This document shows positions 1 through 64,000 of a DNA stretch of 64,000 nt, piece by piece. This DNA comes from Tunturiibacter gelidiferens. Its GTDB lineage: Bacteria > Acidobacteriota > Terriglobia > Terriglobales > Acidobacteriaceae. The notes under the pieces were generated by a model. That model searched no databases. It was given only the letters and a program-made list of their open reading frames with translations, and was not told where the DNA came from. The position numbers were made by a program, and so were the translations under genes. The DNA lies in NCBI RefSeq assembly GCF_014201335.1, contig NZ_JACHEB010000005.1, positions 310,001 to 374,000 of the forward strand, written 5' to 3'. The first letter of the stretch is position 1, and every line of letters starts with the position of its first letter.

Positions 1-8
1 CGAGTCTC

Positions 9-1382
9 TCACTTGACCGACACAATCCCCGCAGGCCGCGTATCGCCCGCCGTCGGGTAGTATCCCTTCTTCGCGAGCACCGTCAGATTCGGCCTCAGCA
101 CCTTCACCTCAAGCGTCCGGTACTTGCCATCGATAAACGGCTCATGCGTGTAGTAGCCGACCGTGTACTGCGTCCGCACCTCTTCCGCTATCTTCGCAAA
201 GCTCGTCTCGATACCCTTCTGCCGGAACTCGCCATCGAAGTTGCCGCCTGTAGCGCTCGCATATGCAGGCAGAATATTGTCCCGCATCATCAACGGCAGG
301 TGCATCCTGTCCAGAAATCCGACCACCGGCAGCGACGAATCTCCCACCAGCGTCCCATACACCGCAATCTTGTTCGTGTTCAGGTACTTCACTACCTGCG
401 AAAACTTCGCCGTGCTTCCATACTCCTTGCCATCGCTGATCACATAAACAATCCGCCGCCGCCCCGTCTTGGTCTTCGCCAACGACGTCGCAGCCGCCAG
501 AATCGCATCGTTCAGCGTATGCACATCCCGCGGAACGTTCTGGATCCCCAGAATGCTCGTTCCATGCGTCGCATTCGTATTCGGATCAGTATGACTATCC
601 TGTCCCCCGTTGATGCTGATGTTCTGTCCCAGCGGCCCGGTCGTGTCGTAGTACAGAGGCTCGCGTCCCGGTGCCTTCGACCGGTCCAGCACCGCCGTCA
701 ACCGTGCGCTCTGTGCCCCGGTAAAATCCGTCTGCATCTTCGGTCCGTTGTTATACGTAAACACCGAAACCTCGTCATACGGCGTGAACGCTCCCTGCAA
801 TGCAGCCAGCGAATTATTCACCTTCGTCATGTTGTCGAACGTCATGCTCTGGTCGATCACCAGCGCCACCGACAAAGGAAACGGATCCACCGTAAACAGC
901 GCCAACTGCTGCCTCAGGTTGTTCTCATACACCCGCACATCGCGCCACGTCAGCCCCGGCACCAACCGCTGCTTGCTGTCTTTCACGGTAAACGGCACTT
1001 CCACAAAGTTCACACGCGCTTGAATGACGTACTCTGGGCCCTGTCCAGTCGGAACGTTCTCCGGTGGCGGACCCTCATCCTGCTGCTTCTGCGCCGCGGT
1101 CGTCGGCAACTTATTCGGCACCGCTCCATCTTCCGCAGCAGGCGCCGAGTTATCTCCATTCGAATCCGGCGTCGTCCCAGCACCCGGCGTCACCGGTCCC
1201 ACCCCCAGGCCCTGCGGCTTCGGAGCATCAGGAATCGTCTGTGGTTTTGGCCCATCGGGGATCGTCTGCTGTTGCGGCGCATCCTGCTGCGCCAGCGACA
1301 ACACCGGCTGTCCAGCCATCATGCACGCCAAAGCCCCTGCCAACACACTGTTTCTCACCACAACCACGCGAAAATCCCCCAT
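9..1382 (-). CDS. Secreted VWA-domain protein (VWFA-related acidobacterial family)
   Basis: Probable exported protein of the VWFA-related acidobacterial family (TIGR03436 type); its molecular role is unknown. After a hydrophobic signal segment ending near LSLAQ comes a Pro/Gln-rich linker, then a von Willebrand A fold. The MIDAS-like motif is DQSMT, a variant of DxSxS, and metal binding may therefore be altered. The C-terminus carries the family hallmark KKGYYP. The reading frame is open up to a GTG at 1418; ATG at 1382 gives a better signal peptide, and a GTG just downstream behind a GGGGGA run is also possible. It is divergent from a paralogue at 1574. The family assignment is secure from the C-terminal motif and architecture, the start is not. 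Confidence 0.8.
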   Translation of the reverse strand: MGDFRVVVVRNSVLAGALACMMAGQPVLSLAQQDAPQQQTIPDGPKPQTIPDAPKPQGLGVGPVTPGAGTTPDSNGDNSAPAAEDGAVPNKLPTTAAQKQQDEGPPPENVPTGQGPEYVIQARVNFVEVPFTVKDSKQRLVPGLTWRDVRVYENNLRQQLALFTVDPFPLSVALVIDQSMTFDNMTKVNNSLAALQGAFTPYDEVSVFTYNNGPKMQTDFTGAQSARLTAVLDRSKAPGREPLYYDTTGPLGQNISINGGQDSHTDPNTNATHGTSILGIQNVPRDVHTLNDAILAAATSLAKTKTGRRRIVYVISDGKEYGSTAKFSQVVKYLNTNKIAVYGTLVGDSSLPVVGFLDRMHLPLMMRDNILPAYASATGGNFDGEFRQKGIETSFAKIAEEVRTQYTVGYYTHEPFIDGKYRTLEVKVLRPNLTVLAKKGYYPTAGDTRPAGIVSVK

Positions 1383-1573
1383 ACCTTCCAGCCGGGCCTT
1401 CACAACCCAAAGCTTCACGAACTACCAGACTACCAGCGCAACATCCCCGCCGCCATCCCTATGCGTCGATCACCTCCTTGGACGCCTCCCCGCCAGCCAA
1501 CGTTACGCCCCGGCCTCTCAACCCCCTAACATTTTTCCCAAGACTCCCCTCCAACTTCGTCGTCTAATACGGT

Positions 1574-2614
1574 ATGCGCTCTCTCCGCCTCGCCGCCGTC
1601 GCCCTCGCTCTCTGCATTACCCCAGCCCTTCACGCGCAAGAGGCCGCCGAGCCCGGCGGGCCGCCCCCCGCCAGCAACGCCGCCGCCCAGCCCGTCGACA
1701 TCGGTGACACCCAGACCCTTAAAGTCAACGTCAACCTCGTCAACGTCTACTTCTCCGTCCGCGACAAGAGCGGCTTCATCACCAACCTCCACAAAGACGA
1801 CTGCAATATCTTTGAAGACAAAGCTCCCCAGAAGACCAAGAACTTCACCCAGGAGAAAAATCTCCCCCTCACCATCGGCATCCTACTCGACACCAGCGGT
1901 AGCCAGAAGAACGTCCTCCCCCTCGAGCAGCAGTCCGGCGCCGAGTTCCTCAAAGACGTCCTCACCCCCAAGGACGAAGCCTTCCTCATCTCCTTCGACA
2001 TTAACGTCAACCTCCTCTCCGACTACACCAACAGTCCCCGTGAGATAAAACGCTCCATCGACTCCGCCGAGATCAACACCGGCGCAGGCACGGGCTCGGT
2101 CACCGGTAACGGCAGCGCCCGAGGCACCCTCCTCTTCGACGCCGTCTACCTCGCCGCCCACGACAAACTCCGCCAGGAGGCCGGCCGTAAGATCCTCGTC
2201 CTGCTCACCGACGGAGGCGACCAGGGCTCCCAGGAAACCTTGAAGTCCGCCACCGAAGCCGCACAAAAGGCCAACGCCATCGTCTACGTCATCCTCCTCT
2301 CCGACCGGGGCTTCTACGGCGGTGGAGGCTTCGGCATCAACCTCGCCGACACCGGCGAACGCGACATGCAGAAGATGGCCACCGACACCGGAGGCCGCGT
2401 CATCAACGTGGGCAACAACGGCAAAAAGCTACAAGAGGCCTTCGACCAGATTCAGGACGAACTCCGCACCCAGTACCTCGCCAGCTTCACCCCCACCAAT
2501 GCCAAAGTCGACGGCACCTTCCGCACCCTCAACATCACCTGCCAACCCGGCCAGAAGATCCAGGCCCGCAAAGGCTACTACGCCCTAGCCGATGCCCAGG
2601 GCAAAGACGACTAA
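1574..2614 (+). CDS. Secreted VWA-domain protein (VWFA-related acidobacterial family)
   Basis: 346-residue exported VWA protein, paralogous to the gene at 9-1382 and transcribed away from it. The N-terminus (MRSLRLAAVALALCITPALHAQ) is a clean signal peptide, followed by a short Pro/Ala linker. The VWA core has an intact MIDAS motif DTSGS near residue 101 and LLTDGGDQG near residue 208. The C-terminus ends with the family signature ARKGYY. Known family members are abundant in Acidobacteriota and of unknown function; metal-dependent protein binding in the periplasm or on the surface is an inference. About 190 bases separate the two divergent start codons, so they may share a regulatory region. 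Confidence 0.85.
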   Translation: MRSLRLAAVALALCITPALHAQEAAEPGGPPPASNAAAQPVDIGDTQTLKVNVNLVNVYFSVRDKSGFITNLHKDDCNIFEDKAPQKTKNFTQEKNLPLTIGILLDTSGSQKNVLPLEQQSGAEFLKDVLTPKDEAFLISFDINVNLLSDYTNSPREIKRSIDSAEINTGAGTGSVTGNGSARGTLLFDAVYLAAHDKLRQEAGRKILVLLTDGGDQGSQETLKSATEAAQKANAIVYVILLSDRGFYGGGGFGINLADTGERDMQKMATDTGGRVINVGNNGKKLQEAFDQIQDELRTQYLASFTPTNAKVDGTFRTLNITCQPGQKIQARKGYYALADAQGKDD

Positions 2615-2670
2615 TGCCCAACGCCTAACGCCTGCCCGGCCGTTGCTTGCTGTTGCTGTTGCCTGTTCTT

Positions 2671-2775
2671 TTTGGTTGTCATCCCCGAAGGGGATCTGCT
2701 GTTGCCATTGCAGTTGTCCTTGCCGTTGCCTGTCTTTTCCGTTGTCATCGTCGAAGGGGATCCGCTGTTCCACTT
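2671..2775. repeat. R3 short palindromic repeat, two units
   Basis: Two copies of a GTTGTCAT-led unit sit about 65 bases apart. The first contains CCCCgaAGGGG-type dyad symmetry followed by ATCTGCTGTTG. The second is a diverged copy (GTTGTCATCGTCGAAGGGG). Related units occur near 37385, 39470 and 63260. They lie outside coding sequence, just downstream of stop codons, as expected for REP-like elements. Confidence 0.6.
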
Positions 2776-2818
2776 CCAGTCGCCGTTGCACTCCCGCGAT
2801 GCCGGGCTCGTCCAAAAC

Positions 2819-3087
2819 CTGTCAAGCCCCAAAACAACGCAACTCTTTGACCCACAAGAATATCCACGTGGCATATGAGTTAGGTCCCAACCGCTATACT
2901 GAATTGAGAAATACGAGAAGGGAAAGCTAGGCGGTCAGCGCGTAACTTATTGATAACAAGTATTTTGCGCATAACCCATTTGTATTGAATATTTTGCAGA
3001 CACAACCTACCTGTAAATGATTGAATACAATAACTTTGCGTCCAAAATACCCCACAAGGGGAGGGGGGTACCCTCCCGAACCAAGGA
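2819..3087 (+). repeat. R2 dispersed element, copy A
   Basis: About 270 bases with blocks shared with 42051-42338. The blocks occur in the same order: CTGTCAAGCCC, GTGGCATATGAGTTA, a TATACT box, CAAGTATTTT, TAACCCATTTG, GAATATTTTGCAGACAC and a G-rich end containing GGGTACCC. The middle is diverged and the spacing is conserved around the TATACT/TAAAAT box. Here the element ends directly on AAGGAG of the downstream aldo/keto reductase, so it may supply its promoter and leader. Confidence 0.65.
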
Positions 3088-3093
3088 GTCAGC

Positions 3094-4092
3094 ATGGATT
3101 ACGTAAATCTTGGCAAGACCGGCCTAAAAGTCTCACGCCTCAGCCTAGGCTGCATGTCCTACGGAGTCCCACCTGCTGGCCCCCTGCGCCCCGGCAGCCA
3201 CGCCTGGGCACTCAACGAAGCCGACAGCCAGCCCTTCTTCAAACAGGCCCTCGACCTCGGCATCAACTTCTTCGACACTGCCAACATCTACACCGTAGGT
3301 TCCAGCGAAGAGCTCCTCGGCCGCTTCCTCAAAGCCAACACCAAACGCGAAGACACCGTCATCGCCACCAAGCTCTTCAACGCCATGCGCGACGACCCCA
3401 ACGCGAAAGGCCTCTCCCGCAAGCAGATCTTCTTTGAGCTGGACGAAAGCCTCAAGCGCTTAGGCACCGACTACGTCGACCTCTACCAAATCCACCGCTG
3501 GGACTACGAGACCCCCATCGAAGAGACCATGGAAGCGCTCCACGACGTAGTGAAGTCAGGTAAGGTCCGCTACATCGGAGCCTCCTCCATGTACTCCTGG
3601 CAGTTCGCTAAAGCCCTCTACGTTGCCGATCTCAATGGCTGGACCCGCTTCGTCTCCATGCAGAACCACTACAACCTCCTCTACCGCGAAGAAGAGCGCG
3701 AGATGATGGGTCTCTGCCAGGCCGAAGGCATCGGCGTTATCCCCTGGAGCCCCTTAGCTCGTGGACGTCTAGCCCGTGCGTGGGGTTCAGAGACTACCAA
3801 GCGAAACGACACCGACCAGTTCGCCAAATCCATCTATACCAAAACCGAAGACGCCGACAAAAAAGTAGTCGACCGCCTTACCGAGCTAGCCGAAAAGCGG
3901 GGTGTTCCTCAAGCCACACTGGCCATAGCCTGGATGCTCAGCAAGCCCTACATCACCGCCCCCATCGTCGGCGCCACCAAACCGAATCACCTGACCGACG
4001 CCGCAGCCGCACTCTCCGTCAAATTAACCCCAGAAGAAATAACCTCACTCGAGGAGCCATACATCCCCCACTCCGTCCAGGGCTTCAGCTAA
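3094..4092 (+). CDS. Aldo/keto reductase
   Basis: 332-residue cytosolic NAD(P)H-dependent oxidoreductase of the AKR superfamily, TIM-barrel type. It starts MDYVNLGKTGLKVSRLSLG, typical of YghZ/Tas-like AKRs. Catalytic Asp/Tyr lie in NFFDTANIY, Lys in VIATKL, and His in LYQIHRWD. The C-terminal cofactor loop is seen in PIVGATKPNHL. Length is normal for the family. The start is supported by AAGGAG six bases upstream. The substrate cannot be told from sequence. It is monocistronic, with repeat R2 before it and R1 after it. Confidence 0.93.
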   Translation: MDYVNLGKTGLKVSRLSLGCMSYGVPPAGPLRPGSHAWALNEADSQPFFKQALDLGINFFDTANIYTVGSSEELLGRFLKANTKREDTVIATKLFNAMRDDPNAKGLSRKQIFFELDESLKRLGTDYVDLYQIHRWDYETPIEETMEALHDVVKSGKVRYIGASSMYSWQFAKALYVADLNGWTRFVSMQNHYNLLYREEEREMMGLCQAEGIGVIPWSPLARGRLARAWGSETTKRNDTDQFAKSIYTKTEDADKKVVDRLTELAEKRGVPQATLAIAWMLSKPYITAPIVGATKPNHLTDAAAALSVKLTPEEITSLEEPYIPHSVQGFS

Positions 4093-4105
4093 AGAAGAGC
4101 ATTTC

Positions 4106-4178
4106 CCGACCAACGGGAGGAGTACACAAGTCGAAGTGACCGCCCCGCGCGTAGCGGGCCCGTCCGGCAGGACAAAGC
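4106..4178 (+). repeat. R1 dispersed palindromic repeat, copy 1
   Basis: Begins CCGACCAACGGGAGG, continues with ACACAAGTCGAAGTGACCGC and ends with GCGGGCCCGTCCGGCAGGACA-like sequence. It is the same element, in the same orientation, as 4918-4994, and related to 35837-35960 and 40846-40914. It lies between the aldo/keto reductase stop and hisA. Confidence 0.75.
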
Positions 4179-4208
4179 AAAGAAGGAAGAAAAGAGAAAG
4201 CACAACAG

Positions 4209-4910
4209 ATGCTAATCCCCTCAATCGACCTCATGGGAGGCCGCATCGTCCAGCTAGTCCAGGGCGAAAAGCTAAAACTAGCCTTCGACGACTTCGAATA
4301 CTGGATCGAACGCTTCGCAAAGTACCCGCTAGTCCAGTTGATCGACCTGGACGCCGCAATGCGTCTAGGCAACAATCGCTCCCTCATCGAGATGATCGCG
4401 AAGCGTCTCCCGTGCCAGGTAGGCGGAGGCCTCAAAACCGCAGAAGACGGCAAACTCCTCTTAGAAGCCGGTGCCAAAAGAGTCATCTACGGCTCCAGCC
4501 TTTTTCGCCCAGCCGAACCAGACCACATTCGCCGTCACAAGCTCATCTACCTCGAGTTCGCCGAGGGCCTCAAATCCGAACTCGGCGAAGAAGCACTTGT
4601 CTTCAGCGTAGACACCAAGGGCGGAAGAGTCGCCGTCAAAGGGTGGAAAGACTCCGTCGACCTCACTCCAGAAGAAGCCATCACCTGGCTCGAAGACTAC
4701 TGCGCCGCCTTCCTCTACACCCACGTAGACACCGAAGGCACTATGCAGGGCTTCCCCATCGACGTAGCCGCAATCCTGAGAGCCTGCACCGCCAAACAAT
4801 TAATCGTAGCCGGAGGAATCAAAGAGCGCAGCGAAATAGAAGCCCTAGACGCCATGGGCGTAGACGCTGTAGCCGGCATGGCGGTCTACGCCGGCGCCAT
4901 GGAAGCCTAG
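4209..4910 (+). CDS. hisA: ProFAR isomerase HisA (BBM II isomerase)
   Basis: Fourth step of histidine synthesis: Amadori isomerisation of ProFAR to PRFAR, cytosolic (beta/alpha)8 barrel, 233 residues (family usually about 240). General acid/base Asp residues are at position 7 (IPSIDL) and about 135 (SVDTKGG). Phosphate-binding segments are VGGGLKTAED and VAGGIKERSE. The first of these reads GGGLK rather than the usual bacterial GGGIR, so this is a somewhat divergent HisA. It is separated from and convergent with the his operon, and two direct R1 copies lie immediately before and after it. No strong Shine-Dalgarno is seen. Function is confident; its origin is open. Confidence 0.9.
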   Translation: MLIPSIDLMGGRIVQLVQGEKLKLAFDDFEYWIERFAKYPLVQLIDLDAAMRLGNNRSLIEMIAKRLPCQVGGGLKTAEDGKLLLEAGAKRVIYGSSLFRPAEPDHIRRHKLIYLEFAEGLKSELGEEALVFSVDTKGGRVAVKGWKDSVDLTPEEAITWLEDYCAAFLYTHVDTEGTMQGFPIDVAAILRACTAKQLIVAGGIKERSEIEALDAMGVDAVAGMAVYAGAMEA

Positions 4911-4917
4911 TTGTGAA

Positions 4918-4994
4918 CCCGACCAACGGGAGGACCGGTACACAAGTCACGAAGTGACCGCGCGTCGCGCAGGCGGCCCGTCCGGCAGGACAAG
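4918..4994 (+). repeat. R1 dispersed palindromic repeat, copy 2
   Basis: Begins CCGACCAACGGGAGGACCGG, continues ACACAAGTCACGAAGTGACC and ends GGCCCGTCCGGCAGGACA. It is a direct repeat of 4106-4178 on the other side of hisA. It contains the GTCAC-gaa-GTGAC dyad found in all complete copies, and it occupies the gap between the convergent hisA and hisF. Confidence 0.75.
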
Positions 4995-5006
4995 TCTTTC
5001 AAATAA

Positions 5007-5780
5007 CTAGCAAGGCAATCGAACGCTGACCCCAGCCCGCTGCAACTCCCCCTTCAACTCCCGCGAGTCCGTCACTCCAAAGTGAAAGATACTAGCGGCG
5101 AGCGCAGCATCCGCCCGACCCCTTCCAAACACCTCCACAAAGTGCCCCGCAGTCCCCGCTCCACCCGAAGCGATCACCGGAATCTGCACCGTCCAGCTCA
5201 CCATCGCGGTCAACTCACAATCGAACCCACTCCGCATCCCATCGGTATCCATCGAAGTCAGCAAAATCTCCCCTGCCCCTCGATCTTCCGCCTCACGAGC
5301 CCAATCCAAAACCCGCCGCCCCGTAGCCTTCCGACCGCCACTCACAAAAACTTCAGCCTCTTCTACACCACGACCTTCAACTCGACGAGCATCGATAGCC
5401 ACAATCACCGCCTGCGCTCCAAAGCTCTCACCAATCTCCCCAATCAACTCCGGCCTCGCAATCGCCGACGAGTTAATGCTCACCTTATCCGCACCCGCGT
5501 CGAACACCGCGGCAGCATCCTCCGCACTCCGAATCCCACCACCAACCGTAAACGGCACAAAGAGCGCCGCAGCCGTCCGCTTCACCGTCTCGAGCAGCGT
5601 TCCGCGCCCCTCATGTGTAGCCGTAATATCCAGCAGCACAATCTCATCCGCCCCCGCAGCAGCATGACGATGCGCCAACTCTGCCGGATCACCCGCATCC
5701 ACGATGTCCACGAACTGCACACCCTTTACCACGCGCCCGCCGCGCACGTCGAGACACGCAATGATCCGTTTCGTCAACAT
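5007..5780 (-). CDS. hisF: Imidazole glycerol phosphate synthase cyclase subunit HisF
   Basis: Cyclase subunit of IGP synthase: uses ammonia from HisH to turn PRFAR into IGP and AICAR. 257 residues, a normal length. N-terminal [12 protein letters not shown] carries the first catalytic Asp (residue 11); the second is in VIVAIDARR. Phosphate sites are seen at [11 protein letters not shown] and ASGGAGT. It is the last gene of the his operon, starting three bases after the lipoyl-like ORF, so translation is probably coupled. It converges on hisA with an R1 repeat in between. Confidence 0.97.
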
Positions 5781-5783
5781 CGG

Positions 5784-6065
5784 CTATCCCAACCTCTGCG
5801 GAACCGCATCAGCCACCGCAACCTGCTCCCCCTCACACACGATCCGAGCCAGCGAATCCCCATTCTCGATAACCGCACCATGCTCCACAAACCACTCCAC
5901 AACCAACCCCTGCCTCGGAGCAGGCACATGAAACTCCATCGCCCCATCCGTCAAGGTACAAACCGCTTGCCCCGTCCCCGCAAGCGATCCCGCCGGCACC
6001 AGTCGCTGCACAAACGTATACGAAGGCTCTTCCGCTGCAAGTTTCAACTCATACATAAATGGCAT
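5784..6065 (-). CDS. Small lipoyl/biotinyl-fold protein without the modified lysine
   Basis: 93-residue ORF between hisH and hisF, three bases from each, hence part of the operon. The sequence VPAPRQGLVVEW followed by GAVIENGDSLARI matches the C-terminal half of a lipoyl/biotinyl hairpin (AP..G.V...V..G..V..GD.LA.I). The strand where lipoyl domains carry TDKAM reads TDGAM, so the acceptor Lys is replaced by Gly and covalent lipoylation or biotinylation is not expected. Its slot is where hisA sits in many operons. The role is unknown; a structural or carrier-like accessory of IGP synthase is only speculation. The start uses GGAG within the end of hisH. Confidence 0.7.
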   Translation of the reverse strand: MPFMYELKLAAEEPSYTFVQRLVPAGSLAGTGQAVCTLTDGAMEFHVPAPRQGLVVEWFVEHGAVIENGDSLARIVCEGEQVAVADAVPQRLG

Positions 6066-6068
6066 AAT

Positions 6069-6680
6069 CTACAACTCCAGAAAGTTCTTCAATACCTGTA
6101 ATCCCACCGCGCTCGACTTCTCAGGATGAAACTGTACCCCCATCACATTGTCTTTCTCGACCACCCCCGTAAACGCTCCACCATATTCTGTAACCGCCGC
6201 TGTTGCATGCATCACCGGCGCTCGCCAGGAATGCGTGTAGTAAACATACCCGCCACTCTCCACCCCGCGCATCAATCTCGAAGCCGTCCGTATCTTCTCC
6301 AACGAATTCCATCCCACATGCGGCGACTTCAACTCCGAGCCATCAAACAGCGCAGGGAATCGCTCGCACGTCCCCTCAAAGTGGCCCAGCCCGACGAGAC
6401 CTGGAGCCTCTGTTGAACCCTCAAACAGCCACTGCAATCCAACGCAGATTCCCAGAAACCACGCACCCTTCGCAACACTCTCCCGCACCGCATCCGTCAA
6501 CCCAAGCTCTCGTAGCAAAGAAGTAGCTTGAAAATGGCCTACCCCAGGCAACACTACCTTCGCCGCTCCAGCTACCACCGTAGGATCCTGAGTCACCACC
6601 GTCTCACGCGCACCAAGGTAGTTCAGCGTCTTCACTACGCTGGTAAGATTTCCCGCTTTGTAGTCAATAATCGCAATCAT
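6069..6680 (-). CDS. hisH: Imidazole glycerol phosphate synthase glutaminase subunit HisH
   Basis: Class I glutamine amidotransferase subunit of IGP synthase, delivering ammonia to HisF. 203 residues, a normal length. The nucleophilic Cys is in GICVGLQWLF and the His/Glu dyad in QFHPEKSS. The N-terminus IAIIDYKAGNLTSV is diagnostic of HisH. It lies between hisB and the lipoyl-like ORF on the minus strand. There are 43 bases to hisB, the largest gap inside the operon. Confidence 0.97.
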   Translation of the reverse strand: MIAIIDYKAGNLTSVVKTLNYLGARETVVTQDPTVVAGAAKVVLPGVGHFQATSLLRELGLTDAVRESVAKGAWFLGICVGLQWLFEGSTEAPGLVGLGHFEGTCERFPALFDGSELKSPHVGWNSLEKIRTASRLMRGVESGGYVYYTHSWRAPVMHATAAVTEYGGAFTGVVEKDNVMGVQFHPEKSSAVGLQVLKNFLEL

Positions 6681-6723
6681 TCAAGCAGCCTTACCATCCC
6701 ACGTATGCAAAAGGAAAATTGAG

Positions 6724-7323
6724 CTAAAGCAATCCCTTGGTACTTGGCAACATCTCCCGCATCCGCTCATCCCGCGAGCAAGCCCCGCGCAGTGCCCGCG
6801 AAAACGCCTTGAAGATCGCCTCAATCTTGTGATGATTGCTGCGTCCATACATCGTCTTCACGTGCACATTTGCCTTGGCCCCACGCGCAAAGCCATCGAA
6901 GAAGTCGGTCAGCAACTCGCTCTGAAAATCTCCCACCAGTCGTACCTTCACCTTGTCGTCGACGACATAGGAGACGCGTCCGCTTAGATCCACCGCAGCC
7001 ACAGCGAGCGTCTCGTCCATTGCCATCACAAAGTATCCGGCGCGCATGATTCCTTTCTTATCGCCCAGTGCTTTGCCAAACGCCTCGCCCAGAGCGATTC
7101 CAACATCTTCCACTGTGTGGTGCTGATCGACATCTAAGTCACCCGTACACGCCAACGTGAGATCAAACCCCCCATGGCGCGCAAATAGCTCTAGCATGTG
7201 GTCAAAAAAACGAATCCCCGTCGACACTTTGTACGCGCCCTGTCCATCGACAACGAGCTTCAAAGATATCTGCGTCTCCGTAGTATTCCGTTTGATCGTT
7301 GCGGTTCTCACACTCTTAGACAT
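6724..7323 (-). CDS. hisB: Imidazoleglycerol-phosphate dehydratase HisB
   Basis: Dehydrates IGP to imidazole-acetol phosphate; Mn-dependent, cytosolic 24-mer in the known family. About 199 residues, i.e. the monofunctional form with no fused histidinol phosphatase. Metal-binding motifs are [22 protein letters not shown], and the C-terminal [12 protein letters not shown]. The hisC stop overlaps the start region (GTGATG); ATG at 7323 behind GGGAG is preferred, GTG at 7326 is possible. No histidinol-phosphatase gene is seen in the window. Confidence 0.96.
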
Positions 7324-8477
7324 CACTCGAACTCCCTGACTCCGTCATCGATTGAATCATGCGCTGATTGTTCACGTTGGCTCTTCCAGCCAATCTCATC
7401 GAGACAAACCTTCAGCGCGGCCAGTCCTCTCGTGACATGCTCCTCGATACCAATCGTGATTCGTACAAATCCATCGCAACCTGGATCGGTCGACCTGTCT
7501 CGCAGCAGAACGCCGTGCGCGCGCATCGCTTGCACAAGCTCTCTATGTTTAGACCCAATATTCATCAGCACGAAGTTCGCGTGGCTAGGGAAGTAAGGCA
7601 CGCCCAACTCCGCTAATCCACCCATCATCCGCTCACGTCCAACCCGCACCTGTTCCACATACCAGGTCAGGTAATTCTCGTCCTCCATCGCTGCCGAAAG
7701 GCAATCCAGCGCTACGCCGTTTACGTTGTAGGGAGAACTGACCTTTCGCACGTACTTCAACAGCTCCGCGTTGCCAGCCAGCATGCCAATCCGAAGACTC
7801 GCCAACCCGTAAGCCTTCGAGAACGTTCGTGCCACAACCAGGTTCGGCACGGCCGCCAAATCGTTCATCACGGACGCACCATCAAAATGGTAGTAAGCCT
7901 CATCAACCATCAGTACCGCTTGTGGCGCCGCCGCAGCAATCGCTAACAAATATTCTTTGCTCACCACCGCACCCGTTGGATTATTCGGTGAAGCAACGAT
8001 GATCAGTTTCGTTCGCTCCGTAATCGCTGCCATAAAACGCTCGAAAGGAAACCCAAGTGTCGCATCGGACTGCACCTTCCTTAGGTGCGGTGTCATCATC
8101 TGGACGCTTACGTCGTACATGAAAAATGTGGGGGTCGCAATCAGCGCCTCATCCTCGGCCTCGAGAAACGCCACACACATCAGATGAATCGCTTCATCGA
8201 CACCGTTAGTCAGCAGCACTTCCTCTGGCTTCAGCCCAAAGTGGGACGCGACGATCCGTTCTACAGGCTCCCTCTCAGGATACTTCGTGAGTCTTTCGCC
8301 TGTCTGTGCAAGCAATCTCTCCACTACCCGTGGAGAAGGCCCAAACGTGTTCTCGTTGAAGTCTAGACGCAGAGCTTCTCGTCCTGCCAATGGAGGATGG
8401 TACTCCGGCATCTCCTGAACAGCCCCTCGCGCCTGCACCGACTTCACTTCTGTAACAAGATTAGTAGCAATACTCAT
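7323..8477 (-). CDS. hisC: Histidinol-phosphate aminotransferase HisC
   Basis: PLP-dependent fold-type I transaminase converting imidazole-acetol phosphate to histidinol phosphate. 384 residues. The N-terminal [12 protein letters not shown] and [11 protein letters not shown] are typical of HisC. The Schiff-base Lys is in [24 protein letters not shown] carries the PLP-pyridine Asp. It overlaps hisD by 4 bases (ATGA) and abuts hisB, so translation is coupled on both sides. Confidence 0.96.
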
Positions 8478-9733
8478 TGCATTCTCACTCTCACGCTCTC
8501 TGCATGTCCGTTTAGGCCCTCAGCTTCAGCCAGTGCGATCGCGTGCGGACCCATCCTTTTCAACCCTGCACGCGTGTACTGCTGCACTGTAATCACTTTT
8601 ACAAAGTCCACTACACTCAATCCACCACGCACCCGACCCACGCGCCCCGTCGGCAATACGTGATTTGGGCCAGAGACGTAATCTCCCATCGATTGCGGAG
8701 CGTATTCCCCTACAAAAACTGATCCTGCATTTCGAATCCACTCCAGATCTGACGCCGAATCGACAGTCAAATGCTCTGGCGCGAGCCGGTTCGTCAGCTC
8801 TCGCGCTTCGTGAACTGTCGCAGTCACAAATACGCATCCTCGCGCTGCAAGTGACTGCTTCGCAATCTCATTATCTCGCGCCCGCAACTTCACCTCTACC
8901 GCGACATCTCTCGCTAACGTTTCCTTAGTCGTAATCAGCACGGCCAATGTTTCAGGATCGTGCTCTGCCTGTGCGATCAAATCAGCCGCAATTCCAGCAG
9001 CGTCCCCTGTTTCGCTGGTCACCACGATCTCCGTTGGACCTGCAGGCATGTCAATACCGCAATCATTCGAAACCAGCATCTTTGCCGCAGTCACGTAGAG
9101 ATTCCCCGGTCCGACAATCTTATCGACGCGCTCAATCGTCGCCGTGCCATAAGCCATAGCCGCGATAGCCTGCGCCCCGCCAACCCGATGCAACTCGGTT
9201 ACTCCAGCAAGCCATGCTGCAGCCAGCGTCTCTTTTGCGGGCTTCGGTGAACACACCACAATCCGTTCCACCCCAGCCACCTGTGCCGGCGTCACCGTCA
9301 TCAACAGCGTCGAAGGCAGCGGATAGCGTCCGCCCGGCACATAACAACCAACACTTCCCAGAGGTCGCACAATCTGTCCCGTCTTCACACCGTCCACTGG
9401 CGAGATCATCCACTCCTGCGGCATCTGAGCTTCCGCGAACGCCAGAATATTTCCGCGCGCCACCATCATCGCCGCTTGCAGCGCCGGCGCAGTCGAGTCC
9501 CACGCAGCCTTCATCTCATCACGCGACACACGCAACGTCTGGTCCTTCGCAAGACCGTCGAACTCGGCTGCATACTTCAGTAAGGCTCGATCGCCGCCCC
9601 TTCGCACCCCCGCAAGAATGCTTCGCACCACTGGTTCAACGCGCGCCGTGTTCACAGCACCTCGTCGCTCCAACGACTCGATCAATGCATCTGCGGCAGC
9701 TTTGCCGCGACCAAAGGTCTTTACCAGCTTCAT
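8474..9733 (-). CDS. hisD: Histidinol dehydrogenase HisD
   Basis: NAD-dependent, zinc-requiring last enzyme of the pathway (histidinol to histidine). About 419 residues from ATG 9733, a normal length. Signature CGIDMPAGPTEIVV and the region IAQAEHDPETLAV, with EHLTVDSAS holding the catalytic Glu-His pair, are visible. The frame is open further upstream to a TTG at 9763, but the ATG has TGGAG nearby and gives the family N-terminus. It overlaps hisC by 4 bases and lies 33 bases after hisG. Confidence 0.96.
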   Translation of the reverse strand: MKLVKTFGRGKAAADALIESLERRGAVNTARVEPVVRSILAGVRRGGDRALLKYAAEFDGLAKDQTLRVSRDEMKAAWDSTAPALQAAMMVARGNILAFAEAQMPQEWMISPVDGVKTGQIVRPLGSVGCYVPGGRYPLPSTLLMTVTPAQVAGVERIVVCSPKPAKETLAAAWLAGVTELHRVGGAQAIAAMAYGTATIERVDKIVGPGNLYVTAAKMLVSNDCGIDMPAGPTEIVVTSETGDAAGIAADLIAQAEHDPETLAVLITTKETLARDVAVEVKLRARDNEIAKQSLAARGCVFVTATVHEARELTNRLAPEHLTVDSASDLEWIRNAGSVFVGEYAPQSMGDYVSGPNHVLPTGRVGRVRGGLSVVDFVKVITVQQYTRAGLKRMGPHAIALAEAEGLNGHAESVRVRMQ

Positions 9734-9766
9734 CACAGAACTCCATTGCCGAAACAAAACCAACTT

Positions 9767-10648
9767 CTAGAGCACAACCTTACTCAACGGATATTCAACA
9801 ATGCCCGTAGCTCCCGCGGCCTTCAGCTTCGGAATCACCTCTCGCACCAGAGCCTCGTCCAGAATCGTATTCAGCGCCACCCATTCCTGATCACTCAGCT
9901 GAGATACGGTTGGCGAGTTCAACGCGGGCAGTACGCCGATGATCTTTTCCAGATCAATCTTTCGCGCATTCAGCATCAACCCGACTCGTCCTTGTGCTGC
10001 AATTGCCGCATTCAGCATCAACGCAATATTCTCGATCTTCTCCCGTTTCCATGCGTCTTGGTAAGCTTGTTTATTCGCAATCAACTGAGTCTCGCTCTCC
10101 ATCAGTGTCTCGATAATCCGCAGCCGATTTGCCCGCAGCGACGACCCCGTCTCAGTCACTTCAACAATCGCATCCGCCAGCATAGGAGGCTTTACCTCCG
10201 TCGCGCCCCAGCTAAACTCCACGGTCACTGGAATATTCTTGCCGGCAAAGTACCGTTTGGTAAACTCAACCAACTCCGTGGCAATAATCTTTCCCGCCAG
10301 ATCCTCAGGTCTCTGGAACGGTGAATCCTCCGGCACCGCCAACACCCACTTCACCTTCTGCCTGCTCTGTTTTGAGTACGTCAGACTCGTGACATACTCC
10401 ACATCGGTCTCATTCTCCAGCACCCAATCATTGCCCGTCAGTCCAGCATCGAGCGCTCCATGCTCCACATAGCGCGCCATCTCTTGCGCCCTTACCAGCA
10501 TGCATTCAATCTCCGCATCATCGATAGAAGGGAAGTAGCTTCTGCCATTCGCGAAGATCCTCCATCCGGCCCGCTCAAACAGCGCGATCGTCGCGTCCTG
10601 CAAACTGCCCTTAGGTATTCCAAGCTTCAATCGATTCGTCTCGCTCAC
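9767..10648 (-). CDS. hisG: ATP phosphoribosyltransferase HisG, long form
   Basis: First committed step: condenses ATP and PRPP, normally feedback-inhibited by His. 293 residues, the long form with a C-terminal ACT-like regulatory domain, so HisZ is not required. N-terminal [14 protein letters not shown] and the PRPP loop [14 protein letters not shown] are clear. The start is GTG at 10648 within GTGA, overlapping the hisI stop by 4 bases with GGAGG just upstream; the frame is open further upstream but that part would lie inside hisI. Being both attenuated and allosterically inhibited would give double control of flux. Confidence 0.95.
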
Positions 10649-10986
10649 CGTGCCTCCAGCGCAATATTTTTCGTAAAGCAGCTCACCGTGCCTTCGTGGC
10701 AAACCAATCCGTCACCTTCGACTTCAACTTTGAATAGCAGCGCGTCGTTATCGCAATCGGTCGACGCTTCAATCACTCTTAGCCGGTTCCCGCTGGTCTC
10801 GCCCTTCATCCAAAGCTTTTGCCGAGTTCGGCTCCAGAACGTAACAAACCCGCTTTCGAGCGTCTTCGCATAGCTCACGTCATTCAAAAAACCGAGCATG
10901 AGCATCTCACCAGTCTTCGCATCCTGAACGATGCCCGGAACCAGACCATCCATCTTCGCAAAATCAATCTTCACTGCATCTATCAT
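10645..10986 (-). CDS. hisI: Phosphoribosyl-AMP cyclohydrolase HisI
   Basis: Opens the adenine ring of PR-AMP (third step), zinc enzyme. 113 residues, a stand-alone HisI without fused HisE; no hisE is seen in the window. Motifs: [10 protein letters not shown], the SR..LW.KGETSGN segment, [11 protein letters not shown] and CHEGTVSCF with the zinc cysteines. ATG 10986 is preferred over ATG 11001 because GGGGAG sits about eight bases before it. It is the first structural gene of the operon, directly after the leader terminator, so its expression depends on read-through. Confidence 0.95.
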
Positions 10987-11013
10987 CTCTGTTCTCCCCA
11001 TGTACGCAAGAAA

Positions 11014-11048
11014 AAGGCCCGCTCGCGGTATGCGCGTCAGCGGGCCTT
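11014..11048 (-). terminator. his operon attenuator terminator
   Basis: On the minus strand the arms AAGGCCCGCT and AGCGGGCCTT form a 10-bp stem, extended by an inner CGCG/CGCG pair around GTATG, followed by TTTTTC. The end of the U-tract is about six bases from the first ATG of hisI and right before its Shine-Dalgarno. It lies 23 bases after the stop of the His-rich leader ORF, the expected geometry for transcription attenuation. Confidence 0.85.
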
Positions 11049-11070
11049 TCGAAATCCTTAGTAAGCGTCG

Positions 11071-11154
11071 TTACTTCGCCACTCCGGACACAGCCGCCAA
11101 CACGCTCTTTGCGTGATGATGCGAATGGCCATGATGGAGGTGCAGTCTGCTCAT
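11071..11154 (-). CDS. hisL: Histidine operon leader peptide
   Basis: 27-codon ORF: ATG at 11154, TAA at 11071. Residues 5-14 read HLHHGHSHHH, seven His in ten, followed by a neutral tail. Shine-Dalgarno-like GGGGAG lies immediately upstream. A promoter ends only about ten bases before the ATG, so the transcript is nearly leaderless. By analogy with enterobacterial hisL, ribosome stalling at His codons when charged tRNA-His is short should disrupt the downstream terminator. The antiterminator pairing was not resolved by eye. The same frame is open further upstream, but the promoter position argues against a longer protein. Confidence 0.85.
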   Translation of the reverse strand: MSRLHLHHGHSHHHAKSVLAAVSGVAK

Positions 11155-11163
11155 CTCCCCTTC

Positions 11164-11192
11164 AGGGTAGCGGTCAGTCCTACAGAAGTCAA
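11164..11192 (-). promoter_or_regulatory. Putative sigma70 promoter of the his operon
   Basis: Minus strand: -35 TTGACT (11192-11187), 17-base spacer, -10 TACCCT (11169-11164). The start of transcription would fall within about ten bases of the leader-peptide ATG. It is divergent from the putative comEA-like promoter 55 bases away. Confidence 0.6.
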
Positions 11193-11246
11193 CCTCACGC
11201 AGACCCGATACCCGCGCTTCCAGCCCACCAAACTCAAACTTGTTCA

Positions 11247-11275
11247 TTGACGCAGCCCAAACACTCTCGTACTCT
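11247..11275 (+). promoter_or_regulatory. Putative sigma70 promoter of the ComEA-like gene
   Basis: Plus strand: -35 TTGACG, 17-base spacer, -10 TACTCT, ending 39 bases before the ATG at 11315. Spacing is consensus, the -10 box is weaker. Confidence 0.5.
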
Positions 11276-11314
11276 TCCGCTGTAAAGCATTCAGCCCAAA
11301 GTAGGAGACCCACG

Positions 11315-11623
11315 ATGCTCAATCTTCGCCACAAACTTCTTGCCGCTGCGCTCCTGTTCGCGGTCGCGCCCATCTTCTCCGTTGCGCAGGCCTCCAAAGC
11401 CGGCACTCCAGCCGCTGCTGCAGCCACCGCGCCCTTGGACATCAATACCGCAACGCCCGACCAGCTGAAGGCATTTCCTGGAATCGGCGACGCCTACTCG
11501 AAGCGAATCATCGACGGCCGCCCCTACACCGCTAAAAATCAGCTTGTTACCCGAGGCATCCTACCGCAAGCAACCTACAACAAGATCAAGGACCAGATCA
11601 TCGCCAGCCACCCCAAAAAATAA
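11315..11623 (+). CDS. ComEA-like helix-hairpin-helix secreted protein
   Basis: 102 residues: signal peptide (MLNLRHKLLAAALLFAVAP, cleavage near SVAQA), an Ala-rich linker, then a helix-hairpin-helix pair LDINTATPDQLKAFPGIG with a second GILPQATYNKIKDQ helix. In ComEA this module binds double-stranded DNA during uptake; here only the domain is present and no com genes are near, so a DNA-uptake role is inferred, not shown. AGGAG eight bases before ATG 11315 fixes the start; the upstream part of the open frame overlaps the promoter. Confidence 0.85.
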   Translation: MLNLRHKLLAAALLFAVAPIFSVAQASKAGTPAAAAATAPLDINTATPDQLKAFPGIGDAYSKRIIDGRPYTAKNQLVTRGILPQATYNKIKDQIIASHPKK

Positions 11624-11648
11624 CCGCCAAACTGCGCCCGATCAGGAC

Positions 11649-11670
11649 GGGCATCCGCACAAGGATGCCC
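11649..11670. other. Stem-loop after the ComEA-like gene
   Basis: Perfect inverted repeat GGGCATCC / GGATGCCC with a six-base loop, 25 bases after the stop. No U-tract follows, so it is either a weak terminator or another repeat. It overlaps the upstream candidate start (11665) of the next gene, one reason to prefer 11737. Confidence 0.4.
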
Positions 11671-11736
11671 CCTCCATATAAACCCATTCTCCCGTCCGAA
11701 TCTCCAAACCGCTGCTACCATCTCTCCAACTGGCCT

Positions 11737-14361
11737 ATGCCCCAGAGATCTGCACGCATCCAATATCTTCTTCTCGCCCTCGTAGCCGCACTTGCGCTCC
11801 TGCATGCGTACGGTGGCGCACTCATGAACTTCAATCTCTTGGCACACGGCGACTCAATCGCACGCTCCCCCTTCGAAAGCGGCCTGCGCCTTGCGACCAC
11901 GACCAACCTCCGGGAAGAGGCGCTCGCTGCGGGCCTTAAGCCCTTCGACACCATCCTCACGATCAACGGCCAACCGTATGCCGGTCGAAGCGTGCTCCTT
12001 GCCCAGACGCGGCGCTCCTCTCCGGGCGACCCGATGACCGTCACGTATCGCCGCGGAGCCGACGGGTCAGTCCAATCGGCTACCATCCATCTCGCCCCAA
12101 ACCTACCGCAAAAGCTTTCGACTCTCGGCATCGCGGCCCGTTTGACGTTCGCAGTGCTGCCTTTTTTCTGTCTCCTTATCGGCCTCTGGGTGGTCTTCGC
12201 CCGTCCAAGAAATCCGAATGCGTGGTTGATTCTCGGCATCCTCGGCTACGTCGAGGCCCTCTTTATCAATCCAATGCAGATCGTCGGATCGTTCATTCTT
12301 CCCATCTGCTTATTTTGGAATGTGGCAGCCCAAACCGCCATGCCGGTCTGCCTCATGTTCTTCGGTATCTATTTTCCGGAGCGATCCCCACTCGACGTCA
12401 AACTTCCCTGGGTCAAATGGCTGATAGCAATCCCAATCCTTCTCCTCTCCATCACAGACCTCCTCTACTTCTACGGCGACATGTGGAACTTCGCAGCTAT
12501 TCAATGGCTGGTTCCCTATCTCAACCCCATCAACGTAGTTGAAAATATCTTGAGCTTCTCGGCCGTTACCTGGTTCTTCTTCAATCTCGGTCCGAAGATT
12601 AGACAAGCCACCGGAGATGCCCGCCGACGGCTCCGCATTCTTTACTTCGGAACTTGCATTGGCCTGACGCCCTTTTTCCTCCTGCTTCTCTACTCTTTTT
12701 ATAAGGGAAGCGATGTCGGCCAGGACATTCCACAATGGGTAGACCTCACTGCCTTCGTGATTCTTCTTCTCTTTCCTCTCTCCCTCGCCTACGTCGTCGT
12801 CGTTCAGCGTGCCATGGATCTCAGCATCATCATCCGCCAGGGAACTCGCTACGCCTTCGCCCGCGAAGCTCTTACAGCGGTGAGAGTCCTGCTTGCCATT
12901 TGGATGGCCTTCTCCCTCAACGATTTCTTCCGACATCCAGACCATCAACGCAGCGACATCGTCCGAATCTTCTGCATCATCGCAATCTTCTTCGCCTTCC
13001 GCTTTCTCCTCTCCAAGCGTCTGCAACAGTGGATCGACCAGCGCTTCTTCCGCGAGGCCTACTCCACCGAGCAGCTTCTCTCCGAGCTCTCCGACGAAGC
13101 CCGAAACTTTACCGAGGTCGCCCCCCTCCTCGAAACCATCACGCGCCGTCTCGGTTCCACGCTCCACATCGACCGCATCGCCGTCTTCCTACGCTCCGGC
13201 GAAAACTATCATCTCCAACTAGCCACCGGAATGCCCGTGAGCCTGAACGGCACCCAATTCTTCTCTCTTCCCGCGGCCTCCTCCACCATCACAGCGCTCA
13301 GTAGAGCTAAAACCCCGGCCAACGTCTATCGCGACGACCCCTCAAGTTGGCTCATCGATGCCACCGACGCCGAACGCAACGCCCTCAACGACCTCTCCAC
13401 CGAACTCCTTGTCCCGCTTCCCGGACGCAACAGACTCGCCGGCGTCATCGCCCTCGGCCCCAAGAGCTCCGAGGAACCCTACTCCAAAACTGACCGCCAG
13501 CTCCTCCAGACCATCGCCTCCCAAACCGGCCTCGCTCTTGAGAACGCCGAGCTCTTCGAAAACCTCACCACCGAGGTCACTCAACGCGAACGCATCTCCC
13601 GCGACCTCGAGATTGCCCGCGAGGTTCAGGAGCGCCTCTTTCCGCAGACCCGTCCTGAAATCCCCGGCGTCGATCTCGCTGGCTTCTGTCGTCCAGCTCA
13701 GGTCGTAGGCGGCGACTACTACGACTTCTTTCTCCTTTCCTCAACCTCCGCAAACGAAGCCCCTCTCGCTCTCGCCCTCGGGGACATCTCAGGCAAGGGC
13801 ATCTCCGCGTCCCTTGTTATGGCGAGCCTCCGTGCAAGCCTTCGCAGCATAGCCGGTCTTCGCCAGGGTGATCTCGGCACTCTCATCTCCCGTGTCAACG
13901 ACATCGTCTACCAGTCCTCCACATCCAGCCGTTACGCTACCTTCTTCTACGCTGAATACGATCCGTTCACGCATCTCCTCACCTACGTCAACGCTGGCCA
14001 CAACCCACCCTACGTCCTTCGCGGATCCGAAACCATCGCACTCGAGCCGACAGGAACGGTGGTCGGCCTCCTCCCCGACGCCGCCTACGCGCAGGCAACT
14101 CTCCAGCTTCACCCCGGCGACGTCCTCATCGCCTTCACCGACGGCATCTCCGAAGCCATGAACCACGCAGACGAGGAGTGGGGAGAAGACAGCATGCTCG
14201 CCTCAGCCCGACAACTCCTCGACCGTCCCGACTGCAAAACCACCGCCGATCAGCTACTGAAGTGCATCTTCGAAGCTGCCGATAAATTCACCGCCGGCGC
14301 CTCACAGCACGACGACATGACCCTTCTCGTCTGCAGCATCAGCCGCCCATCTGTCCAGTAG
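11737..14361 (+). CDS. PDZ / multi-TM / GAF / PP2C (SpoIIE-type) signalling phosphatase
   Basis: About 874 residues. Order: one N-terminal TM helix, an extracytoplasmic PDZ-like segment (TILTINGQPYAG), about seven to eight TM helices, a GAF domain, a short coiled segment (ISRDLEIAREVQERLFPQ), then a PP2C/SpoIIE Ser/Thr phosphatase. Metal-binding Asp residues are in VVGGDYYDFF, ALGDISGKG, AFTDGISEAM and QHDDMTLLV. It is probably a membrane sensor dephosphorylating an anti-sigma-antagonist partner; no partner kinase or STAS protein is adjacent. Neither 11665 nor 11737 has a good Shine-Dalgarno; the latter starts just before the first TM helix. Confidence 0.87.
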   Translation: MPQRSARIQYLLLALVAALALLHAYGGALMNFNLLAHGDSIARSPFESGLRLATTTNLREEALAAGLKPFDTILTINGQPYAGRSVLLAQTRRSSPGDPMTVTYRRGADGSVQSATIHLAPNLPQKLSTLGIAARLTFAVLPFFCLLIGLWVVFARPRNPNAWLILGILGYVEALFINPMQIVGSFILPICLFWNVAAQTAMPVCLMFFGIYFPERSPLDVKLPWVKWLIAIPILLLSITDLLYFYGDMWNFAAIQWLVPYLNPINVVENILSFSAVTWFFFNLGPKIRQATGDARRRLRILYFGTCIGLTPFFLLLLYSFYKGSDVGQDIPQWVDLTAFVILLLFPLSLAYVVVVQRAMDLSIIIRQGTRYAFAREALTAVRVLLAIWMAFSLNDFFRHPDHQRSDIVRIFCIIAIFFAFRFLLSKRLQQWIDQRFFREAYSTEQLLSELSDEARNFTEVAPLLETITRRLGSTLHIDRIAVFLRSGENYHLQLATGMPVSLNGTQFFSLPAASSTITALSRAKTPANVYRDDPSSWLIDATDAERNALNDLSTELLVPLPGRNRLAGVIALGPKSSEEPYSKTDRQLLQTIASQTGLALENAELFENLTTEVTQRERISRDLEIAREVQERLFPQTRPEIPGVDLAGFCRPAQVVGGDYYDFFLLSSTSANEAPLALALGDISGKGISASLVMASLRASLRSIAGLRQGDLGTLISRVNDIVYQSSTSSRYATFFYAEYDPFTHLLTYVNAGHNPPYVLRGSETIALEPTGTVVGLLPDAAYAQATLQLHPGDVLIAFTDGISEAMNHADEEWGEDSMLASARQLLDRPDCKTTADQLLKCIFEAADKFTAGASQHDDMTLLVCSISRPSVQ

Positions 14362-14601
14362 GCAGCTGAATCTTGCCTTCAGTCACACCTGTTTAACAAA
14401 CCCGGCGTCTCAGCGCGTAACCATCTAACTCGGCAGCACATCACAATCACAGCAACTGCAGCCAGAATTTGGCGATTCGCCGTAATCCCACATATTAGTC
14501 ATTTCCTTCATCCACTCCATCTCCGCCTGCGTTCTTAAATCAAGTAAAGTTGATGCAGCGCAGAGCTCTGAATCAACCTGATGCCAGCGAGTCGACGGTT
14601 C

Positions 14602-15339
14602 ATGTTCAATCTCATTCATCTCGTCCGCTCCGCCTCTCGCGTTGCTACAGCCACCGCGACTCTAATCATCCTCACCGGCTGCGGCGCCATGGTTAGCAGT
14701 GCTCCCCAATCCCAGGTCCGTGTCGTCACCGTCTCCCCCGACGCTCCCAGACTCGACATCTATCAGGACTCCAATCCACTCGCCCACAATCTAGGCTTCG
14801 GCACCGTCACCTCTTACATTCCACTCTCCCCCGGCAGCGGCACGATCGCCGCTAACACCGCTGGAACCAGGCAACTTCTCTCTGTATCCAAAACGAACTT
14901 CGTCGCGTCCAGTCAATACACCGTGCTCATCGGAAATGCCGCCGCGAACATGCAGCAGTTCACACTCACAGATCAAAGCCAGCCCGCTCCCTCCGGCAAC
15001 ATCGCGCTCCGATTCATCGACCAGGCCACGCGCGTAGGCGCCACAGATATCTATCTAGTCCCCGCCGGCCAGAAGCTCACCGCCATCACTCCCCTCGTGA
15101 CCAACTTTCCCTTCGGCGGTAATACCGGCTACTTGAACATCCCCACCGGCACCTACTCTTTCGTCATGTTGCCTACCGGAACCGCCCCCTCCAGCGCTAT
15201 GGCCGCACCATACACCGGCCCCCAGGTCACCTATTCCGCCACGTCAGTCCACACAGTGATTCTCATCGACCAGCTGCTGCCCTCAACCCCAGGCCTTCAG
15301 GTCATTAGCGCCAGCGACTTCGATCCCGTCACCAACTGA
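14602..15339 (+). CDS. DUF4397 lipoprotein
   Basis: About 245 residues. Hydrophobic N-terminus followed by lipobox LTGC (Cys near residue 27), so probably anchored to a membrane as a lipoprotein. The body, with VRVVTVSPDAPRLDIYQD and two similar beta-rich halves, fits DUF4397, a family of unknown function found in cell-envelope proteins. An upstream ATG at 14581 is also in frame. It is monocistronic, with about 220 bases before and 306 bases after it to the convergent ahcY. Confidence 0.8.
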   Translation: MFNLIHLVRSASRVATATATLIILTGCGAMVSSAPQSQVRVVTVSPDAPRLDIYQDSNPLAHNLGFGTVTSYIPLSPGSGTIAANTAGTRQLLSVSKTNFVASSQYTVLIGNAAANMQQFTLTDQSQPAPSGNIALRFIDQATRVGATDIYLVPAGQKLTAITPLVTNFPFGGNTGYLNIPTGTYSFVMLPTGTAPSSAMAAPYTGPQVTYSATSVHTVILIDQLLPSTPGLQVISASDFDPVTN

Positions 15340-15596
15340 TCCCTCCCACACTCCGCACCGCAAAGCTAGATCCCCACCAAACCTCGCGCATACCCAAAGG
15401 ACGTCAAAAGTCGCGCCTTTTCGAAAAAATATACTTCCCTGATTTGCCACAACACTCGCCAAAACCGCGTGTCTATTACCTTCGTAAGCTGTAGCAGCAA
15501 CAACAGGGTCCAGGAACCGACATGCTCCTCCCCAAGCTTCCGCTGAAACACTGAATCCTGAATCAGCCTGCCTGGTTCTCGTTACGAAGCAAAACA

Positions 15597-15633
15597 AAAA
15601 GGCCGCCGAGGAATCTCCTCGGCGGCCTTTGTT
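15597..15633 (-). terminator. Terminator of ahcY
   Basis: Strong hairpin GGCCGCCGAGGA / TCCTCGGCGGCC with a four-base loop, flanked by A-rich and T-rich runs (minus strand TTTTTGTTTTG). It is 13 bases from the ahcY stop. Confidence 0.9.
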
Positions 15634-15645
15634 TGAACCTAACGC

Positions 15646-17094
15646 CTAGTACCGGTAGTGATCCGCCTTGTAAGGTCCTTCCACCGGAACACTCAGGTAG
15701 TCCGCCTGCTTCTTGGAGAGCGTCGTCAGCTTTACGCCGATCTTCTCCAGGTGCAACCGTGCAACCTCTTCGTCCAGCTTCTTCGGCAGAATGTAGATTC
15801 CGATCTTGTACGTGTCCTTGTTCTTCCACAGATCAAGCTGCGCCAGTGTCTGGTTCGCGAAGCTGTTCGACATCACGAAGCTCGGATGCCCAGTCGCGCA
15901 ACCCAGATTCACCAGCCGGCCCTCAGCCAGAACGAAGATACTGTTGCCGCCCTCGAACGTGTACTTGTCCACCTGAGGCTTGATGTTCAGCTTCTTCACG
16001 CCCTTCAGCGCGTTCAGCGGCTCCATCTGGATCTCGTTGTCAAAGTGGCCAATGTTGCACACGATCGCCTGATCCTTCATCAGCTTCATGTGCTCCACGG
16101 TGATGATGTCCACGTTACCGGTGCAGGTGACGTAGATATCGCCACGGCCAAGAGTCTCTTCAATCGTCGTTACCTCGTAGCCTTCCATCGCAGCCTGCAG
16201 CGCATTGATCGGATCGATCTCGGTTACGACTACTCGCGCCCCGAGCCCGCGCAGCGAAGCCGCCGAGCCCTTGCCCACATCGCCGTATCCGCAAACGACT
16301 GCAACCTTACCCGCAATCATCACGTCCGTCGCGCGCTTGATGCCATCCACCAGCGACTCACGGCAGCCATACAGATTGTCGAACTTCGATTTTGTAACCG
16401 AATCGTTTACATTGATCGCCGGAACGAGCAGGGTGCCCTTCTCGAGCATCTTGTAGAGCCGGTGGACGCCGGTTGTCGTCTCTTCCGAAACGCCGCGCCA
16501 CTCCTTCGCCACATCCTGCCAGCGCGTCGGATGCTCGGCATGTACCTTCTTCAACAGAGCCTTGATCACATCCTCTTCGGTCGAGCTCGAAGGCGAACTA
16601 ACCCACTTGTCGCCCTTCTCCATATCAACGCCCTTGTGGATCAGCAGCGTCACATCCCCGCCATCATCGATCACAAGCTGTGGCCCAAGCAGTCCGCCCT
16701 TCCCATCAGGGAACTTCAGCGACTCATTCGTGCACCACCAGAACTCCTCGAGCGTCTCGCCCTTCCAGGCAAACACCGGCACACCAGCTGCAGCAATTGC
16801 AGCCGCCGCGTGGTCCTGTGTCGAGAAGATATTGCAGCTCGCCCAGCGCACATTCGCGCCCAGCGCCACCATCGTCTCAATCAGCACCGCTGTCTGAATC
16901 GTCATATGCAGCGAGCCCGTCACGCGAACTCCAGCCAGCGGCTTACCCGCGGCGTACTTATTGCGGATCGACATCAAGCCGGGCATCTCCTGCTCGGCGA
17001 TCTCAATCTCCTTCCGGCCAAAATCCGCCAGAGAAATATCTGCAACCTTGTAATCCACCGATCCCGCTGCCCTATCGATCGTCGCTGTCGCCAT
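15646..17094 (-). CDS. ahcY: Adenosylhomocysteinase
   Basis: NAD-dependent hydrolysis of S-adenosylhomocysteine to adenosine and homocysteine, removing the inhibitory product of methyltransferases. About 482 residues, as expected for the bacterial form with the internal insert. Motifs: [31 protein letters not shown], the Rossmann loop [12 protein letters not shown], and the C-terminal KADHYRY that closes the neighbouring subunit. ATG 17094 is preferred over an upstream TTG because GAGG lies nine bases before it. No SAH riboswitch was recognised upstream. metK lies 5 kb away on the same strand but not in an operon. Confidence 0.98.
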
Positions 17095-17118
17095 AATATG
17101 AAACCTCAAAATGCAGAA

Positions 17119-17147
17119 TTTTTACTCAACCCAGAATACCATCGCAA
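17119..17147 (-). promoter_or_regulatory. Possible ahcY promoter
   Basis: Minus strand: TTGCGA, 17-base spacer, TAAAAA, about 25 bases before the ahcY ATG. Hexamers are only partly consensus. Confidence 0.35.
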
Positions 17148-17317
17148 CCATTATTCCCCGGTGAAATAAGGACCGCAGTAATTGACACCATCGACGACTT
17201 CTCCATTATTTTCAGTAAGATGCTAGGCTCCTGTTTCGGTCGAGTCCTCAAAACATTCATTTCCTGAAACGCAAGATGAGCCAAAGAGGTGTGCCTCAGC
17301 TTCAGCTCACCATGTAC

Positions 17318-17608
17318 TCATCGCACCTCGCGCTCCTCATGCACAGGAGGAATCACCTGCACACGTCGCGACTCGCGCAGCGAACGCCAGCCGGCAAACA
17401 GCATCAACACAAAAAATCCACCAAACCCCGTCGCCACGCCAAACGCCCCGGCCACACCCAGCAGCGTCACCCACAGCGGATCAGTCTTATCCGCAAAATA
17501 AACAAACGCGGCAACCACGTCGCCCAGTACCAGAACCAGCGAGCATAGCAACACCGCGAGACTTGCCATTAGCCACTTCTTGGCGCTGTCAGGTATCGCC
17601 TTACTCAT
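17318..17608 (-). CDS. Small membrane protein, unknown function
   Basis: 96 residues with two hydrophobic helices (WLMASLAVLLCSLVLVLGDV and a Gly/Phe-rich second helix VTLLGVAGAFGVATGFGGFF) and a charged C-terminal tail. No family recognised. It lies between ada and ahcY on the same strand. The frame also has an ATG four codons upstream. The hydrophobic pattern and lack of overlap with another gene support it as real. Confidence 0.6.
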   Translation of the reverse strand: MSKAIPDSAKKWLMASLAVLLCSLVLVLGDVVAAFVYFADKTDPLWVTLLGVAGAFGVATGFGGFFVLMLFAGWRSLRESRRVQVIPPVHEEREVR

Positions 17609-17670
17609 CACGGGGCTCACGAATCACACCTCTTCCACACACGCAATTCCTCGCAGTTTCACTCCGCAGC

Positions 17671-18798
17671 TTACGCCCGTTCCGCCTCAAGCAGCCGCCG
17701 CTTTCTCTCAACTCCCCATCTATACCCAGTCAACTCACCACCCTTGCCCACAACACGATGACAAGGCACAGCAATCGCAACCGGATTCGCCCCACAAGCC
17801 CCTGCCACGGCGCGCGAAGCCGTCGGCGCACCCAACTGCAACGCAACCTCTGAATAGCTCCTCGTCTCCCCACGAGGAATCGCTTGCAGTGCCTTCCAAA
17901 CCCGTTGTTGAAACGCCGTGGCCCTCACATCCAGCGGAAACGTAGCTGCCAGCGGATGCTCCCCAAGCTGACTAGCCACAAACGCAACTGCATCCGCAAG
18001 CCACCCCGTATTCCCCTTCGCCACCACAAGCTGCGCCTTGGAAAACTGCTCCCGCAGTCCGGCAACTAATTCCTTATCATCCTTCCCAAAAGCAATCGAG
18101 CAAATACCCACATCTGTCGTCGCCACCAGCATCCGCCCCAACGGACTAGCCGCCGTGCAATACCGAATCAGCAACCCAGCCCCACCCTCCCGCATCACTC
18201 GCGGAGTCATCCCCAACTTCGTCGCACTCTTCTCATACAATCTGCTGCTCGACCCAAACCCCGCCTCATAGATCGCATCCGTAATCGGAGCCTTCGCCTT
18301 CTTCGGCTCTCTCACCTTGGTCTTGAACCGCTCCAGCCGCGCCTCTTTCGCATACTGCCCAGGACTCACACCAAGCACACGCTTGAACCCACGCAGAATT
18401 GTCAGCCTTCCCACGCCCGTCGCCTTTGCCACATCGGCCAATCGCGTCCGTGTCTCAGAGTCCGCGTTCTCCCGCATGTACTCCGTCACAGCAGCAATCG
18501 CACCTGCCTGCGGATCCGGCCTCGCCTCGGCTCTGTCGGGCTCACATCGCAAACAAGCACGATATCCAGCCGCCTCGGCCAGCGCCGGGGTAGGGAAGAA
18601 CGTCACGTTCTTCCGCGCAGGCCGCCTGCTCGCGCAGCTGGGCTTGCAATAAACCTTCGTCGACTTCACGGCATACACAAACTGCCCATCGGCACCCGCA
18701 TCCCTCCCCAGAACCTGCTGCCACTGCTTCCCGGGAAAGTAGCTGGGAACCACCACATCGCTCTTCATCTCACTCGTCATCTCTATTGTCTCTATCAT
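17671..18798 (-). CDS. ada: Ada: adaptive-response regulator and O6-methylguanine-DNA methyltransferase
   Basis: 375 residues with the full Ada architecture. N-terminal zinc and methyl-phosphotriester site YCKPSC...CLRC, AraC-type helix-turn-helix in the middle (ADVAKATGVGRLTILRGFKR), C-terminal methyltransferase with acceptor Cys in AVPCHRVVGKGGELTGYRWG. Methylation of the N-terminal Cys should convert it to an activator of repair genes including itself. GGAGG eight bases upstream supports ATG 18798. No alkB or alkA is adjacent. Length is slightly above the E. coli protein. Confidence 0.95.
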   Translation of the reverse strand: MIETIEMTSEMKSDVVVPSYFPGKQWQQVLGRDAGADGQFVYAVKSTKVYCKPSCASRRPARKNVTFFPTPALAEAAGYRACLRCEPDRAEARPDPQAGAIAAVTEYMRENADSETRTRLADVAKATGVGRLTILRGFKRVLGVSPGQYAKEARLERFKTKVREPKKAKAPITDAIYEAGFGSSSRLYEKSATKLGMTPRVMREGGAGLLIRYCTAASPLGRMLVATTDVGICSIAFGKDDKELVAGLREQFSKAQLVVAKGNTGWLADAVAFVASQLGEHPLAATFPLDVRATAFQQRVWKALQAIPRGETRSYSEVALQLGAPTASRAVAGACGANPVAIAVPCHRVVGKGGELTGYRWGVERKRRLLEAERA

Positions 18799-18898
18799 TC
18801 CAGTATCCTCCCATCCCGCGAAAATCCCCACACTCCGTTTCGTTCACCCAAACTCGCATCATGTATCCTCATCGCAACCCACAACAGGAGATCCCGGG

Positions 18899-20356
18899 AT
18901 GCGTCTCTGCCTTACCGCCTGTATCCTCGCTGTTTTTGCCTCTACTGCTGCCTTTGCCCAGCCGTCAGACCCGCGCCTGAAAAACTCCTACACCTTCCAG
19001 AAAGATGGCTGGACCTACATCCATCTAGAAGGCACGCCCAGCGAAATCGGCTTCCAGCACGGCTACTTCCTCGCCACCCAAATCGCCGACAACCTCCAGA
19101 CCATCGAGCTCGAGAACACCCACGAAGCGGGCAAACCCTGGCCCTACTTCCGCGCGATCGCCCACGACCAGATCATGCCCCGCATCGAACCCGAGTATCG
19201 CGCCGAACTCCAGGGCATCGCCGACGGCGTCCAGGTCGCGGGCCAAAACATCGACATCCTCGACATCGTCGCCCTCAACGCCCACCTCGAGGTCTCCGAC
19301 TACTACATCCCCTGGCTCCTGAAGCAGCAAGGCAAAGCCAGTCCTCCCGCTCTCGTCGCACCCGGTCGCTGCAGCGCCTTCATCGCCACCGGCGCCGCCA
19401 CCAAAGACGGCAAGATCGTCATCGCCCACAGCAACTGGTCCGCCTACATGGAAGGTGAGCGCTGGACCACGGTCTTCGACATCGTCCCCACCAAAGGCAA
19501 TCGCATCCTTATGGACGGAAGCCCCGGCCTCATCCACAGCGGCGACGACTTCGGCGTCAACTCCGCCGGCATCATGATCACCGAAACCACCCTGCCCATG
19601 TTCCAGGGCTGGAACCCCTCCGGCATCCCTGAATTCATTCGCGCACGCAAAGCCATGCAGTACGCCAACAACATCGACCAATTCGTCGCCCTCATGCGCG
19701 AAGGCAACAACGGCGGCTACGCCAACTCATGGCTCGTCGGTGACCGCAAAACCAACGAGATCGCCTACCTCGAACTCGGTCTCAAGCACACACCCCTCAC
19801 CCGCAAAACCACCGGCTACTTCGTCAGCGCGAACTTCCCCGTCAACCCCGATCTCATCCGCGACGACACCCCCGGCTTCGACACCCACGACATGAAGAGC
19901 ACCATGAACGCACGCCATGTCCGCGCCGAAGAGTTCGTCCAGCAGCATCTCGGCCAACTCGACACCGCCCTCGCCGAGCAGTATCTCTCCGACCACTACG
20001 ACAGCTACGAGCACAAAGTAGTCGCCGCCCGTCGCAGCCTCTGCGGCCACGAAGACGCCTCCAAAGACCCCGAACCCGCCTGGGACTCGCCACCGTTCTC
20101 CCCCAGCGGAGCAGTCACTGGCAAGGTTATGGACGCCACCATGGCCGAGCACATGAGCTTCACCGCCCGCGCGGGCCACCCCTGCGGCGAGGACTTCATC
20201 GCGGCACCCTTCCTCGCCGCGCATCCCGAGTTCAACTGGCAGGCGCCCGTCCTCCATGACATGAAGGCTGGCCCATGGAGCACCTTCTCTACCTCCCAGA
20301 AGTCAGCCACAGCCGCCACACCAGCCGCAGATCACACCAAGTCAGCCGCCGAATAA
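18899..20356 (+). CDS. Secreted Ntn-hydrolase, C45 peptidase / phospholipase B-like
   Basis: 485 residues. Signal peptide MRLCLTACILAVFASTAAFA, then EGTPSEIGFQHGYFLA typical of the acyl-CoA:6-APA acyltransferase/phospholipase B-like group. The likely autocatalytic nucleophile is Cys in PGRCSAFIATG, followed by HSNWSAY. The C-terminus is rich in Ala/Thr and low complexity. Substrate unknown: amide hydrolysis or lipid deacylation in the periplasm are both possible. AGGAG upstream fixes the start. The gene appears to be single. Confidence 0.8.
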   Translation: MRLCLTACILAVFASTAAFAQPSDPRLKNSYTFQKDGWTYIHLEGTPSEIGFQHGYFLATQIADNLQTIELENTHEAGKPWPYFRAIAHDQIMPRIEPEYRAELQGIADGVQVAGQNIDILDIVALNAHLEVSDYYIPWLLKQQGKASPPALVAPGRCSAFIATGAATKDGKIVIAHSNWSAYMEGERWTTVFDIVPTKGNRILMDGSPGLIHSGDDFGVNSAGIMITETTLPMFQGWNPSGIPEFIRARKAMQYANNIDQFVALMREGNNGGYANSWLVGDRKTNEIAYLELGLKHTPLTRKTTGYFVSANFPVNPDLIRDDTPGFDTHDMKSTMNARHVRAEEFVQQHLGQLDTALAEQYLSDHYDSYEHKVVAARRSLCGHEDASKDPEPAWDSPPFSPSGAVTGKVMDATMAEHMSFTARAGHPCGEDFIAAPFLAAHPEFNWQAPVLHDMKAGPWSTFSTSQKSATAATPAADHTKSAAE

Positions 20357-20454
20357 CGTCACAGCCACCGCAAACCGTAGCCGATAAAAATCGAACTGAC
20401 GCCATCGCGAAAGCCGTCAATTCGAGGAGCAGCGTTTTGCTTTAAACTCTACTC

Positions 20455-20973
20455 ATGCGAATCCCGCACCCTTCCGCCGCACGAATCTTCTCCATCCTCT
20501 GCCTTCTCGCCACACCTTTCACCACGCACGCACAGGATCCCACCCAGGCACCCCCCTCAGCACATCCCATCCTCACAGTCACGGGCAAAGGCGTGCAGAT
20601 CTACGCTTGCGAACAAACAAACTCAGGACCGCAGTGGATCTTCAAAGCTCCCGATGCCAATCTTTATGACAACTCCGGAGCGATCGTGGGATCTCACGGC
20701 GCCGGCCCCTCTTGGAGGTCGCGCGACGGCAGCAGCGTCAAAGGCGAACTCCTCCAAAAGAATTCATCGCCCGAACCCGGCGCGATCCCGTGGCTTCTCC
20801 TAAAAGCGGCCGGCGCCGACGGCTCTGGCCTCATGAAGCGCGTGGACTTCATTCGCCGCTCTGAGACCCACGGAGGCATCGCCCCCACCGCAGGCTGCGA
20901 CGCCCAACACCTCTCCGCTACCACCCGCGTCGACTACTCCGCCACCTACACCTTCTACTCCGCCAAACCCTGA
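20455..20973 (+). CDS. Secreted DUF3455 protein
   Basis: 172 residues with signal peptide (cleavage near TTHAQ). HPILTVTGKGVQIYACEQ and WIFKAPDANLYD match DUF3455, a small secreted family of unknown function common in soil bacteria. Two Cys residues (YACEQ and AGCDAQ) could form a disulfide. Its last 19 bases overlap the convergent transglutaminase gene. Confidence 0.85.
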   Translation: MRIPHPSAARIFSILCLLATPFTTHAQDPTQAPPSAHPILTVTGKGVQIYACEQTNSGPQWIFKAPDANLYDNSGAIVGSHGAGPSWRSRDGSSVKGELLQKNSSPEPGAIPWLLLKAAGADGSGLMKRVDFIRRSETHGGIAPTAGCDAQHLSATTRVDYSATYTFYSAKP

Positions 20974-21884
20974 ACCGCTCCCGCAGAGCCACGATTCGCC
21001 GACGTCACAATTGGCTCCTGCGCAATTGTGCCCGGTAGGCTAGGCACCGTCGTTCCATCCTCGCGAACCTCATAGCTGTCCACATAGAAGTTCGTCAAAA
21101 TCGTATTCCCGAACGAAGTTGTAATCGCAACATCCGCTGCATCCCGACCTGCTGCCATCAAAACCCGCCCGATCCGCGGCTCATTATGCCGCGCGTCCAT
21201 CGTCATCCATCGTCCGTCGAGAAACACCTCATACCAGGCACTAAAATCCCCCAGCCCGCTATAAGGCGAGCGAATATCCCCCAAGTACCCCGTCACGTAG
21301 CGCGCCGGAATATTCTGGCATCGCGACAGCGTGATCGCCAGATGCTGATAATCCCGGCACACTCCCACCCGCTCCGTAAAAACATCCATCGCGGTCTTGG
21401 TCGACCTCGCCGTCCTGTAGTTGAACATCACCTTCTCATGAACCCAGTCCCGAATCGCTGAGGCTTTGGTCCATCCCGGCGTCATCCATCCAAAGAGATC
21501 CTGAGAGATCGGTCCAAACTTGTCTACCTCGCAGTACCGGCTCGCCAACAAATACTGCAGCACCTCCGACGGCAACTCCTCCACCGGAACCTGCTTCGCG
21601 TAGGCGTTGATCGGGTCCGCAAGCCCCTCCATCTCGACAACGCTGGTCCCACTCAGACGTATCGCCCCAGCCGGCGCCATAAACCGAGAGCACCGATTCC
21701 CAAACACGTCGCGATACTCCGAGACCGGGATGGTGGTCTTCTTTTCGAGGTAAATATGCTCAACTGCCAGTTCATTGCCAGCCTTTACTTGAGGCTCAAG
21801 CGACGGATGCAGGTGCAGCATCGCCATCATGGGCGTAGGCATCGACAGATGAAATTGAATATCGTATTCAGACTTAACAAGCAT
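20955..21884 (-). CDS. Transglutaminase-like cysteine protease family protein
   Basis: About 309 residues with an N-terminal beta-rich domain and a central transglutaminase-like core. The catalytic triad is visible: Cys in RVGVCRDYQHLA, His/Trp region FSAWYEVFLDGRW, and Asp in TMDARHN. No signal peptide, so probably cytosolic. Members often act as peptidases or amidases; the substrate is unknown. ATG 21884 is preferred over 21902. The 3' end overlaps the DUF3455 gene by 19 bases. Confidence 0.88.
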   Translation of the reverse strand: MLVKSEYDIQFHLSMPTPMMAMLHLHPSLEPQVKAGNELAVEHIYLEKKTTIPVSEYRDVFGNRCSRFMAPAGAIRLSGTSVVEMEGLADPINAYAKQVPVEELPSEVLQYLLASRYCEVDKFGPISQDLFGWMTPGWTKASAIRDWVHEKVMFNYRTARSTKTAMDVFTERVGVCRDYQHLAITLSRCQNIPARYVTGYLGDIRSPYSGLGDFSAWYEVFLDGRWMTMDARHNEPRIGRVLMAAGRDAADVAITTSFGNTILTNFYVDSYEVREDGTTVPSLPGTIAQEPIVTSANRGSAGAVQGLAE

Positions 21885-21977
21885 CGAAAACCCTCTTTTC
21901 AACAGGGGTTGGTCTTAAGTGGGATGCAATTAGGCGATAGCCAGCAGTCTAACCCCGTCCTCCCGAAATCCCCACCA

Positions 21978-22008
21978 CAAAAAGAAAAGGCAGGCCCGAA
22001 GGCCCGCC
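21978..22008 (-). terminator. Terminator of metK
   Basis: Minus strand hairpin GGCGGGCC-TTCG-GGCCTGCC with an UUCG tetraloop, followed by TTTTCTTTTTG, 26 bases after the metK stop. Confidence 0.85.
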
Positions 22009-22033
22009 CACTTCAAATTCGAAACAAAATGAT

Positions 22034-23206
22034 TTACTTCGAAGCGGTCTGCTTGACCCCAGCCTGCTCCGCGAGCGCAGCAGCCTTGTCAGTCTTCTCC
22101 CACGTAAAGCTGTCGCCCTTGCGGCCAAAGTGCCCATAAGCAGCCGTCGCCTTGAAGATCGGCTTGCGCAGATCGAGACCCTCGATGATGCCCTTCGGCG
22201 TCAGCGAGAAGTTCTTCCTGACCAGCTCTTCGAGCTTCGTCTCATCAACCTTGCCCGTGCCGAACGTATCCACCAGCACGCTCACCGGCTCTGCCACACC
22301 AATCGCGTAGGCCAGCTGCACCTCGCAACGATCCGCCAGACCAGCCGCAACGATGTTCTTCGCCACGTACCGCGCCATGTAAGCCGCCGAACGGTCCACC
22401 TTCGTCGCGTCCTTACCGCTGAACGCTCCGCCACCATGCCGGCCCATACCGCCATACGTATCGACGATGATCTTCCGGCCCGTCAAACCCGTATCGCCCA
22501 TCGGTCCGCCGACCACAAACCGGCCCGTCGGATTGATGTGGTACTTCGTGTCCTCGTCCAGCAAGGCTGCCGGGATCACAGCCTGAATCACGTTCTTCAA
22601 AATATCCGCGCGCAGCTCTTCGTTTCCAACGTTCTCGGCGTGCTGGGTCGAAATCACAACCGCATCCACCCGCTTCGGTTTGTGGTTGGAGTCGTATTCC
22701 ACGGTCACCTGGCTTTTGCCATCCGGCCGCAGGTACGACATCAGGCCATTCTTGCGAACCTCGCTTAGCCGGAAAGCCAGCTTATGCGCCAGCGAAATCG
22801 GCGTCGGCATCAGCTCCGGCGTCTCGTTGGTCGCATAGCCGAACATCATGCCCTGGTCGCCGGCTCCGCCCGTATCCACACCCATGGCGATATCGCCAGA
22901 CTGCTTATTGATCGTCGAAATCACCGCGCAGGTGTTCGAATCGAACCCGTACAGCGCGTTGTCATACCCAATCGCGGCAACGGTCCCACGCACCAGGCTC
23001 TGAAAATCGACATAAGCCTTCGTCGTGATCTCGCCTGCGATCACCACCAGACCCGTGCAGGTCAGCGTCTCGCACGCCACGCGGCTATAGGGATCCTGCG
23101 CCAGGCAGGCGTCCAGAATCGCATCGGAGATCTGATCCGCAATCTTATCCGGATGCCCCTCGGTCACTGACTCACTGGTAAACAGAAAACGGTCGCGTTT
23201 TGACAA
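22034..23206 (-). CDS. metK: S-adenosylmethionine synthetase
   Basis: Makes SAM from Met and ATP. 390 residues, a normal length. [29 protein letters not shown], and [19 protein letters not shown] (P-loop) are diagnostic. TTG at 23206 is chosen as start: GGAGG lies eight bases before it and [13 protein letters not shown] is the usual N-terminus. An in-frame ATG at 23227 would place that Shine-Dalgarno inside the gene. With ahcY nearby it covers two steps of the methyl cycle. No SAM riboswitch was recognised in the leader. Confidence 0.97.
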
Positions 23207-23266
23207 AATATATCCTCCAGGAAACATCTAGAACCGCACAAAGTCGACTCTTGGTATGACGTCCCT

Positions 23267-23296
23267 ATTTTACGCGAGGATGTGATCCCCAGCCAA
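23267..23296 (-). promoter_or_regulatory. Putative metK promoter
   Basis: Minus strand: -35 TTGGCT, 18-base spacer, -10 TAAAAT, about 60 bases before the metK start. A reasonable sigma70 match. Confidence 0.5.
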
Positions 23297-23449
23297 AGTT
23301 CGGCAGCAACCGGTTCGACCCGACCCCTGAAATGTCGAATCCAGCACTAAACGGTCTAGCAGGTAAACTTACAGCTACCTCAAGCCATAAGCCTCATAGA
23401 ATCAGGCAGGTCTCGGGACGGGCTGATATTGAACATCTCAGATTCCGCA

Positions 23450-24616
23450 TCACGCCGCAAATTCAGCTGCCTGCTTCTGATAGGTGAATCGTCCCTTCAG
23501 TTTCAGCCACTGTCTCTCGTACACCTCGTAGCTGACAACTGCGGTCACCATGGTCGCCATTAGCATCAACAAAACAAAGCAAACTCCCCCAAGTACAACA
23601 GAATGTAGACGCGACTGAAGCCACGGTTGCACCGCGGCGAGCACTGGCCAGAAGAGGATGTGGTAAACGTACATCCCATAGCTGTACCGGCCGACAAAGC
23701 GAAAGCCCGAAAGAGAACAGATCCGGTTCACGGCTCCTTCCGGCTTCAGGGCAAAAAGCACAATACAGGCGAACGTCGCAGCCAGCGCGGGGAAGCCAAC
23801 CACGATCATCGGCACAGAGTGGAAATCAATTCCCCCCCATGCAATCACAATCAATAGGGTCGCAAGCGCAAACGGGAGCACTCTTTTCGCCCGAATTACC
23901 ACTTCGTCGAATGGGATTGCCCGAACAGAGATCGCGCCAAGCGCGCCAAACAGCAAGCCGTCCATATGCGTCGGAAGTTGAGCGTAACACCACTCATACG
24001 CGTCCCCACGAGGCAGCCACAACAGCAAGCAGATTCGTAAAATCAATCCGCCAATAGACAACCCGCCGCATATCCACGCTAATCTGCGCCAGCTTCCAAC
24101 CAGTATCACCAGCAGCGGCCACACAAAGTAAAACTGCTCCTCCACTGCCAGTGACCACAGATGCAGGAAGGACACCGCAGGGCGCACCGAACCCAGACTC
24201 GGATCAAGATTGTAAGCGATATTCCCTGCGTAAATCAGATAGGCCAGATGTCCCGTATGCCACTCAAGATGGAGCCATGGTGTCATCAGAAACAACAGGG
24301 CCAGAACAGTGTAGTAGAGAGGAAAGATGCGCAACGCCCTCCGCGCATAGAAGTTAGTGAAGTATCCGGGAAGCTCCCGCGTATCCAGCAGAATCCCGGT
24401 GATAAGAAACCCGGACAGCACGAAGAACAGATCCACGCCCATCCATCCACCGAAGCACAGTAAAAACGCAGTCTTCATCCAGATATTTCCCGCGTGGGAG
24501 GTCATTCCATAGTGACGGAAGAAGACCATCAAAAATGCGAGGCCACGAAGCCCGTCTAGGCTCGCTATATGTCTTGCTGAAAAGCGTGCTTCTCGGTTTA
24601 CGATGGAACTCCCCAC
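23450..24616 (-). CDS. Acyltransferase 3 family membrane protein
   Basis: 388 residues, about ten TM helices, integral inner-membrane O-acyltransferase of the OafA/YrhL type. Signature HIASLDGLRGLAFLMVFFRHYG with the catalytic His, then FFVLSGFLITGILL and RALRIFPLYYT. Likely acetylates an exported glycan. The start is GTG at 24616. The nearby polymerase- and glycosyltransferase-like genes suggest a cell-surface polysaccharide context, but the orientation is opposite. A second family member is at 43969. Confidence 0.92.
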   Translation of the reverse strand: MGSSIVNREARFSARHIASLDGLRGLAFLMVFFRHYGMTSHAGNIWMKTAFLLCFGGWMGVDLFFVLSGFLITGILLDTRELPGYFTNFYARRALRIFPLYYTVLALLFLMTPWLHLEWHTGHLAYLIYAGNIAYNLDPSLGSVRPAVSFLHLWSLAVEEQFYFVWPLLVILVGSWRRLAWICGGLSIGGLILRICLLLWLPRGDAYEWCYAQLPTHMDGLLFGALGAISVRAIPFDEVVIRAKRVLPFALATLLIVIAWGGIDFHSVPMIVVGFPALAATFACIVLFALKPEGAVNRICSLSGFRFVGRYSYGMYVYHILFWPVLAAVQPWLQSRLHSVVLGGVCFVLLMLMATMVTAVVSYEVYERQWLKLKGRFTYQKQAAEFAA

Positions 24617-24688
24617 TCAGCTTCGACCAAATTGTAATAGTTGTGTTGAGGGGAAGCCATATCTCTTTCGCTTCGTGAAAACTTTGTG

Positions 24689-25105
24689 TTACGGAATCAA
24701 ACGCCCGTGCAACGCGAACTTCCACACCGCCCAACCCAGAACCCCCAACATTGTCACCATGGTTCCAACGCCCATCCATCGCAGGTTCTGCTTTTGCGCG
24801 ACGCCGCTTCTGTTCCTTCGGACATTTTCCGCGAACTCGGTCCAGTCGGTATTCCCGTTCTCAGTGCCGCTCTCCCGCAGACTCACCTCAAACCGTTCGA
24901 TCCAGGGCGTCTCTTCCAATCCCACCGCGGTTAGGTAGCTGCGAACAATACCCTTTCGGAACACCCCGCCCGGCAACGAGTCGTACTCGCCGGCTTCAAG
25001 CGCCTCCAGGTGACGCACCGAGATCTTAGTCTCCCCGGAGATACTCTCCATCGAGACCTTGCGCCTCACGCGCTCCCGTCGTAGCTCGTCGCCGAATCGC
25101 TCCAT
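24689..25105 (-). CDS. RodZ-like helix-turn-helix membrane protein
   Basis: 138 residues: cytosolic N-terminal HTH (FGDELRRERVRRKVSMESIS and ISVRHLEALEAGEYDSLPGG, as in HTH_25/RodZ), a charged linker, one TM helix near residues 112-130, and a very short outside tail. Shorter than RodZ, lacking the periplasmic DUF4115 domain. A cell-shape or membrane-bound regulatory role is inferred from family. It lies 72 bases upstream of the acyltransferase gene on the same strand. Confidence 0.8.
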   Translation of the reverse strand: MERFGDELRRERVRRKVSMESISGETKISVRHLEALEAGEYDSLPGGVFRKGIVRSYLTAVGLEETPWIERFEVSLRESGTENGNTDWTEFAENVRRNRSGVAQKQNLRWMGVGTMVTMLGVLGWAVWKFALHGRLIP

Positions 25106-25449
25106 TCGCTCCGTCCAACTGTTACCGGCACGAACCTCTGTCCAGCTCGCACCACATAATTCATCGAAGAATAGACCGGGGGATTTGTCAAAGTCAAAGC
25201 CACTTTTGGGTGATAAGCGCCTCAGCTACCATATTGGAACCACGCCGGTTAGAACCGTTACTCTCTGGTTATCCCCCGCATTCCACCTAAGGGGTATTTC
25301 TTTGACGATCCGCGCTCCCGCTCGCTATCATCGCAATAGAAGCGTCGATCGAGCGAATCCGTGACTTTTGGCGGTCCAACCTAAAGCTCCGCCCCAGTGC
25401 CCGCAGGCTTTCGGAAGCCGTTCCAGTCCCCGGTTGAGAAAGAAAACGA
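25106..25449. other. Divergent intergenic region
   Basis: 344 bases between the RodZ-like gene and the polymerase-like gene. Apart from the plus-strand promoter at 25302-25331, no structured element or gene was recognised. Confidence 0.5.
25302..25331 (+). promoter_or_regulatory. Putative sigma70 promoter
   Basis: -35 TTGACG, 18-base spacer, -10 TATCAT, about 119 bases before the GTG start of the polymerase-like gene at 25450. Confidence 0.55.
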
Positions 25450-26970
25450 GTGCGTCTCCCCTTTCCCGAAAAAATTCCGATCGTCCCCGCCTTCTTCTTC
25501 GCGTTGACACTCTGCCTCATCCAGATCTCCCAAGGCACCCACGCCACCTTCGCGCTAGGGTGTTTCCTCTACATCCTCGTCGCTACACACGGATTTAATG
25601 TTGCTGGCGGGTTCACGCGGAGCTCAGGTGCCTTCATCTTCTTTAACTCAGTGCTCGGCGTCGTCGTCGGTCTCTGCATGAAGGTCTATCTTGGCGAACC
25701 CGCAGACAGCAACCTTTTGGCCCCTGAACTCACCATCAGAGTCCTGCTAGTGGGTATGTGCATGATGGTCGTAGCAATCTACATCACTCGAAGGATTACT
25801 CCCAGGCGCTCCCTTCTGGGCAGGATGGTTACGGATGCCAAGATGCAGACAGCTACCGTCGGCTGTCTCATCGCTGGAATCCTGCTTTATATCTCCTTCT
25901 TGATTTTTCCCTCTGGAAGCGGCTCTGTCCTGAGCGCCCTCAACCAGCTCAACCGCTTTTTCCCCATGGCGGTCGTCCTCGGAACTCTCAACACCATCCG
26001 TCGCAGCGGCGGCAGACGGAGCATTAACCTCCCCGCTCTCCTCGCCGGCCTCATGATGTTTTTCGTCGGCCTCTTTGGATTCTCTAAAGAGGGAATGTTT
26101 GCTCCATTTGCCGCCTGGATCCTGACCGCAGCCTCCCAACGATATAAGCTCAGCCGGCCCCAGATCGTAGGTGGGGTCATCGCCACCATCTTCATCTTTC
26201 GATATCTCGTTCCCTACGCTCAGTATGGAAGAAACTTTCGTGAAGAAAACGGTGCCAGCTACGCGACCGTGTTCAATCTCCTTGGAAATTTGGGATATGT
26301 TCGCGAGCAATACCTACAGAGCTCGGAGGATGCGTACGAGGAACGGATCCTCGGTTACTTCAACACCCCTCAGGGATTCTTCGATCGTCTCCAGATGCTC
26401 TCGATCGACGACGCTCTCATCAATGAGACGGCACTATTCGGCAAGTTTGGTGGCTACCCCATTATCTTGGCTTTCGAAAACGTTGTTCCCCACTTCATCT
26501 GGAAAGACAAGCCCCAGATCCTGATCGGAAATATCTGGGCCCACGAAGTGGGTTTATTGGGCGACGAGGACGAAACCACCGGAGTCTCCTTCTCTTCGAC
26601 CGCAACGGGTTTTCACATGCTCGGTTGGATTGGAGTGTTCCTCCTCGCTCCTGCCATTTGGATTCTCCTCTTTACGATCTTTGATTCTCTCTGCGGCGAT
26701 ACCCGTCAGACTCCATGGGGGCTGCTGGTCATGGTTCTTTATGCTCACGCGGCCCCTGAGGGCGATATTCCGAGTCTCATCTACATCTGCTTCTACACTG
26801 GATTTGGCATCGTCTTTGCCGCAGTCGTAGGTGCTTATGTGATGCCGGTACTTGGAACCCTCTTCATCGGCCCCGAGGGAATAGAGCTTCGCCGAGCAGG
26901 GTCTATCCGAAGCATCGCTGGCCGCCTCCTTCCCCCTCCGCCGAAGCCGGATCAGCCTCACACCCCCTGA
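25450..26970 (+). CDS. Polytopic membrane protein, O-antigen/oligosaccharide polymerase-like
   Basis: 506 residues, roughly 10-12 hydrophobic helices with a large soluble loop (about residues 260-350), a layout seen in Wzy-type polymerases. No sequence motif is strong enough for a family name. The C-terminus is Pro-rich and cytosolic. The start is GTG at 25450 with a weak GAGAAAG upstream. Neighbouring acyltransferase and GT-C proteins support a role in surface glycan assembly, by inference. It could also be a different polytopic protein. Confidence 0.65.
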   Translation: MRLPFPEKIPIVPAFFFALTLCLIQISQGTHATFALGCFLYILVATHGFNVAGGFTRSSGAFIFFNSVLGVVVGLCMKVYLGEPADSNLLAPELTIRVLLVGMCMMVVAIYITRRITPRRSLLGRMVTDAKMQTATVGCLIAGILLYISFLIFPSGSGSVLSALNQLNRFFPMAVVLGTLNTIRRSGGRRSINLPALLAGLMMFFVGLFGFSKEGMFAPFAAWILTAASQRYKLSRPQIVGGVIATIFIFRYLVPYAQYGRNFREENGASYATVFNLLGNLGYVREQYLQSSEDAYEERILGYFNTPQGFFDRLQMLSIDDALINETALFGKFGGYPIILAFENVVPHFIWKDKPQILIGNIWAHEVGLLGDEDETTGVSFSSTATGFHMLGWIGVFLLAPAIWILLFTIFDSLCGDTRQTPWGLLVMVLYAHAAPEGDIPSLIYICFYTGFGIVFAAVVGAYVMPVLGTLFIGPEGIELRRAGSIRSIAGRLLPPPPKPDQPHTP

Positions 26971-27077
26971 CTGCTCCAAATGACCGCTCCAGGCAGCCAC
27001 ATCGCCCAACGGTATAGTCAAGCACCCGGAACGCATCCCTCCCTTCGCCGAGCCCATTCCCATACACTGGTACAAGA

Positions 27078-28169
27078 ATGAATAAATTAGTTGCCGGCAA
27101 TCTGGTCCACCGCCCCCTCCGTTCGCTCATCAGCTGCCTCGCCATCGCCATCGAGGTCATCATGATCCTCTCCATCACCGCCATCCTCATGGGCAAGCTC
27201 AACGGATTCAAGACCCGCCAGAACGGCATCGGCATGGATATGTTCGTCCGCCCCAACACCGCCAGCAACCTCATCGGCATGAGCCCCGCCGGAGCCTCCA
27301 TCAAGGTCGCTGACGTCCTCGCCAAAATCCCGCACGTCGTCGTCTCCGCTCCCGTCAACGTTCAGATCAACAGCTCCCTCGACACCATCTACGGCATCGA
27401 CTTCAAGAGTTTCGACGCGCTTCTGCCCTTCACCTTCCTCTCCGGCACTCCCTTCCAGGGCCCCGACGACGTCATCCTCGACGACTACTCCGCCGCCGGC
27501 AAAAAAGTCGGCGACCACATCAGCATCCTCAACCATCCGTTCCGAATCTCAGGCATCGTCGCCCACGGCAAAGGAGGCCGCAAGTTCGTCCCCATCGACA
27601 CCATGGGCTCGCTCACCGGCACCGAAGGCAAAGCCACCATGTTCTACCTCCGTACGGAAGACCAGCCAAAGTACCAGGACGAAGTCCGCAAGGCCATCCT
27701 CGCCACGCCAGGCATGAGCACCTACAACGTCGCCACGGCCGAGGAGTACCTCTCCTCCATCTCACCCGACCGTCTCCCTGGCTTCAACATCGGCCTTCAG
27801 GTCGTCATCGGCATCGCCGTCATCATCGGCTTCCTCGTCATCTTCCAGTCCATGTACACCGCCGTCATGGAGCGCACCCGCGAGATCGGCATTCTCAAAT
27901 CCATGGGAGCCTCGCGCTCCTACATCGTCGGCATCGTCCTTCGCGAAACTGGCGTCCTCGCCACCATCGGCATCGTCCTCGGCATTGCAGCCAGCTTCGC
28001 TCTCAGCGCCGCTCTCGAAGCCCGCTTCCCCACACTCGACTTCGTCATCAACGTCCCCTACGTCTGGAAGGCCACAGCCATCGCCTTCATCGGAGCCCTG
28101 CTGGGCGCACTCTACCCAGCTCTCAAAGCCGCCAGCAAAGACCCCATCGACGCCCTCTCCTACGAGTAG
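27078..28169 (+). CDS. ABC transporter permease, FtsX/MacB-like
   Basis: 363 residues with four TM helices: one N-terminal (SLISCLAIAIEVIMILSIT), a periplasmic domain of about 200 residues, then three C-terminal helices. VMERTREIGILKSMGASRSYI is the coupling region that contacts the ATPase. The type handles lipoproteins, peptides or macrolides. No ATPase gene is adjacent; a LolD-like ATPase lies at 55894. The start MNKLVAGNL is the family norm. Confidence 0.92.
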   Translation: MNKLVAGNLVHRPLRSLISCLAIAIEVIMILSITAILMGKLNGFKTRQNGIGMDMFVRPNTASNLIGMSPAGASIKVADVLAKIPHVVVSAPVNVQINSSLDTIYGIDFKSFDALLPFTFLSGTPFQGPDDVILDDYSAAGKKVGDHISILNHPFRISGIVAHGKGGRKFVPIDTMGSLTGTEGKATMFYLRTEDQPKYQDEVRKAILATPGMSTYNVATAEEYLSSISPDRLPGFNIGLQVVIGIAVIIGFLVIFQSMYTAVMERTREIGILKSMGASRSYIVGIVLRETGVLATIGIVLGIAASFALSAALEARFPTLDFVINVPYVWKATAIAFIGALLGALYPALKAASKDPIDALSYE

Positions 28170-28235
28170 GCAAAAACATCCACAACTCATTGCGACAGCA
28201 ATTCAAAAAATGAACCCGTGCGAGGTGTGGCACAA

Positions 28236-29774
28236 GTGAATGCATGGATCAATCGAGCCTATCTTTGGGTAACCCTGGCTTTGTCGATTTGGCTCCTTGT
28301 CTGGATCAGCCTCTCCTGGGCAGGCGTTCAGGATGACGCATTCATCCATCTTCGTTACGCGGACAATCTCTTCCACACCCACCTCGTCACCTACGACGGA
28401 GTCCATCCCAACTACGGCGCATCGAGCCTCCTCTACATCTACCTCTTGTCGTTCCTCCGCCCGCTTTCGGCATCTCCAAATCTCCCGCGCCTGGTCTCTA
28501 GTTGCGTTCACATTCTTCTCTTACTCGGTGTAGCCGCACTCTTCCTCCGTGCAACTCCGCGGGAATCCTCGCTCGCTCGTCTCCTTGGACTCATCGTGAT
28601 GACCCTCCTCGTCGCGCCCTCCTCTGTTCGCTGGCTGGACGACGGCATGGAAACCGGAATCGCCCTCTGCTTCGTCGCTCTCATCTGCTGGCTTACCTTT
28701 CGCGAATCCGAAGATGCCTCTATCACCCCGGTCCGATACGCTGCCTACACGGTTCTGGGCTTCCTTGCCGTCTTCCTGCGTATTGAACTCATCCTCCTGT
28801 GCGGGATCGCGTCGCTCCTGATTGTGTGGAAACAAATCTTCGCCCCAAACTCGAGCTTCAACCGTCGCCTGCAATCGATCCTCAATGCAAGTCACCTGCT
28901 CCTCGGCAGCCTTCTGGCCATGCTCTTTATCGTCATCAAGATGCATCACCTGCTTCCCGATACAGCGAAAGCAAAAGCTGACGGCATCCCCGACTGGGGG
29001 ACGGCCTTTAGCGTCACCGCAACGGTCCTCGCAGGCGGGCTCTCCTTTGGAGCGGGGATTTTCATCTTCTGGCTTCTGACCCTCTTCCTGCTGTGGCGCG
29101 CTTCACGGCTCTCACCGCGTGCGTTGGTCGCCAACTCCATCTTTCCCATCCTGTTTTCAATCGCGGCGATCCGGGGACAACAGATTCAGGGAGCTCGATA
29201 CTTCGTCTGGTCTTTCTTTTTCTCGGCCCTGTGGAACAGTCTTGAGCTGACGCGTCACCCAATCGAGAGTGAATCAAAAAGTCCCGTACTCTTGCCGGCC
29301 TACTGCTTCCTGGCCCTCACTCTGCTTGCCCTGCCGATCGAATCGAAGGTGATGTATCCCTTCTTAAGAGATCGCGCCACTCTCGTCCGAAGCTTTCAGA
29401 ACAATCACCTTGAGACTCTGGAAGGCAAACGTGGAATTGCATTCGACATAGGCCAAATCGGTTATTTCTCTCGAGCGGATATCTGCGACCTCGCCGGTCT
29501 GGTCAACGGCAGGAGCAACGCTGGCCTTACAGAAAACCAGCATCTTACACGGTGCGTCGCGACGAACCCCGACTTCCTGTTCCTCCACGCCGAGGCGGTT
29601 TACGCCATCAGCCATTACTTGCCAATCAAAGACTGGCAGCTCTGCGGGCTCTATCCCTTCCGAAGGGTGGATAACACAGACCAGCACTACCTCCTGGCAC
29701 GACGCTCCGAAGCGCTCGAAATCTGCAAAGACCCTCCGCCCACGCCACCCGAACTCCAGCCCCTCTTCCAATAA
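28236..29774 (+). CDS. Polytopic GT-C-like membrane glycosyltransferase
   Basis: About 512 residues with around ten TM helices. The first extracytoplasmic loop has GVQDDAFIHLRYADNL, resembling the acidic catalytic loop (DD motif) of GT-C enzymes such as arabinofuranosyltransferase-like proteins that use polyprenyl-phosphate sugars. The C-terminus is a soluble domain. GTG at 28236 is chosen behind GAGG; GTG at 28218 is also in frame. The sugar and acceptor are unknown. Confidence 0.7.
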   Translation: MNAWINRAYLWVTLALSIWLLVWISLSWAGVQDDAFIHLRYADNLFHTHLVTYDGVHPNYGASSLLYIYLLSFLRPLSASPNLPRLVSSCVHILLLLGVAALFLRATPRESSLARLLGLIVMTLLVAPSSVRWLDDGMETGIALCFVALICWLTFRESEDASITPVRYAAYTVLGFLAVFLRIELILLCGIASLLIVWKQIFAPNSSFNRRLQSILNASHLLLGSLLAMLFIVIKMHHLLPDTAKAKADGIPDWGTAFSVTATVLAGGLSFGAGIFIFWLLTLFLLWRASRLSPRALVANSIFPILFSIAAIRGQQIQGARYFVWSFFFSALWNSLELTRHPIESESKSPVLLPAYCFLALTLLALPIESKVMYPFLRDRATLVRSFQNNHLETLEGKRGIAFDIGQIGYFSRADICDLAGLVNGRSNAGLTENQHLTRCVATNPDFLFLHAEAVYAISHYLPIKDWQLCGLYPFRRVDNTDQHYLLARRSEALEICKDPPPTPPELQPLFQ

Positions 29775-29810
29775 GAGAAGCTCTCAACCACCGATTGATC
29801 TGTTAGAGAC

Positions 29811-30836
29811 TCACAGCGCTGGCAGGCGCGTCCCGCGCTGACTCTCGGTCCCAATCGTGGGCAGAAACCGCTGTATCGCAATCTCGATCGTCAGAGGCGC
29901 CAGCGCCAGTGCGAACGGCAAAAAGATCCGAACCTCCTGCACTCTCCCCACTACCACCCACATTCCTAGAAAGATCAACGCCCCCACCAATACCGCCACT
30001 CCACCCGCCTCCACCTGAAACCTCCTCCGCACCGCCATCCACAAAGTCCACGCAAACGGCCCCATAAACAACACAAAAGGAATCCACGCATCCGGCGAAC
30101 GCAAATTCGTAATCAGTTGAAACACCGGCGTGCTCCCATAGTTCGCCTGCGGAAACGCCCGCCGCATCAGCCAAAACTGAATTCCCAACCCAATCAACAT
30201 CGCAGTCGCGCTCGTCCCTGCCTGCAGACTCCGCGACAGCACAAATCCCCGCCCCAGCGGTGTCAGGCACACCAGCAAAATCCCCAAATGCAGCGCAAAC
30301 CCAACATCCGCGCGGACAAACCCCTGCACGACAGCCAGCACCAACAGACCAACAACCGCGGTCCCCGCTCCCCCCGGCACAGTCTCCGCCAGCAGCAACA
30401 GCGCCAGCGCCAAAATCCCCGCCGTAGGCAGCGTCTCCGGCCGCTGATACCAAAGCAGCCAGGCAAGATAAAACTGCACCAGCACCAAAAATCCAGCCGC
30501 CCCAAACCACCGGCCCTCAAGCGTGGCTCCGCGATATACCGCCGACCGCCGCAGCACAAAAAACAGCGTAAACAAACCAACAAAAGCCGCAATCACATCC
30601 AACACCGCCAACGTATGCCGAAGCGCCAAATGCGTATGCTGAGCCAAAAAGTAAGCCGTATCGATCACACCAATCCGATACTGGTTCGGCGCACTCGCCG
30701 TTCCTCCCACCACATCCATCCAGATACCTGGCTCTGAATGGAACGTATGACTATAGCTCCAGTAGTCCAGATAACCCGCCGACAGAACGACAAGACTCAG
30801 CAGTACGCTGACGACCTTCTTTGGGCCCTGCATCAT
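29811..30836 (-). CDS. Polytopic membrane protein, unknown function
   Basis: About 341 residues with eight to ten hydrophobic helices. Start at one of two adjacent Met codons (MMQGPKKVVSVL). A motif NQYRIGVIDTAYFLAQHTHL lies in the first loop, with several His residues. No family recognised; similar proteins occur next to GT-C genes in Acidobacteriota. It converges with the GT-C-like gene before it and is divergent from the next one. Confidence 0.6.
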   Translation of the reverse strand: MMQGPKKVVSVLLSLVVLSAGYLDYWSYSHTFHSEPGIWMDVVGGTASAPNQYRIGVIDTAYFLAQHTHLALRHTLAVLDVIAAFVGLFTLFFVLRRSAVYRGATLEGRWFGAAGFLVLVQFYLAWLLWYQRPETLPTAGILALALLLLAETVPGGAGTAVVGLLVLAVVQGFVRADVGFALHLGILLVCLTPLGRGFVLSRSLQAGTSATAMLIGLGIQFWLMRRAFPQANYGSTPVFQLITNLRSPDAWIPFVLFMGPFAWTLWMAVRRRFQVEAGGVAVLVGALIFLGMWVVVGRVQEVRIFLPFALALAPLTIEIAIQRFLPTIGTESQRGTRLPAL

Positions 30837-31014
30837 CCGTTCCCGTCTCGCTTCCCCACTGTGGTTTGAGAGGAAGCATAGCACTCGATCCATCGTCCAC
30901 GATCCCGATCGGACCTCCGCCACCAACCCTTCTGCAACGCTTTGCATCCTTTCGTACTAATTCTGTAATACCCTAAACTCTCACGACAAATTTGCGTTTA
31001 ACCCAACGTACACA

Positions 31015-32706
31015 ATGAAGCGGCCAGGCTCCATCTCGTCTCCAATACTTCGCATCGTCGAGGCTGCCCTTCTCTTCGTCTCTGCCATCTTCCTCATCCT
31101 GCACGCCTTCCACCTCAGCGCCGACTTTCCCAACCACTCCCCATGGATGGATTGGGCCAAGTACACCGATGAAGGCTGGTACGGCGACGGAGCCATCCGC
31201 CATTTCCAGCGAGGCCACTGGTACGTCCCCGGCGATTTCAACCCCGCTGCCGCCCTCCCCGTCTGGCCTCTCCTCGAAGCCGCCCTCTTCCGCTTCACCG
31301 GCGTCAGTCTCACCGCCGCCCGCGGCCTCACCGTCGCCATCTTCGGCCTCATCCTCGCCGCCTCTTATCTCCTGCTTCGCCGATGGCAAAATCTGGCAGC
31401 GACCCCAGAGCAAACCCCGAACCAGAAACCCGCCAAAACTCTAGCCCCCGCCATCGCCGTCCTCCTTCTGGCGGTAAGTCCCTTCTGCTACGTCTTCACC
31501 CGCATGGCGATCCTCGAACCCCTTCTCATCCTCCTCACGCTCCTCGCCCTGCTCGCCGCCTCCTACGCGACACCGGAGCAGGGAATTGAGCCGACTTCCC
31601 TACGAAACCGCCTCCAACAATCGATCCCCATCGTCTCTCTCGGCCTTCTTCTCCCTCTGATGGTCCTCACCAAGACCACGGCCATCTTCCTCCTCCCCGC
31701 CATCGGCTGGATCCTCTGGGCCCGCGCCGAATACCGCATCCGCCCCTTCCTCCGCCTCACTCTCCCCGCGGGAGCCCTAGCAGTCGTCACCTGGATCGCC
31801 TACTACGCCCTCATCATCCGACCCCACTTCCTCGACGACTATCGCTACCTCTTCAGCGCCAACGCCTACACCGGCATCACCCCCGGCACCGCCCTCTCGG
31901 TCCTCGGCGACACCATTACCGATGGCCTCTGGATTGGCAACATCCTCTACCCTCTGGCTCTCCTCGCCGCCTTTTCAGCTCTTATCCTCCGCCCCCGGCT
32001 CCTTCGCAACCCACTCATACCCGCACTTCTCCTCTGGGCCGCTGGCTACGCCTTCTTCCTCGCCTATCACAACAACCTCCAGCCCCGTTACTACCTCGTC
32101 CTCGCAGTCCCACTCACGCTGCTGATTCCCATCGTCTTCTCGACTCTCTGGACCAACCCGCAACCTCACTCCCAGCCCCTGTCCCCCCTCCGTCGCCTCG
32201 CGACCGCCACCATCGTCGCCGTCGTGGCCGTTCTCACCGTCACCGACGCCCGCCAGACCCTCCACTACGTCCGAACCCCCGACTACACCTTCACCACCGC
32301 CGCTGCTCAGATCCGCGAGATCGTCTCCGCCGACCACACCCACAACCCGCTCATCCTCTCCATCAGCGGCTCCAACCTCTCTCTCATGACAGGTCTGCCC
32401 TCCATCTGCGACGACTTCGGCACCATGGACCTCGCCGTCCGCGTCCGTGCCTACCACCCAGGCTGGTACGTCGCCTGGAATCAGGTCGACGATGACAAGA
32501 TGGATGCCCTCGCTCCCACCTACCACCTCCAGCGAGTCGCGGCCTTCCCCGCCATGGACGACCCCGAGCGCAACCTCCTCATCCTCTACCGCTTGGACCC
32601 CGCCATCCCCGGCACGCCCCCGCGCCGCCGTCACAAAGCCAACATCCCCCGACTCCTCCAGACCAACTTCGGCCAGCAGCCCAGCCCCATTCAACTCGAG
32701 CACTAA
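31015..32706 (+). CDS. GT39/ArnT-like membrane glycosyltransferase
   Basis: 563 residues, about 11 TM helices. The first periplasmic loop has YTDEGWYGDGAIRH, which matches the acidic DE site of the PMT/ArnT clan (GT-C). The enzymes transfer sugars from polyprenyl phosphate to proteins or lipids on the outer face of the inner membrane. The C-terminal 150 residues are soluble. Substrate unknown. Confidence 0.8.
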   Translation: MKRPGSISSPILRIVEAALLFVSAIFLILHAFHLSADFPNHSPWMDWAKYTDEGWYGDGAIRHFQRGHWYVPGDFNPAAALPVWPLLEAALFRFTGVSLTAARGLTVAIFGLILAASYLLLRRWQNLAATPEQTPNQKPAKTLAPAIAVLLLAVSPFCYVFTRMAILEPLLILLTLLALLAASYATPEQGIEPTSLRNRLQQSIPIVSLGLLLPLMVLTKTTAIFLLPAIGWILWARAEYRIRPFLRLTLPAGALAVVTWIAYYALIIRPHFLDDYRYLFSANAYTGITPGTALSVLGDTITDGLWIGNILYPLALLAAFSALILRPRLLRNPLIPALLLWAAGYAFFLAYHNNLQPRYYLVLAVPLTLLIPIVFSTLWTNPQPHSQPLSPLRRLATATIVAVVAVLTVTDARQTLHYVRTPDYTFTTAAAQIREIVSADHTHNPLILSISGSNLSLMTGLPSICDDFGTMDLAVRVRAYHPGWYVAWNQVDDDKMDALAPTYHLQRVAAFPAMDDPERNLLILYRLDPAIPGTPPRRRHKANIPRLLQTNFGQQPSPIQLEH

Positions 32707-32780
32707 GCCAGTCACCCCCACCACACGCTTCTCGAGAGTCACCTCACGGCTCCCGCCAAAACCGAATCTCTGCCCCTGCT

Positions 32781-33623
32781 CTACGGCCTCTGGTTCGCCA
32801 AGCTAAACTGCTGCTCCACAACCACGCTCGTCGCTACCGGACTCCCGCCCCGCATCCCCGGCGCAAATCGCCACTTCTGCACTGCCTCCACCGCGCTCGC
32901 ATCAAGCCCATACCCGAGCGGCCGCGCTATTGCCACCCTCCGCGGCACTCCACTCGCATCCACCACAAGCCGCAGTTCAACCGATCCCTGCACCCTGTCT
33001 CGCAGCGCCGGATCGCCAAACTTCGCCTCCACCCGGTGATCCACCTTGGGTTCAATCACATCTTTCGACGGCTCCCCCGGCCCATTCATCGGATAGACTG
33101 TCTGCCCGTCCAACGCATCCTGCGGCCACGCCAGCGCCGGGTTGAAGTAATGCCGCCAGTAATCCGGCATCGCCCGCTGCATCTCCGGATCGATCCCAAC
33201 CGAAAAAATCTCCGCAAACACAGCCTCCAGCCTGGTTGAATCTCCCGGGTCAGCGACCACCACCTGAATCTTCTCGTCCTTCAACACGTGCCGCTCAAAC
33301 TCATGGTTGTCCGTGTTATATCGAACCGCAGCGCGAACCCCATCAAGCTCAATCTCGCCTGTCCCTCTCCGCGCCACCGTCAAAACATTCATCGCCGCCA
33401 GCGTCCAATCACCCACCTTGGGCTCTCCCCGCACCTTTCCCGCAGCGTCATACGTCAGCTCGTTGTTTAAATAAAATCCACGAAGAAACAGCGCCCGTCC
33501 CACCAACAACGAAGCAGCCGTCATCTCCGCACCCGCGACTGTTCCCTGCGTCGACTGCCCAAGCCCCGCAACCCACCCGATCATCCAAACGAAAACAATC
33601 GCCGCTTTGTTTCTACGCGTCAT
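32781..33623 (-). CDS. Secreted protein with TonB C-terminal-like domain
   Basis: 280 residues from ATG 33623 (GAGG six bases upstream): signal peptide MTRRNKAAIVFVWMIGWVAG, a mixed central domain, and a C-terminal TonB-like fold with VQGSVELRLVVDASGVPRRV and AVEAVQKWRFAPGM. These domains are common in secreted proteins of Acidobacteriota and often act without ExbBD. The frame is open upstream to 33980 but that part includes the intergenic region of the divergent gene and lacks support. Role unknown. Confidence 0.8.
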   Translation of the reverse strand: MTRRNKAAIVFVWMIGWVAGLGQSTQGTVAGAEMTAASLLVGRALFLRGFYLNNELTYDAAGKVRGEPKVGDWTLAAMNVLTVARRGTGEIELDGVRAAVRYNTDNHEFERHVLKDEKIQVVVADPGDSTRLEAVFAEIFSVGIDPEMQRAMPDYWRHYFNPALAWPQDALDGQTVYPMNGPGEPSKDVIEPKVDHRVEAKFGDPALRDRVQGSVELRLVVDASGVPRRVAIARPLGYGLDASAVEAVQKWRFAPGMRGGSPVATSVVVEQQFSLANQRP

Positions 33624-33912
33624 GCAAGTCCTCGAAAACCTCTTCCCCTGGAATGCCTGCGACAGATGCCATGCGACAGATGCCTGCAATTCGACTGAAC
33701 CGTCCGGGCGACAGTTCACCATATCTGTCATTTGAGTAGGAAATTCACCCCTCCATACCGCATGAACAAGATAACCAGAATAAGCAACCATCACCGTCCC
33801 AAAAAAACACAAGACCAGACAGAACTTACTTATAGAATCTGAAAGCCTGACCTCCGGAGGCCCTTCTGCCACATCAGCGGAGCCCTTCGCGCCAACAAAC
33901 CGAGGATGTTGC

Positions 33913-35820
33913 ATGACCCCAGCTTCACTGCTGCATTTCGTTGAGGCCCTTCTTTGGTGCGCCCTCCTCTTTCTCTCCATAGCAGGCTACGGAGCCCTTC
34001 TCCTTCGTCTCTTCAACATCCGTAGCCCCTCCATCACACTCGCAGCCACCAGCGGCTTCGCCCTCGTCATCTTCCTCGGAGGCTGTCTCAATCTCCTGCA
34101 CCTGATCACCGCTCCCATCCTGATAGCCCTCACCATCCTCGGCCTTCTCGCCGCAGTCCTCCTCCGCATCACCATCAACGAAACCTCTACCCCCGCCTCA
34201 CTCCCGCTCCCCGAAAAAACCTCCTGGGCCTCAAGCCTCGTCCCGTTGCTCCTGATCATGACTGCCGTCGTCTTTATCATCCGCATCGCCGCCACCGTAC
34301 ACACCCAGTCCTATCAGGCCTCCGACGACTACAACTTCTACCTCGCCGCCCCCGCGAAGATGCTCCAACTCCACCACTACGCAGCCGATCCCTTCAGCGA
34401 GCGCCGAGTCATGTCCAGCATCGGCGGCAACTACTTCCTCCAGACCCTGGTCCTCGCCACCCTCCCCCTGACAGACGTTCAGATGGCCGACCGCGCCCTC
34501 GGCCTCCTCCTTCTAGCCTTTCTCGCCTTCGCTCTCCCCTCTGAGTTCCGCCTCTCTCCATCCCAGCGCGTCGTATTCGCTCTTCTCGTCTTCACAACAC
34601 CCCAGCTCGTCTTCAACCTGACCTTCGTCCTTCTACCAAGCGCCCTCTTTTTCTCCCTCGTCTACGTCGCAGCCCACCGCAAACTCCTCGCCGAAAACTC
34701 AACCCTCCAGGCCCTTCTCCTCGGCGCGATCACCGGCGTCATCGCCACCACCAAATCCACCTACCTCCCTCACGGAGTCATCTTCGTCGCCTGCTTCGCA
34801 CTCTTCCAGGCGCGTCGCCGAGGCCTCTCCTCAGGCACAAAGACCCTCCTCCTCGCCGCCCTCTCCTGCCTGATCGTCATGGCGCCGTGGATGATCGCCA
34901 ACCACGCCACCTCCGGCACCTGGTTCTACCCCTCGCTCGGCAAGGGCTACCAATACAGCACCTACGGCCTCTACCCCGCACCCTCCGGAGCCGGCCTCTC
35001 CATCATCCTGCACAAAGTCGTCCCCTTCTGCGCCCCCCTCGGCCTCCTCCTCGTGCTCGAATGGTTCCTGGGCGACCGCGATGAGCAGGGCGAAGCTATC
35101 CTCTCCCTCTCCGCCGCCGCTCTCTGCGCCACCCTCCTGGTCGGCATAGGCACTGGCGGAGACTCCGTCCGCCGCTACAACTACCCCTGCATCATCCCCG
35201 CGATGCTGCTCCTCTACATCGTCTTCAGCCGCCGCCGCAACACCTTCCCCGGCTCCCGCCGCTGGCCCATCCTCCAAACCATCACCATCCTCTTCATCTC
35301 CTACACCGCCATCACCACCTGGCGAAACAAGTTCACCAACGAGTACGACCAGATCCCGATCGGTCTCAAGGCCGGCCTCCGCGACACCCCCATCGTCCCC
35401 GCCAGCGTCTCTGATGAATACGCTTCCGTCCAACGAGCCATCCCGACCGACGCAGGCACCATCGCCACCGTCACCAACAGCTTCCTCTTCGACTACCGCA
35501 CCAACCCCATCAGCATCGCCGACTATCCCGGAGCCGCTAGCCTTCCCCCGGGCTGGCCCTCCCGCGGCGACGGCAACGCCCTCGCCGAGTACCTCCTTGC
35601 CCACAACCTCCGCTACCTTGTCTGCTCCTACGCCGACTTCGTAGGCCTTGACCAGGAAGCCGTCAAAGTTCTCCACGACCCCAGCCGCACCCAGTGGATT
35701 CGCAGCGAACAGGCCATCATCCTTCGCTCCCACCAGCAGTACGCCGAGCTCGCTAAAACCCGCCGCCATCTCTACGACGACGGCCAAATCTACGTCTTGG
35801 ACCTGGCCGAGCAACGCTAG
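33913..35820 (+). CDS. Polytopic GT-C-like membrane protein
   Basis: 635 residues, about 13 TM helices, C-terminal soluble domain. The QASDDYNFYLAAPAKMLQ segment after the fourth helix resembles the acidic catalytic loop of GT-C enzymes. It is similar in layout to the genes at 28236 and 31015, so this 10-kb region holds several lipid-linked-sugar transferases with no shared operon. Followed by the long inverted repeat form of R1. Confidence 0.68.
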   Translation: MTPASLLHFVEALLWCALLFLSIAGYGALLLRLFNIRSPSITLAATSGFALVIFLGGCLNLLHLITAPILIALTILGLLAAVLLRITINETSTPASLPLPEKTSWASSLVPLLLIMTAVVFIIRIAATVHTQSYQASDDYNFYLAAPAKMLQLHHYAADPFSERRVMSSIGGNYFLQTLVLATLPLTDVQMADRALGLLLLAFLAFALPSEFRLSPSQRVVFALLVFTTPQLVFNLTFVLLPSALFFSLVYVAAHRKLLAENSTLQALLLGAITGVIATTKSTYLPHGVIFVACFALFQARRRGLSSGTKTLLLAALSCLIVMAPWMIANHATSGTWFYPSLGKGYQYSTYGLYPAPSGAGLSIILHKVVPFCAPLGLLLVLEWFLGDRDEQGEAILSLSAAALCATLLVGIGTGGDSVRRYNYPCIIPAMLLLYIVFSRRRNTFPGSRRWPILQTITILFISYTAITTWRNKFTNEYDQIPIGLKAGLRDTPIVPASVSDEYASVQRAIPTDAGTIATVTNSFLFDYRTNPISIADYPGAASLPPGWPSRGDGNALAEYLLAHNLRYLVCSYADFVGLDQEAVKVLHDPSRTQWIRSEQAIILRSHQQYAELAKTRRHLYDDGQIYVLDLAEQR

Positions 35821-35836
35821 ACGCCCTGCGCGGGCG

Positions 35837-35960
35837 GCGGTCACTTCGTGACATGTATACCGGCTCCGCCCGTCCCGCGACCAACGGAAGCGCCACCCGA
35901 AGGGGTATACATGTCACGAAGTGACCGCACCGCGCGCAGCGGGCCCGGCCGGCAGGCCGC
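35837..35960 (+). repeat. R1 dispersed repeat, copy 3 with 25-bp inverted arms
   Basis: The arms 35837-35861 and 35904-35928 are perfect inverted repeats of 25 bases (outer end GCGGTCACTTCGTGAC, inner end ATGTATACC) around a 42-base loop. The right part continues with the R1 body ending in GCGGGCCCGGCCGGCAGG. This copy is therefore a fold-back structure; the other copies have only the right arm. It starts 16 bases after the stop of the upstream gene. Confidence 0.85.
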
Positions 35961-35995
35961 CTCTCACAAACACCCGAAAACAAACCAAACAATCC

Positions 35996-36024
35996 TTGAC
36001 GCCACCCCGAGCCACCAGTAAGAT
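35996..36024 (+). promoter_or_regulatory. Putative sigma70 promoter of rplM-rpsI
   Basis: -35 TTGACG, 17-base spacer, -10 TAAGAT. The closest match to consensus in the window apart from the his promoter. About 337 bases before the rplM ATG. Confidence 0.65.
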
Positions 36025-36360
36025 TAAATCTCGCGCAGTCTCGCGTCTGTACGTCTGTGTCACTACCGTTTCCAGGCGAGTCAGGTCAGTGAGGCATCCG
36101 TGGTGGATCCACTGGGGAGCAGCTTTCAACATAGCCGCCCCTGAAGCACCCATCCCATAGGTTTGTGCGTAGTTCAGCTTAAGCGGCTTGTTCCGCGTGT
36201 TTGGAGAGCATTTCTCCCTTCCCGCTCGTCGCCTTGCTCTGGAGCAAACGTTCTTTCGGGTTTTTTCAGTTTTTCCTATTAGCGAATCATCAACGGCACC
36301 ATTTTCTTCATGCACCACGCCGAACACTGAAGACGGCAGAAACAAGGAGTAACCCAACCG

Positions 36361-36864
36361 ATGCCTACCACCATTCCGAGTGGCAAAGACATTAAGCGCA
36401 AGTGGTACCTGCTCGATGCGAGCGGTAAGACCCTGGGCCGTCTCGCCACACAGGCCGCCTCCGTCCTCGCCGGCAAGACCAGCCCGCTCTACACCCCCTA
36501 CATCGATATGGGCGATCACGTCGTGATCATCAACGCCGAAAAGATCGTGCTCACCGGCCTCAAGTCTGACCAGAAGCTCTACCGCCGCTACACCGGATTC
36601 CCCGGTGGTCTTCGCGAAGAGTCCTTCATCAAGCTTCTCGCCCGTCGCCCCGAAGCCATCGTCGAGCAGGCTGTCAAGGGCATGCTTCCCAAGTCCAAGC
36701 TCGGCCGCCAGATGGCCACCAAGCTCAAGGTCTACAAGGGAGCACAGCATCCCCACCTCGCCCAGCAGCCCGTTGCCATGGACTTCCATGCCTCCAACGC
36801 GCCCAAGGTTCTCACCTCCAAGGTCATGGTGCCGACTCATCCGGCTCACTCCCTCGAAGGCTAA
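36361..36864 (+). CDS. rplM: 50S ribosomal protein L13
   Basis: 167 residues, about 20-25 longer than E. coli L13 because of short N- and C-terminal extensions. [36 protein letters not shown] and the [15 protein letters not shown] segment are family signatures. Early-assembly 23S rRNA-binding protein. It pairs with rpsI downstream as in most bacteria. AAGGAG lies ten bases before the start. Confidence 0.98.
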
Positions 36865-36940
36865 GCGTCCCCTCCCGATCTTCGGGAGCTAACGAAGTTT
36901 GGGGCATCAGCCCCGGGTTTTCAAAAGTTCAAGGAGCACC

Positions 36941-37336
36941 ATGGCAGATCTGATTCAGTACTACGGAACCGGCCGTCGCAAGTCCTCGATCGCACGCGTC
37001 TTCCTGCGTCCAGGCAGCGGCAAATTCACCGTCAACAAAAAAGAGTGTGACGTCTACTTCGTCACCGCCCAACAGCGCGCAGCCGCCAAGCGGTCGCTCG
37101 GCATCGCCGACATCGGCGAAACCTTCGACGTCATCACCACCGTAAAGGGTGGCGGCGTCATGGGCCAGGCCGATGCTGTCAAACTCGGCATCGCACGCGC
37201 CCTCATGGTATTCAACCCCGAGCTCCGTAAGGCGCTCAAGGCAGAAGGCCTCGTTACCCGCGACTCGCGCGGTAAAGAGCGCAAGAAGTACGGTCAGAAG
37301 GGCGCTCGCGCTCGCTTCCAGTTCAGCAAACGCTAA
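36941..37336 (+). CDS. rpsI: 30S ribosomal protein S9
   Basis: 131 residues, a normal length. [14 protein letters not shown] at the N-terminus and the C-terminal [16 protein letters not shown], whose last Arg reaches the P-site tRNA. AAGGAG four bases upstream fixes ATG 36941. The 76-base gap to rplM holds two small stem-loops (CTCCCGA/TCGGGAG and GGGGC/GCCCC). Confidence 0.98.
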
Positions 37337-37344
37337 TCGCGGTT

Positions 37345-37415
37345 GTCGTTGCTTTTCTGGTTGTCGGAAGCGTTGTTGCTTTTCTGGTTGTCATCCCCGA
37401 AGGGGATCTGCTTCT
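37345..37415. repeat. R3 short repeat between rpsI and rpsB
   Basis: Contains the unit GTTGTCATCCCCGAAGGGG followed by ATCTGCTTC, preceded by two tandem copies of a GTTGCTTTTCTGGTTGTC stretch. Closely similar to the unit at 2676 more than 34 kb away. Confidence 0.65.
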
Positions 37416-37441
37416 GTACTTGCTGTTGTTTTTGTTCTCAA

Positions 37442-37475
37442 GGTGGAAGCCGTGGCTTCAGCCCCGGCTTCCACC
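37442..37475. other. Stem-loop between rpsI and rpsB
   Basis: Perfect 10-bp inverted repeat GGTGGAAGCC / GGCTTCCACC around a 14-base loop. No U-tract. It may be a processing or stabilising structure, or another palindromic repeat. Confidence 0.5.
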
Positions 37476-37631
37476 GCAGCACAACGGGCCCTGTTTCAAA
37501 GCGGCGAAAAGGAATCACCGCTCAGCACCACCCTCCCAGAGCATCGTGAGGCAAGGAGTCAAATCTCCCGCACGCGGGATTAATCCAGGCACCGGAGCAC
37601 CGGTCCGGCTGTCTTAAACCAAGGAGCTACA

Positions 37632-38567
37632 TTGGCAAATATCACTATGAAAGAACTGCTCGAAGCTGGCGTTCACTTCGGGCATCAGACCAAGCGCTGG
37701 AACCCCAAGATGAAGGAGTACATCTTCGGCGAGCGCAACGGCATTTACATCATCGACCTCCAGAAGACCCTCAAGATGTTCAAAGAGGCTTCGAAGTTCG
37801 TCACCGATCTCACCTCCACCGGCAAGCTCATCCTCTTCGTTGGCACCAAGCGCCAGGCGCAGGACGCCATCGCTGAAGAAGCCACCCGCGCGGGTATGCC
37901 CTACATCAACAGCCGCTGGCTCGGTGGTCTCCTCACCAACTGGGTCACCGTGCAGAAGTCCGTCAAGCGCCTCACCGAACTCGACGATATGTCGACCGAT
38001 GGCCGCTACGAACTCCTCACCAAGAAGGAAGTCATCAAGCTCGAGCGCGAGCGCAAGCACCTCACGACCAACCTTGCCGGTATCAAGACCATGAAGCGCC
38101 TTCCCGACGCCCTCTTCATCGTTGACTCCAACAATGAAGCCATCGCCGTCGCCGAAGCCCGCAAGCTTGGCATCCCGGTCGTCGCAGTCGTCGACACCAA
38201 CTGCGATCCCACCGTCGTCGACTACGTCATCCCCGGCAACGACGACGCCCTCCGCGCCATCCGCCTCTTCACCACGAAGATCGCCGATTCCGCCTACGAA
38301 GGCGTCCAGATGGTCTCCGAGAAGGCCTTCGCCACCGAGTCCGCTGACATTCAGCCCCTCGCAGTCTCCCCCGAGTACATCGGCGAAGATGGCGAGATCG
38401 AGCCCGGCGAGATCCACGCTGCTGCCGAGCCCGTAGAAGCTGCCGCCGACGAAGACGAAACCGTTGACCTCGCTGCAGTCCTCGGCGGAAACATCCGCAA
38501 GGCGCCCTCAGCCGCCAGCGAGCCCGAAGCAGAGACCGAGTCCATCTCCGCCCAGGCCGCCGTCTAA
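37632..38567 (+). CDS. rpsB: 30S ribosomal protein S2
   Basis: 311 residues, longer than E. coli S2 (241) due to an acidic, Glu/Ala-rich C-terminal tail from about residue 245. [19 protein letters not shown] is the canonical N-terminus and sets TTG at 37632 as start, with AAGGAG five bases before it. It leads the usual rpsB-tsf pair. Confidence 0.98.
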
Positions 38568-38648
38568 CGCATCTCTTCGTGCCGAGAGGTCGCCACAAGG
38601 AAAGGGCAGGGCATTAGCCGTGCCGTAACCGCCTCTTGTTATTTTGGT

Positions 38649-38680
38649 GGGGGCGCGGGCATCCAGCCCGCGCCCCCTTT
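38649..38680 (+). terminator. GC-rich hairpin between rpsB and tsf
   Basis: Twelve-bp perfect stem GGGGGCGCGGGC / GCCCGCGCCCCC with a five-base loop and TTT after it, 33 bases before the tsf ATG. The short U-tract suggests a partial terminator or processing signal that could lower tsf relative to rpsB. Confidence 0.55.
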
Positions 38681-38712
38681 CGCAGAAACCGCCACTCCCA
38701 AGGAAACTCATC

Positions 38713-39375
38713 ATGACTGAAACCGCCGTAAAGATCGACGCAAAACTCGTCAAAGAACTCCGTGAAAAGTCCGGCGCCCCCATGGGCGACTGCCTGAAAG
38801 CCCTGCAGGAAGCCCGCGGTGAAATGGAAGCCGCCTTCGTCGTCCTCCGCAAGCGCGGCATGGCCTCGGCCGCCAAGAAGGCTACCCGCACCACCAACGA
38901 AGGCGCAGTCGGAACCTACATCCACGCCGGCGGAAAGATCGGCGTTCTCCTCGAGCTCAACTGCGAGTCCGACTTCGTAGCCCGCACCGACGACTTCCAG
39001 GAACTCCTCCGCGACGTTGCCATGCACATCGCCGCCGTTGACCCGCGCTTCGTCAGCCGCGAGGATGTCACCGAAGCAGACCTCGAGCGCGAGAAGGACG
39101 TCTACCGCGCCCAGGCCGCTGCCTCCGGCAAACCCGCCGAGATCATCGAGAAGATGCTCACCGGCAAGCTCGCCAAGTTCTACGAAGAGTTCTGCCTCCT
39201 CGACCAGCCCTTCATCAAGGAAGCCTCGCAGACCATCGGCCAGCTCATCGCCAGCAAAGTCGCAAAGCTCGGCGAGAACATCAGCGTCCGTCGCTTCGCC
39301 CGCTTCAAGGTAGGCGCCACCGACTGGACCGTAGCCCAGGCCAAGGCAGCCACCACCGAAGAAGCCGCCTCCTAA
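38713..39375 (+). CDS. tsf: Elongation factor Ts
   Basis: 220 residues, the short type of EF-Ts. Catalyses GDP/GTP exchange on EF-Tu. KELREKSGAPMGDCLKAL (UBA-like N-terminus), TDF motif region ELNCESDFVARTDDF, and a shortened dimerisation/coiled-coil part. Frame is open upstream but ATG 38713 has AAGGAAA and gives the family start. Confidence 0.98.
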   Translation: MTETAVKIDAKLVKELREKSGAPMGDCLKALQEARGEMEAAFVVLRKRGMASAAKKATRTTNEGAVGTYIHAGGKIGVLLELNCESDFVARTDDFQELLRDVAMHIAAVDPRFVSREDVTEADLEREKDVYRAQAAASGKPAEIIEKMLTGKLAKFYEEFCLLDQPFIKEASQTIGQLIASKVAKLGENISVRRFARFKVGATDWTVAQAKAATTEEAAS

Positions 39376-39401
39376 TCTGTAACCATCATCGCTACACAAA
39401 A

Positions 39402-39430
39402 AGCCCGGGCATCGTCCCGGGCTCTCTTGC
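39402..39430 (+). terminator. Terminator of tsf
   Basis: Stem AGCCCGGG / CCCGGGCT with a six-base loop, preceded by AAAA and followed by CTCTTGCTTTC, 27 bases after the tsf stop. The U-tract is interrupted. Confidence 0.7.
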
Positions 39431-39454
39431 TTTCAATCCTTTTGCCTCTGCTTT

Positions 39455-39510
39455 TGTCATGCCTTTTTGGTTGTCATTCCGCAGCGAAGCGGAGGAATCT
39501 GCTTTTCATC
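39455..39510. repeat. R3-type repeat unit with longer stem
   Basis: TTTTTGGTTGTCATTCCGC followed by AGCGAAGCGGAGGAATCTGC. The core ATTCCGC-agcgaa-GCGGAGGAAT forms a stem-loop. It shares the GTTGTCAT start and ATCTGCTT end with the units at 2676 and 37387. Confidence 0.55.
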
Positions 39511-39730
39511 GCGCGCCACCTCCCTTGACGCCACACCCCACCTCCACTAATCTCCAACCATGCACTTCGCCTCTGCAACCCGTTATTGTTGTCCGTCCAG
39601 CCTCTAGGCTGACGACACCTCAGGGCACCACAGAACCCTCCAGATCAATCGTCAGTCGAGCATCCATAAGCGCTCTCATGTCGCTTTGCCAGCGCCGATA
39701 CCCAACGACGAAATCACGGAGGCAACACCG

Positions 39731-40171
39731 ATGCGCAGACTCACAAGTCTTTCTCTCGCCACCCTCGCCCTCATCGCACCCATCACAATCAAGGCCCAAC
39801 CGGCACCGCCCGCCCCCACAAAGCCTTATCTGGTCGAGTGGGTCTACCGAGTCCAGTACGGCCACCAGGACGAGTGGTGGTCTCTCTTCCGCAAATATCA
39901 AATCGCCGCTCTCGACCGTGAGCAGCAGCTAGGTTACGTCACCAGCTACACAGTCTACGGCCCCGGTCTGCATACCTCGGAAGACAGTCGCTGGGACTAC
40001 CGCGTCGTCATCACCTACAGAGACCAGCCCTCCTCCACTCACGAAGGCGAAGTTCTCCACCAACTCTTCTCCGATCAAAGAATCCTCCGCAAAGAAGAGA
40101 ACCGTCGATGGGAGCTCACCTCCAACCACTACGATCTGCCCATCCACGTCGTCGATCCCCACGCGGAGTAA
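39731..40171 (+). CDS. Small secreted protein, unknown function
   Basis: 146 residues: signal peptide [20 protein letters not shown], then a single small domain with [19 protein letters not shown], rich in aromatic and charged residues. The layout (about 100-residue alpha/beta domain with repeated YRV patterns) recalls dimeric ferredoxin-like folds, but no family is claimed. GGAGG seven bases upstream fixes ATG 39731. It precedes the carbonic anhydrase gene by 71 bases. Confidence 0.7.
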
Positions 40172-40242
40172 ATCCGCACCACCATCCCACCATCAATTCA
40201 CCACGACGCACCAGCGAAAAACCACCTCCAGGAGACACCATC

Positions 40243-40827
40243 ATGAGCAAGATCCTCACCGAAGTCCTCTCCGCCAACGAATCGTACGCCTCGAGCTTCG
40301 GCAACAAAGCCAACCTTGCCCTCCCGCCAGCCCGCGGTTTCGCCATCCTCACCTGTATGGACGCCCGCCTCGACCCCGCCAAATACGCAGGCCTGGCCGA
40401 AGGAGACGCTCACGTCATCCGCAACGCCGGCGGCCGCGCCTCCGACGATGCCATCCGTTCCCTCGTCATCAGCTATAAGCTTCTCGGCACCAAAGAGTTC
40501 TTCGTCATCCACCACACCGACTGCGGCATGCAGTTCTTCACCAACGACGTCATCCGCGGCCTACTCGCCAACAGCCTCGAAACCGCAGCCCTCACCGCTG
40601 AAGGCTTCAAAGACGTGGGCAAAGGCCCCGGCTCCACCGCAGCCGAGTTCATCGAATTCCTCACCATCAAAGATCAGGCCGAGTCTGTCCTCGCCGACGT
40701 AACCCGCATCCGCACCAGCCCGCTCGTGCCAAAATCCATTCCCATCTACGGCTACATCTACGACGTAAAATCCGGCAAACTCATCGAGGTACCCGCCGCC
40801 ACCACAGCAGGCCGTGCCCCTAGCTAG
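40243..40827 (+). CDS. Beta-class carbonic anhydrase (small type)
   Basis: 194 residues, cytosolic zinc enzyme for reversible CO2 hydration. Zinc ligands: Cys in [11 protein letters not shown], His and Cys in [12 protein letters not shown]. It belongs to the short Mycobacterium Rv1284-like group by its order of motifs, different from the one at 60962. AGGAGA before ATG 40243 is clear. Followed by an R1 repeat. Confidence 0.92.
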
Positions 40828-40845
40828 GCAAAAGATATCTCATCG

Positions 40846-40914
40846 CGACCAACGGGAGCGCCAACCGAAGGGGTATACCCGTCACGAAGTGACCGCTCCG
40901 CGCGCAGCGGTTGT
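40846..40914 (+). repeat. R1 dispersed palindromic repeat, copy 4
   Basis: GCGACCAACGGGAGCGCC, then CCGAAGGGGTATACCCGTC, then ACGAAGTGACCGCTCCGCGC. Near-identical to the right part of copy 3 but with GTATACCCG instead of GTATACATG, and truncated after GCAGCGG. It starts 18 bases after the carbonic anhydrase stop. Confidence 0.75.
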
Positions 40915-40930
40915 CTATAAACGGAAGAAT

Positions 40931-41893
40931 CTAACGCGAAGAAACGGAGTACTGCACGAGCACCCCATTCACAAAATCCGCCTGCACCTTCTCATCCGCG
41001 CTCTTATACGTGCACGAGGTCATCGACATCCCATTCTCCGTTCGGTCATGTGCCTCTACCGCCGGGCCAAGCATAGCCTCCACCTGCTCTCTGGTCAGGC
41101 CCTTCTTCAATCCCGACGCCTGATCCGCCCCTTGATCAGCCGGACGAGTGGCCAATCCAGTATCTCCCCCCGGGCCATTCGCATTCGGATGCCCGCCCGC
41201 CGGCCCGCCAGCCGCATTGCCAGAAAACGACACATACTGCGCCAGAGCATCCTGAATCACCTGAGGCGTCAGCGAATCCCCCATTGCCTTCGTATTCACG
41301 CGGATGTTGAACCGAGATCCACCCTGTTGGCGCTTCATGCCAACTTGGTCCGTCCTTCTCGCCGCGTCGTCCTGCGCTCTCGCTTGGTTGTAGGCATCGC
41401 GTCTCTCTCGATCCCTCCTCACACTGTCCAGCTCACGCTGCAATGATCGCCGCTTATCCGGATCGCTTTCGTTGCTGATCTGATTCTCCAGATCCTTCTC
41501 CCGGCTGCTCTTATCTGCTGGCGTAAAGTGCACTGAAGTATCCGTGTTATCTCCCGCCGTCCCATATCCCCCGCCGGCAAGCTGAAACTCGACATTGTCT
41601 TTATTCACCTTCACCTTTGTAACCATCACCGAATCGCCCCTCTGCAGCGACACGCCAAACTGCTTCATCCGGTCCCCGTAGCTCTTCGCATCCAACGGCG
41701 GCTGCCGGTTCGGATAGATATCCACCCCCTTCTGCGTGGCTGGCATGTCGATCTTCACCGTCACCTGCTTGCCTTCGAAATACGGGGAAAGGGCATCCGG
41801 GTTCTGCGCGTCTGCGCTCAAGATGCAGGCAAACATGACAACAAAGCACACCAGCCAATAAAAGCCTCTAAAGGACCGCGAGGGGCGACACAT
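40931..41893 (-). CDS. Secreted coiled-coil protein with SmpA/OmlA-like C-terminus
   Basis: 320 residues. Signal peptide (hydrophobic segment WLVCFVVMFACILSADA). The middle is strongly charged (SSREKDLENQISNESDPDKR, RRDRERRDAYNQ), a likely coiled coil, then a Gly/Asn-rich linker. The last 60 residues, LKKGLTREQVEAMLGP followed by a short beta sheet, resemble the SmpA/OmlA fold, usually a protein-protein module of the outer-membrane assembly machine. Specific function unknown. Confidence 0.75.
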   Translation of the reverse strand: MCRPSRSFRGFYWLVCFVVMFACILSADAQNPDALSPYFEGKQVTVKIDMPATQKGVDIYPNRQPPLDAKSYGDRMKQFGVSLQRGDSVMVTKVKVNKDNVEFQLAGGGYGTAGDNTDTSVHFTPADKSSREKDLENQISNESDPDKRRSLQRELDSVRRDRERRDAYNQARAQDDAARRTDQVGMKRQQGGSRFNIRVNTKAMGDSLTPQVIQDALAQYVSFSGNAAGGPAGGHPNANGPGGDTGLATRPADQGADQASGLKKGLTREQVEAMLGPAVEAHDRTENGMSMTSCTYKSADEKVQADFVNGVLVQYSVSSR

Positions 41894-42050
41894 AGCTTCT
41901 CCTCCAAATCAGATATGGCGCGAGAGAAAAGGGGGCCCAGGGACGATGTGGCTGAAGTCCGAATTATCATAGCCCGTCTACACCCGATCCCTTGCGTCTT
42001 AAACACTCCGCCGCCACCAAAATCTTAGTTCTCAGCGCTGCCATAAATTC

Positions 42051-42338
42051 CTGTCAAGCCCTCAATGATCAAATCCCCCCGCCAATCCAGCAGAATCGCG
42101 TGGCGTATGAGTTATATCGAATCAGCTAAAATAGATTCAGAGACAGAAAAGCCCCAGATCATTCTGGGGCTTTTGCTTTTTCCTGAGTGTCGCAAACTAT
42201 TGAAAGCAAGTATTTTAGGCGTAACCCATTTGGTATGAATATTTTGCAGACACCCCTCAGCTGTAACCCCAACAAAGCAAAAGACATCCTCACAAAATAC
42301 CCTCAAGGGGGAGGGGGGAGGGTACCCTCACAAAGGAG
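42051..42338 (+). repeat. R2 dispersed element, copy B
   Basis: Same block order as 2819-3087: CTGTCAAGCCC, GTGGCGTATGAGTTA, a TAAAAT box at the position of TATACT, CAAGTATTTT, GTAACCCATTTG, GAATATTTTGCAGACAC and a G-rich end with GGGTACCC, finishing at AAAGGAG. Unlike copy A no ORF follows the AAAGGAG, and a terminator hairpin sits in the middle. Confidence 0.65.
42148..42175. terminator. Bidirectional terminator-like hairpin inside R2 copy B
   Basis: Perfect 12-bp stem AAAAGCCCCAGA / TCTGGGGCTTTT with a four-base loop; U-rich on both strands. It is not next to any annotated gene end. Confidence 0.75.
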
Positions 42339-42377
42339 AAATCCCGAACTTCGATTATCGGCTGCTTTGGAACAAAC

Positions 42378-42409
42378 AAAAGAGGGGAGCGTAATCGCTC
42401 CCCTCTTTT
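42378..42409 (-). terminator. Terminator of the 42427 gene
   Basis: Perfect 14-bp stem AAAAGAGGGGAGCG / CGCTCCCCTCTTTT with a four-base loop, 17 bases after the stop on the minus strand. Confidence 0.88.
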
Positions 42410-42426
42410 GTTTCAATCGACAGCAA

Positions 42427-42888
42427 CTACTCCCAGTGAGCCGTCCGATTCGCGTTGTCGACAATCGTATGCGCGTAATCTATCTCGCCGATCGCACGAT
42501 TCCGGAGTTGACGTGCCTGCGGTACATCCTCCGCATGCTCCAGATCCCGGTGCGCCGCGGCCAGCAGTTCATTCGCCTTGCGGAACCGATCATGCGGGCT
42601 CAAACCTGTATCGATGTGAAACGGATCATTCAGACCTTTGCCATCATCGATAGAAGCTTCTTTGATCATGTTGATGGCAGCGTCAATGTGGTGAACCGCC
42701 TCATTGTCGTCGTGCTTCACCGGACCCCACGCCCATCCATCGTTCAGGTAGTGCCGCGCCGCTCGCAGATCGCTCAGCGCATGCAAGTAAGCCGGGTGTG
42801 GCCCCGGAACATCCGCCTGCACCGTCATCGGCACCGCTGCCGCCACAAAACCGGCGGTCAAAATCATCAAACGTACTTTGCTAAACAT
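42427..42888 (-). CDS. Small secreted helical protein, unknown function
   Basis: 153 residues: signal peptide (cleavage near TVQADVP), then a mostly helical domain rich in His and Asp ([34 protein letters not shown]). The repeated helix-turn-helix pattern and His content suggest a helical bundle, perhaps metal- or ligand-binding. AAGGAG upstream and the strong terminator support it as a separate transcription unit. No characterised family recognised. Confidence 0.75.
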
Positions 42889-43078
42889 CTATTTTTCTCC
42901 TTGGGCTGCGTTGTATCGTGCCCGCACCCCATCAATACCCACCTTACCCCGCAAAGTTGTGCACAATATTTACAAGTGCATCCGAAGTGGTAAACAAATT
43001 CTGCATCGAGCCGTCTATGGCCACGAATTTAATCGCCCAATAATCTCCCCACTGCACCATGCGATACTTAGTCCTGAC

Positions 43079-43783
43079 ATGTACAAAAGAGTCCTTCTCA
43101 AGATCTCAGGCGAAGCTCTGGCCGCAGGTAAGGGTTTTGGCATCGATGCCGTTTTCATCCACAAAATCGCCGCCGAAATCGCCGCGGTTCACGCGCTCGG
43201 CTGCGAGATCGGCATCGTAGTCGGCGGAGGCAACTTCTTCCGTGGCGTCGCCCAGCAGGCCATCGACATGGACCGCGTCGCCGCCGATCACATGGGCATG
43301 CTCTCTACCGTCATCAACGCCATTGCCCTCCAGGACGCCATCGAGAAGCTAGGACTATTCTGCCGCGTGATGTCCGCCATCGAGATGCACGAGGTCGCCG
43401 AGCCCTACATCCGGCGCCGCGCCATGCGCCACCTTGAGAAGAACCGCATCGTCATCTTCGCCGCCGGCACCGGCAACCCGTTCTTCTCCACCGACACCGC
43501 CGCCAGCCTCCGCGCCATGGAGATCAAAGCCGACATCCTCCTCAAGGCCACCTCCGTCGACGGCATCTACACCGCAGACCCCAAGGTCGATGACAAAGCC
43601 ACAAAATTCGACCAGATCACCTACAGCGAGATGCTTCGCCTCAACCTCCGCGTCATGGACACCACGGCAGTATCGCTCTGCCGTGACAACAACATGCCCA
43701 TGATGGTCTTCAGCATGCGCGAGCCCGGCAACATCGTACGCGTGGTCAGTGGCGATAAAATCGGCTCTCTGGTCACGGCCTGA
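43079..43783 (+). CDS. pyrH: UMP kinase
   Basis: 234 residues, the bacterial hexameric amino-acid-kinase-fold enzyme phosphorylating UMP to [17 protein letters not shown] is the family N-terminus and fixes ATG 43079. [29 protein letters not shown] and [12 protein letters not shown] are signatures. In many bacteria the order is rpsB-tsf-pyrH-frr; here pyrH is about 3.7 kb from tsf and no frr follows. Confidence 0.97.
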
Positions 43784-43968
43784 GTCGAATGCCCCGAGCA
43801 AAGTTCCTCCAACTTTTCCATTCGCGAGGAGAATCTGCTTTGCCGTTTCCGCCTCCTGTTCGCCTGACGTTGAATTTGTCATCTAAATGGCCATTCTCCG
43901 CGTCAAATCTGGGGAAACGGCTTTAGCGAATACAGCCCAGCAGCATCCAATTCAAGCAGGACCAACGT

Positions 43969-45159
43969 GTGAACCCAATCCTTCTGGAACCAGAGATCGA
44001 GCAGCCGCAGAGTCCTGCCCAACCACCCGCGGCCATCACCACTCGCAAACCGCCGTTGCCCGCTCTCACAGGCATCCGCACCCTGCTCGCCATCTTCATC
44101 ATTCTCTTTCACTTCACACCGCCGCACCTCGGTTTTCTCTACCCCATCATCAACAATGGCTATGTCTTCGTTGGCGTGTTCTTCCTCATCTCTGGCTACG
44201 TGCTCACCTACAACTACGCCGACCGCGCGAAGACTCTGGTCAAGCGCGAGTTCTGGCTGGCCCGCTTCTCCCGCCTCTACCCTGTCTACCTGCTCGTTCT
44301 CCTCATCTCCTTCCGCATGGTGCAGGACGAGTGGCACGCCCGCTCCCACTTCGAGTTCTGGCAGGGAATGATCCTCACCCCACTTGTCCTCCAAGGCTGG
44401 AGCCCCTCCGTCGCTACCTTCTGGAACACCGTTGCCTGGACGCTGTCGAGTGAAGTCGTCCTCTATGCCGCCTTCCCCTGGCTCATTCGCATCCCGTGGC
44501 CCAAGAAGCCGGCGCACTTGATCCTTCTCCTTATAGCGCTCTGGATCGTGGGCTTAATCCCCCACTCGCTCTACCTTTGGCTCAACCCTGACCACATCGT
44601 CGGCCCAGTTGACCGTTACAGTTCCACCCAACTCATCCGGTTCCTCAAGTACACCCCACTCCCCTACGTCTGCACCTTCCTCATTGGTGTCACCCTAGGC
44701 AAACTCCAACACGCCCTGACCATCACATCACGTCAACGCCTGTTGCTCTCCTTCGTCAGCCTGGCGCTCGTCGGAATCTTCTTCTACACTCTCGTCCTTC
44801 GCACGCCATACCTCCTGATGCACGGCGGTCTCATGACCCCGGTCTTTGCAGCCCTGATGCTCGGCCTCAGCGGCCCCCATGCGATTTCGGCGCTATTCTC
44901 ATGGCGTCCACTTTTGCTTATCGGCGAAAGTAGCTACTGCCTCTACCTCCTCCACTTCAATGTCTTCCAATTAATCCACACCTACCACGTTCCAGAGCGT
45001 CTGCACCTGCTCGCTTTCGATCCATGGCTCTCGTATGGGATTCTGATCCTGCTTGCTCTGGCTACCTTCTACTTTGTCGAAACTCCCGCTCGTCGCGCGA
45101 TCCTTCGCCGATTTTCACACAAAGGCCGAACCCTTTCGCCTTCTTCTTCCTCCTCCTAA
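43969..45159 (+). CDS. Acyltransferase 3 family membrane protein
   Basis: 396 residues, about ten TM helices, same family as the gene at 23450. LPALTGIRTLLAIFIILFHF has the catalytic His; VFFLISGYVLTYNY and ARFSRLYPVYL follow. Probable O-acetylation or succinylation of a surface glycan or lipid. GTG start at 43969. Serine-rich C-terminal end. The adjacent genes do not indicate a substrate. Confidence 0.9.
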   Translation: MNPILLEPEIEQPQSPAQPPAAITTRKPPLPALTGIRTLLAIFIILFHFTPPHLGFLYPIINNGYVFVGVFFLISGYVLTYNYADRAKTLVKREFWLARFSRLYPVYLLVLLISFRMVQDEWHARSHFEFWQGMILTPLVLQGWSPSVATFWNTVAWTLSSEVVLYAAFPWLIRIPWPKKPAHLILLLIALWIVGLIPHSLYLWLNPDHIVGPVDRYSSTQLIRFLKYTPLPYVCTFLIGVTLGKLQHALTITSRQRLLLSFVSLALVGIFFYTLVLRTPYLLMHGGLMTPVFAALMLGLSGPHAISALFSWRPLLLIGESSYCLYLLHFNVFQLIHTYHVPERLHLLAFDPWLSYGILILLALATFYFVETPARRAILRRFSHKGRTLSPSSSSS

Positions 45160-45250
45160 ACGAGATCTCCGCGAGAAGCATCGACGCTGGTTCTGTCGGT
45201 TTCGCAAAGCGTTCCATCCACCAATGAGGTCATCTCAACAACCGCGCAGC

Positions 45251-45277
45251 AAAAAGCCCCGCGTTTGCGGGGCTTTT
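45251..45277. terminator. Bidirectional terminator
   Basis: AAAAAGCCCCGC-gttt-GCGGGGCTTTT, a 7-bp GC stem extended by A/T pairs. Lies between the convergent acyltransferase and beta-propeller genes and can serve both. Confidence 0.88.
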
Positions 45278-45297
45278 CAGGTAGGACAGGCTGGAAT

Positions 45298-46653
45298 CTA
45301 CTCAACAATGATCTGTGTCGGATGAGAACCATTCGCTACAGCCACCGCACAGGTAGGCAATGCGCCCGATGGGAACGGCGTATTCTGCACCTGCTTCAAC
45401 GTTCCATTTTGGGGAGCCAGTTGCATCGCCGAGACGTCGCCCTCCAGGTTATTCGACGTATAGAGATAAATGCCTAAAGCCGGTTCGATCGTCACACACG
45501 TCGGACCTGTCCCGGTAGCCGTCGAAGCAGATGTAATTGCCCCCGTCGCATTGCCTGAGTTTTGGTCGATCGTATACGCGCCAACTGTGCCCGACGAGAA
45601 GTTCGCAACATACAGGAACTTGCCCCGCGGATCGACCGTCACTCCGACTGGGAATATGCCTGTCGGAAACTGGTTGTTGATCATCGGCGTCAGCGAACCA
45701 TCCGCATTGGTCGTATTTCCAAACAGTACGTTTTGAGCCTGATCCGTGACATACACGAACCGGGAAGAGGGGTCTTCGGCAATGGCACTCGGCGTCGTCC
45801 CCGCGCCAAAACCAGCCGCCACTGTCTTTCCCGTAGCATCCGTCGTGATCGTTGTCCCAGGAGTAGGAGTCAAGACGCCAGTCGACATGTTCTGTGAGAA
45901 GCTGAGCAACGCAGCCTTCGGCGTAGTCGGAGTCTCTTGGTCGATAACGTACGCAAACACGGTCTGGAGGCCCGAACCTGAACCGTCCGTCAACGTGCAG
46001 GTCGGATTTCCCGCATTGTAAGAAGCCGCTGGCTCACAACGAGGACGGCTGACCACAATCCCAACCGGCGTATTGCCAACCGGAACGTAGTTGCGAGAGG
46101 TCGTCGTTCCAACCGTCGTATTTGCAACAGCCGCTCCGAGCGAGCCATCCTTGTTGATCGGGAAGATCGTCACGCCACCTGGCCCAGGCGACGCGGTCGA
46201 GTACAGCTGTTGTCCTTGTGGCCCCAACTGGTACTGGAATGTGACGTAAAGAAATGCTCCCGCCGCATCCATTGCAATCGAGGTAGCGTTGCTGCCCGTC
46301 ACGTTGTAGGTGTTCTGCAGATAAATTTTTCCATCGGTTCCGATCGCATACTCACCGATCGTCGAATCGTCGTGATTGACGACATAGAGATTCAACCCGT
46401 TCGGCGAAGCCACAAGGGTCAGAGGATTTCTACCGGCCGGTATCGGTGAATCCGCCAGCGGTGTCAACGAACCGATCTGGAAGTCCACCGCGTACGCATT
46501 GATCCCACCGTTTGGAGACGAGCTCGTCAACGGTTTTGCAGTCGTCACATATACATACGCCAGCGTGTAATCACGGCTGCATGCCGTAACGCTCACCAAC
46601 GCAAAAGATAAAATCGAGGCCACGGTCCCGCGGCCCATCTTATTCCACTTCAT
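45298..46653 (-). CDS. Beta-propeller (lactonase-like) lipoprotein
   Basis: 451 residues. Signal sequence with lipobox SVTAC, then repeated blades of about 45-55 residues with LYVVNHDDSTIGEYAI, FVYVTDQAQNVL and FLYVANFSSGTVGAYTI patterns, characteristic of the YncE/lactonase beta-propeller group. Membrane-anchored, probably facing the periplasm or the outside. Catalytic lactonase residues cannot be assigned; a binding role is equally possible. Tandem paralogue at 46759. Confidence 0.85.
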   Translation of the reverse strand: MKWNKMGRGTVASILSFALVSVTACSRDYTLAYVYVTTAKPLTSSSPNGGINAYAVDFQIGSLTPLADSPIPAGRNPLTLVASPNGLNLYVVNHDDSTIGEYAIGTDGKIYLQNTYNVTGSNATSIAMDAAGAFLYVTFQYQLGPQGQQLYSTASPGPGGVTIFPINKDGSLGAAVANTTVGTTTSRNYVPVGNTPVGIVVSRPRCEPAASYNAGNPTCTLTDGSGSGLQTVFAYVIDQETPTTPKAALLSFSQNMSTGVLTPTPGTTITTDATGKTVAAGFGAGTTPSAIAEDPSSRFVYVTDQAQNVLFGNTTNADGSLTPMINNQFPTGIFPVGVTVDPRGKFLYVANFSSGTVGAYTIDQNSGNATGAITSASTATGTGPTCVTIEPALGIYLYTSNNLEGDVSAMQLAPQNGTLKQVQNTPFPSGALPTCAVAVANGSHPTQIIVE

Positions 46654-46758
46654 GCTTACCTAACTCCGGGGCAAATCGTTTCCGCCCGTTCCTGCTGTCC
46701 CGCTACTCAGGATTCATGTGGACACCCTGCCATGATTCTCCAGCTGCCGTCCTGCCAG

Positions 46759-48027
46759 CTAGTCTACGTTTCCGCTTACTGCGAGGCACGTCGCTTGTCC
46801 GGTCGCCGTGAAGGTAGATCCTCGACGTAGATCCGAGAGCGTGCCTGTCGTAGAGATCTGCTTGCCAGTCACCGTCCCATCTCCATTTGACGTATAGACG
46901 TATTGAAATGACGGATCCTCAACCATACAAACCGGTCCCGCGCCCACTGTGTATGGGTTGTTCCCGGGATCGTTCAGCTCCTGTAGCTGTCCGGTCGTCT
47001 GAATTGTGAATGCTGAAATCGAGCTGTTGGGATTTGTTGTATTGGTCGTCGACTGATTCGCAACATATACAAATTTATTTTTGCTATCAACCAGAGAATA
47101 AACCGGATTCGCCGCCGGAGAGATGTTCCCAACCGCTCCACCTGTGATCGTGTTCAACGAACACGAGGTGGCGCCGACAGTAAAGGGTAGAACTTGTCCT
47201 GGGCTGTTCGCGTTGGGGGCGCCTGCATCGGTAATATAGACGTTGCTTCCGCCTGTAATGATCGACGTCGGCCGCACCGCTCCCGAGTTGAACTTCTGCG
47301 TTGTCGTCAACGTCAGCTGCCCCGATGTCCCTACAGCGTAGGGTGAGACCGTCTGGTCGGCAGTGTTCAGCGTAAGCACGCACGAGCCAGCTACAGCCAA
47401 CATTGTCGGCGTCTGCCCAACGGGGAAGTAAGTAATCTGCAGACCCGTCACTGGATCTTTGATCTGCTGGTTCAACACCAGGGTCAGCCGCCCTGTATTT
47501 GGATCAATCGAGAATACAGTGATGTCCCCATTCGAAGGAGCCGGAGGATTGGGGTCGGCCGGAGTCCCGGTCGGAGGCGGAGCCTGCTGGTCCAATACAT
47601 ACAGGAAATTTCCCGTCGAATCGTGAGCCGCCCAGACAGGGTTGGTCCCCTGGCTCTGGAAGCATTGCTGGAAGGTCAGCACACCCTGGCCGCCAACGCT
47701 GAACTCGCTGATGCTGCCAGCAGTGCCGCACGGCAAACCCGCGGATGGTCCGTTCCCACCGCCCCTGTTGACCACGTAAATGAAGCGGCCGCCCGGCTTC
47801 ACCACGATCGACACCGGGTTTGCCCCGCCAGAGGTGAACGGCGAGTGAGGAATTGCCGTCAGATTTCCCGTGAAGTCATCGATCTTGAAACCTGCGATCT
47901 GGTTGTACTGCGTTCCAAGAACCCACATGAACCCAATCGTGCCACCACCGCACGCCGTCATGCCCAGACCCATCGCTACGGACACTACCAAGGCCATTGC
48001 TACACGGCCAATCCTGCTCAACTTCAT
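46759..48027 (-). CDS. Beta-propeller (lactonase-like) lipoprotein
   Basis: 422 residues, paralogous to 45298-46653 and 105 bases upstream of it on the same strand. Lipobox MTAC, then blades with FIYVVNRGGGN, FLYVLDQQ, FVYVANQSTTN and YVYTSNGDGTV. A tandem duplication with considerable divergence is inferred. Function unknown. Long leader region upstream (about 350 bases) to the MCE gene. Confidence 0.85.
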   Translation of the reverse strand: MKLSRIGRVAMALVVSVAMGLGMTACGGGTIGFMWVLGTQYNQIAGFKIDDFTGNLTAIPHSPFTSGGANPVSIVVKPGGRFIYVVNRGGGNGPSAGLPCGTAGSISEFSVGGQGVLTFQQCFQSQGTNPVWAAHDSTGNFLYVLDQQAPPPTGTPADPNPPAPSNGDITVFSIDPNTGRLTLVLNQQIKDPVTGLQITYFPVGQTPTMLAVAGSCVLTLNTADQTVSPYAVGTSGQLTLTTTQKFNSGAVRPTSIITGGSNVYITDAGAPNANSPGQVLPFTVGATSCSLNTITGGAVGNISPAANPVYSLVDSKNKFVYVANQSTTNTTNPNSSISAFTIQTTGQLQELNDPGNNPYTVGAGPVCMVEDPSFQYVYTSNGDGTVTGKQISTTGTLSDLRRGSTFTATGQATCLAVSGNVD

Positions 48028-48385
48028 GCGCTTCCTTAATCCTCGCCAATGAACGTCTTCCGTCCACCTTTTGCCGCGAGCAACTCTGTAGGGTACGATT
48101 CCTTCGCTTATTGTAGAAGCTGTCGCGACTTTGTGCCACTTATGGCGCTCATTCTGACTGATCTATCCTTCTCGCAGCCAGTCACCACACCATGGTTACC
48201 GCCTCATTCCAGCCCCGTAGAGAACATATCCCTCCGAAGATGGAGAAGAACTTGTCCCTCACTTACGATCGTGCTTCCCCAAAAGTCGAAGCTGCGAACA
48301 AGACAACGCATCGCAGCGCTAGTGTTCCACCAAAGAAAAGGGCTCAAGCCAAAGCCCGAACCCTTCAATGCTCGCAGCACATCTC
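48028..48385. other. Gap between the MCE and beta-propeller genes
   Basis: 358 bases. Apart from the MCE terminator hairpin at 48338-48365, nothing recognisable; no ORF with supported start and family. Confidence 0.5.
48338..48365 (-). terminator. Terminator of the MCE gene
   Basis: Minus strand AAGGGTTC ... GAGCCCTT stem with a 12-base loop, followed by TTCTTTGG; 21 bases after the MCE stop. It includes one G-U pair. Confidence 0.65.
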
Positions 48386-49471
48386 CTAGAAGATCTTGAG
48401 ATGAATCGTCAAATACTTCTTCGGATCGCTTCGAATTGTCTTCACCAAGTCTGTGCTCGCCTCGAGCAACTTATTCAGGTTCGTGTAGGCAGCGTCATCA
48501 GTCACCAGCTTGCCCAGAGTTCCACGACCATCATTTACGCCGGTAACCAGCGTATTCACCTGCGTTAGTGTGTTGCTCAGGTCCTGGCGAAACTTAGGAT
48601 CCTTTAGCATCAGCCCCAGGCCGCCCTTACCAGCATCCGCGTCAGCCAGCAACGAGTTCGCGTGAGCCAAAGACGAGTTCAGATTTGTGTAAAGGGTGTC
48701 GTCCTTGATCAGCTTACCCGCGGTCCCCTTACCACTATTAATGCCATCCGCAATATTCTCTAGCTTTACAACAGTGTCATTCAAGTTGTTATAGAGAGTA
48801 TCGTCGTGAAGCAGCTTACCGACCGACCCTTGCCCAGCATTCAAATTCTTCACAAGCCTCTGCAGTTGATCGACAGTATTATCCACCTTGTTAATCAGAT
48901 CAGGATTATTGATCAGCTGCCCAATGGTGCCCTTACCAGACTGAATGTTGTCGACGATCACATTCGCCTTCGCCAGAATTACATTCAGACTTTCAATTGT
49001 CCCCTGGCTCGCCTTCACCACATCGGTCAAACTCGGCGTCTCCAGCGTCTTCAATACATCCCCGTCCTGCAGCGGCGGCCCGACGGCAAACTGGCTGTTG
49101 ATATCCACTACCGTATCGCCCAGCACTCCCACCGTCGACAGTGAAGCTTTCGAGTCTTTCTTCAGGTTGGTGGCGAACTTTTCGTTCATCTTCATTACAA
49201 CCTTCACCGGAGTCAGCTTGTGCTCGGGCGCATTATCAATTGTTACTGCTTTCACTGTCCCGATCGTCACGCCCTCCAGGTTCACTGCTGCACCTGTCTT
49301 TAGCCCGGCCGAATTCGCGAAGAACGTCGTAACCGTCAGCTTATGCGAGAAAATTCCCAGCCCCGACGAGCTCGTCATCAGGAACAGCAGCGTCACCAGC
49401 ACTATCGTCGAAATCAGTACAATCACGCCCACCTTCAACTGCGACCACCGTACCTCCTGCTGGCTGGGCAT
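48386..49471 (-). CDS. MCE/MlaD family protein with five 34-residue C-terminal repeats
   Basis: 361 residues: one N-terminal TM helix (LKVGVIVLISTIVLVTLLFL), an MCE domain (TTFFANSAGLKTGAAVNLEG, VGVLGDTVVDI), then a helical tail. In the tail the motif GKGT.GKL..D..L..NL recurs with the glycines at residues 179, 213, 247, 281 and 315, an exact 34-residue period. Family members bind lipids and shuttle phospholipid or sterol between membranes with an MlaEF-type ABC unit; no such partner genes lie next to it. Start ATG with AGGAG upstream. Confidence 0.9.
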   Translation of the reverse strand: MPSQQEVRWSQLKVGVIVLISTIVLVTLLFLMTSSSGLGIFSHKLTVTTFFANSAGLKTGAAVNLEGVTIGTVKAVTIDNAPEHKLTPVKVVMKMNEKFATNLKKDSKASLSTVGVLGDTVVDINSQFAVGPPLQDGDVLKTLETPSLTDVVKASQGTIESLNVILAKANVIVDNIQSGKGTIGQLINNPDLINKVDNTVDQLQRLVKNLNAGQGSVGKLLHDDTLYNNLNDTVVKLENIADGINSGKGTAGKLIKDDTLYTNLNSSLAHANSLLADADAGKGGLGLMLKDPKFRQDLSNTLTQVNTLVTGVNDGRGTLGKLVTDDAAYTNLNKLLEASTDLVKTIRSDPKKYLTIHLKIF

Positions 49472-49692
49472 AGCTCTCCTTTAAGATCGTTTTCACAAAA
49501 ATCCACCGACACGGCGTTACATTGCCGCTCCCACCTCTAGCGCGATCAGGGTGTCAGTAACTAGGAGAATACATTACCCTCGCACCCCATCGACCCAAGA
49601 AAACTCCAGGGACCGCATCGCGTTAAAGTGCTCGATTTCGAATGGATGCGCGAATCGCTCGATTGGTTTCAACTTCCACAACCTATTGCCTT

Positions 49693-50073
49693 TCAATCCT
49701 CCGCCACCACGACCGCCATCGCCAACTCTCTGCTGTGGGTCAAGCTTAGCTGCATCCTGCGCACTCCCATCGCCCCCGCCAACTCTGCTGCACGCCCACT
49801 CAAGTGCAGCGTCGGCCGGCCATTCGCCTCGCGCCGGACTTCAAGTTCTTTCCACGTGACTCCCCGGCTGATCCCCGTGCCCAGTGCCTTTGCCCCGGCC
49901 TCTTTCGCGGCGAACCGAGCCGCAAAGCTTTCAGCCGCGTTCTTCTTCTTACGCAGGCAATAGGCGATCTCTCCTGTGGTGAAGACCCGCTCCAAAAATC
50001 GCTCTCCGAACCGGTCAATACTCACTTCGATCCGTTTCGTCTCCATCAAATCCGTTCCCACTCCCAGCACCAT
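49693..50073 (-). CDS. acpS: Holo-[acyl-carrier-protein] synthase
   Basis: 126 residues, trimeric Mg-dependent phosphopantetheinyl transferase activating ACP. GVGTDLMETKRIE holds the metal Asp, FAARFAAKEAGAKALGTG the second metal-binding Glu and the CoA-binding Lys. Length normal. It is alone on the minus strand. Confidence 0.95.
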   Translation of the reverse strand: MVLGVGTDLMETKRIEVSIDRFGERFLERVFTTGEIAYCLRKKKNAAESFAARFAAKEAGAKALGTGISRGVTWKELEVRREANGRPTLHLSGRAAELAGAMGVRRMQLSLTHSRELAMAVVVAED

Positions 50074-50203
50074 AAAGACCTCGCTCCCACTATCCTCCTA
50101 CACCCGCGTAAATCAGCGGTACACAAACGCGACAGAACATGCAGATTCACAAATCTCTAACCCAAGTCATCTCTTTTCAACATCATCAAATCCGGATACC
50201 CAC

Positions 50204-50671
50204 ATGACCACCGTACCCCGCCTGAGACTCACGCTTCCCCCCTCCCCTTCCGATGAACACGCTATCGGCATACACACTTCGATCGGCAGAGGCTCAAAAC
50301 ATCCCATGCAATCGCTTGATATTCAGGGCTTCAGCTACGAAGAGCGCCAAGGTATCCTGCCCTCGCTCACCTCAGCCTTTGCAGATTGCGGAGGCTGGCT
50401 CCTCAACCGCAAAACGCTCTCTCCCACCACCATGGAGTTCCGCGTCGAGATTCAGCTCCGCGCCGTCGTCGACCTCTACGCATCCATCATCGCCTCCGGC
50501 CTCGAGCTCACCCGCGCCGGACACCTCGGCTTTACCCACCTCTGCACCTGCCGCAAAAACCTCACCGCCCCGTCTGAGTTGGGCCAGATCGTGACCATAC
50601 GCTTGGAGATCAGCTTCCTCGAAGACGCCACCCTTCAGTCTCTGTTCCTCTCTGCCGGAGACCGCGCATGA
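50204..50671 (+). CDS. Conserved hypothetical protein
   Basis: 155 residues, probably cytosolic, no signal peptide or TM. Contains ADCGGWLLNRKTLSPTTMEF and AVVDLYASIIASGLELTRAG; the alternation of beta strands and helices is compatible with an ACT/ferredoxin-like fold. No family recognised. Start ATG 50204 by composition; the upstream extension of the frame overlaps the acpS 5' side. Convergent with the FapF-like gene 17 bases later. Confidence 0.6.
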   Translation: MTTVPRLRLTLPPSPSDEHAIGIHTSIGRGSKHPMQSLDIQGFSYEERQGILPSLTSAFADCGGWLLNRKTLSPTTMEFRVEIQLRAVVDLYASIIASGLELTRAGHLGFTHLCTCRKNLTAPSELGQIVTIRLEISFLEDATLQSLFLSAGDRA

Positions 50672-50688
50672 CCTTTCCTGCATCAGGC

Positions 50689-51969
50689 CTAATGCACGTC
50701 TAGCTTCCTTGGTTTCTGCCCCCACAGCCCCAACCGAAACGGAACCCCCACAGAGAACTGCAGATTCGGCGTATCCGGTGTCAGCCCCACGCCAAAGCTC
50801 AGATCGATCGTTCGCCCTGGCGCATAGACATAGCTTGTTCCCAATCGCAACGAACCCTCTACTAAGTACGACGCCGGAATATCAACTCCGTTCAATGTGG
50901 TGCTGCGTGTAAATCGCTGATCCCACCCCACCGTCATCGACACTTCTGGATTCAACGCCAGAATAGAGCCTAACTGGAAGCCAATTGCATCACCCGGGTT
51001 GAAGTGTCCTACCATCGTCGCGGCGGGGTTATTCGGATCGTTTGCTGAAATCGTGTGGGTGCCGCTCAAGTTAGCCGTATAAGAGAGATTCCCAAAGAAC
51101 ACCACCGGGTCGCTGGACTTTGCCACAGTCAGATTCCCCTGAATAGCATTGAACCCGGTTCCGAGAGCCAACTGGCTGCTTTGCAAGTTGTACGGATCTT
51201 TTCCCGTCGTCGATTTAAAACGCACGTTCGCCAGCATGTCTGGAACTTTTCCATGTTCGGTCGTTAGCTGCCGTGAAAGCCCTGCAGCGATATCGCCCAA
51301 CCCGAAGCTGCTCGATGAGGTTTGGACGTTTGTAGCGTCCACCGTTCGAATCTGTTCATATCCATAGGGGACGACAAACTCACCTTGGAACTTATGCGGT
51401 AACCCCAGTCTCGCGGTCATACTCGGCAACAGGTAGTCTCCCCGCACGCGCTCTGAAGTGATATCGCCCACCACCAGCACCGGCAGCAACGCAAATCCAT
51501 TGACCGTCAGATGGTCCGATGAGGCACTGAAATAAGAGGTAGTGTTGTCGATCTCCAGCGTCCCGGAAGGTAGCAGTAATCCGCCTCGCACAATCAAAGC
51601 CTGATCAAGTGCCTCCGTCGCCTGCCGCTCCGTGGTGTCGTAGGTCGAGGTCGACACGACCGAATTGATCACGCGACTGCTTGAAGCAGCCGGTAATGCA
51701 GGACGCTCATCAGCTCTCGCCGGGGTGGTATATCCACCATTGACGCGCCACTCCAACTCATTCATTCGCTCCAACAGATTGCGGATGATGGCATCGCGCT
51801 CTCGCAGCGCCTCCTGGAGCTTCAAATCAGTCGGATCTCTCCCCGGGGTCGTGGCCTTGGCAACCTCCTGTGGCTGCGATTGTCCTTTAGTGGGTGTTGT
51901 CTGCGCCAGCAGCGGTCCCGCGCCAACCGCCATCAACACAATGCCTGGTAAGAATCTTTGCAGCGACAT
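50689..51969 (-). CDS. FapF-like outer-membrane beta-barrel with N-terminal coiled coil
   Basis: 426 residues. Signal peptide ending near GPLLAQ, short Pro/Gln/Thr-rich segment, a coiled coil (LKLQEALRERDAIIRNLLER, MNELEWRV), a linker, then about 300 residues of amphipathic beta strands with alternating patterns (GTLEIDNTTSYFSAS, LNGVDIPASYLVEGSLRLGT) as in the phenol-MetA/FapF barrel group. This order, coiled coil before the barrel, is that of FapF, the secretion pore of the Pseudomonas amyloid system. Last gene of the operon; start at ATG 51969, 17 bases after the C39 gene. Identification rests on architecture plus the neighbours. Confidence 0.72.
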   Translation of the reverse strand: MSLQRFLPGIVLMAVGAGPLLAQTTPTKGQSQPQEVAKATTPGRDPTDLKLQEALRERDAIIRNLLERMNELEWRVNGGYTTPARADERPALPAASSSRVINSVVSTSTYDTTERQATEALDQALIVRGGLLLPSGTLEIDNTTSYFSASSDHLTVNGFALLPVLVVGDITSERVRGDYLLPSMTARLGLPHKFQGEFVVPYGYEQIRTVDATNVQTSSSSFGLGDIAAGLSRQLTTEHGKVPDMLANVRFKSTTGKDPYNLQSSQLALGTGFNAIQGNLTVAKSSDPVVFFGNLSYTANLSGTHTISANDPNNPAATMVGHFNPGDAIGFQLGSILALNPEVSMTVGWDQRFTRSTTLNGVDIPASYLVEGSLRLGTSYVYAPGRTIDLSFGVGLTPDTPNLQFSVGVPFRLGLWGQKPRKLDVH

Positions 51970-51985
51970 TGACGCACCTTTCCCC

Positions 51986-52666
51986 TCAGTACAAATAGTT
52001 GCTCGGAGCGACAACCCCGATCTTGCGAGAGATCAGCGATTCATCTGGCACCAGCCCAGCCGCCGCCGGTAGATTTCTTTCCCCAATCATTCTGTCGTCC
52101 GGTGGATGTACTACGAACACAATCCCGTTCTTCCACAGCTTTTGAAACCGGTCCACTCGCATCGTCATATTGCCGAATCCCGGATCGCCCACAATCACAT
52201 GTCCGGCATATATGCCCTTGATCACCACAAAGTGGTCGAACCCTTTCACTCGTATCGGGACGATGACGGAAGTTTTTTCCAGCGCAAGATCTTCAACAGT
52301 CATGCCGCTAAAAGCCTCCGCGTGGTATCCGCGAGCCTCGGCAAAGTGCTTCAGATCAAGCAAAGAAAACCCACCGCGAGAGCGCACGCGACCAGCATCC
52401 ACGCGATGCAGTAGCCAAACCACGATCGAAGTCTCGGGCGTATTGTCTTTGAAGTCGTAAGTGAGCAGCGTGCTCAATGCTGCGGCGCCGCAGCTCACAT
52501 CCCAACGCTGCTTCACCACGCCCTCATTACGAATCTCTTCCAGGCTTCGAATGTTCTTGCTTCCCTGCACCCCCGTCGCGGTGCCGGTATTCTGGCCGCG
52601 TGCGGGGGCGGGGAAGAGAACAACGCTAACCAATCCAGCAAAAAAAATGGATCGAAGACAGTTCAT
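51986..52666 (-). CDS. FapD-like C39 family peptidase, secreted
   Basis: 226 residues with signal peptide (FFAGLVSVVLFPAPARG). Papain-like C39 core: Cys in RWDVSCGAAALSTLL, His in GFDHFVVIKG, Asp in IVGDPGFGNMTM. A stand-alone exported C39 without ABC parts is typical of FapD, which acts in the periplasm during amyloid export. It overlaps the upstream small secreted protein by one base (TGATG), implying translational coupling. Confidence 0.82.
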   Translation of the reverse strand: MNCLRSIFFAGLVSVVLFPAPARGQNTGTATGVQGSKNIRSLEEIRNEGVVKQRWDVSCGAAALSTLLTYDFKDNTPETSIVVWLLHRVDAGRVRSRGGFSLLDLKHFAEARGYHAEAFSGMTVEDLALEKTSVIVPIRVKGFDHFVVIKGIYAGHVIVGDPGFGNMTMRVDRFQKLWKNGIVFVVHPPDDRMIGERNLPAAAGLVPDESLISRKIGVVAPSNYLY

Positions 52667-53079
52667 CAGTGTTTTCCGGCGCCCAGGTTGGACTGCACGA
52701 TAGATCCGACCGTCGAGTTCATATTGACGTTCAAATTCAGCAGCACATTGATGTTCGAGTTCACCGCGTTGATGTTGACTAGCGAGCTCAGATTCTGTTG
52801 CGCGCTGCCGTTCAACGTCAACGTGCCCATATTGGTCGTTGAGGTCAACGGCCCGGTCAGCACCTGCAACGTACCCGCACCTGTCACCAGGCCGTTAGGT
52901 GTTGCTGCCGATCCTTGAAACTGCACGACTCCATTCGACAACCCCGCTGAAACGCCCGCTGCCGTGACTCGATCCATGGCAGCGTCGTTCAGCGGTTGGC
53001 CCGCATGCTTGGTTGAGCTTTGGGCTAGTCCTGCAGTACTCAGCAGCGCAAGACTCGCAATCACTAAAAGACGACTCAT
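52666..53079 (-). CDS. Small secreted Fap-like protein
   Basis: 137 residues. Signal peptide (MSRLLVIASLALLSTAGLA), then LNDAAMDRVTAAG at residues 30-42, a motif also present in the large secreted protein upstream. The C-terminal half, LTLNGSAQQNLSSLVNINAV plus NSNINVLLNLNVN, is Asn/Leu/Val-rich and resembles the GSA..N...INV type of amyloid repeat. It may be a minor or nucleating subunit, or a chaperone like FapA/FapE; which one cannot be decided. Confidence 0.7.
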   Translation of the reverse strand: MSRLLVIASLALLSTAGLAQSSTKHAGQPLNDAAMDRVTAAGVSAGLSNGVVQFQGSAATPNGLVTGAGTLQVLTGPLTSTTNMGTLTLNGSAQQNLSSLVNINAVNSNINVLLNLNVNMNSTVGSIVQSNLGAGKH

Positions 53080-53155
53080 ACATCCTCCTCAAAGCCGTGT
53101 ACAAGGACAGCCCGGGACTCCACCACAAGTGCGGAGTCCCGCTCTGTCGTTGTTT

Positions 53156-54703
53156 TTAGTGAATCTGCGAGATGCTATTGACCTGAGTGAGTGACGGGAT
53201 AGGATTCATGCCTGACGAATGGGCAACGTTCACGCCATTCCCAACCATGCCGCCTGCCGCATTGACGATGTTGATCGCCTTCGCATTCGACTCAGCCGAT
53301 CCGGCGAGCGTCATGCTGTAGTTGTTGGTCGTGCTGATCGTCGACCCATCGACTGCGATGTTAGTCGCAGCTGCATCGGCGAGAGTGACCGCACCCTGAA
53401 CGTTGTCAGTTACCGCCGTGCTCTTCACTGCAGTCAGCGACTTCGAATCCGAAGCGCTCGTCGTCAGGCTGGCAGCCTGGCTGGTAGCGAAGTCATCGGA
53501 AGAAGACACATCGTGGGTCAGAGAGGAGTTATGTGCGAGGCTGACGCTCTTTGTGCTTGATGCGTTGGACGCCTCGGCAGCCGTCGAAGACTTGGTTCCA
53601 GAAGCGGACTCAGCCTCCTGCGCGGCCTCCGAAGACGACTTGTTGGTTGCAAAGTTGTCTGTCGTTGCGCCGTTTGCTGCGAGGGTCTTGTTGGAAGCAG
53701 CGTTCAGGCTGCCGTTGAGCGAGGCGGCGCTGTTTGAAGCGGTCGTGTCTGTCGCCGAGCCGTTGCCGGTTGCGTTGAACGACGATCCACCATTCGCTGC
53801 ACGAGTGTTGTTGGCTGCGCTTCCAACCGTCCCCGAGGTGCTTCCGCCACTCGAAGAAGTGTTGTTCGAAGTCGAGTTGCCAAGTGTAGAGGCGCTCCCT
53901 CCGGGATCAGCCGATGCGCCGTTCGCGGTGAATCCACCGCTTGCGGTGCCATTGGCGCTCTTTGCTGCGTTTGCCGCTGTGGTCAGAGTGGCGCCAAGCG
54001 ACTGCGTCGAACCCGCCGTCAGAGAAGCGTTCGTGGCGAAGGCGTTGGTCGTGCCACTTGTCTTGCTGGCATTCGCCGCGGCGGAAGCCGACTCAGTCGC
54101 CGAGGAACTCTTGCTTGCACTGGCATTCTGAGCAAAGCTCTTGCTTGAGTCGAACGTGTCCGTCGTGCTGTTCGTCTTGGACAGATCGTTAGTGTTCGCC
54201 TTGCTGTTCGTGGTGCTGCTATTTTCGGCAGCGTCAAGGCTCGCCGAAGAGCTGCTCGTCTTGGCGACGTTCGAGCTCTTATTCACTGTCAACTGGCTGT
54301 TTTTGCCGCGGTGATAGCCGGAAAGCGTCGCCGTTGAGTCCGAACCCTGAGAGATATCGTTGCCTTGCGTAACATCGGATCCTTTGCCCGAGGTATCGCT
54401 GCTGTCATACACGTTGACACCATTGGCCACCATGGCATCGCTGGAGTTCACAATGTTGATTCCGCTCGCGCTGCTCAACACACTGCCGCTCACATCCACA
54501 GATCCTGTGTTGCTGGAGGTGACAGTCGAGTTATTCGCTGCGATCGAAGAGTCGCTCGCGCCTGCCGTGATGGTGTCCAACTGGTTGTCACGGAGCGCCT
54601 GCTTGGTCTGCTTGTCGTTCGATGGTTTGGGCTTGTTCTGGCCATAGGCGGAGCCGCCGACGAGAACCGATGCAGTAACGAGAGTGCAAGCTAATTTATT
54701 CAC
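53156..54703 (-). CDS. Large secreted Ser/Ala/Asn/Thr-rich protein with terminal amyloid-type repeats (FapB/FapC-like)
   Basis: 515 residues from GTG 54703 (AGGAGG five bases upstream). Signal peptide up to GSAYG, then LRDNQLDTITAG at residues 37-48. Two matching repeats lie at the ends: INIVNSSDAMVANGVNV (near residues 82-98) and INIVNAAGGMVGNGVNV (near 477-493), each preceded by a SG.. or AGS segment. Between them is a roughly 350-residue low-complexity linker in which FATN/FAQN/FATS recurs (near 190, 222, 351, 405). This layout of conserved repeats joined by long variable linkers is that of FapB/FapC fibril subunits. First gene of the operon. Function as a fibre is inferred. Confidence 0.75.
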   Translation of the reverse strand: MNKLACTLVTASVLVGGSAYGQNKPKPSNDKQTKQALRDNQLDTITAGASDSSIAANNSTVTSSNTGSVDVSGSVLSSASGINIVNSSDAMVANGVNVYDSSDTSGKGSDVTQGNDISQGSDSTATLSGYHRGKNSQLTVNKSSNVAKTSSSSASLDAAENSSTTNSKANTNDLSKTNSTTDTFDSSKSFAQNASASKSSSATESASAAANASKTSGTTNAFATNASLTAGSTQSLGATLTTAANAAKSANGTASGGFTANGASADPGGSASTLGNSTSNNTSSSGGSTSGTVGSAANNTRAANGGSSFNATGNGSATDTTASNSAASLNGSLNAASNKTLAANGATTDNFATNKSSSEAAQEAESASGTKSSTAAEASNASSTKSVSLAHNSSLTHDVSSSDDFATSQAASLTTSASDSKSLTAVKSTAVTDNVQGAVTLADAAATNIAVDGSTISTTNNYSMTLAGSAESNAKAINIVNAAGGMVGNGVNVAHSSGMNPIPSLTQVNSISQIH

Positions 54704-55263
54704 TTCTGCCTCCTGGGCATTGTTGGGCGAACGCGTCCGTCTGCGCAGCAGAGCCGGCTGCGTAGGGACAATTTGACGCACCAAGCTGCTCACGCGCCGT
54801 AACCGGATCGACGCAGCTGGGACATCACCGAAATGTTGGATTAAGGCTTCAACTCAAGCTGAAATGAAACCAGCGAAAAACGTAAAAAGCGTAAGACGTA
54901 CATGCGATGAGGCTGCCGTTCAAGCCAATCGCGGTATCAATGCAATCCGTACGTGAAGCCCTTCATTACTAATAATTGTCGTCTCTGTTTTGCATCTATA
55001 GTGCGCAACAGATAGAGCCCGTTTCAGAAATCTTCGAAAGACCTCCGACATCGCTATATGTGCATTTCGAGTGCCAATTTGCAACCCGCATTCCACTGGA
55101 GATTTACAAGTTGTTCATTTCACATCATGCACCAACTTGCAATTTTCAAGGGAAAAGTTCCGTCGCGGCACATACCACTGCAGTAATTCTTCTGCATAGA
55201 CCTGCGGTAACTTACACGCCGTCCACGCAGTAACGCCTCTATCCCGGACTAACAGGTCCTCGA
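54704..55263. other. Region upstream of the Fap-like operon
   Basis: 560 bases, less GC-rich than its surroundings in 54840-55220. It must contain the operon promoter, but no convincing -35/-10 pair was found by eye. One plus-strand ORF (54976-55233) has no signal, family or Shine-Dalgarno and is not supported. Confidence 0.5.
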
Positions 55264-55869
55264 TCAGCGCCCAAGTTCCACGACCGTCTTCCGGTGCAGC
55301 AAACTATCAGAGTCACCAATCACCAATACGCCCGACTGCTTCCACCCATGCGTCAAGACCAGCTTCAAGCCCGTGGCGTCGCCAGCCAACTTGAAGACGG
55401 GTTGACTGATCACCGAGTCACCCGCAGCTACCTTTGCCGTGAGCCCCACTCCATTGACTCCAGTCGACTCTTTCCAACGCCGCCACTGCGCATCCACCAG
55501 ATAAGCCTCCATCAAACCATCACTCTTCGCCGAACGTCCCCGATTTGTAACCCGAACTGTCACTCGCACAAGCCGCCGCTGATCGTGAATCAAAAATCCT
55601 TTCACCTCCTCTACCCCAGTCACCGTAAAACACATATTGTCGAAACACTGCGGCTGTCCGACTGCCACCACCTTCTGCTTCTGAACCAGCGAAACTCCTA
55701 TCAGCACCACGAGATACATCGCCCAGACTCCGGCCAGCCACACTATTCCACGGCGCACTCGAAGCTGTTCGCCCCGCAACCGCGACAACCCAACCCCAGC
55801 AAATCCCAGGGCCGTCCAGCCTGCCAATCCCCACAGCAAAAGCTCCGCCGGCCTCACGCCCGACCCCAT
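55264..55869 (-). CDS. Membrane-anchored protein with DUF4352-like domain
   Basis: 201 residues: two TM helices (LLLWGLAGWTALGFAGVGL and VWLAGVWAMYLVVLIGVSLV), then an extracytoplasmic beta sandwich with CFDNMCFTVTGVEEV and RRLVRVTVRVTNRGRSAKS, resembling DUF4352/immunoglobulin-like domains. The two Cys residues are likely disulfide-linked. Divergent from the LolD-like ATPase gene with only 24 bases between the starts. Function unknown. Confidence 0.7.
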   Translation of the reverse strand: MGSGVRPAELLLWGLAGWTALGFAGVGLSRLRGEQLRVRRGIVWLAGVWAMYLVVLIGVSLVQKQKVVAVGQPQCFDNMCFTVTGVEEVKGFLIHDQRRLVRVTVRVTNRGRSAKSDGLMEAYLVDAQWRRWKESTGVNGVGLTAKVAAGDSVISQPVFKLAGDATGLKLVLTHGWKQSGVLVIGDSDSLLHRKTVVELGR

Positions 55870-55893
55870 TCGCGATAAACTTCATAGACATAC

Positions 55894-56682
55894 ATGTCTT
55901 CTCATTCTTCCACGTTGTCCCCCCAGCCCGACCCCTCCTCCACAACGCTTCTACACTCGACGCCCGATGGCAGCACCCCAACGCCCGTCATCCTCGCCCG
56001 CGATCTGGGCAAAACCTATCGCTCCGGCAAGCTCGAGGTGCCTGCTCTCCGAAAGGTCAACTTCGCCATCACCCCCGGCGAGTTCGTTGCCATCGTCGGC
56101 CCTTCAGGCTCCGGCAAATCCACTCTCTTCTACATTCTCGGCGGCCTCACTGGAGCCACAACCGGCTCGGTCCTCATCGACGGCGTCGACTTCGCCACCC
56201 TCACCGACGCCGAGCGCACCCGCACCCGCCGTGCCAAGATTGGCTTCATCTTCCAGCGTTTCAACCTCTTACCTACCCTCTCTGCGATGGGCAACATCGA
56301 GATCGCTCACGACATCGCCAACCTCGGCGCCACCACCAAACGAGAGCTGGACCGTCCGCTCCTCACACACCTCACCGAGATGCTCGGCATCCAGGGCCGC
56401 CTCGACCATCGTCCCAACGAGCTATCCGGCGGCGAGCAACAACGCGTGGCCATCGCTCGCGCTCTCATCAACCGCCCAGCCATCGTCCTCGCCGATGAGC
56501 CCACGGGCAACCTCGACACCAAAAACTCCGACGCAGTTCTCAAGATGCTCCGCCAATCCAGCCGCGAGCTCAATCAGACCGTCCTCATGATCACCCACAA
56601 CCCCGAGGCCGCCCAGATCGCCGATCGCATCCTTCACATGCGCGACGGCGAAATCACTCATATTGAGACCGTTACGCGGTAA
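55894..56682 (+). CDS. ABC transporter ATP-binding protein, LolD/MacB type
   Basis: 262 residues. Walker [11 protein letters not shown]-loop [20 protein letters not shown], signature [15 protein letters not shown], Walker [10 protein letters not shown]. Close to LolD/MacB ATPases that work with FtsX-like permeases in lipoprotein release or efflux. About 30 N-terminal residues before the core are variable. No permease is adjacent; the orphan permease at 27078 is a candidate partner but this is not testable here. Confidence 0.95.
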
Positions 56683-56706
56683 CATCCCTTCTCCATACTG
56701 CCAAAA

Positions 56707-56739
56707 GTAGTTACTATTTCTAATAAAAATAGTAACTAC
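56707..56739. repeat. Perfect AT-rich inverted repeat
   Basis: Arms GTAGTTACTATTT (56707-56719) and AAATAGTAACTAC (56727-56739) are perfect 13-base inverted complements with a seven-base spacer. It lies 25 bases after the ATPase stop in an AT-rich patch unlike the surroundings. It could be an operator for a dimeric regulator, a terminator of unusual composition, or a remnant of a mobile-element end. Confidence 0.7.
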
Positions 56740-56840
56740 CAGCTTGGTTACTTACGCGAAAGCCCGCGAAAGTACTGCCAAATCGCATAGGACGAATCAT
56801 TTTAAAATTGAAGTAGATACTGCGTCCCTGTACCATTCGC

Positions 56841-57737
56841 TTGTCGAACCAGATTAGCGAGTTTGCGATCTGCCGGGGGGCCCCTGTGACTTACACGTAC
56901 TTCCAATCAGAAAAAGAATTTTCAGATTACTTCAGGCGAAAGCCCTTTCTTTTCTCCCACAACCTCGACTCCAACGATCTCTTCTCCACTCAATCCGTAG
57001 AAAAACTCGCCGAAATCTGGAGTCGTGACAGCACCAAATCCGGCTTCTTCTATCTCGATAGGAAATTCAGAGAGTGGGGAAGCGAGGATCACAAGGCGAG
57101 CCTCGTCGAGGCCTTTCGTCACTCCGACCTCAGCCGGATGAGGATGAAGCTCAGCTTCATTCACACTCAGCCCAGGTACGACAAGGTCCTCGAAACTATG
57201 ACGCACGAGCTTTCAGAGCTCACGCATGTCGATCTCAGCAAAGAGTACCGCGCACCCATGGAGACTCTCTTCCTCACGTCTCCAAACGAATTCACTCCCT
57301 ATCACATCGACAGCGAAGACAGCTTCCTCCTGCAGATCCAAGGCACCAAAACCATCTACATATTCGACGGAAGCGACAAAGAGATTCTCAAAGACCTCGA
57401 TATCGAAAAGTATTGGGCGAAAAACGAGATCGCGTTCCACGAAGAGATCAGGTCGCGCGCCATGCGTTTCGATATGGAGCCAGGAACCGGCGTTCACATT
57501 CCGATGCACTTCCCGCACATGGTCGAAAGCGGCCCCACTTCCTCCATGTCGCTCAGCATCGGCTATGAATCGATTGCATTTGACAGGGATCTCTTCCGCG
57601 TAAATCACCAGCTGCGCAAACTCGGTATCAACCCAACGCCGCCGGGCAAAAGCAAGGTCATCGACAACACCAAGATGGCAGTCTTCTCTGGAGCCAGAAG
57701 CATCACCAAGAAGCTAAAGAACCTTCACCCCAAATGA
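56841..57737 (+). CDS. JmjC/cupin-like domain protein
   Basis: 298 residues. A cupin core with HxD in TPYHIDSEDSFLLQIQGTKT and a later His in GVHIPMHFPHMVESG match Fe(II)/2-oxoglutarate-binding facial triads of JmjC-like hydroxylases. The 2-OG-binding residue was not identified, so catalysis is unproven. The start is TTG at 56841; GTG at 56886 after a G-run is an alternative. Flanked by an AT-rich intergenic stretch with an inverted repeat. Codon use in the first part looks less GC-biased than its neighbours, which might point to horizontal origin. Confidence 0.75.
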   Translation: MSNQISEFAICRGAPVTYTYFQSEKEFSDYFRRKPFLFSHNLDSNDLFSTQSVEKLAEIWSRDSTKSGFFYLDRKFREWGSEDHKASLVEAFRHSDLSRMRMKLSFIHTQPRYDKVLETMTHELSELTHVDLSKEYRAPMETLFLTSPNEFTPYHIDSEDSFLLQIQGTKTIYIFDGSDKEILKDLDIEKYWAKNEIAFHEEIRSRAMRFDMEPGTGVHIPMHFPHMVESGPTSSMSLSIGYESIAFDRDLFRVNHQLRKLGINPTPPGKSKVIDNTKMAVFSGARSITKKLKNLHPK

Positions 57738-57817
57738 GTCGTTCTGACTCGGCAGTCTTCCGGCCGGTTGCTTCGCTAGGCCACGCTCGGCAGCTTGATG
57801 TGTAACGCTGGTTTTCG

Positions 57818-58567
57818 CTACTCTCCAGACGGGTTTTCATCAACCCAATGCAGGTCGCAGGAACTGCAGTGCCAAGACCCGGAACCCCGAGGAAATGGCA
57901 AAGAGAATAGATAGAGCGACGCGAGAGCAGCTTTGCGACCTTTACGCTCCCACGTGATGTCGGTGGAGGTGCAGCGGGGACAGCGAGGCTGCGAGAACTC
58001 CTGTTCATCAGGAATGAAAAATTCATTCGGGATGGGTTGCGAAAGCAACGCTAGACCGGCTTCGGCGTCTGAAGCTGCAACCTGAAGGCGAATTCCCCCT
58101 ATGAAGTTCGAGACCTGCCAATCGAGGCGGATGAGGTTCTCGTCTCTTAAAAAGCAGAAGATCCCCGCGGATTCGATGACTGCTCGAGCGACGATGGCCT
58201 CGGAGAGATCGCGATAGCTTCGAATGGTGACGAGTTCGCGGAAGTCGGGTGGTGCGTCTTCTTCGAGCGCAGGAGCCTCGAAGGCGAGATTTCTAGAAGC
58301 AAATTCTGCGGCCAGGGCGGAACGCGCTTCGGGAATCAAGGAATGCCAATCCGCCAGCAGGCTTCGTAATTCAACCTCAGATATGGGACGGTAGAGATCG
58401 GAGAACGTAGGTTCTGGCTCGCGAAGAAAGGGGTTGAACACGCTTGGTGATGCTATCAAACTTGTTGATCGACCAGTCAATGAGGTTCGACCGCAATTTC
58501 GAGCCGCACTACTCTTCTTCAGCCAGGTTGATGCAGTCTCAAGGTTGTGATGATATAACTCCCGCAT
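57818..58567 (-). CDS. DUF2007 protein with C-terminal zinc ribbon
   Basis: Up to 249 residues; the start is uncertain. The central part (VTIRSYRDLSEAIVARAVIE, SAGIFCFLRDENLI) matches DUF2007, a putative signal-transducing domain. The C-terminal PRCPRCTSTDITW ... WHCSSCDLHW has two CxxC pairs forming a zinc ribbon with a hydrophobic turn between them. Seems cytosolic. Function unknown. Confidence 0.75.
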   Translation of the reverse strand: MRELYHHNLETASTWLKKSSAARNCGRTSLTGRSTSLIASPSVFNPFLREPEPTFSDLYRPISEVELRSLLADWHSLIPEARSALAAEFASRNLAFEAPALEEDAPPDFRELVTIRSYRDLSEAIVARAVIESAGIFCFLRDENLIRLDWQVSNFIGGIRLQVAASDAEAGLALLSQPIPNEFFIPDEQEFSQPRCPRCTSTDITWERKGRKAALASLYLFSLPFPRGSGSWHCSSCDLHWVDENPSGE

Positions 58568-58710
58568 GAAGACCGCCGGACATGGCGCAGCGCTGAATCT
58601 TTTCCTGTTATAGCGACGCTATTGCTTTTCGCGCAGCCGTTACAACCCTGACGTTGGTCGCGCCAAGCAACCGGCCCACTGTCGAATCACAAAGCGAGAC
58701 AAGGAACCCC

Positions 58711-59595
58711 ATGCCCTGGTATCAACTCGAGGACGCCAACGACCCCAAGCTCGACGCACTCGCCAAACAATACAACCTTCATCCCCTACATCTCGAAGAT
58801 GCTCGTAATCATGACGAAAGCGTCAAGGTCGACTCTGGCGCCGCCTACACCTTCGCCGTCTTCAAACCCGTCCGCCTCATCCCAGACCTCGATAACCCTG
58901 GCGAAGAGATGCCCTCGTTCTCCCCGATCGACATCTTCGCCGGCAAAGACTTCCTCATCACCATTTCAGATCCCACCTGCCCAACCACCGAGCAGGCTCT
59001 GGCCCGCGCTCGTCGCGACGGTGACGACGAGCACCCCGCCAAACTCGTCTCCCTCATCCTCGACACCATCGTCGATCTTTACTTCCCCGCGATAGACCAC
59101 TTCGACGACCGCATCGACCAGCTCGAAGACAAAGTCTTTGACGATCCTTCCCCCGAGATCCTTCAATCCGTCTTCGCCATCAAGCGCGAACTTATCGACC
59201 TTCGCCGTGTCCTCGTCAACACCCGTGACGCCTCGCTCCACCTTCAGCGCGACCCCAACACCATCATCGATGCTGAGAATCAGCCCTATGTCCGCGACAC
59301 CTACGATCACGTCGCGCGGCTGTTGGACTCGGTCGAAACCCAGCGCGATCTTCTCAACAACACCCTCGACATCTACCTCTCGTCAGTCTCCAATCGCACC
59401 AACGAGGTCGTCAAGGTCCTTACAATCCTCGGCACCGTCGCTCTACCTGCAATCGCCATCTCCGGCGTCTACGGGATGAACCTCAAAGGTCTGCCCTTCG
59501 AAGAATCCCCTCACGGAGCCGAATGGATCATCGGCATCACTATCGTAGTCACCGGGATCCTCCTTTATGTCCTTCGCAAGCTTGACTGGCTCTAG
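58711..59595 (+). CDS. corA: CorA-type magnesium transporter
   Basis: 294 residues from ATG 58711 (AAGGAA upstream). Large N-terminal cytosolic funnel domain rich in acidic residues and a long helix, two C-terminal TM helices, and the diagnostic YGMN motif at the end of the first helix (SGVYGMNLKG). Homopentameric divalent-cation channel in the inner membrane. The C-terminus ends in the typical positively charged RKLDWL. Confidence 0.96.
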   Translation: MPWYQLEDANDPKLDALAKQYNLHPLHLEDARNHDESVKVDSGAAYTFAVFKPVRLIPDLDNPGEEMPSFSPIDIFAGKDFLITISDPTCPTTEQALARARRDGDDEHPAKLVSLILDTIVDLYFPAIDHFDDRIDQLEDKVFDDPSPEILQSVFAIKRELIDLRRVLVNTRDASLHLQRDPNTIIDAENQPYVRDTYDHVARLLDSVETQRDLLNNTLDIYLSSVSNRTNEVVKVLTILGTVALPAIAISGVYGMNLKGLPFEESPHGAEWIIGITIVVTGILLYVLRKLDWL

Positions 59596-59731
59596 GCAAT
59601 CGTCTCCACCCCATCAACGCAATCTAGACGCCTGTTGACCAAGCAAAACTTAACAAAACTCTTGGGCCCACCCGTAGCTCATTCGGCATCTCTCTCGTTA
59701 TATGACGGCAGCGCCGCCAAGGAGATTTGTT

Positions 59732-59992
59732 ATGACCGACTATCGTGTAAGTCAAGGGGATGTTCAGGAAGATCAGCTGACCGCAGCCATCGAAAAGGTC
59801 ACCGCACAGGTTCCCTCTAGTGTGTACCTCGCTCTGGCTTTGGGATCAATGGCTGTCTCTGTGGGCTTCCAGGCTGCAAAGAAACCGCACACCTCTTTAT
59901 TCGTTGGCCAATGGGCCGCACCTTTCCTCATCCTCGGCATCTACAACAAACTCGTAAAACTCCACGGCTCCGACGGCACTACCCACGCCTGA
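59732..59992 (+). CDS. Small membrane protein, unknown function
   Basis: 86 residues. AAGGAG eight bases before ATG 59732. Two hydrophobic stretches (VYLALALGSMAVSVGFQAA and WAAPFLILGIYNKLVKL) form a helical hairpin. Short acidic N-terminus. Similar small proteins are seen in Acidobacteriota without known role. Confidence 0.65.
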   Translation: MTDYRVSQGDVQEDQLTAAIEKVTAQVPSSVYLALALGSMAVSVGFQAAKKPHTSLFVGQWAAPFLILGIYNKLVKLHGSDGTTHA

Positions 59993-60003
59993 TCCCCAAC
60001 GTG

Positions 60004-60028
60004 AAAAGCCCCGGCACAGAGCCGGGGC
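60004..60028 (-). terminator. Terminator of the carbonic anhydrase-bestrophin operon
   Basis: GCCCCGGC-acaga-GCCGGGGC with an U-run on the minus strand (TTTTC), 23 bases after the bestrophin stop. May also stop plus-strand transcription from the small membrane protein. Confidence 0.85.
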
Positions 60029-60050
60029 CACTTATAAAACATCGAACACA

Positions 60051-60965
60051 CTACCAGACCACGCCATCCACCGGCGCGACAGGTTGAGGCAACTTCGTCT
60101 CTCCCAGTAACTGCCGCAGATTGATCTCAATTGTTGTCGTAATCGAAGTCAGCGGCACATCGAAAATTGTATTCTCGAACGGATCTTCCAAATCGCGTCC
60201 TATTTTATCCAGCGCCAGAAAAATAAATCCAACCAGCGTCGAACCGAGCGGCGTAGACCATCCCATACTCGTCACCAAAGCCAATGGCAGCAGCACGCAG
60301 TAGATCTGAACAAAGAGCTGCGGAAAGTAGTCGTACACCTTCGGCATCGGTGTGTTCTTAATCCGTTCCGCTCCACCTTGCGCATCCGCAAGATCATTCA
60401 GGCTCTCATCCATCGCCCGCCACTGCAGGGCGTCGATCCACTCTCGAATCTGGCACTCCAGCAGCAGTTGGCCCATCCACTCCTGAATCGTCAGAGGAAC
60501 ATTTTTTTCAACGCGCAGCGCCTCCAACTCGCGCTCGTCGAGCAGTGGCGCCAAGTGCGGCCATGGCTCCAGCTTTCTCAGGTGCTGACGAAGAGCATGC
60601 ACATAAGCAATTTGCAGATAAACCATTCGCCGCTGCATCTGCTTCATCTCTGCAGCTTCGTCGGCTTTCACCGAGAACATTCCCGTCAGTACCTGCCGCG
60701 CCCAGCTCCGCGAGTTGTTCACAACCGAACCCCACAGAATGCGCGCCTCCCACCACCGCGCATAGGACGACTGGTTTCGAAACGCAACAATAATGCCGAT
60801 TGCGGAACCAAACAGCGACAGCGGAATATGCGGCAGTGCCACCCAGTCCCAATGCAACACCTTATACGCCGCCACCACCGCCAGGTCATACAGAACCAGC
60901 AGCAGCAGTGGCTTGCCCACGTACATCAGCATCGCTCTTAGCTGTCGCCCGCGAGGAACGATCAT
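60051..60965 (-). CDS. Bestrophin family anion channel
   Basis: 304 residues. YARWWEARILWGSVVNNSRSWARQ and the four-helix layout identify the bestrophin/YneE family, pentameric anion channels (Cl-, bicarbonate in characterised members). Overlaps the upstream beta-carbonic anhydrase by 4 bases (ATGA). The pairing suggests bicarbonate movement coupled to CO2 hydration, an inference from context. Confidence 0.9.
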   Translation of the reverse strand: MIVPRGRQLRAMLMYVGKPLLLLVLYDLAVVAAYKVLHWDWVALPHIPLSLFGSAIGIIVAFRNQSSYARWWEARILWGSVVNNSRSWARQVLTGMFSVKADEAAEMKQMQRRMVYLQIAYVHALRQHLRKLEPWPHLAPLLDERELEALRVEKNVPLTIQEWMGQLLLECQIREWIDALQWRAMDESLNDLADAQGGAERIKNTPMPKVYDYFPQLFVQIYCVLLPLALVTSMGWSTPLGSTLVGFIFLALDKIGRDLEDPFENTIFDVPLTSITTTIEINLRQLLGETKLPQPVAPVDGVVW

Positions 60966-61627
60966 TCGCTCTCGCCCTCAACCGCAACAGGCACAAACAC
61001 GCGGCCGCCGTCTTCCGAGATCCTCACCTCGCCCTTGCCAATGTCATACACCCATCCAGAGATCGTCAGCTCCTCACGCGCCATTGCGCCCGCAACCGAC
61101 GGATGCGTCCGCAGATGCTGCATCTGCAGCAGCACATTCTCCTCTGTCAGTCGCCGAAGCCGCCCCTCTTTGTTCTCGTCGGTCTCCGCCAGCGAACTCG
61201 CCACGCTCAACGCTGCATGTGCGTTCTTTAGCCAGCTCTTCACTGTTGGCAACTTCTCCAGGCTATCCGGATTCAGCAGCCCTTTCATTGCCCCGCAATC
61301 CGAGTGTCCGCATATCACTACATGCTGTACCTTCAGCGCCGAAACAGCATATTCAATCACCGCGCTCACGCCGCCCAGCATCTCGCCATAAGCCGGCACA
61401 AGGTTTCCGACATTTCGAGTTACAAATACATCGCCCGGTCGCGATTGTGTAATCAATTCAGGATCAATTCGTGAATCGGCGCAAGTCACAATCAGCGCGT
61501 GCGGTGTCTGGGGCACGCTGGCCGCCTTGATGTATTCCTGCTCATGGTTCGGATAAACCTTCGTCCGAAACCGCCGAACTCCTGCCTTCAGCTCTTCCAA
61601 AACAGCGTCCATAGCTCTCCCTTTCAC
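60962..61627 (-). CDS. Beta-class carbonic anhydrase (Can type)
   Basis: 221 residues, zinc enzyme. Ligands: Cys in IVTCADSRIDP, His and Cys in VVICGHSDCGAMKG; Asp/Arg dyad in ADSR. It is the longer plant/Can-like type, different from the short one at 40243. First gene of a two-gene operon with bestrophin, with which it is translationally coupled. ATG at 61612 behind GGGAG is an alternative start. Confidence 0.95.
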   Translation of the reverse strand: MKGRAMDAVLEELKAGVRRFRTKVYPNHEQEYIKAASVPQTPHALIVTCADSRIDPELITQSRPGDVFVTRNVGNLVPAYGEMLGGVSAVIEYAVSALKVQHVVICGHSDCGAMKGLLNPDSLEKLPTVKSWLKNAHAALSVASSLAETDENKEGRLRRLTEENVLLQMQHLRTHPSVAGAMAREELTISGWVYDIGKGEVRISEDGGRVFVPVAVEGESE

Positions 61628-61668
61628 AAACCGTTAGCTCTATCCTGTATTGTCGGGCCGGCCCGCGT

Positions 61669-62289
61669 CTATTGCTTCCACTTAATACTGCATCCAACAG
61701 CGAACCGTTGATTCGGATCGGGCCTTTTCCCTGCAATCACCGCATCCATAGCTGCACGCAGATCCTTCCCCGTCACAGGAATATCGTTCCCCGAATCGCC
61801 TCTCCGTGGCCGGCTATCATCCAACTGCCCGCGATACACCAGCGACATTCCCGCATCGAACAGAAAGAAGTCCGGCGTACAGGCTGCGTCATAAGCCCGT
61901 GCCACCTCCTGCGTCTCGTCATATAGATAAGGAAAACGAAATCCCAGCCGCTCCGCCTGCTTCTTCATCTCCTCCGGTGCGTCCTGCGGATAAGCCTCCA
62001 CATCGTTCGACGAGATCGCTGCGATCGCAATCCTGCCTTCGTAGTCCTTCCCAATCCGCGCCAGTTCCTCCTCCACATGCTTCACGTAGGGGCAGTGTAC
62101 GCACAGAAACATCACCAGCATTCCGTGGCATCCCGTCGCCGAGCAGTTCGCCGCGTCCGCCCGCGCATCTTCCGAGGCCGTAGCGAACACATCGTCCCGT
62201 CCCACGGCCTTCCCACTCACCACATCCATCAGCTCAAACGCTGGAGCCGTACTCCCCAGGGCCACCATCGCCGATTGTGTCTTGGACAT
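61669..62289 (-). CDS. Thioredoxin-fold (redoxin/AhpC-TSA-like) protein
   Basis: 206 residues. LGSTAPAFELMDVVSGK start and the thioredoxin core with CxxC in MFLCVHCPYVKHVE, cis-Pro region ACTPDFFLFD. No signal peptide, probably cytosolic. Contains an insertion with a second Cys pair (NCSATGCHG) just before the active site. The family includes thiol peroxidases and disulfide reductases; the substrate is unknown. Confidence 0.87.
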   Translation of the reverse strand: MSKTQSAMVALGSTAPAFELMDVVSGKAVGRDDVFATASEDARADAANCSATGCHGMLVMFLCVHCPYVKHVEEELARIGKDYEGRIAIAAISSNDVEAYPQDAPEEMKKQAERLGFRFPYLYDETQEVARAYDAACTPDFFLFDAGMSLVYRGQLDDSRPRRGDSGNDIPVTGKDLRAAMDAVIAGKRPDPNQRFAVGCSIKWKQ

Positions 62290-62365
62290 TGCACCCTCCA
62301 CTTCTTCAACGATCATAGCCAACTCTTGTTACATCACGAACCGCGGGCCAAATTACTATACCTCC

Positions 62366-62653
62366 ATGATCATCCACACCTTCTGCTTCCGCTGGAAACC
62401 CGACACCACAGAAGCTCAAAAAGAGCGCGCCTACGACGAGATCAACGAACTCCATCTACAGATACCAGCCATCCTCGAAACCAACGTCGGTGCCAACTTC
62501 TCGCCGCGATCCCAGGGCTACGAGTTCGGCGGCGTCATGAAGTTTGCGGATCGCGAGTCGTTAGACGCCTACAACAACCATCCCGTCCACCTTCAACTTC
62601 TCTCTTGGCTCGTTCCTCTCATCGAACCCCTGGAAGTAGACTTCGAAGTCTGA
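62366..62653 (+). CDS. Dabb (stress-responsive A/B barrel) domain protein
   Basis: 95 residues. Begins MIIHTFCFRWKPDTTEAQKE, then a central helix and a conserved FADRESLDAYNNHPVH, features of Dabb dimeric alpha/beta barrels. Length typical of a single domain. Role unknown in bacteria. The start is set by the family N-terminus; upstream in-frame codons overlap the redoxin gene on the other strand. Confidence 0.85.
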   Translation: MIIHTFCFRWKPDTTEAQKERAYDEINELHLQIPAILETNVGANFSPRSQGYEFGGVMKFADRESLDAYNNHPVHLQLLSWLVPLIEPLEVDFEV

Positions 62654-62741
62654 TCCCAGTCCAACCCAGCTCCTTCGAGATAGAACAGAACCAGCCTCAA
62701 CAATTTCCCCGGTCTTCGCCGTACCCTATCCTCGAAGCAGC

Positions 62742-63218
62742 ATGATCGTCCCTCGCACCCTCGCCGGCGGCCGCACCACGCGCCATGCTCTTCCCATCGG
62801 TCCCAACAATCTGCCCCTCTGCCGCTGGTGCGAACTCGAAATCCTCGCCAAACGCCGCCGCACCTTCTGCAGCGACTACTGCGTTCACCAGTGGCGTCTC
62901 CGCACCGACCCCGGCTACCTCCGCGATCAGGTCCTCTCCCGCGACCGCGGCATCTGCTCCGTCTGCGCGATCGACACTATCGCCGCCTACAGCGCCCTCA
63001 AGCGAGCCCGAGGCCGCGCCCGCGCCGCCGGCCTCCGCCTCTACGGCATGAAGTCCATCACCGCCCGCCGCAGCCTCTGGGACGCCGACCACGTCCGTCC
63101 CGTCGCCGAAGGAGGCGGCCAGTGCGACCTCGACAACCTCCGCACCCTCTGCCTCCTCTGCCACCGCGAAGCCACCGCCCAACTCCGCCAGCGACTCCGC
63201 CTTACCCGCGCCGTCTAA
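62742..63218 (+). CDS. HNH endonuclease domain protein
   Basis: 158 residues. N-terminal zinc-finger-like CRWCELEI ... FCSDYCVHQW, then an HNH nuclease (CSVCAIDT, WDADHVRPVAEGGG, NLRTLCLLCHREAT). HNH His and Asn are present. The two Cys clusters fit a zinc-stabilised beta-beta-alpha metal fold. Stand-alone HNH genes may act in repair, mobile-element biology or defence; no partner gene indicates which. Confidence 0.88.
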   Translation: MIVPRTLAGGRTTRHALPIGPNNLPLCRWCELEILAKRRRTFCSDYCVHQWRLRTDPGYLRDQVLSRDRGICSVCAIDTIAAYSALKRARGRARAAGLRLYGMKSITARRSLWDADHVRPVAEGGGQCDLDNLRTLCLLCHREATAQLRQRLRLTRAV

Positions 63219-63254
63219 GTACGAAAAATCACGAGGAAGCAGAATTAGATAGAA

Positions 63255-63305
63255 GCCGTCATCCCGACCCTGAGCGGTAGTCGAAGGGGAAGGATCCCTG
63301 TATTT
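63255..63305. repeat. Diverged R3-like unit
   Basis: GTCATCCCGACCCTGAGCGG followed by GTCGAAGGGGAAGGATCC. It shares the GTCATCCC start and GAAGGGG core with the R3 units at 2676 and 37387, but is longer. Located in the gap between the convergent HNH and GT39-like genes. Confidence 0.4.
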
Positions 63306-63331
63306 GCTCGTACCATTCAAATTCAAGCCGA

Positions 63332-64000
63332 TCACCCATAATTCTGAAACTCCTTCCAGAACTCCGGCCACGGCAGGCGTGGTGAGCCGCAAACGAAAAT
63401 ATCCGGATGCCCCTGGCTCTCTTCGTTCTTCACACCCTCCGAGTCCCCGTTATGTCCCGCCAGCCTGCAGGAAGTAAACGCTCTGTCCGCAGCCTCGCGC
63501 GAATAGCCCACCACGATCAGCGTTGACGGCGGCACCGCAGGATATCCCCGCAGCCACGCCGAATTCGTCGCACTGATCGGCATCGGCAGCTTGTATGCAG
63601 GGCCGAGAATCTCCACTGCGCCCTCTTCTCCATAGTTGCCCACCACAACGCCAACATTACTTCGCTGCTCGGCTGGCAAAGAATCGCGAATCCCTGCTAC
63701 CGCCTGTACCAGCTCATTCCACCCGAACTCCTCGCGCAGATCGCCATTATTCTTCAGCGCAAATTGCTTCAGTGGCCCATCCAAAGCCAGTGGCACCAGA
63801 ACTGCATAAATAAATACTCCGTAGGCCGTCATCGCAGTAAAGCCAGCCACAAGCACAACCCGCCGCCACACTCGCGTAAGCCCAGCGACCTTTCTCTCCC
63901 AAACCACCGCGCCCATCGCCAGCAGCATCGGATAGGCCGCTGCCAGATAGTACCCCCGCCCCTTACCCACAAAAAACAGTACAAACGGGATAAGGTACAT
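63332..64000 (-). CDS. GT39-like membrane glycosyltransferase, C-terminal part (cut by window end)
   Basis: 222 residues are visible; the N-terminus is beyond 64000. FVGKGRGYYLAAAYPMLLA is the conserved segment of ArnT/PMT-like (GT-C) enzymes after the eighth or ninth helix, followed by more TM helices and a soluble tail. The leading Met is probably internal. Lipid-linked-sugar transferase, acceptor unknown. Confidence 0.82.
   Translation of the reverse strand: MYLIPFVLFFVGKGRGYYLAAAYPMLLAMGAVVWERKVAGLTRVWRRVVLVAGFTAMTAYGVFIYAVLVPLALDGPLKQFALKNNGDLREEFGWNELVQAVAGIRDSLPAEQRSNVGVVVGNYGEEGAVEILGPAYKLPMPISATNSAWLRGYPAVPPSTLIVVGYSREAADRAFTSCRLAGHNGDSEGVKNEESQGHPDIFVCGSPRLPWPEFWKEFQNYG

Follow-up and report, generated by a model that had tools for sequence, protein, structure and literature searches.

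The Fil system of Acinetobacter comprises FilA, the C39 peptidase FilB and the barrel protein FilC, with the genes filD-filF following the barrel gene, and we take the DUF6160 family to be its FilA subunit. The Fap system of Pseudomonas, encoded by fapABCDEF, combines a periplasmic C39 peptidase, FapD, with a barrel exporter, FapF. FapD is needed for Fap secretion, with its C38A substitution abolishing secretion of FapC, and FapB and FapC of Pseudomonas were seen unprocessed by mass spectrometry (PMC5557850). Its substrate was called unclear in 2017 (PMC5557850) and undetermined in 2018 (PMC6173800), and a 2025 review goes no further than naming FapE and FapF as its presumed targets (PMC12822426). 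The same review adds Desulfobacterota, Nitrospirota and Bacillota to the phyla with Fap operons, a wider range than the mainly proteobacterial one assumed in the first-pass annotation of the DNA studied here. Co-localized fapD and fapF homologs were reported from five additional phyla (PMC6173800), among which Acidobacteriota may figure. C39 peptidases acting on double-glycine-type leaders follow a rule of hydrophobic residues at positions -12, -7 and -4 and small residues at -2 and -1 (PMC6363468). A literature search with thin coverage of subscription journals returned no paper on the operon described below in Acidobacteriota, and no description of a Sec-plus-double-glycine leader for FapD.

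In the window (the whole 64,000-nucleotide stretch of Tunturiibacter gelidiferens DNA under analysis), four close-packed genes occupy positions 50689-54703 of the minus strand, exactly where the first-pass annotation had placed them. Their order, P0001-P0002-P0003-P0004, is kept together in the window and in 15 further operons. With start codons of our own choosing, P0001 and P0002 are separated by 76 nt, P0002 and P0003 overlap by one base (TGATG), and P0003 and P0004 lie 16 nt apart; the unit has no fifth gene. A promoter/terminator scan gave five promoter-like sites against 1.7 expected and five terminator-like sites against 5.0 expected; as the sole promoter-like site on the minus strand lies elsewhere and none lies upstream of P0001, we claim no promoter.

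P0001 (515 aa; 53159..54703, minus strand; stop 53156-53158) starts with GTG preceded by AGGAGG and is the predicted major fiber subunit. Two repeats detected by a repeat HMM, R1 (aa 53-119; 54347..54547, minus) and R2 (aa 448-513; 53165..53362, minus; with a terminal Q-x-N-x-I-x-Q pattern), flank a low-complexity linker (53363..54346, minus) that differs in length between species and in which Ser (24%), Ala (19%), Thr (15%) and Asn (10%) predominate over aa 120-440. R1 and R2, which were among the copies used to build the HMM, are identical at 24 of 50 aligned positions by hand count. As the HMM finds copies in other phyla, with at least two in most of the repeat proteins there, the match between the two ends cannot be put down to low complexity, and the large secreted protein with matching terminal repeats recognized in the first pass is real. 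The same end repeats are present in the homologs from the 15 further aligned operons, including a 207-aa version (L025/L044) with the linker nearly absent; in one genome (G416) the gene is split over two ORFs. When the repeat proteins were searched as a profile against PDB sequences, no match with an E value of 1 or less emerged. The AlphaFold2 model of the linkerless homolog (L044) reached a pLDDT of just 48.5 and is unreliable; it was therefore left out of the fold search, and the repeated strand spacing that it displays was excluded from the evidence.

P0002 (137 aa; 52669..53079, minus; stop 52666-52668) is a small secreted protein and a predicted minor subunit or nucleator. The related repeat previously suggested for it stands only in part: profile comparison relates it to P0001 (hhalign 97%, E 8e-11), but the repeat HMM did not recognize it even with E values up to 10 allowed, and the profile match lies largely in the signal peptide and leader, joined by a short GTLTLNGSAQ-like stretch. 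Because the HMM does not match, its subunit role is argued from the leader, its place in the operon and this short stretch. Between the two subunit genes, the transcript would form an intercistronic hairpin (53101..53153, minus; 21 pairs, loop of 4, MFE -34.8, z -3.9), which, like the leader motif in both subunits, had been missed in the first pass. There is no U-run directly after it and no match in Rfam. Pairs could not be counted reliably from the hairpin sequences as aligned by MAFFT (47% mean identity), and we used folding z-scores and arm swaps, which showed that the position of the hairpin is kept while its sequence turns over. Of 15 distinct sequences, 13 have a z of -3.3 or lower, and the other two are weak (z -1.7 and -0.8).

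Both P0001 and P0002 carry, behind the Sec signal peptide, a leader fitting the C39 double-glycine rule, namely LRDNQLDTITAG at aa 37-48 of P0001 (54560..54595, minus) and LNDAAMDRVTAA at aa 30-41 of P0002 (52957..52992, minus). The pattern (L-12, L/M-7, V/I-4, A-2, A/G-1) is of the double-glycine type, with position -2 in the subunits being mostly Ala rather than Gly, and the mature parts of both proteins contain no Cys. At the DNA level, the leader pattern matched 22 times, in 13 of the 61 genomes searched; when compared by hand with the operon genes, all 22 fell inside P0001 or P0002, with no match outside these genes in the 61 genomes and none for the reversed control. Further, of 74 ORFs of the repeat or P0002 type from the loci L036-L077, 70 had a leader behind a signal-like stretch, compared to 20 of 958 background ORFs. 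Among the four ORFs without it by this pattern, those of L045, L058 and L060 are at or close to contig starts and apparently cut off, while that of L057 (2414-4096) has the variant leader LDDARLARITPG. The position counts were taken from 70 rows, among them both proteins of the window and one row picked in error (L056, 517 aa), and are partly circular, as positions -12, -7, -4, -2 and -1 were preset by the regular expression; beyond these, Asp-10, Asp-6 and Thr-3 are conserved. At the level of sequence, these three positions, the DNA-pattern count with its reversed control and plain alignments are independent support for the leader.

P0003 (226 aa; 51989..52666, minus; stop 51986-51988) is an exported C39 peptidase by its Pfam (1.5e-15) and NCBIfam matches and a Sec signal judged by eye, as had been proposed, and it consists of the C39 domain alone. 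Gln53, Cys59, His145 and Asp161 are invariant in 16 of 16 aligned rows, and we assigned them from motif context as the oxyanion Gln and the catalytic Cys, His and Asp. P0004 (426 aa; 50692..51969, minus; stop 50689-50691) is an outer-membrane exporter with a coiled-coil helix (46-76), a plug helix (107-128) and a barrel (137-414). Its structural comparison to 5o65 (VIA Z 30.6; 265 residues, those of the plug region among them, superposed with an rmsd of 1.8) bears out the FapF fold anticipated for it, and its profile, built with rows from the Edaphobacter group only, retrieved FapF from the PDB sequences at 5e-30. The R-h-x-x-h-E trimerization motif, reported in the periplasmic coiled coil of Fap (PMC6173795), occurs at R68-E73, with R68, L72 and E73 the same in all 16 rows and position 69 a nearly invariant Val that is Met in the window protein.

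P0002, P0003 and P0004 co-occur in the same 15 of 61 genomes, the present one included. One further genome (G011) has only decayed pieces of P0004 and P0001, and weak C39 matches in G036, G058 and G060 were excluded from the operon count; the G058 region (L035) has just this weak match, the other three genes being absent. The operon belongs to soil bacteria of the Edaphobacter group, and E. lichenicola M8UP30 is among its carriers; the same cassette was found in 13 proteobacterial and desulfobacterial loci. In the C39 tree, P0003 groups with the repeat-cassette loci of other phyla, and the cassette C39 enzymes make up a clade separate from the tested enzymes of Fap and Fil type. Judged from these sequence comparisons, the cassette forms a distinct lineage that has conserved subunits of its own and extends outside Acidobacteriota.

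The operon is probably a self-contained secretion and assembly unit for a surface fiber, working in a Fap-like manner but belonging to a different lineage. P0001 and P0002 would cross the inner membrane by Sec, with removal of their signal peptides. In the periplasm, P0003 would then bind the 12-residue leader near their N termini through L-12, L/M-7 and V/I-4 and cut after A-G or A-A, a step to which the motif, its exclusivity and the catalytic residues point. As FapB and FapC were seen unprocessed in Pseudomonas (PMC5557850), such cutting of the subunits would differ from that system. The freed, largely unfolded subunits would exit via the P0004 barrel, whose plug helix and coiled coil, the latter possibly trimeric, may act as a gate by analogy to FapF. 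Outside the cell, P0001 would assemble through its two N/Q-patterned repeats, with the linker looping out as in FapC, and P0002 would act as a nucleator or minor subunit. The hairpin after P0001 probably raises P0001 mRNA above that of the downstream genes, which would give an excess of the major subunit. The proposal that P0001 forms amyloid is drawn from analogy, as the L044 model is unreliable and similarity to FapB/FapC was not found.

The same export machinery might instead deliver a non-amyloid surface adhesin or pilus-like fiber with the Ser/Ala/Thr/Asn linker as its stalk, of the kind that the name Fil suggests for Acinetobacter; we regard this as possible but rather unlikely. In NCBIfam, P0003 matches FilB best (2.5e-34, 119 of 475 bits), slightly better than FapD, and in the Acinetobacter locus L146 the C39 gene is directly followed by the barrel gene, as in P0003-P0004. 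The L146 protein before the C39 gene, which we named FilA-type from its position and its match to DUF6160 (3.9e-9), carries MDDAALSAATGQ, a leader of the same kind, behind a Sec signal. One of the 27 repeat proteins (not singled out by name) also matches DUF6160 (2e-4), as does, below the cut-off and over residues 5-39 only, the small protein of L056 (0.0082). However, P0001 and P0002 themselves gave no match to Pfam at E up to 1, DUF6160 included. Further, the operon has no counterpart to the genes that follow the barrel gene in L146, as read by eye, and P0004 is closer to FapF (7.1e-29) than to FilC (3.4e-14, 53 of 630 bits). The repeat-linker-repeat architecture with a hypervariable linker fits FapC, for which PMC12392863 gives a linker 2 of 35-259 residues.

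The first-pass annotation had read the locus as a divergent, reduced Fap system, in which P0001 would be FapC, P0002 FapB, P0003 FapD and P0004 FapF, with FapA and FapE lost. The three outcomes that the first pass had named as refuting it did not arise, as the barrel shows the FapF fold, homologs have the terminal repeats and the genes remain together in related operons. What survives of this reading is the machinery: the periplasmic C39 peptidase matches FapD (1.3e-29; 103 bits against a curated cut-off of 330, below which the Paraburkholderia control operon L071 also falls with 197 bits), and the barrel with its plug helix and coiled coil matches FapF. Likewise shared are a large subunit with conserved repeats and a variable linker, a second, smaller exported protein, and the order of large subunit, small subunit, C39 peptidase and barrel. 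In contrast, the FapB, FapC and FapE models gave no match to the four proteins at E up to 1, although the control operon matches FapB (1.3e-20), FapC (6.7e-10) and FapE, and comparison of the repeat proteins with a four-row FapB/FapC profile yielded a probability of 0.3%. P0001 has two repeats of ~66 residues rather than three of ~39, both subunits bear a C39 leader, and P0003 and P0004 are adjacent, with no gene for FapE in the 16 nt gap, whereas Fap has FapE between fapD and fapF. Nor did the search of NCBIfam, which may lack a FapA model, give a FapA-named match among the four proteins, though FapA is often missing from true Fap operons (PMC3792158). A canonical Fap system was rejected on the FapB/FapC tests, and, with the separate placement of P0003 in the C39 tree, a true reduced Fap appears improbable; very distant homology of P0001 and P0002 to FapB/FapC may nevertheless exist.

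Export of a bacteriocin or RiPP, the usual context of double-glycine leaders and C39 peptidases, would account for the leader type and for the resemblance of P0003 to bacteriocin transporter peptidases, and the C39 family, catalytic set and leader code (-12, -7, -4; -2, -1) are shared with peptidase-containing ABC transporters (PCAT/AMS; LahT150, ComA), but this reading was rejected as very improbable because P0003 is free and exported rather than fused to an ABC transporter, and, further, the leaders lie behind Sec signal peptides, the substrates are Cys-free in their mature parts and of 515 and 137 aa, and none of the four genes codes for a modifying enzyme.

Returning to the Fap-like fiber unit, what is new here is a double-glycine-type C39 leader behind the Sec signal in both subunits. 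We lean towards a general two-signal route, in which Sec export is followed by a periplasmic cut at such a leader by a free C39 peptidase and then by passage through a FapF-type barrel, with FapD, FilB and their relatives plausibly following this rule for FapE-like and FilA-like proteins and for small exported ones. The Edaphobacter cassette would be its clearest form, since the fiber subunits themselves carry the leader. Among 16 further C39 loci of other classes (three of 19 having been dropped for lack of a C39 ORF by our motif), 12 have a leader-bearing neighbor, with none at L067, L073, L077 and L148. Leader-bearing ORFs account for 21 of 128 near the peptidase compared to 2 of 404 far from it; a few of the 21 look like chance, as those in membrane proteins of L069 and L074 probably are, and one far match, on the other strand in L069, seems to be a true leader.

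If true, the two-signal route would answer what FapD cuts, a question made testable by the explicit leader predicted in the subunits. The predicted cut site is present in two substrates per operon and exclusive to them in the searched genomes. Should the cleavage rule hold, the substrates exported by many C39-barrel loci could be predicted from sequence, even subunits without recognizable homology. The conserved RNA hairpin could set subunit ratios, and the operon points to a probable matrix fiber in Acidobacteriota, a common soil phylum.

The four tightly packed minus-strand genes described in the first-pass annotation are present exactly at 50689-54703, with intergenic gaps of 76, -1 and 16 nt. 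They encode a predicted major fiber subunit (P0001, 515 aa), a predicted minor subunit (P0002, 137 aa), a C39 peptidase (P0003, 226 aa) and a FapF-fold barrel (P0004, 426 aa), with signal peptides assigned by eye. The genome is of the Edaphobacter type, the closest named locus being that of E. lichenicola (86% identity in the C39 protein). Antisense to P0001 runs a 242-aa open frame (53403-54131, plus strand), most likely a by-product of the codons of the P0001 low-complexity linker. The minus strand of the window also codes for an MCE/MlaD-like protein with about four GKGTxGKLxxDDTLYxNL-kind repeats behind the domain (48386-49471) and a predicted lipoprotein resembling a lactonase/YncE-like β-propeller (46759-48027), both judged by eye.

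The assignment of P0003 as an exported C39 peptidase holds, its signal being seen by eye and its domain being recovered by Pfam Peptidase_C39 (E 1.5e-15). Its NCBIfam matches, FilB of the Acinetobacter Fil system (2.5e-34) and FapD of the Pseudomonas Fap system (1.3e-29), both lie below the curated cut-offs, as do the NCBIfam scores of a control Paraburkholderia Fap operon. Gln53, Cys59, His145 and Asp161 are invariant in all 16 aligned homologs. P0004, initially called a coiled-coil plus β-barrel protein, has the FapF fold. It matches NCBIfam FapF at 7.1e-29 (below the curated cut-off), and a profile built only from the Edaphobacter group finds FapF among PDB sequences at 5e-30. The top structural matches of its AF2 model (pLDDT 76.1) are the FapF crystal structures (Foldseek 1.6e-21; VIA Z 30.6, rmsd 1.8 over 265 residues), which score above the COG4313 channel 4rl8 (Z 25.4). 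The model has a plug helix at residues 107-128, and the coiled-coil helix (46-76) bears the R-h-x-x-h-E trimerization motif described in PMC6173795, with R68, L72 and E73 invariant (16/16).

P0001 bears the matching repeats claimed for its two ends, which a repeat HMM places at aa 53-119 and 448-513. The linker between them (Ser 24%, Ala 19%, Thr 15%, Asn 10%) varies in length across 16 operons: it is almost absent in the 207-aa homolog of L025 and reaches several hundred residues elsewhere. One homolog (L024) shows four repeats by eye. P0002 had been credited with a related repeat: the relationship stands in profile comparison with P0001 (97%, 8e-11), mostly owing to signal and leader plus a short stretch that resembles the repeat, but the claim of a repeat is weakened because the HMM, run on the window proteins, found no match in P0002. 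Neither subunit matched Pfam or NCBIfam at E up to 1, and in profile comparison the repeat proteins show no match to FapB/FapC of Paraburkholderia (0.3%).

In both subunits the signal peptide is followed immediately by L-x-D-x-x-[LM]-D-x-[VI]-T-A-[AG]. According to PMC6363468, the hydrophobic groove of the C39 peptidase LahT150 holds leader residues Leu-12, Leu-7 and Val-4, and leaders of this kind usually finish with Gly-Gly, Gly-Ala or Gly-Ser. The corresponding DNA pattern is exclusive to the operon: it occurs 22 times, spread over 13 of the 61 genomes searched, and each time inside P0001 or P0002 by hand comparison with gene places, with neither a site elsewhere in these genomes nor any match to the reversed pattern. 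Two operon genomes (G001, G022) have variants such as ISDSQMDNVTAG in place of the exact pattern. A looser protein pattern marked 70 of the 74 ORFs of repeat or P0002 type versus 20 of 958 background ORFs, seven of these 20 adjoining other C39 genes. Among the 70 rows (one a wrong pick), Asp-10 (61/70), Asp-6 (54/70) and Thr-3 (57/70) are conserved at positions that the pattern does not demand.

The four genes are inherited together. P0003 matches occurred in 18 of the 61 genomes (own included), 15 with the operon (two copies in one) and three with weak matches to other C39 proteins; P0002 and P0004 are confined to the same 15, decayed pieces in G011 aside. Retention of the cluster in relatives, proposed earlier as a test, was found in 16 of 17 regions (the window plus 16 fetched), which hold all four genes in identical order; the seventeenth (L035) has a weak C39 alone. 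Across the phylum, the C39 profile at 1e-8 matched 20 of 396 sampled Acidobacteriota genomes, 12 in the genus, one in the same family and seven elsewhere with weaker scores, and P0002 was found in nine of 297, every one within the genus or family. Among 12 regions then fetched, five (L128, L135-L138) are complete, L134 has all four genes with P0001 split across two ORFs, L129 and L130 have only C39 and barrel matches, and L131-L133 only C39. The twelfth, a decayed copy in G011 (L139, C5:400000-412000), retains a P0001 remnant and P0004 in pieces, with no P0002 or P0003 match, as expected if the operon parts are useless alone.

The P0001-P0002 gap (70-99 nt in 16 operons) folds strongly (-31 to -50 kcal/mol), with z ≤ -3.3 in 13 of 15 distinct sequences and two weak cases (-1.7 and -0.8). 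The stems have 15-30 pairs and end 11-28 nt upstream of the second gene. Each 5' arm pairs far better with its own 3' arm (mean -34.0) than with 3' arms taken from other species (-17.4), and the own 3' arm is the best partner in 12 of 15, in a test biased toward own pairing by taking arms from the own fold of each sequence. As the window stem has no U-run behind it, a role in stability or processing appears likelier than full termination.

A C39 scan of genome contigs gave 42 loci, of which 17 belong to the Edaphobacter group. Of the remaining 25, thirteen (L053-L064, L068), from Marinobacter, other Gammaproteobacteria, Desulfobulbaceae, Desulfuromusa and 'Deltaproteobacteria' MAGs, combine C39 and barrel with repeat proteins and a P0002-like gene; L053 has its repeat genes on the opposite strand, and a contig end cuts the repeat gene in L058 and L060. 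In an IQ-TREE phylogeny of 46 C39 domains, 31 repeat-cassette enzymes form one side of a branch (97/82), separate from Fap-like, Fil and other rows, with the Fil and Planctomycetaceae rows being long branches of unsure placement.

Leader-like sequences also occur on exported neighbors of other C39 classes: VDAAQLDTLRGG (Massilia, FapE position), examples are LDDNELAEVYGG (Nitrospiraceae), MDDAALSAATGQ (the Acinetobacter FilA-type protein) and ISNEELDSQRGG (L129, from a further acidobacterial lineage). At least one such neighbor is present in 12 of 16 loci (those of 19 given with a C39 ORF by motif), L067, L073, L077 and L148 having none. Leader-bearing ORFs number 21 of 128 near C39 versus two of 404 far, though p 4e-12 is indicative only because the ORFs are mechanical and non-independent and a few near matches look like chance. 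We lean toward these neighbors following a general Sec plus C39-leader rule. L129:676-2257 (G248, another Acidobacteriota family) is a different C39 locus with two leader-bearing neighbors (VSAEQLEDQAGG and ISNEELDSQRGG), and the opposite strand there gives a barrel match. In the tree the L129 peptidase falls, on long branches, with those of Croceicoccus, Cupriavidus and Massilia. L066 (Crenothrix polyspora) and L075 (Methylobacter tundripaludum) each have three small exported proteins with LSNTQMDTVTAG-type leaders by the C39 gene, possibly further C39 substrate families. In L076:6893-8269 (Crenothrix, with an exported neighbor bearing the leader-like VSPTELNQVSGE) and L077:2367-3707 (an uncultured proteobacterium), C39 is joined in a single chain to about 280 further residues that resemble an outer-membrane barrel by eye, Pfam detecting only the C39 part.

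We propose that P0001 and P0002 would be exported by Sec, cleaved in the periplasm by P0003, and released through the FapF-type pore P0004 to assemble outside as putative amyloid, P0001 being the major subunit and P0002 the minor one; this scheme as a whole is fairly probable. The earlier reading as a reduced Fap system survives in the FapD and FapF matches and in a proposed Fap-like working, but fails in the subunits, which did not pass the Fap subunit tests; nor is the operon Fil by subunit. In Pseudomonas, mass spectrometry data as reported in PMC5557850 suggested that FapE is processed and FapB/FapC are not, whereas the window operon is without FapE and its subunits themselves bear the C39 site. 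Novelty is bounded by accounts of co-localized fapD and fapF homologs in five further phyla (PMC6173800) and of Fap operons in Desulfobacterota, Nitrospirota and Bacillota (PMC12822426). Within those bounds, we class the operon as an apparently new form of C39/FapF-type fiber export.
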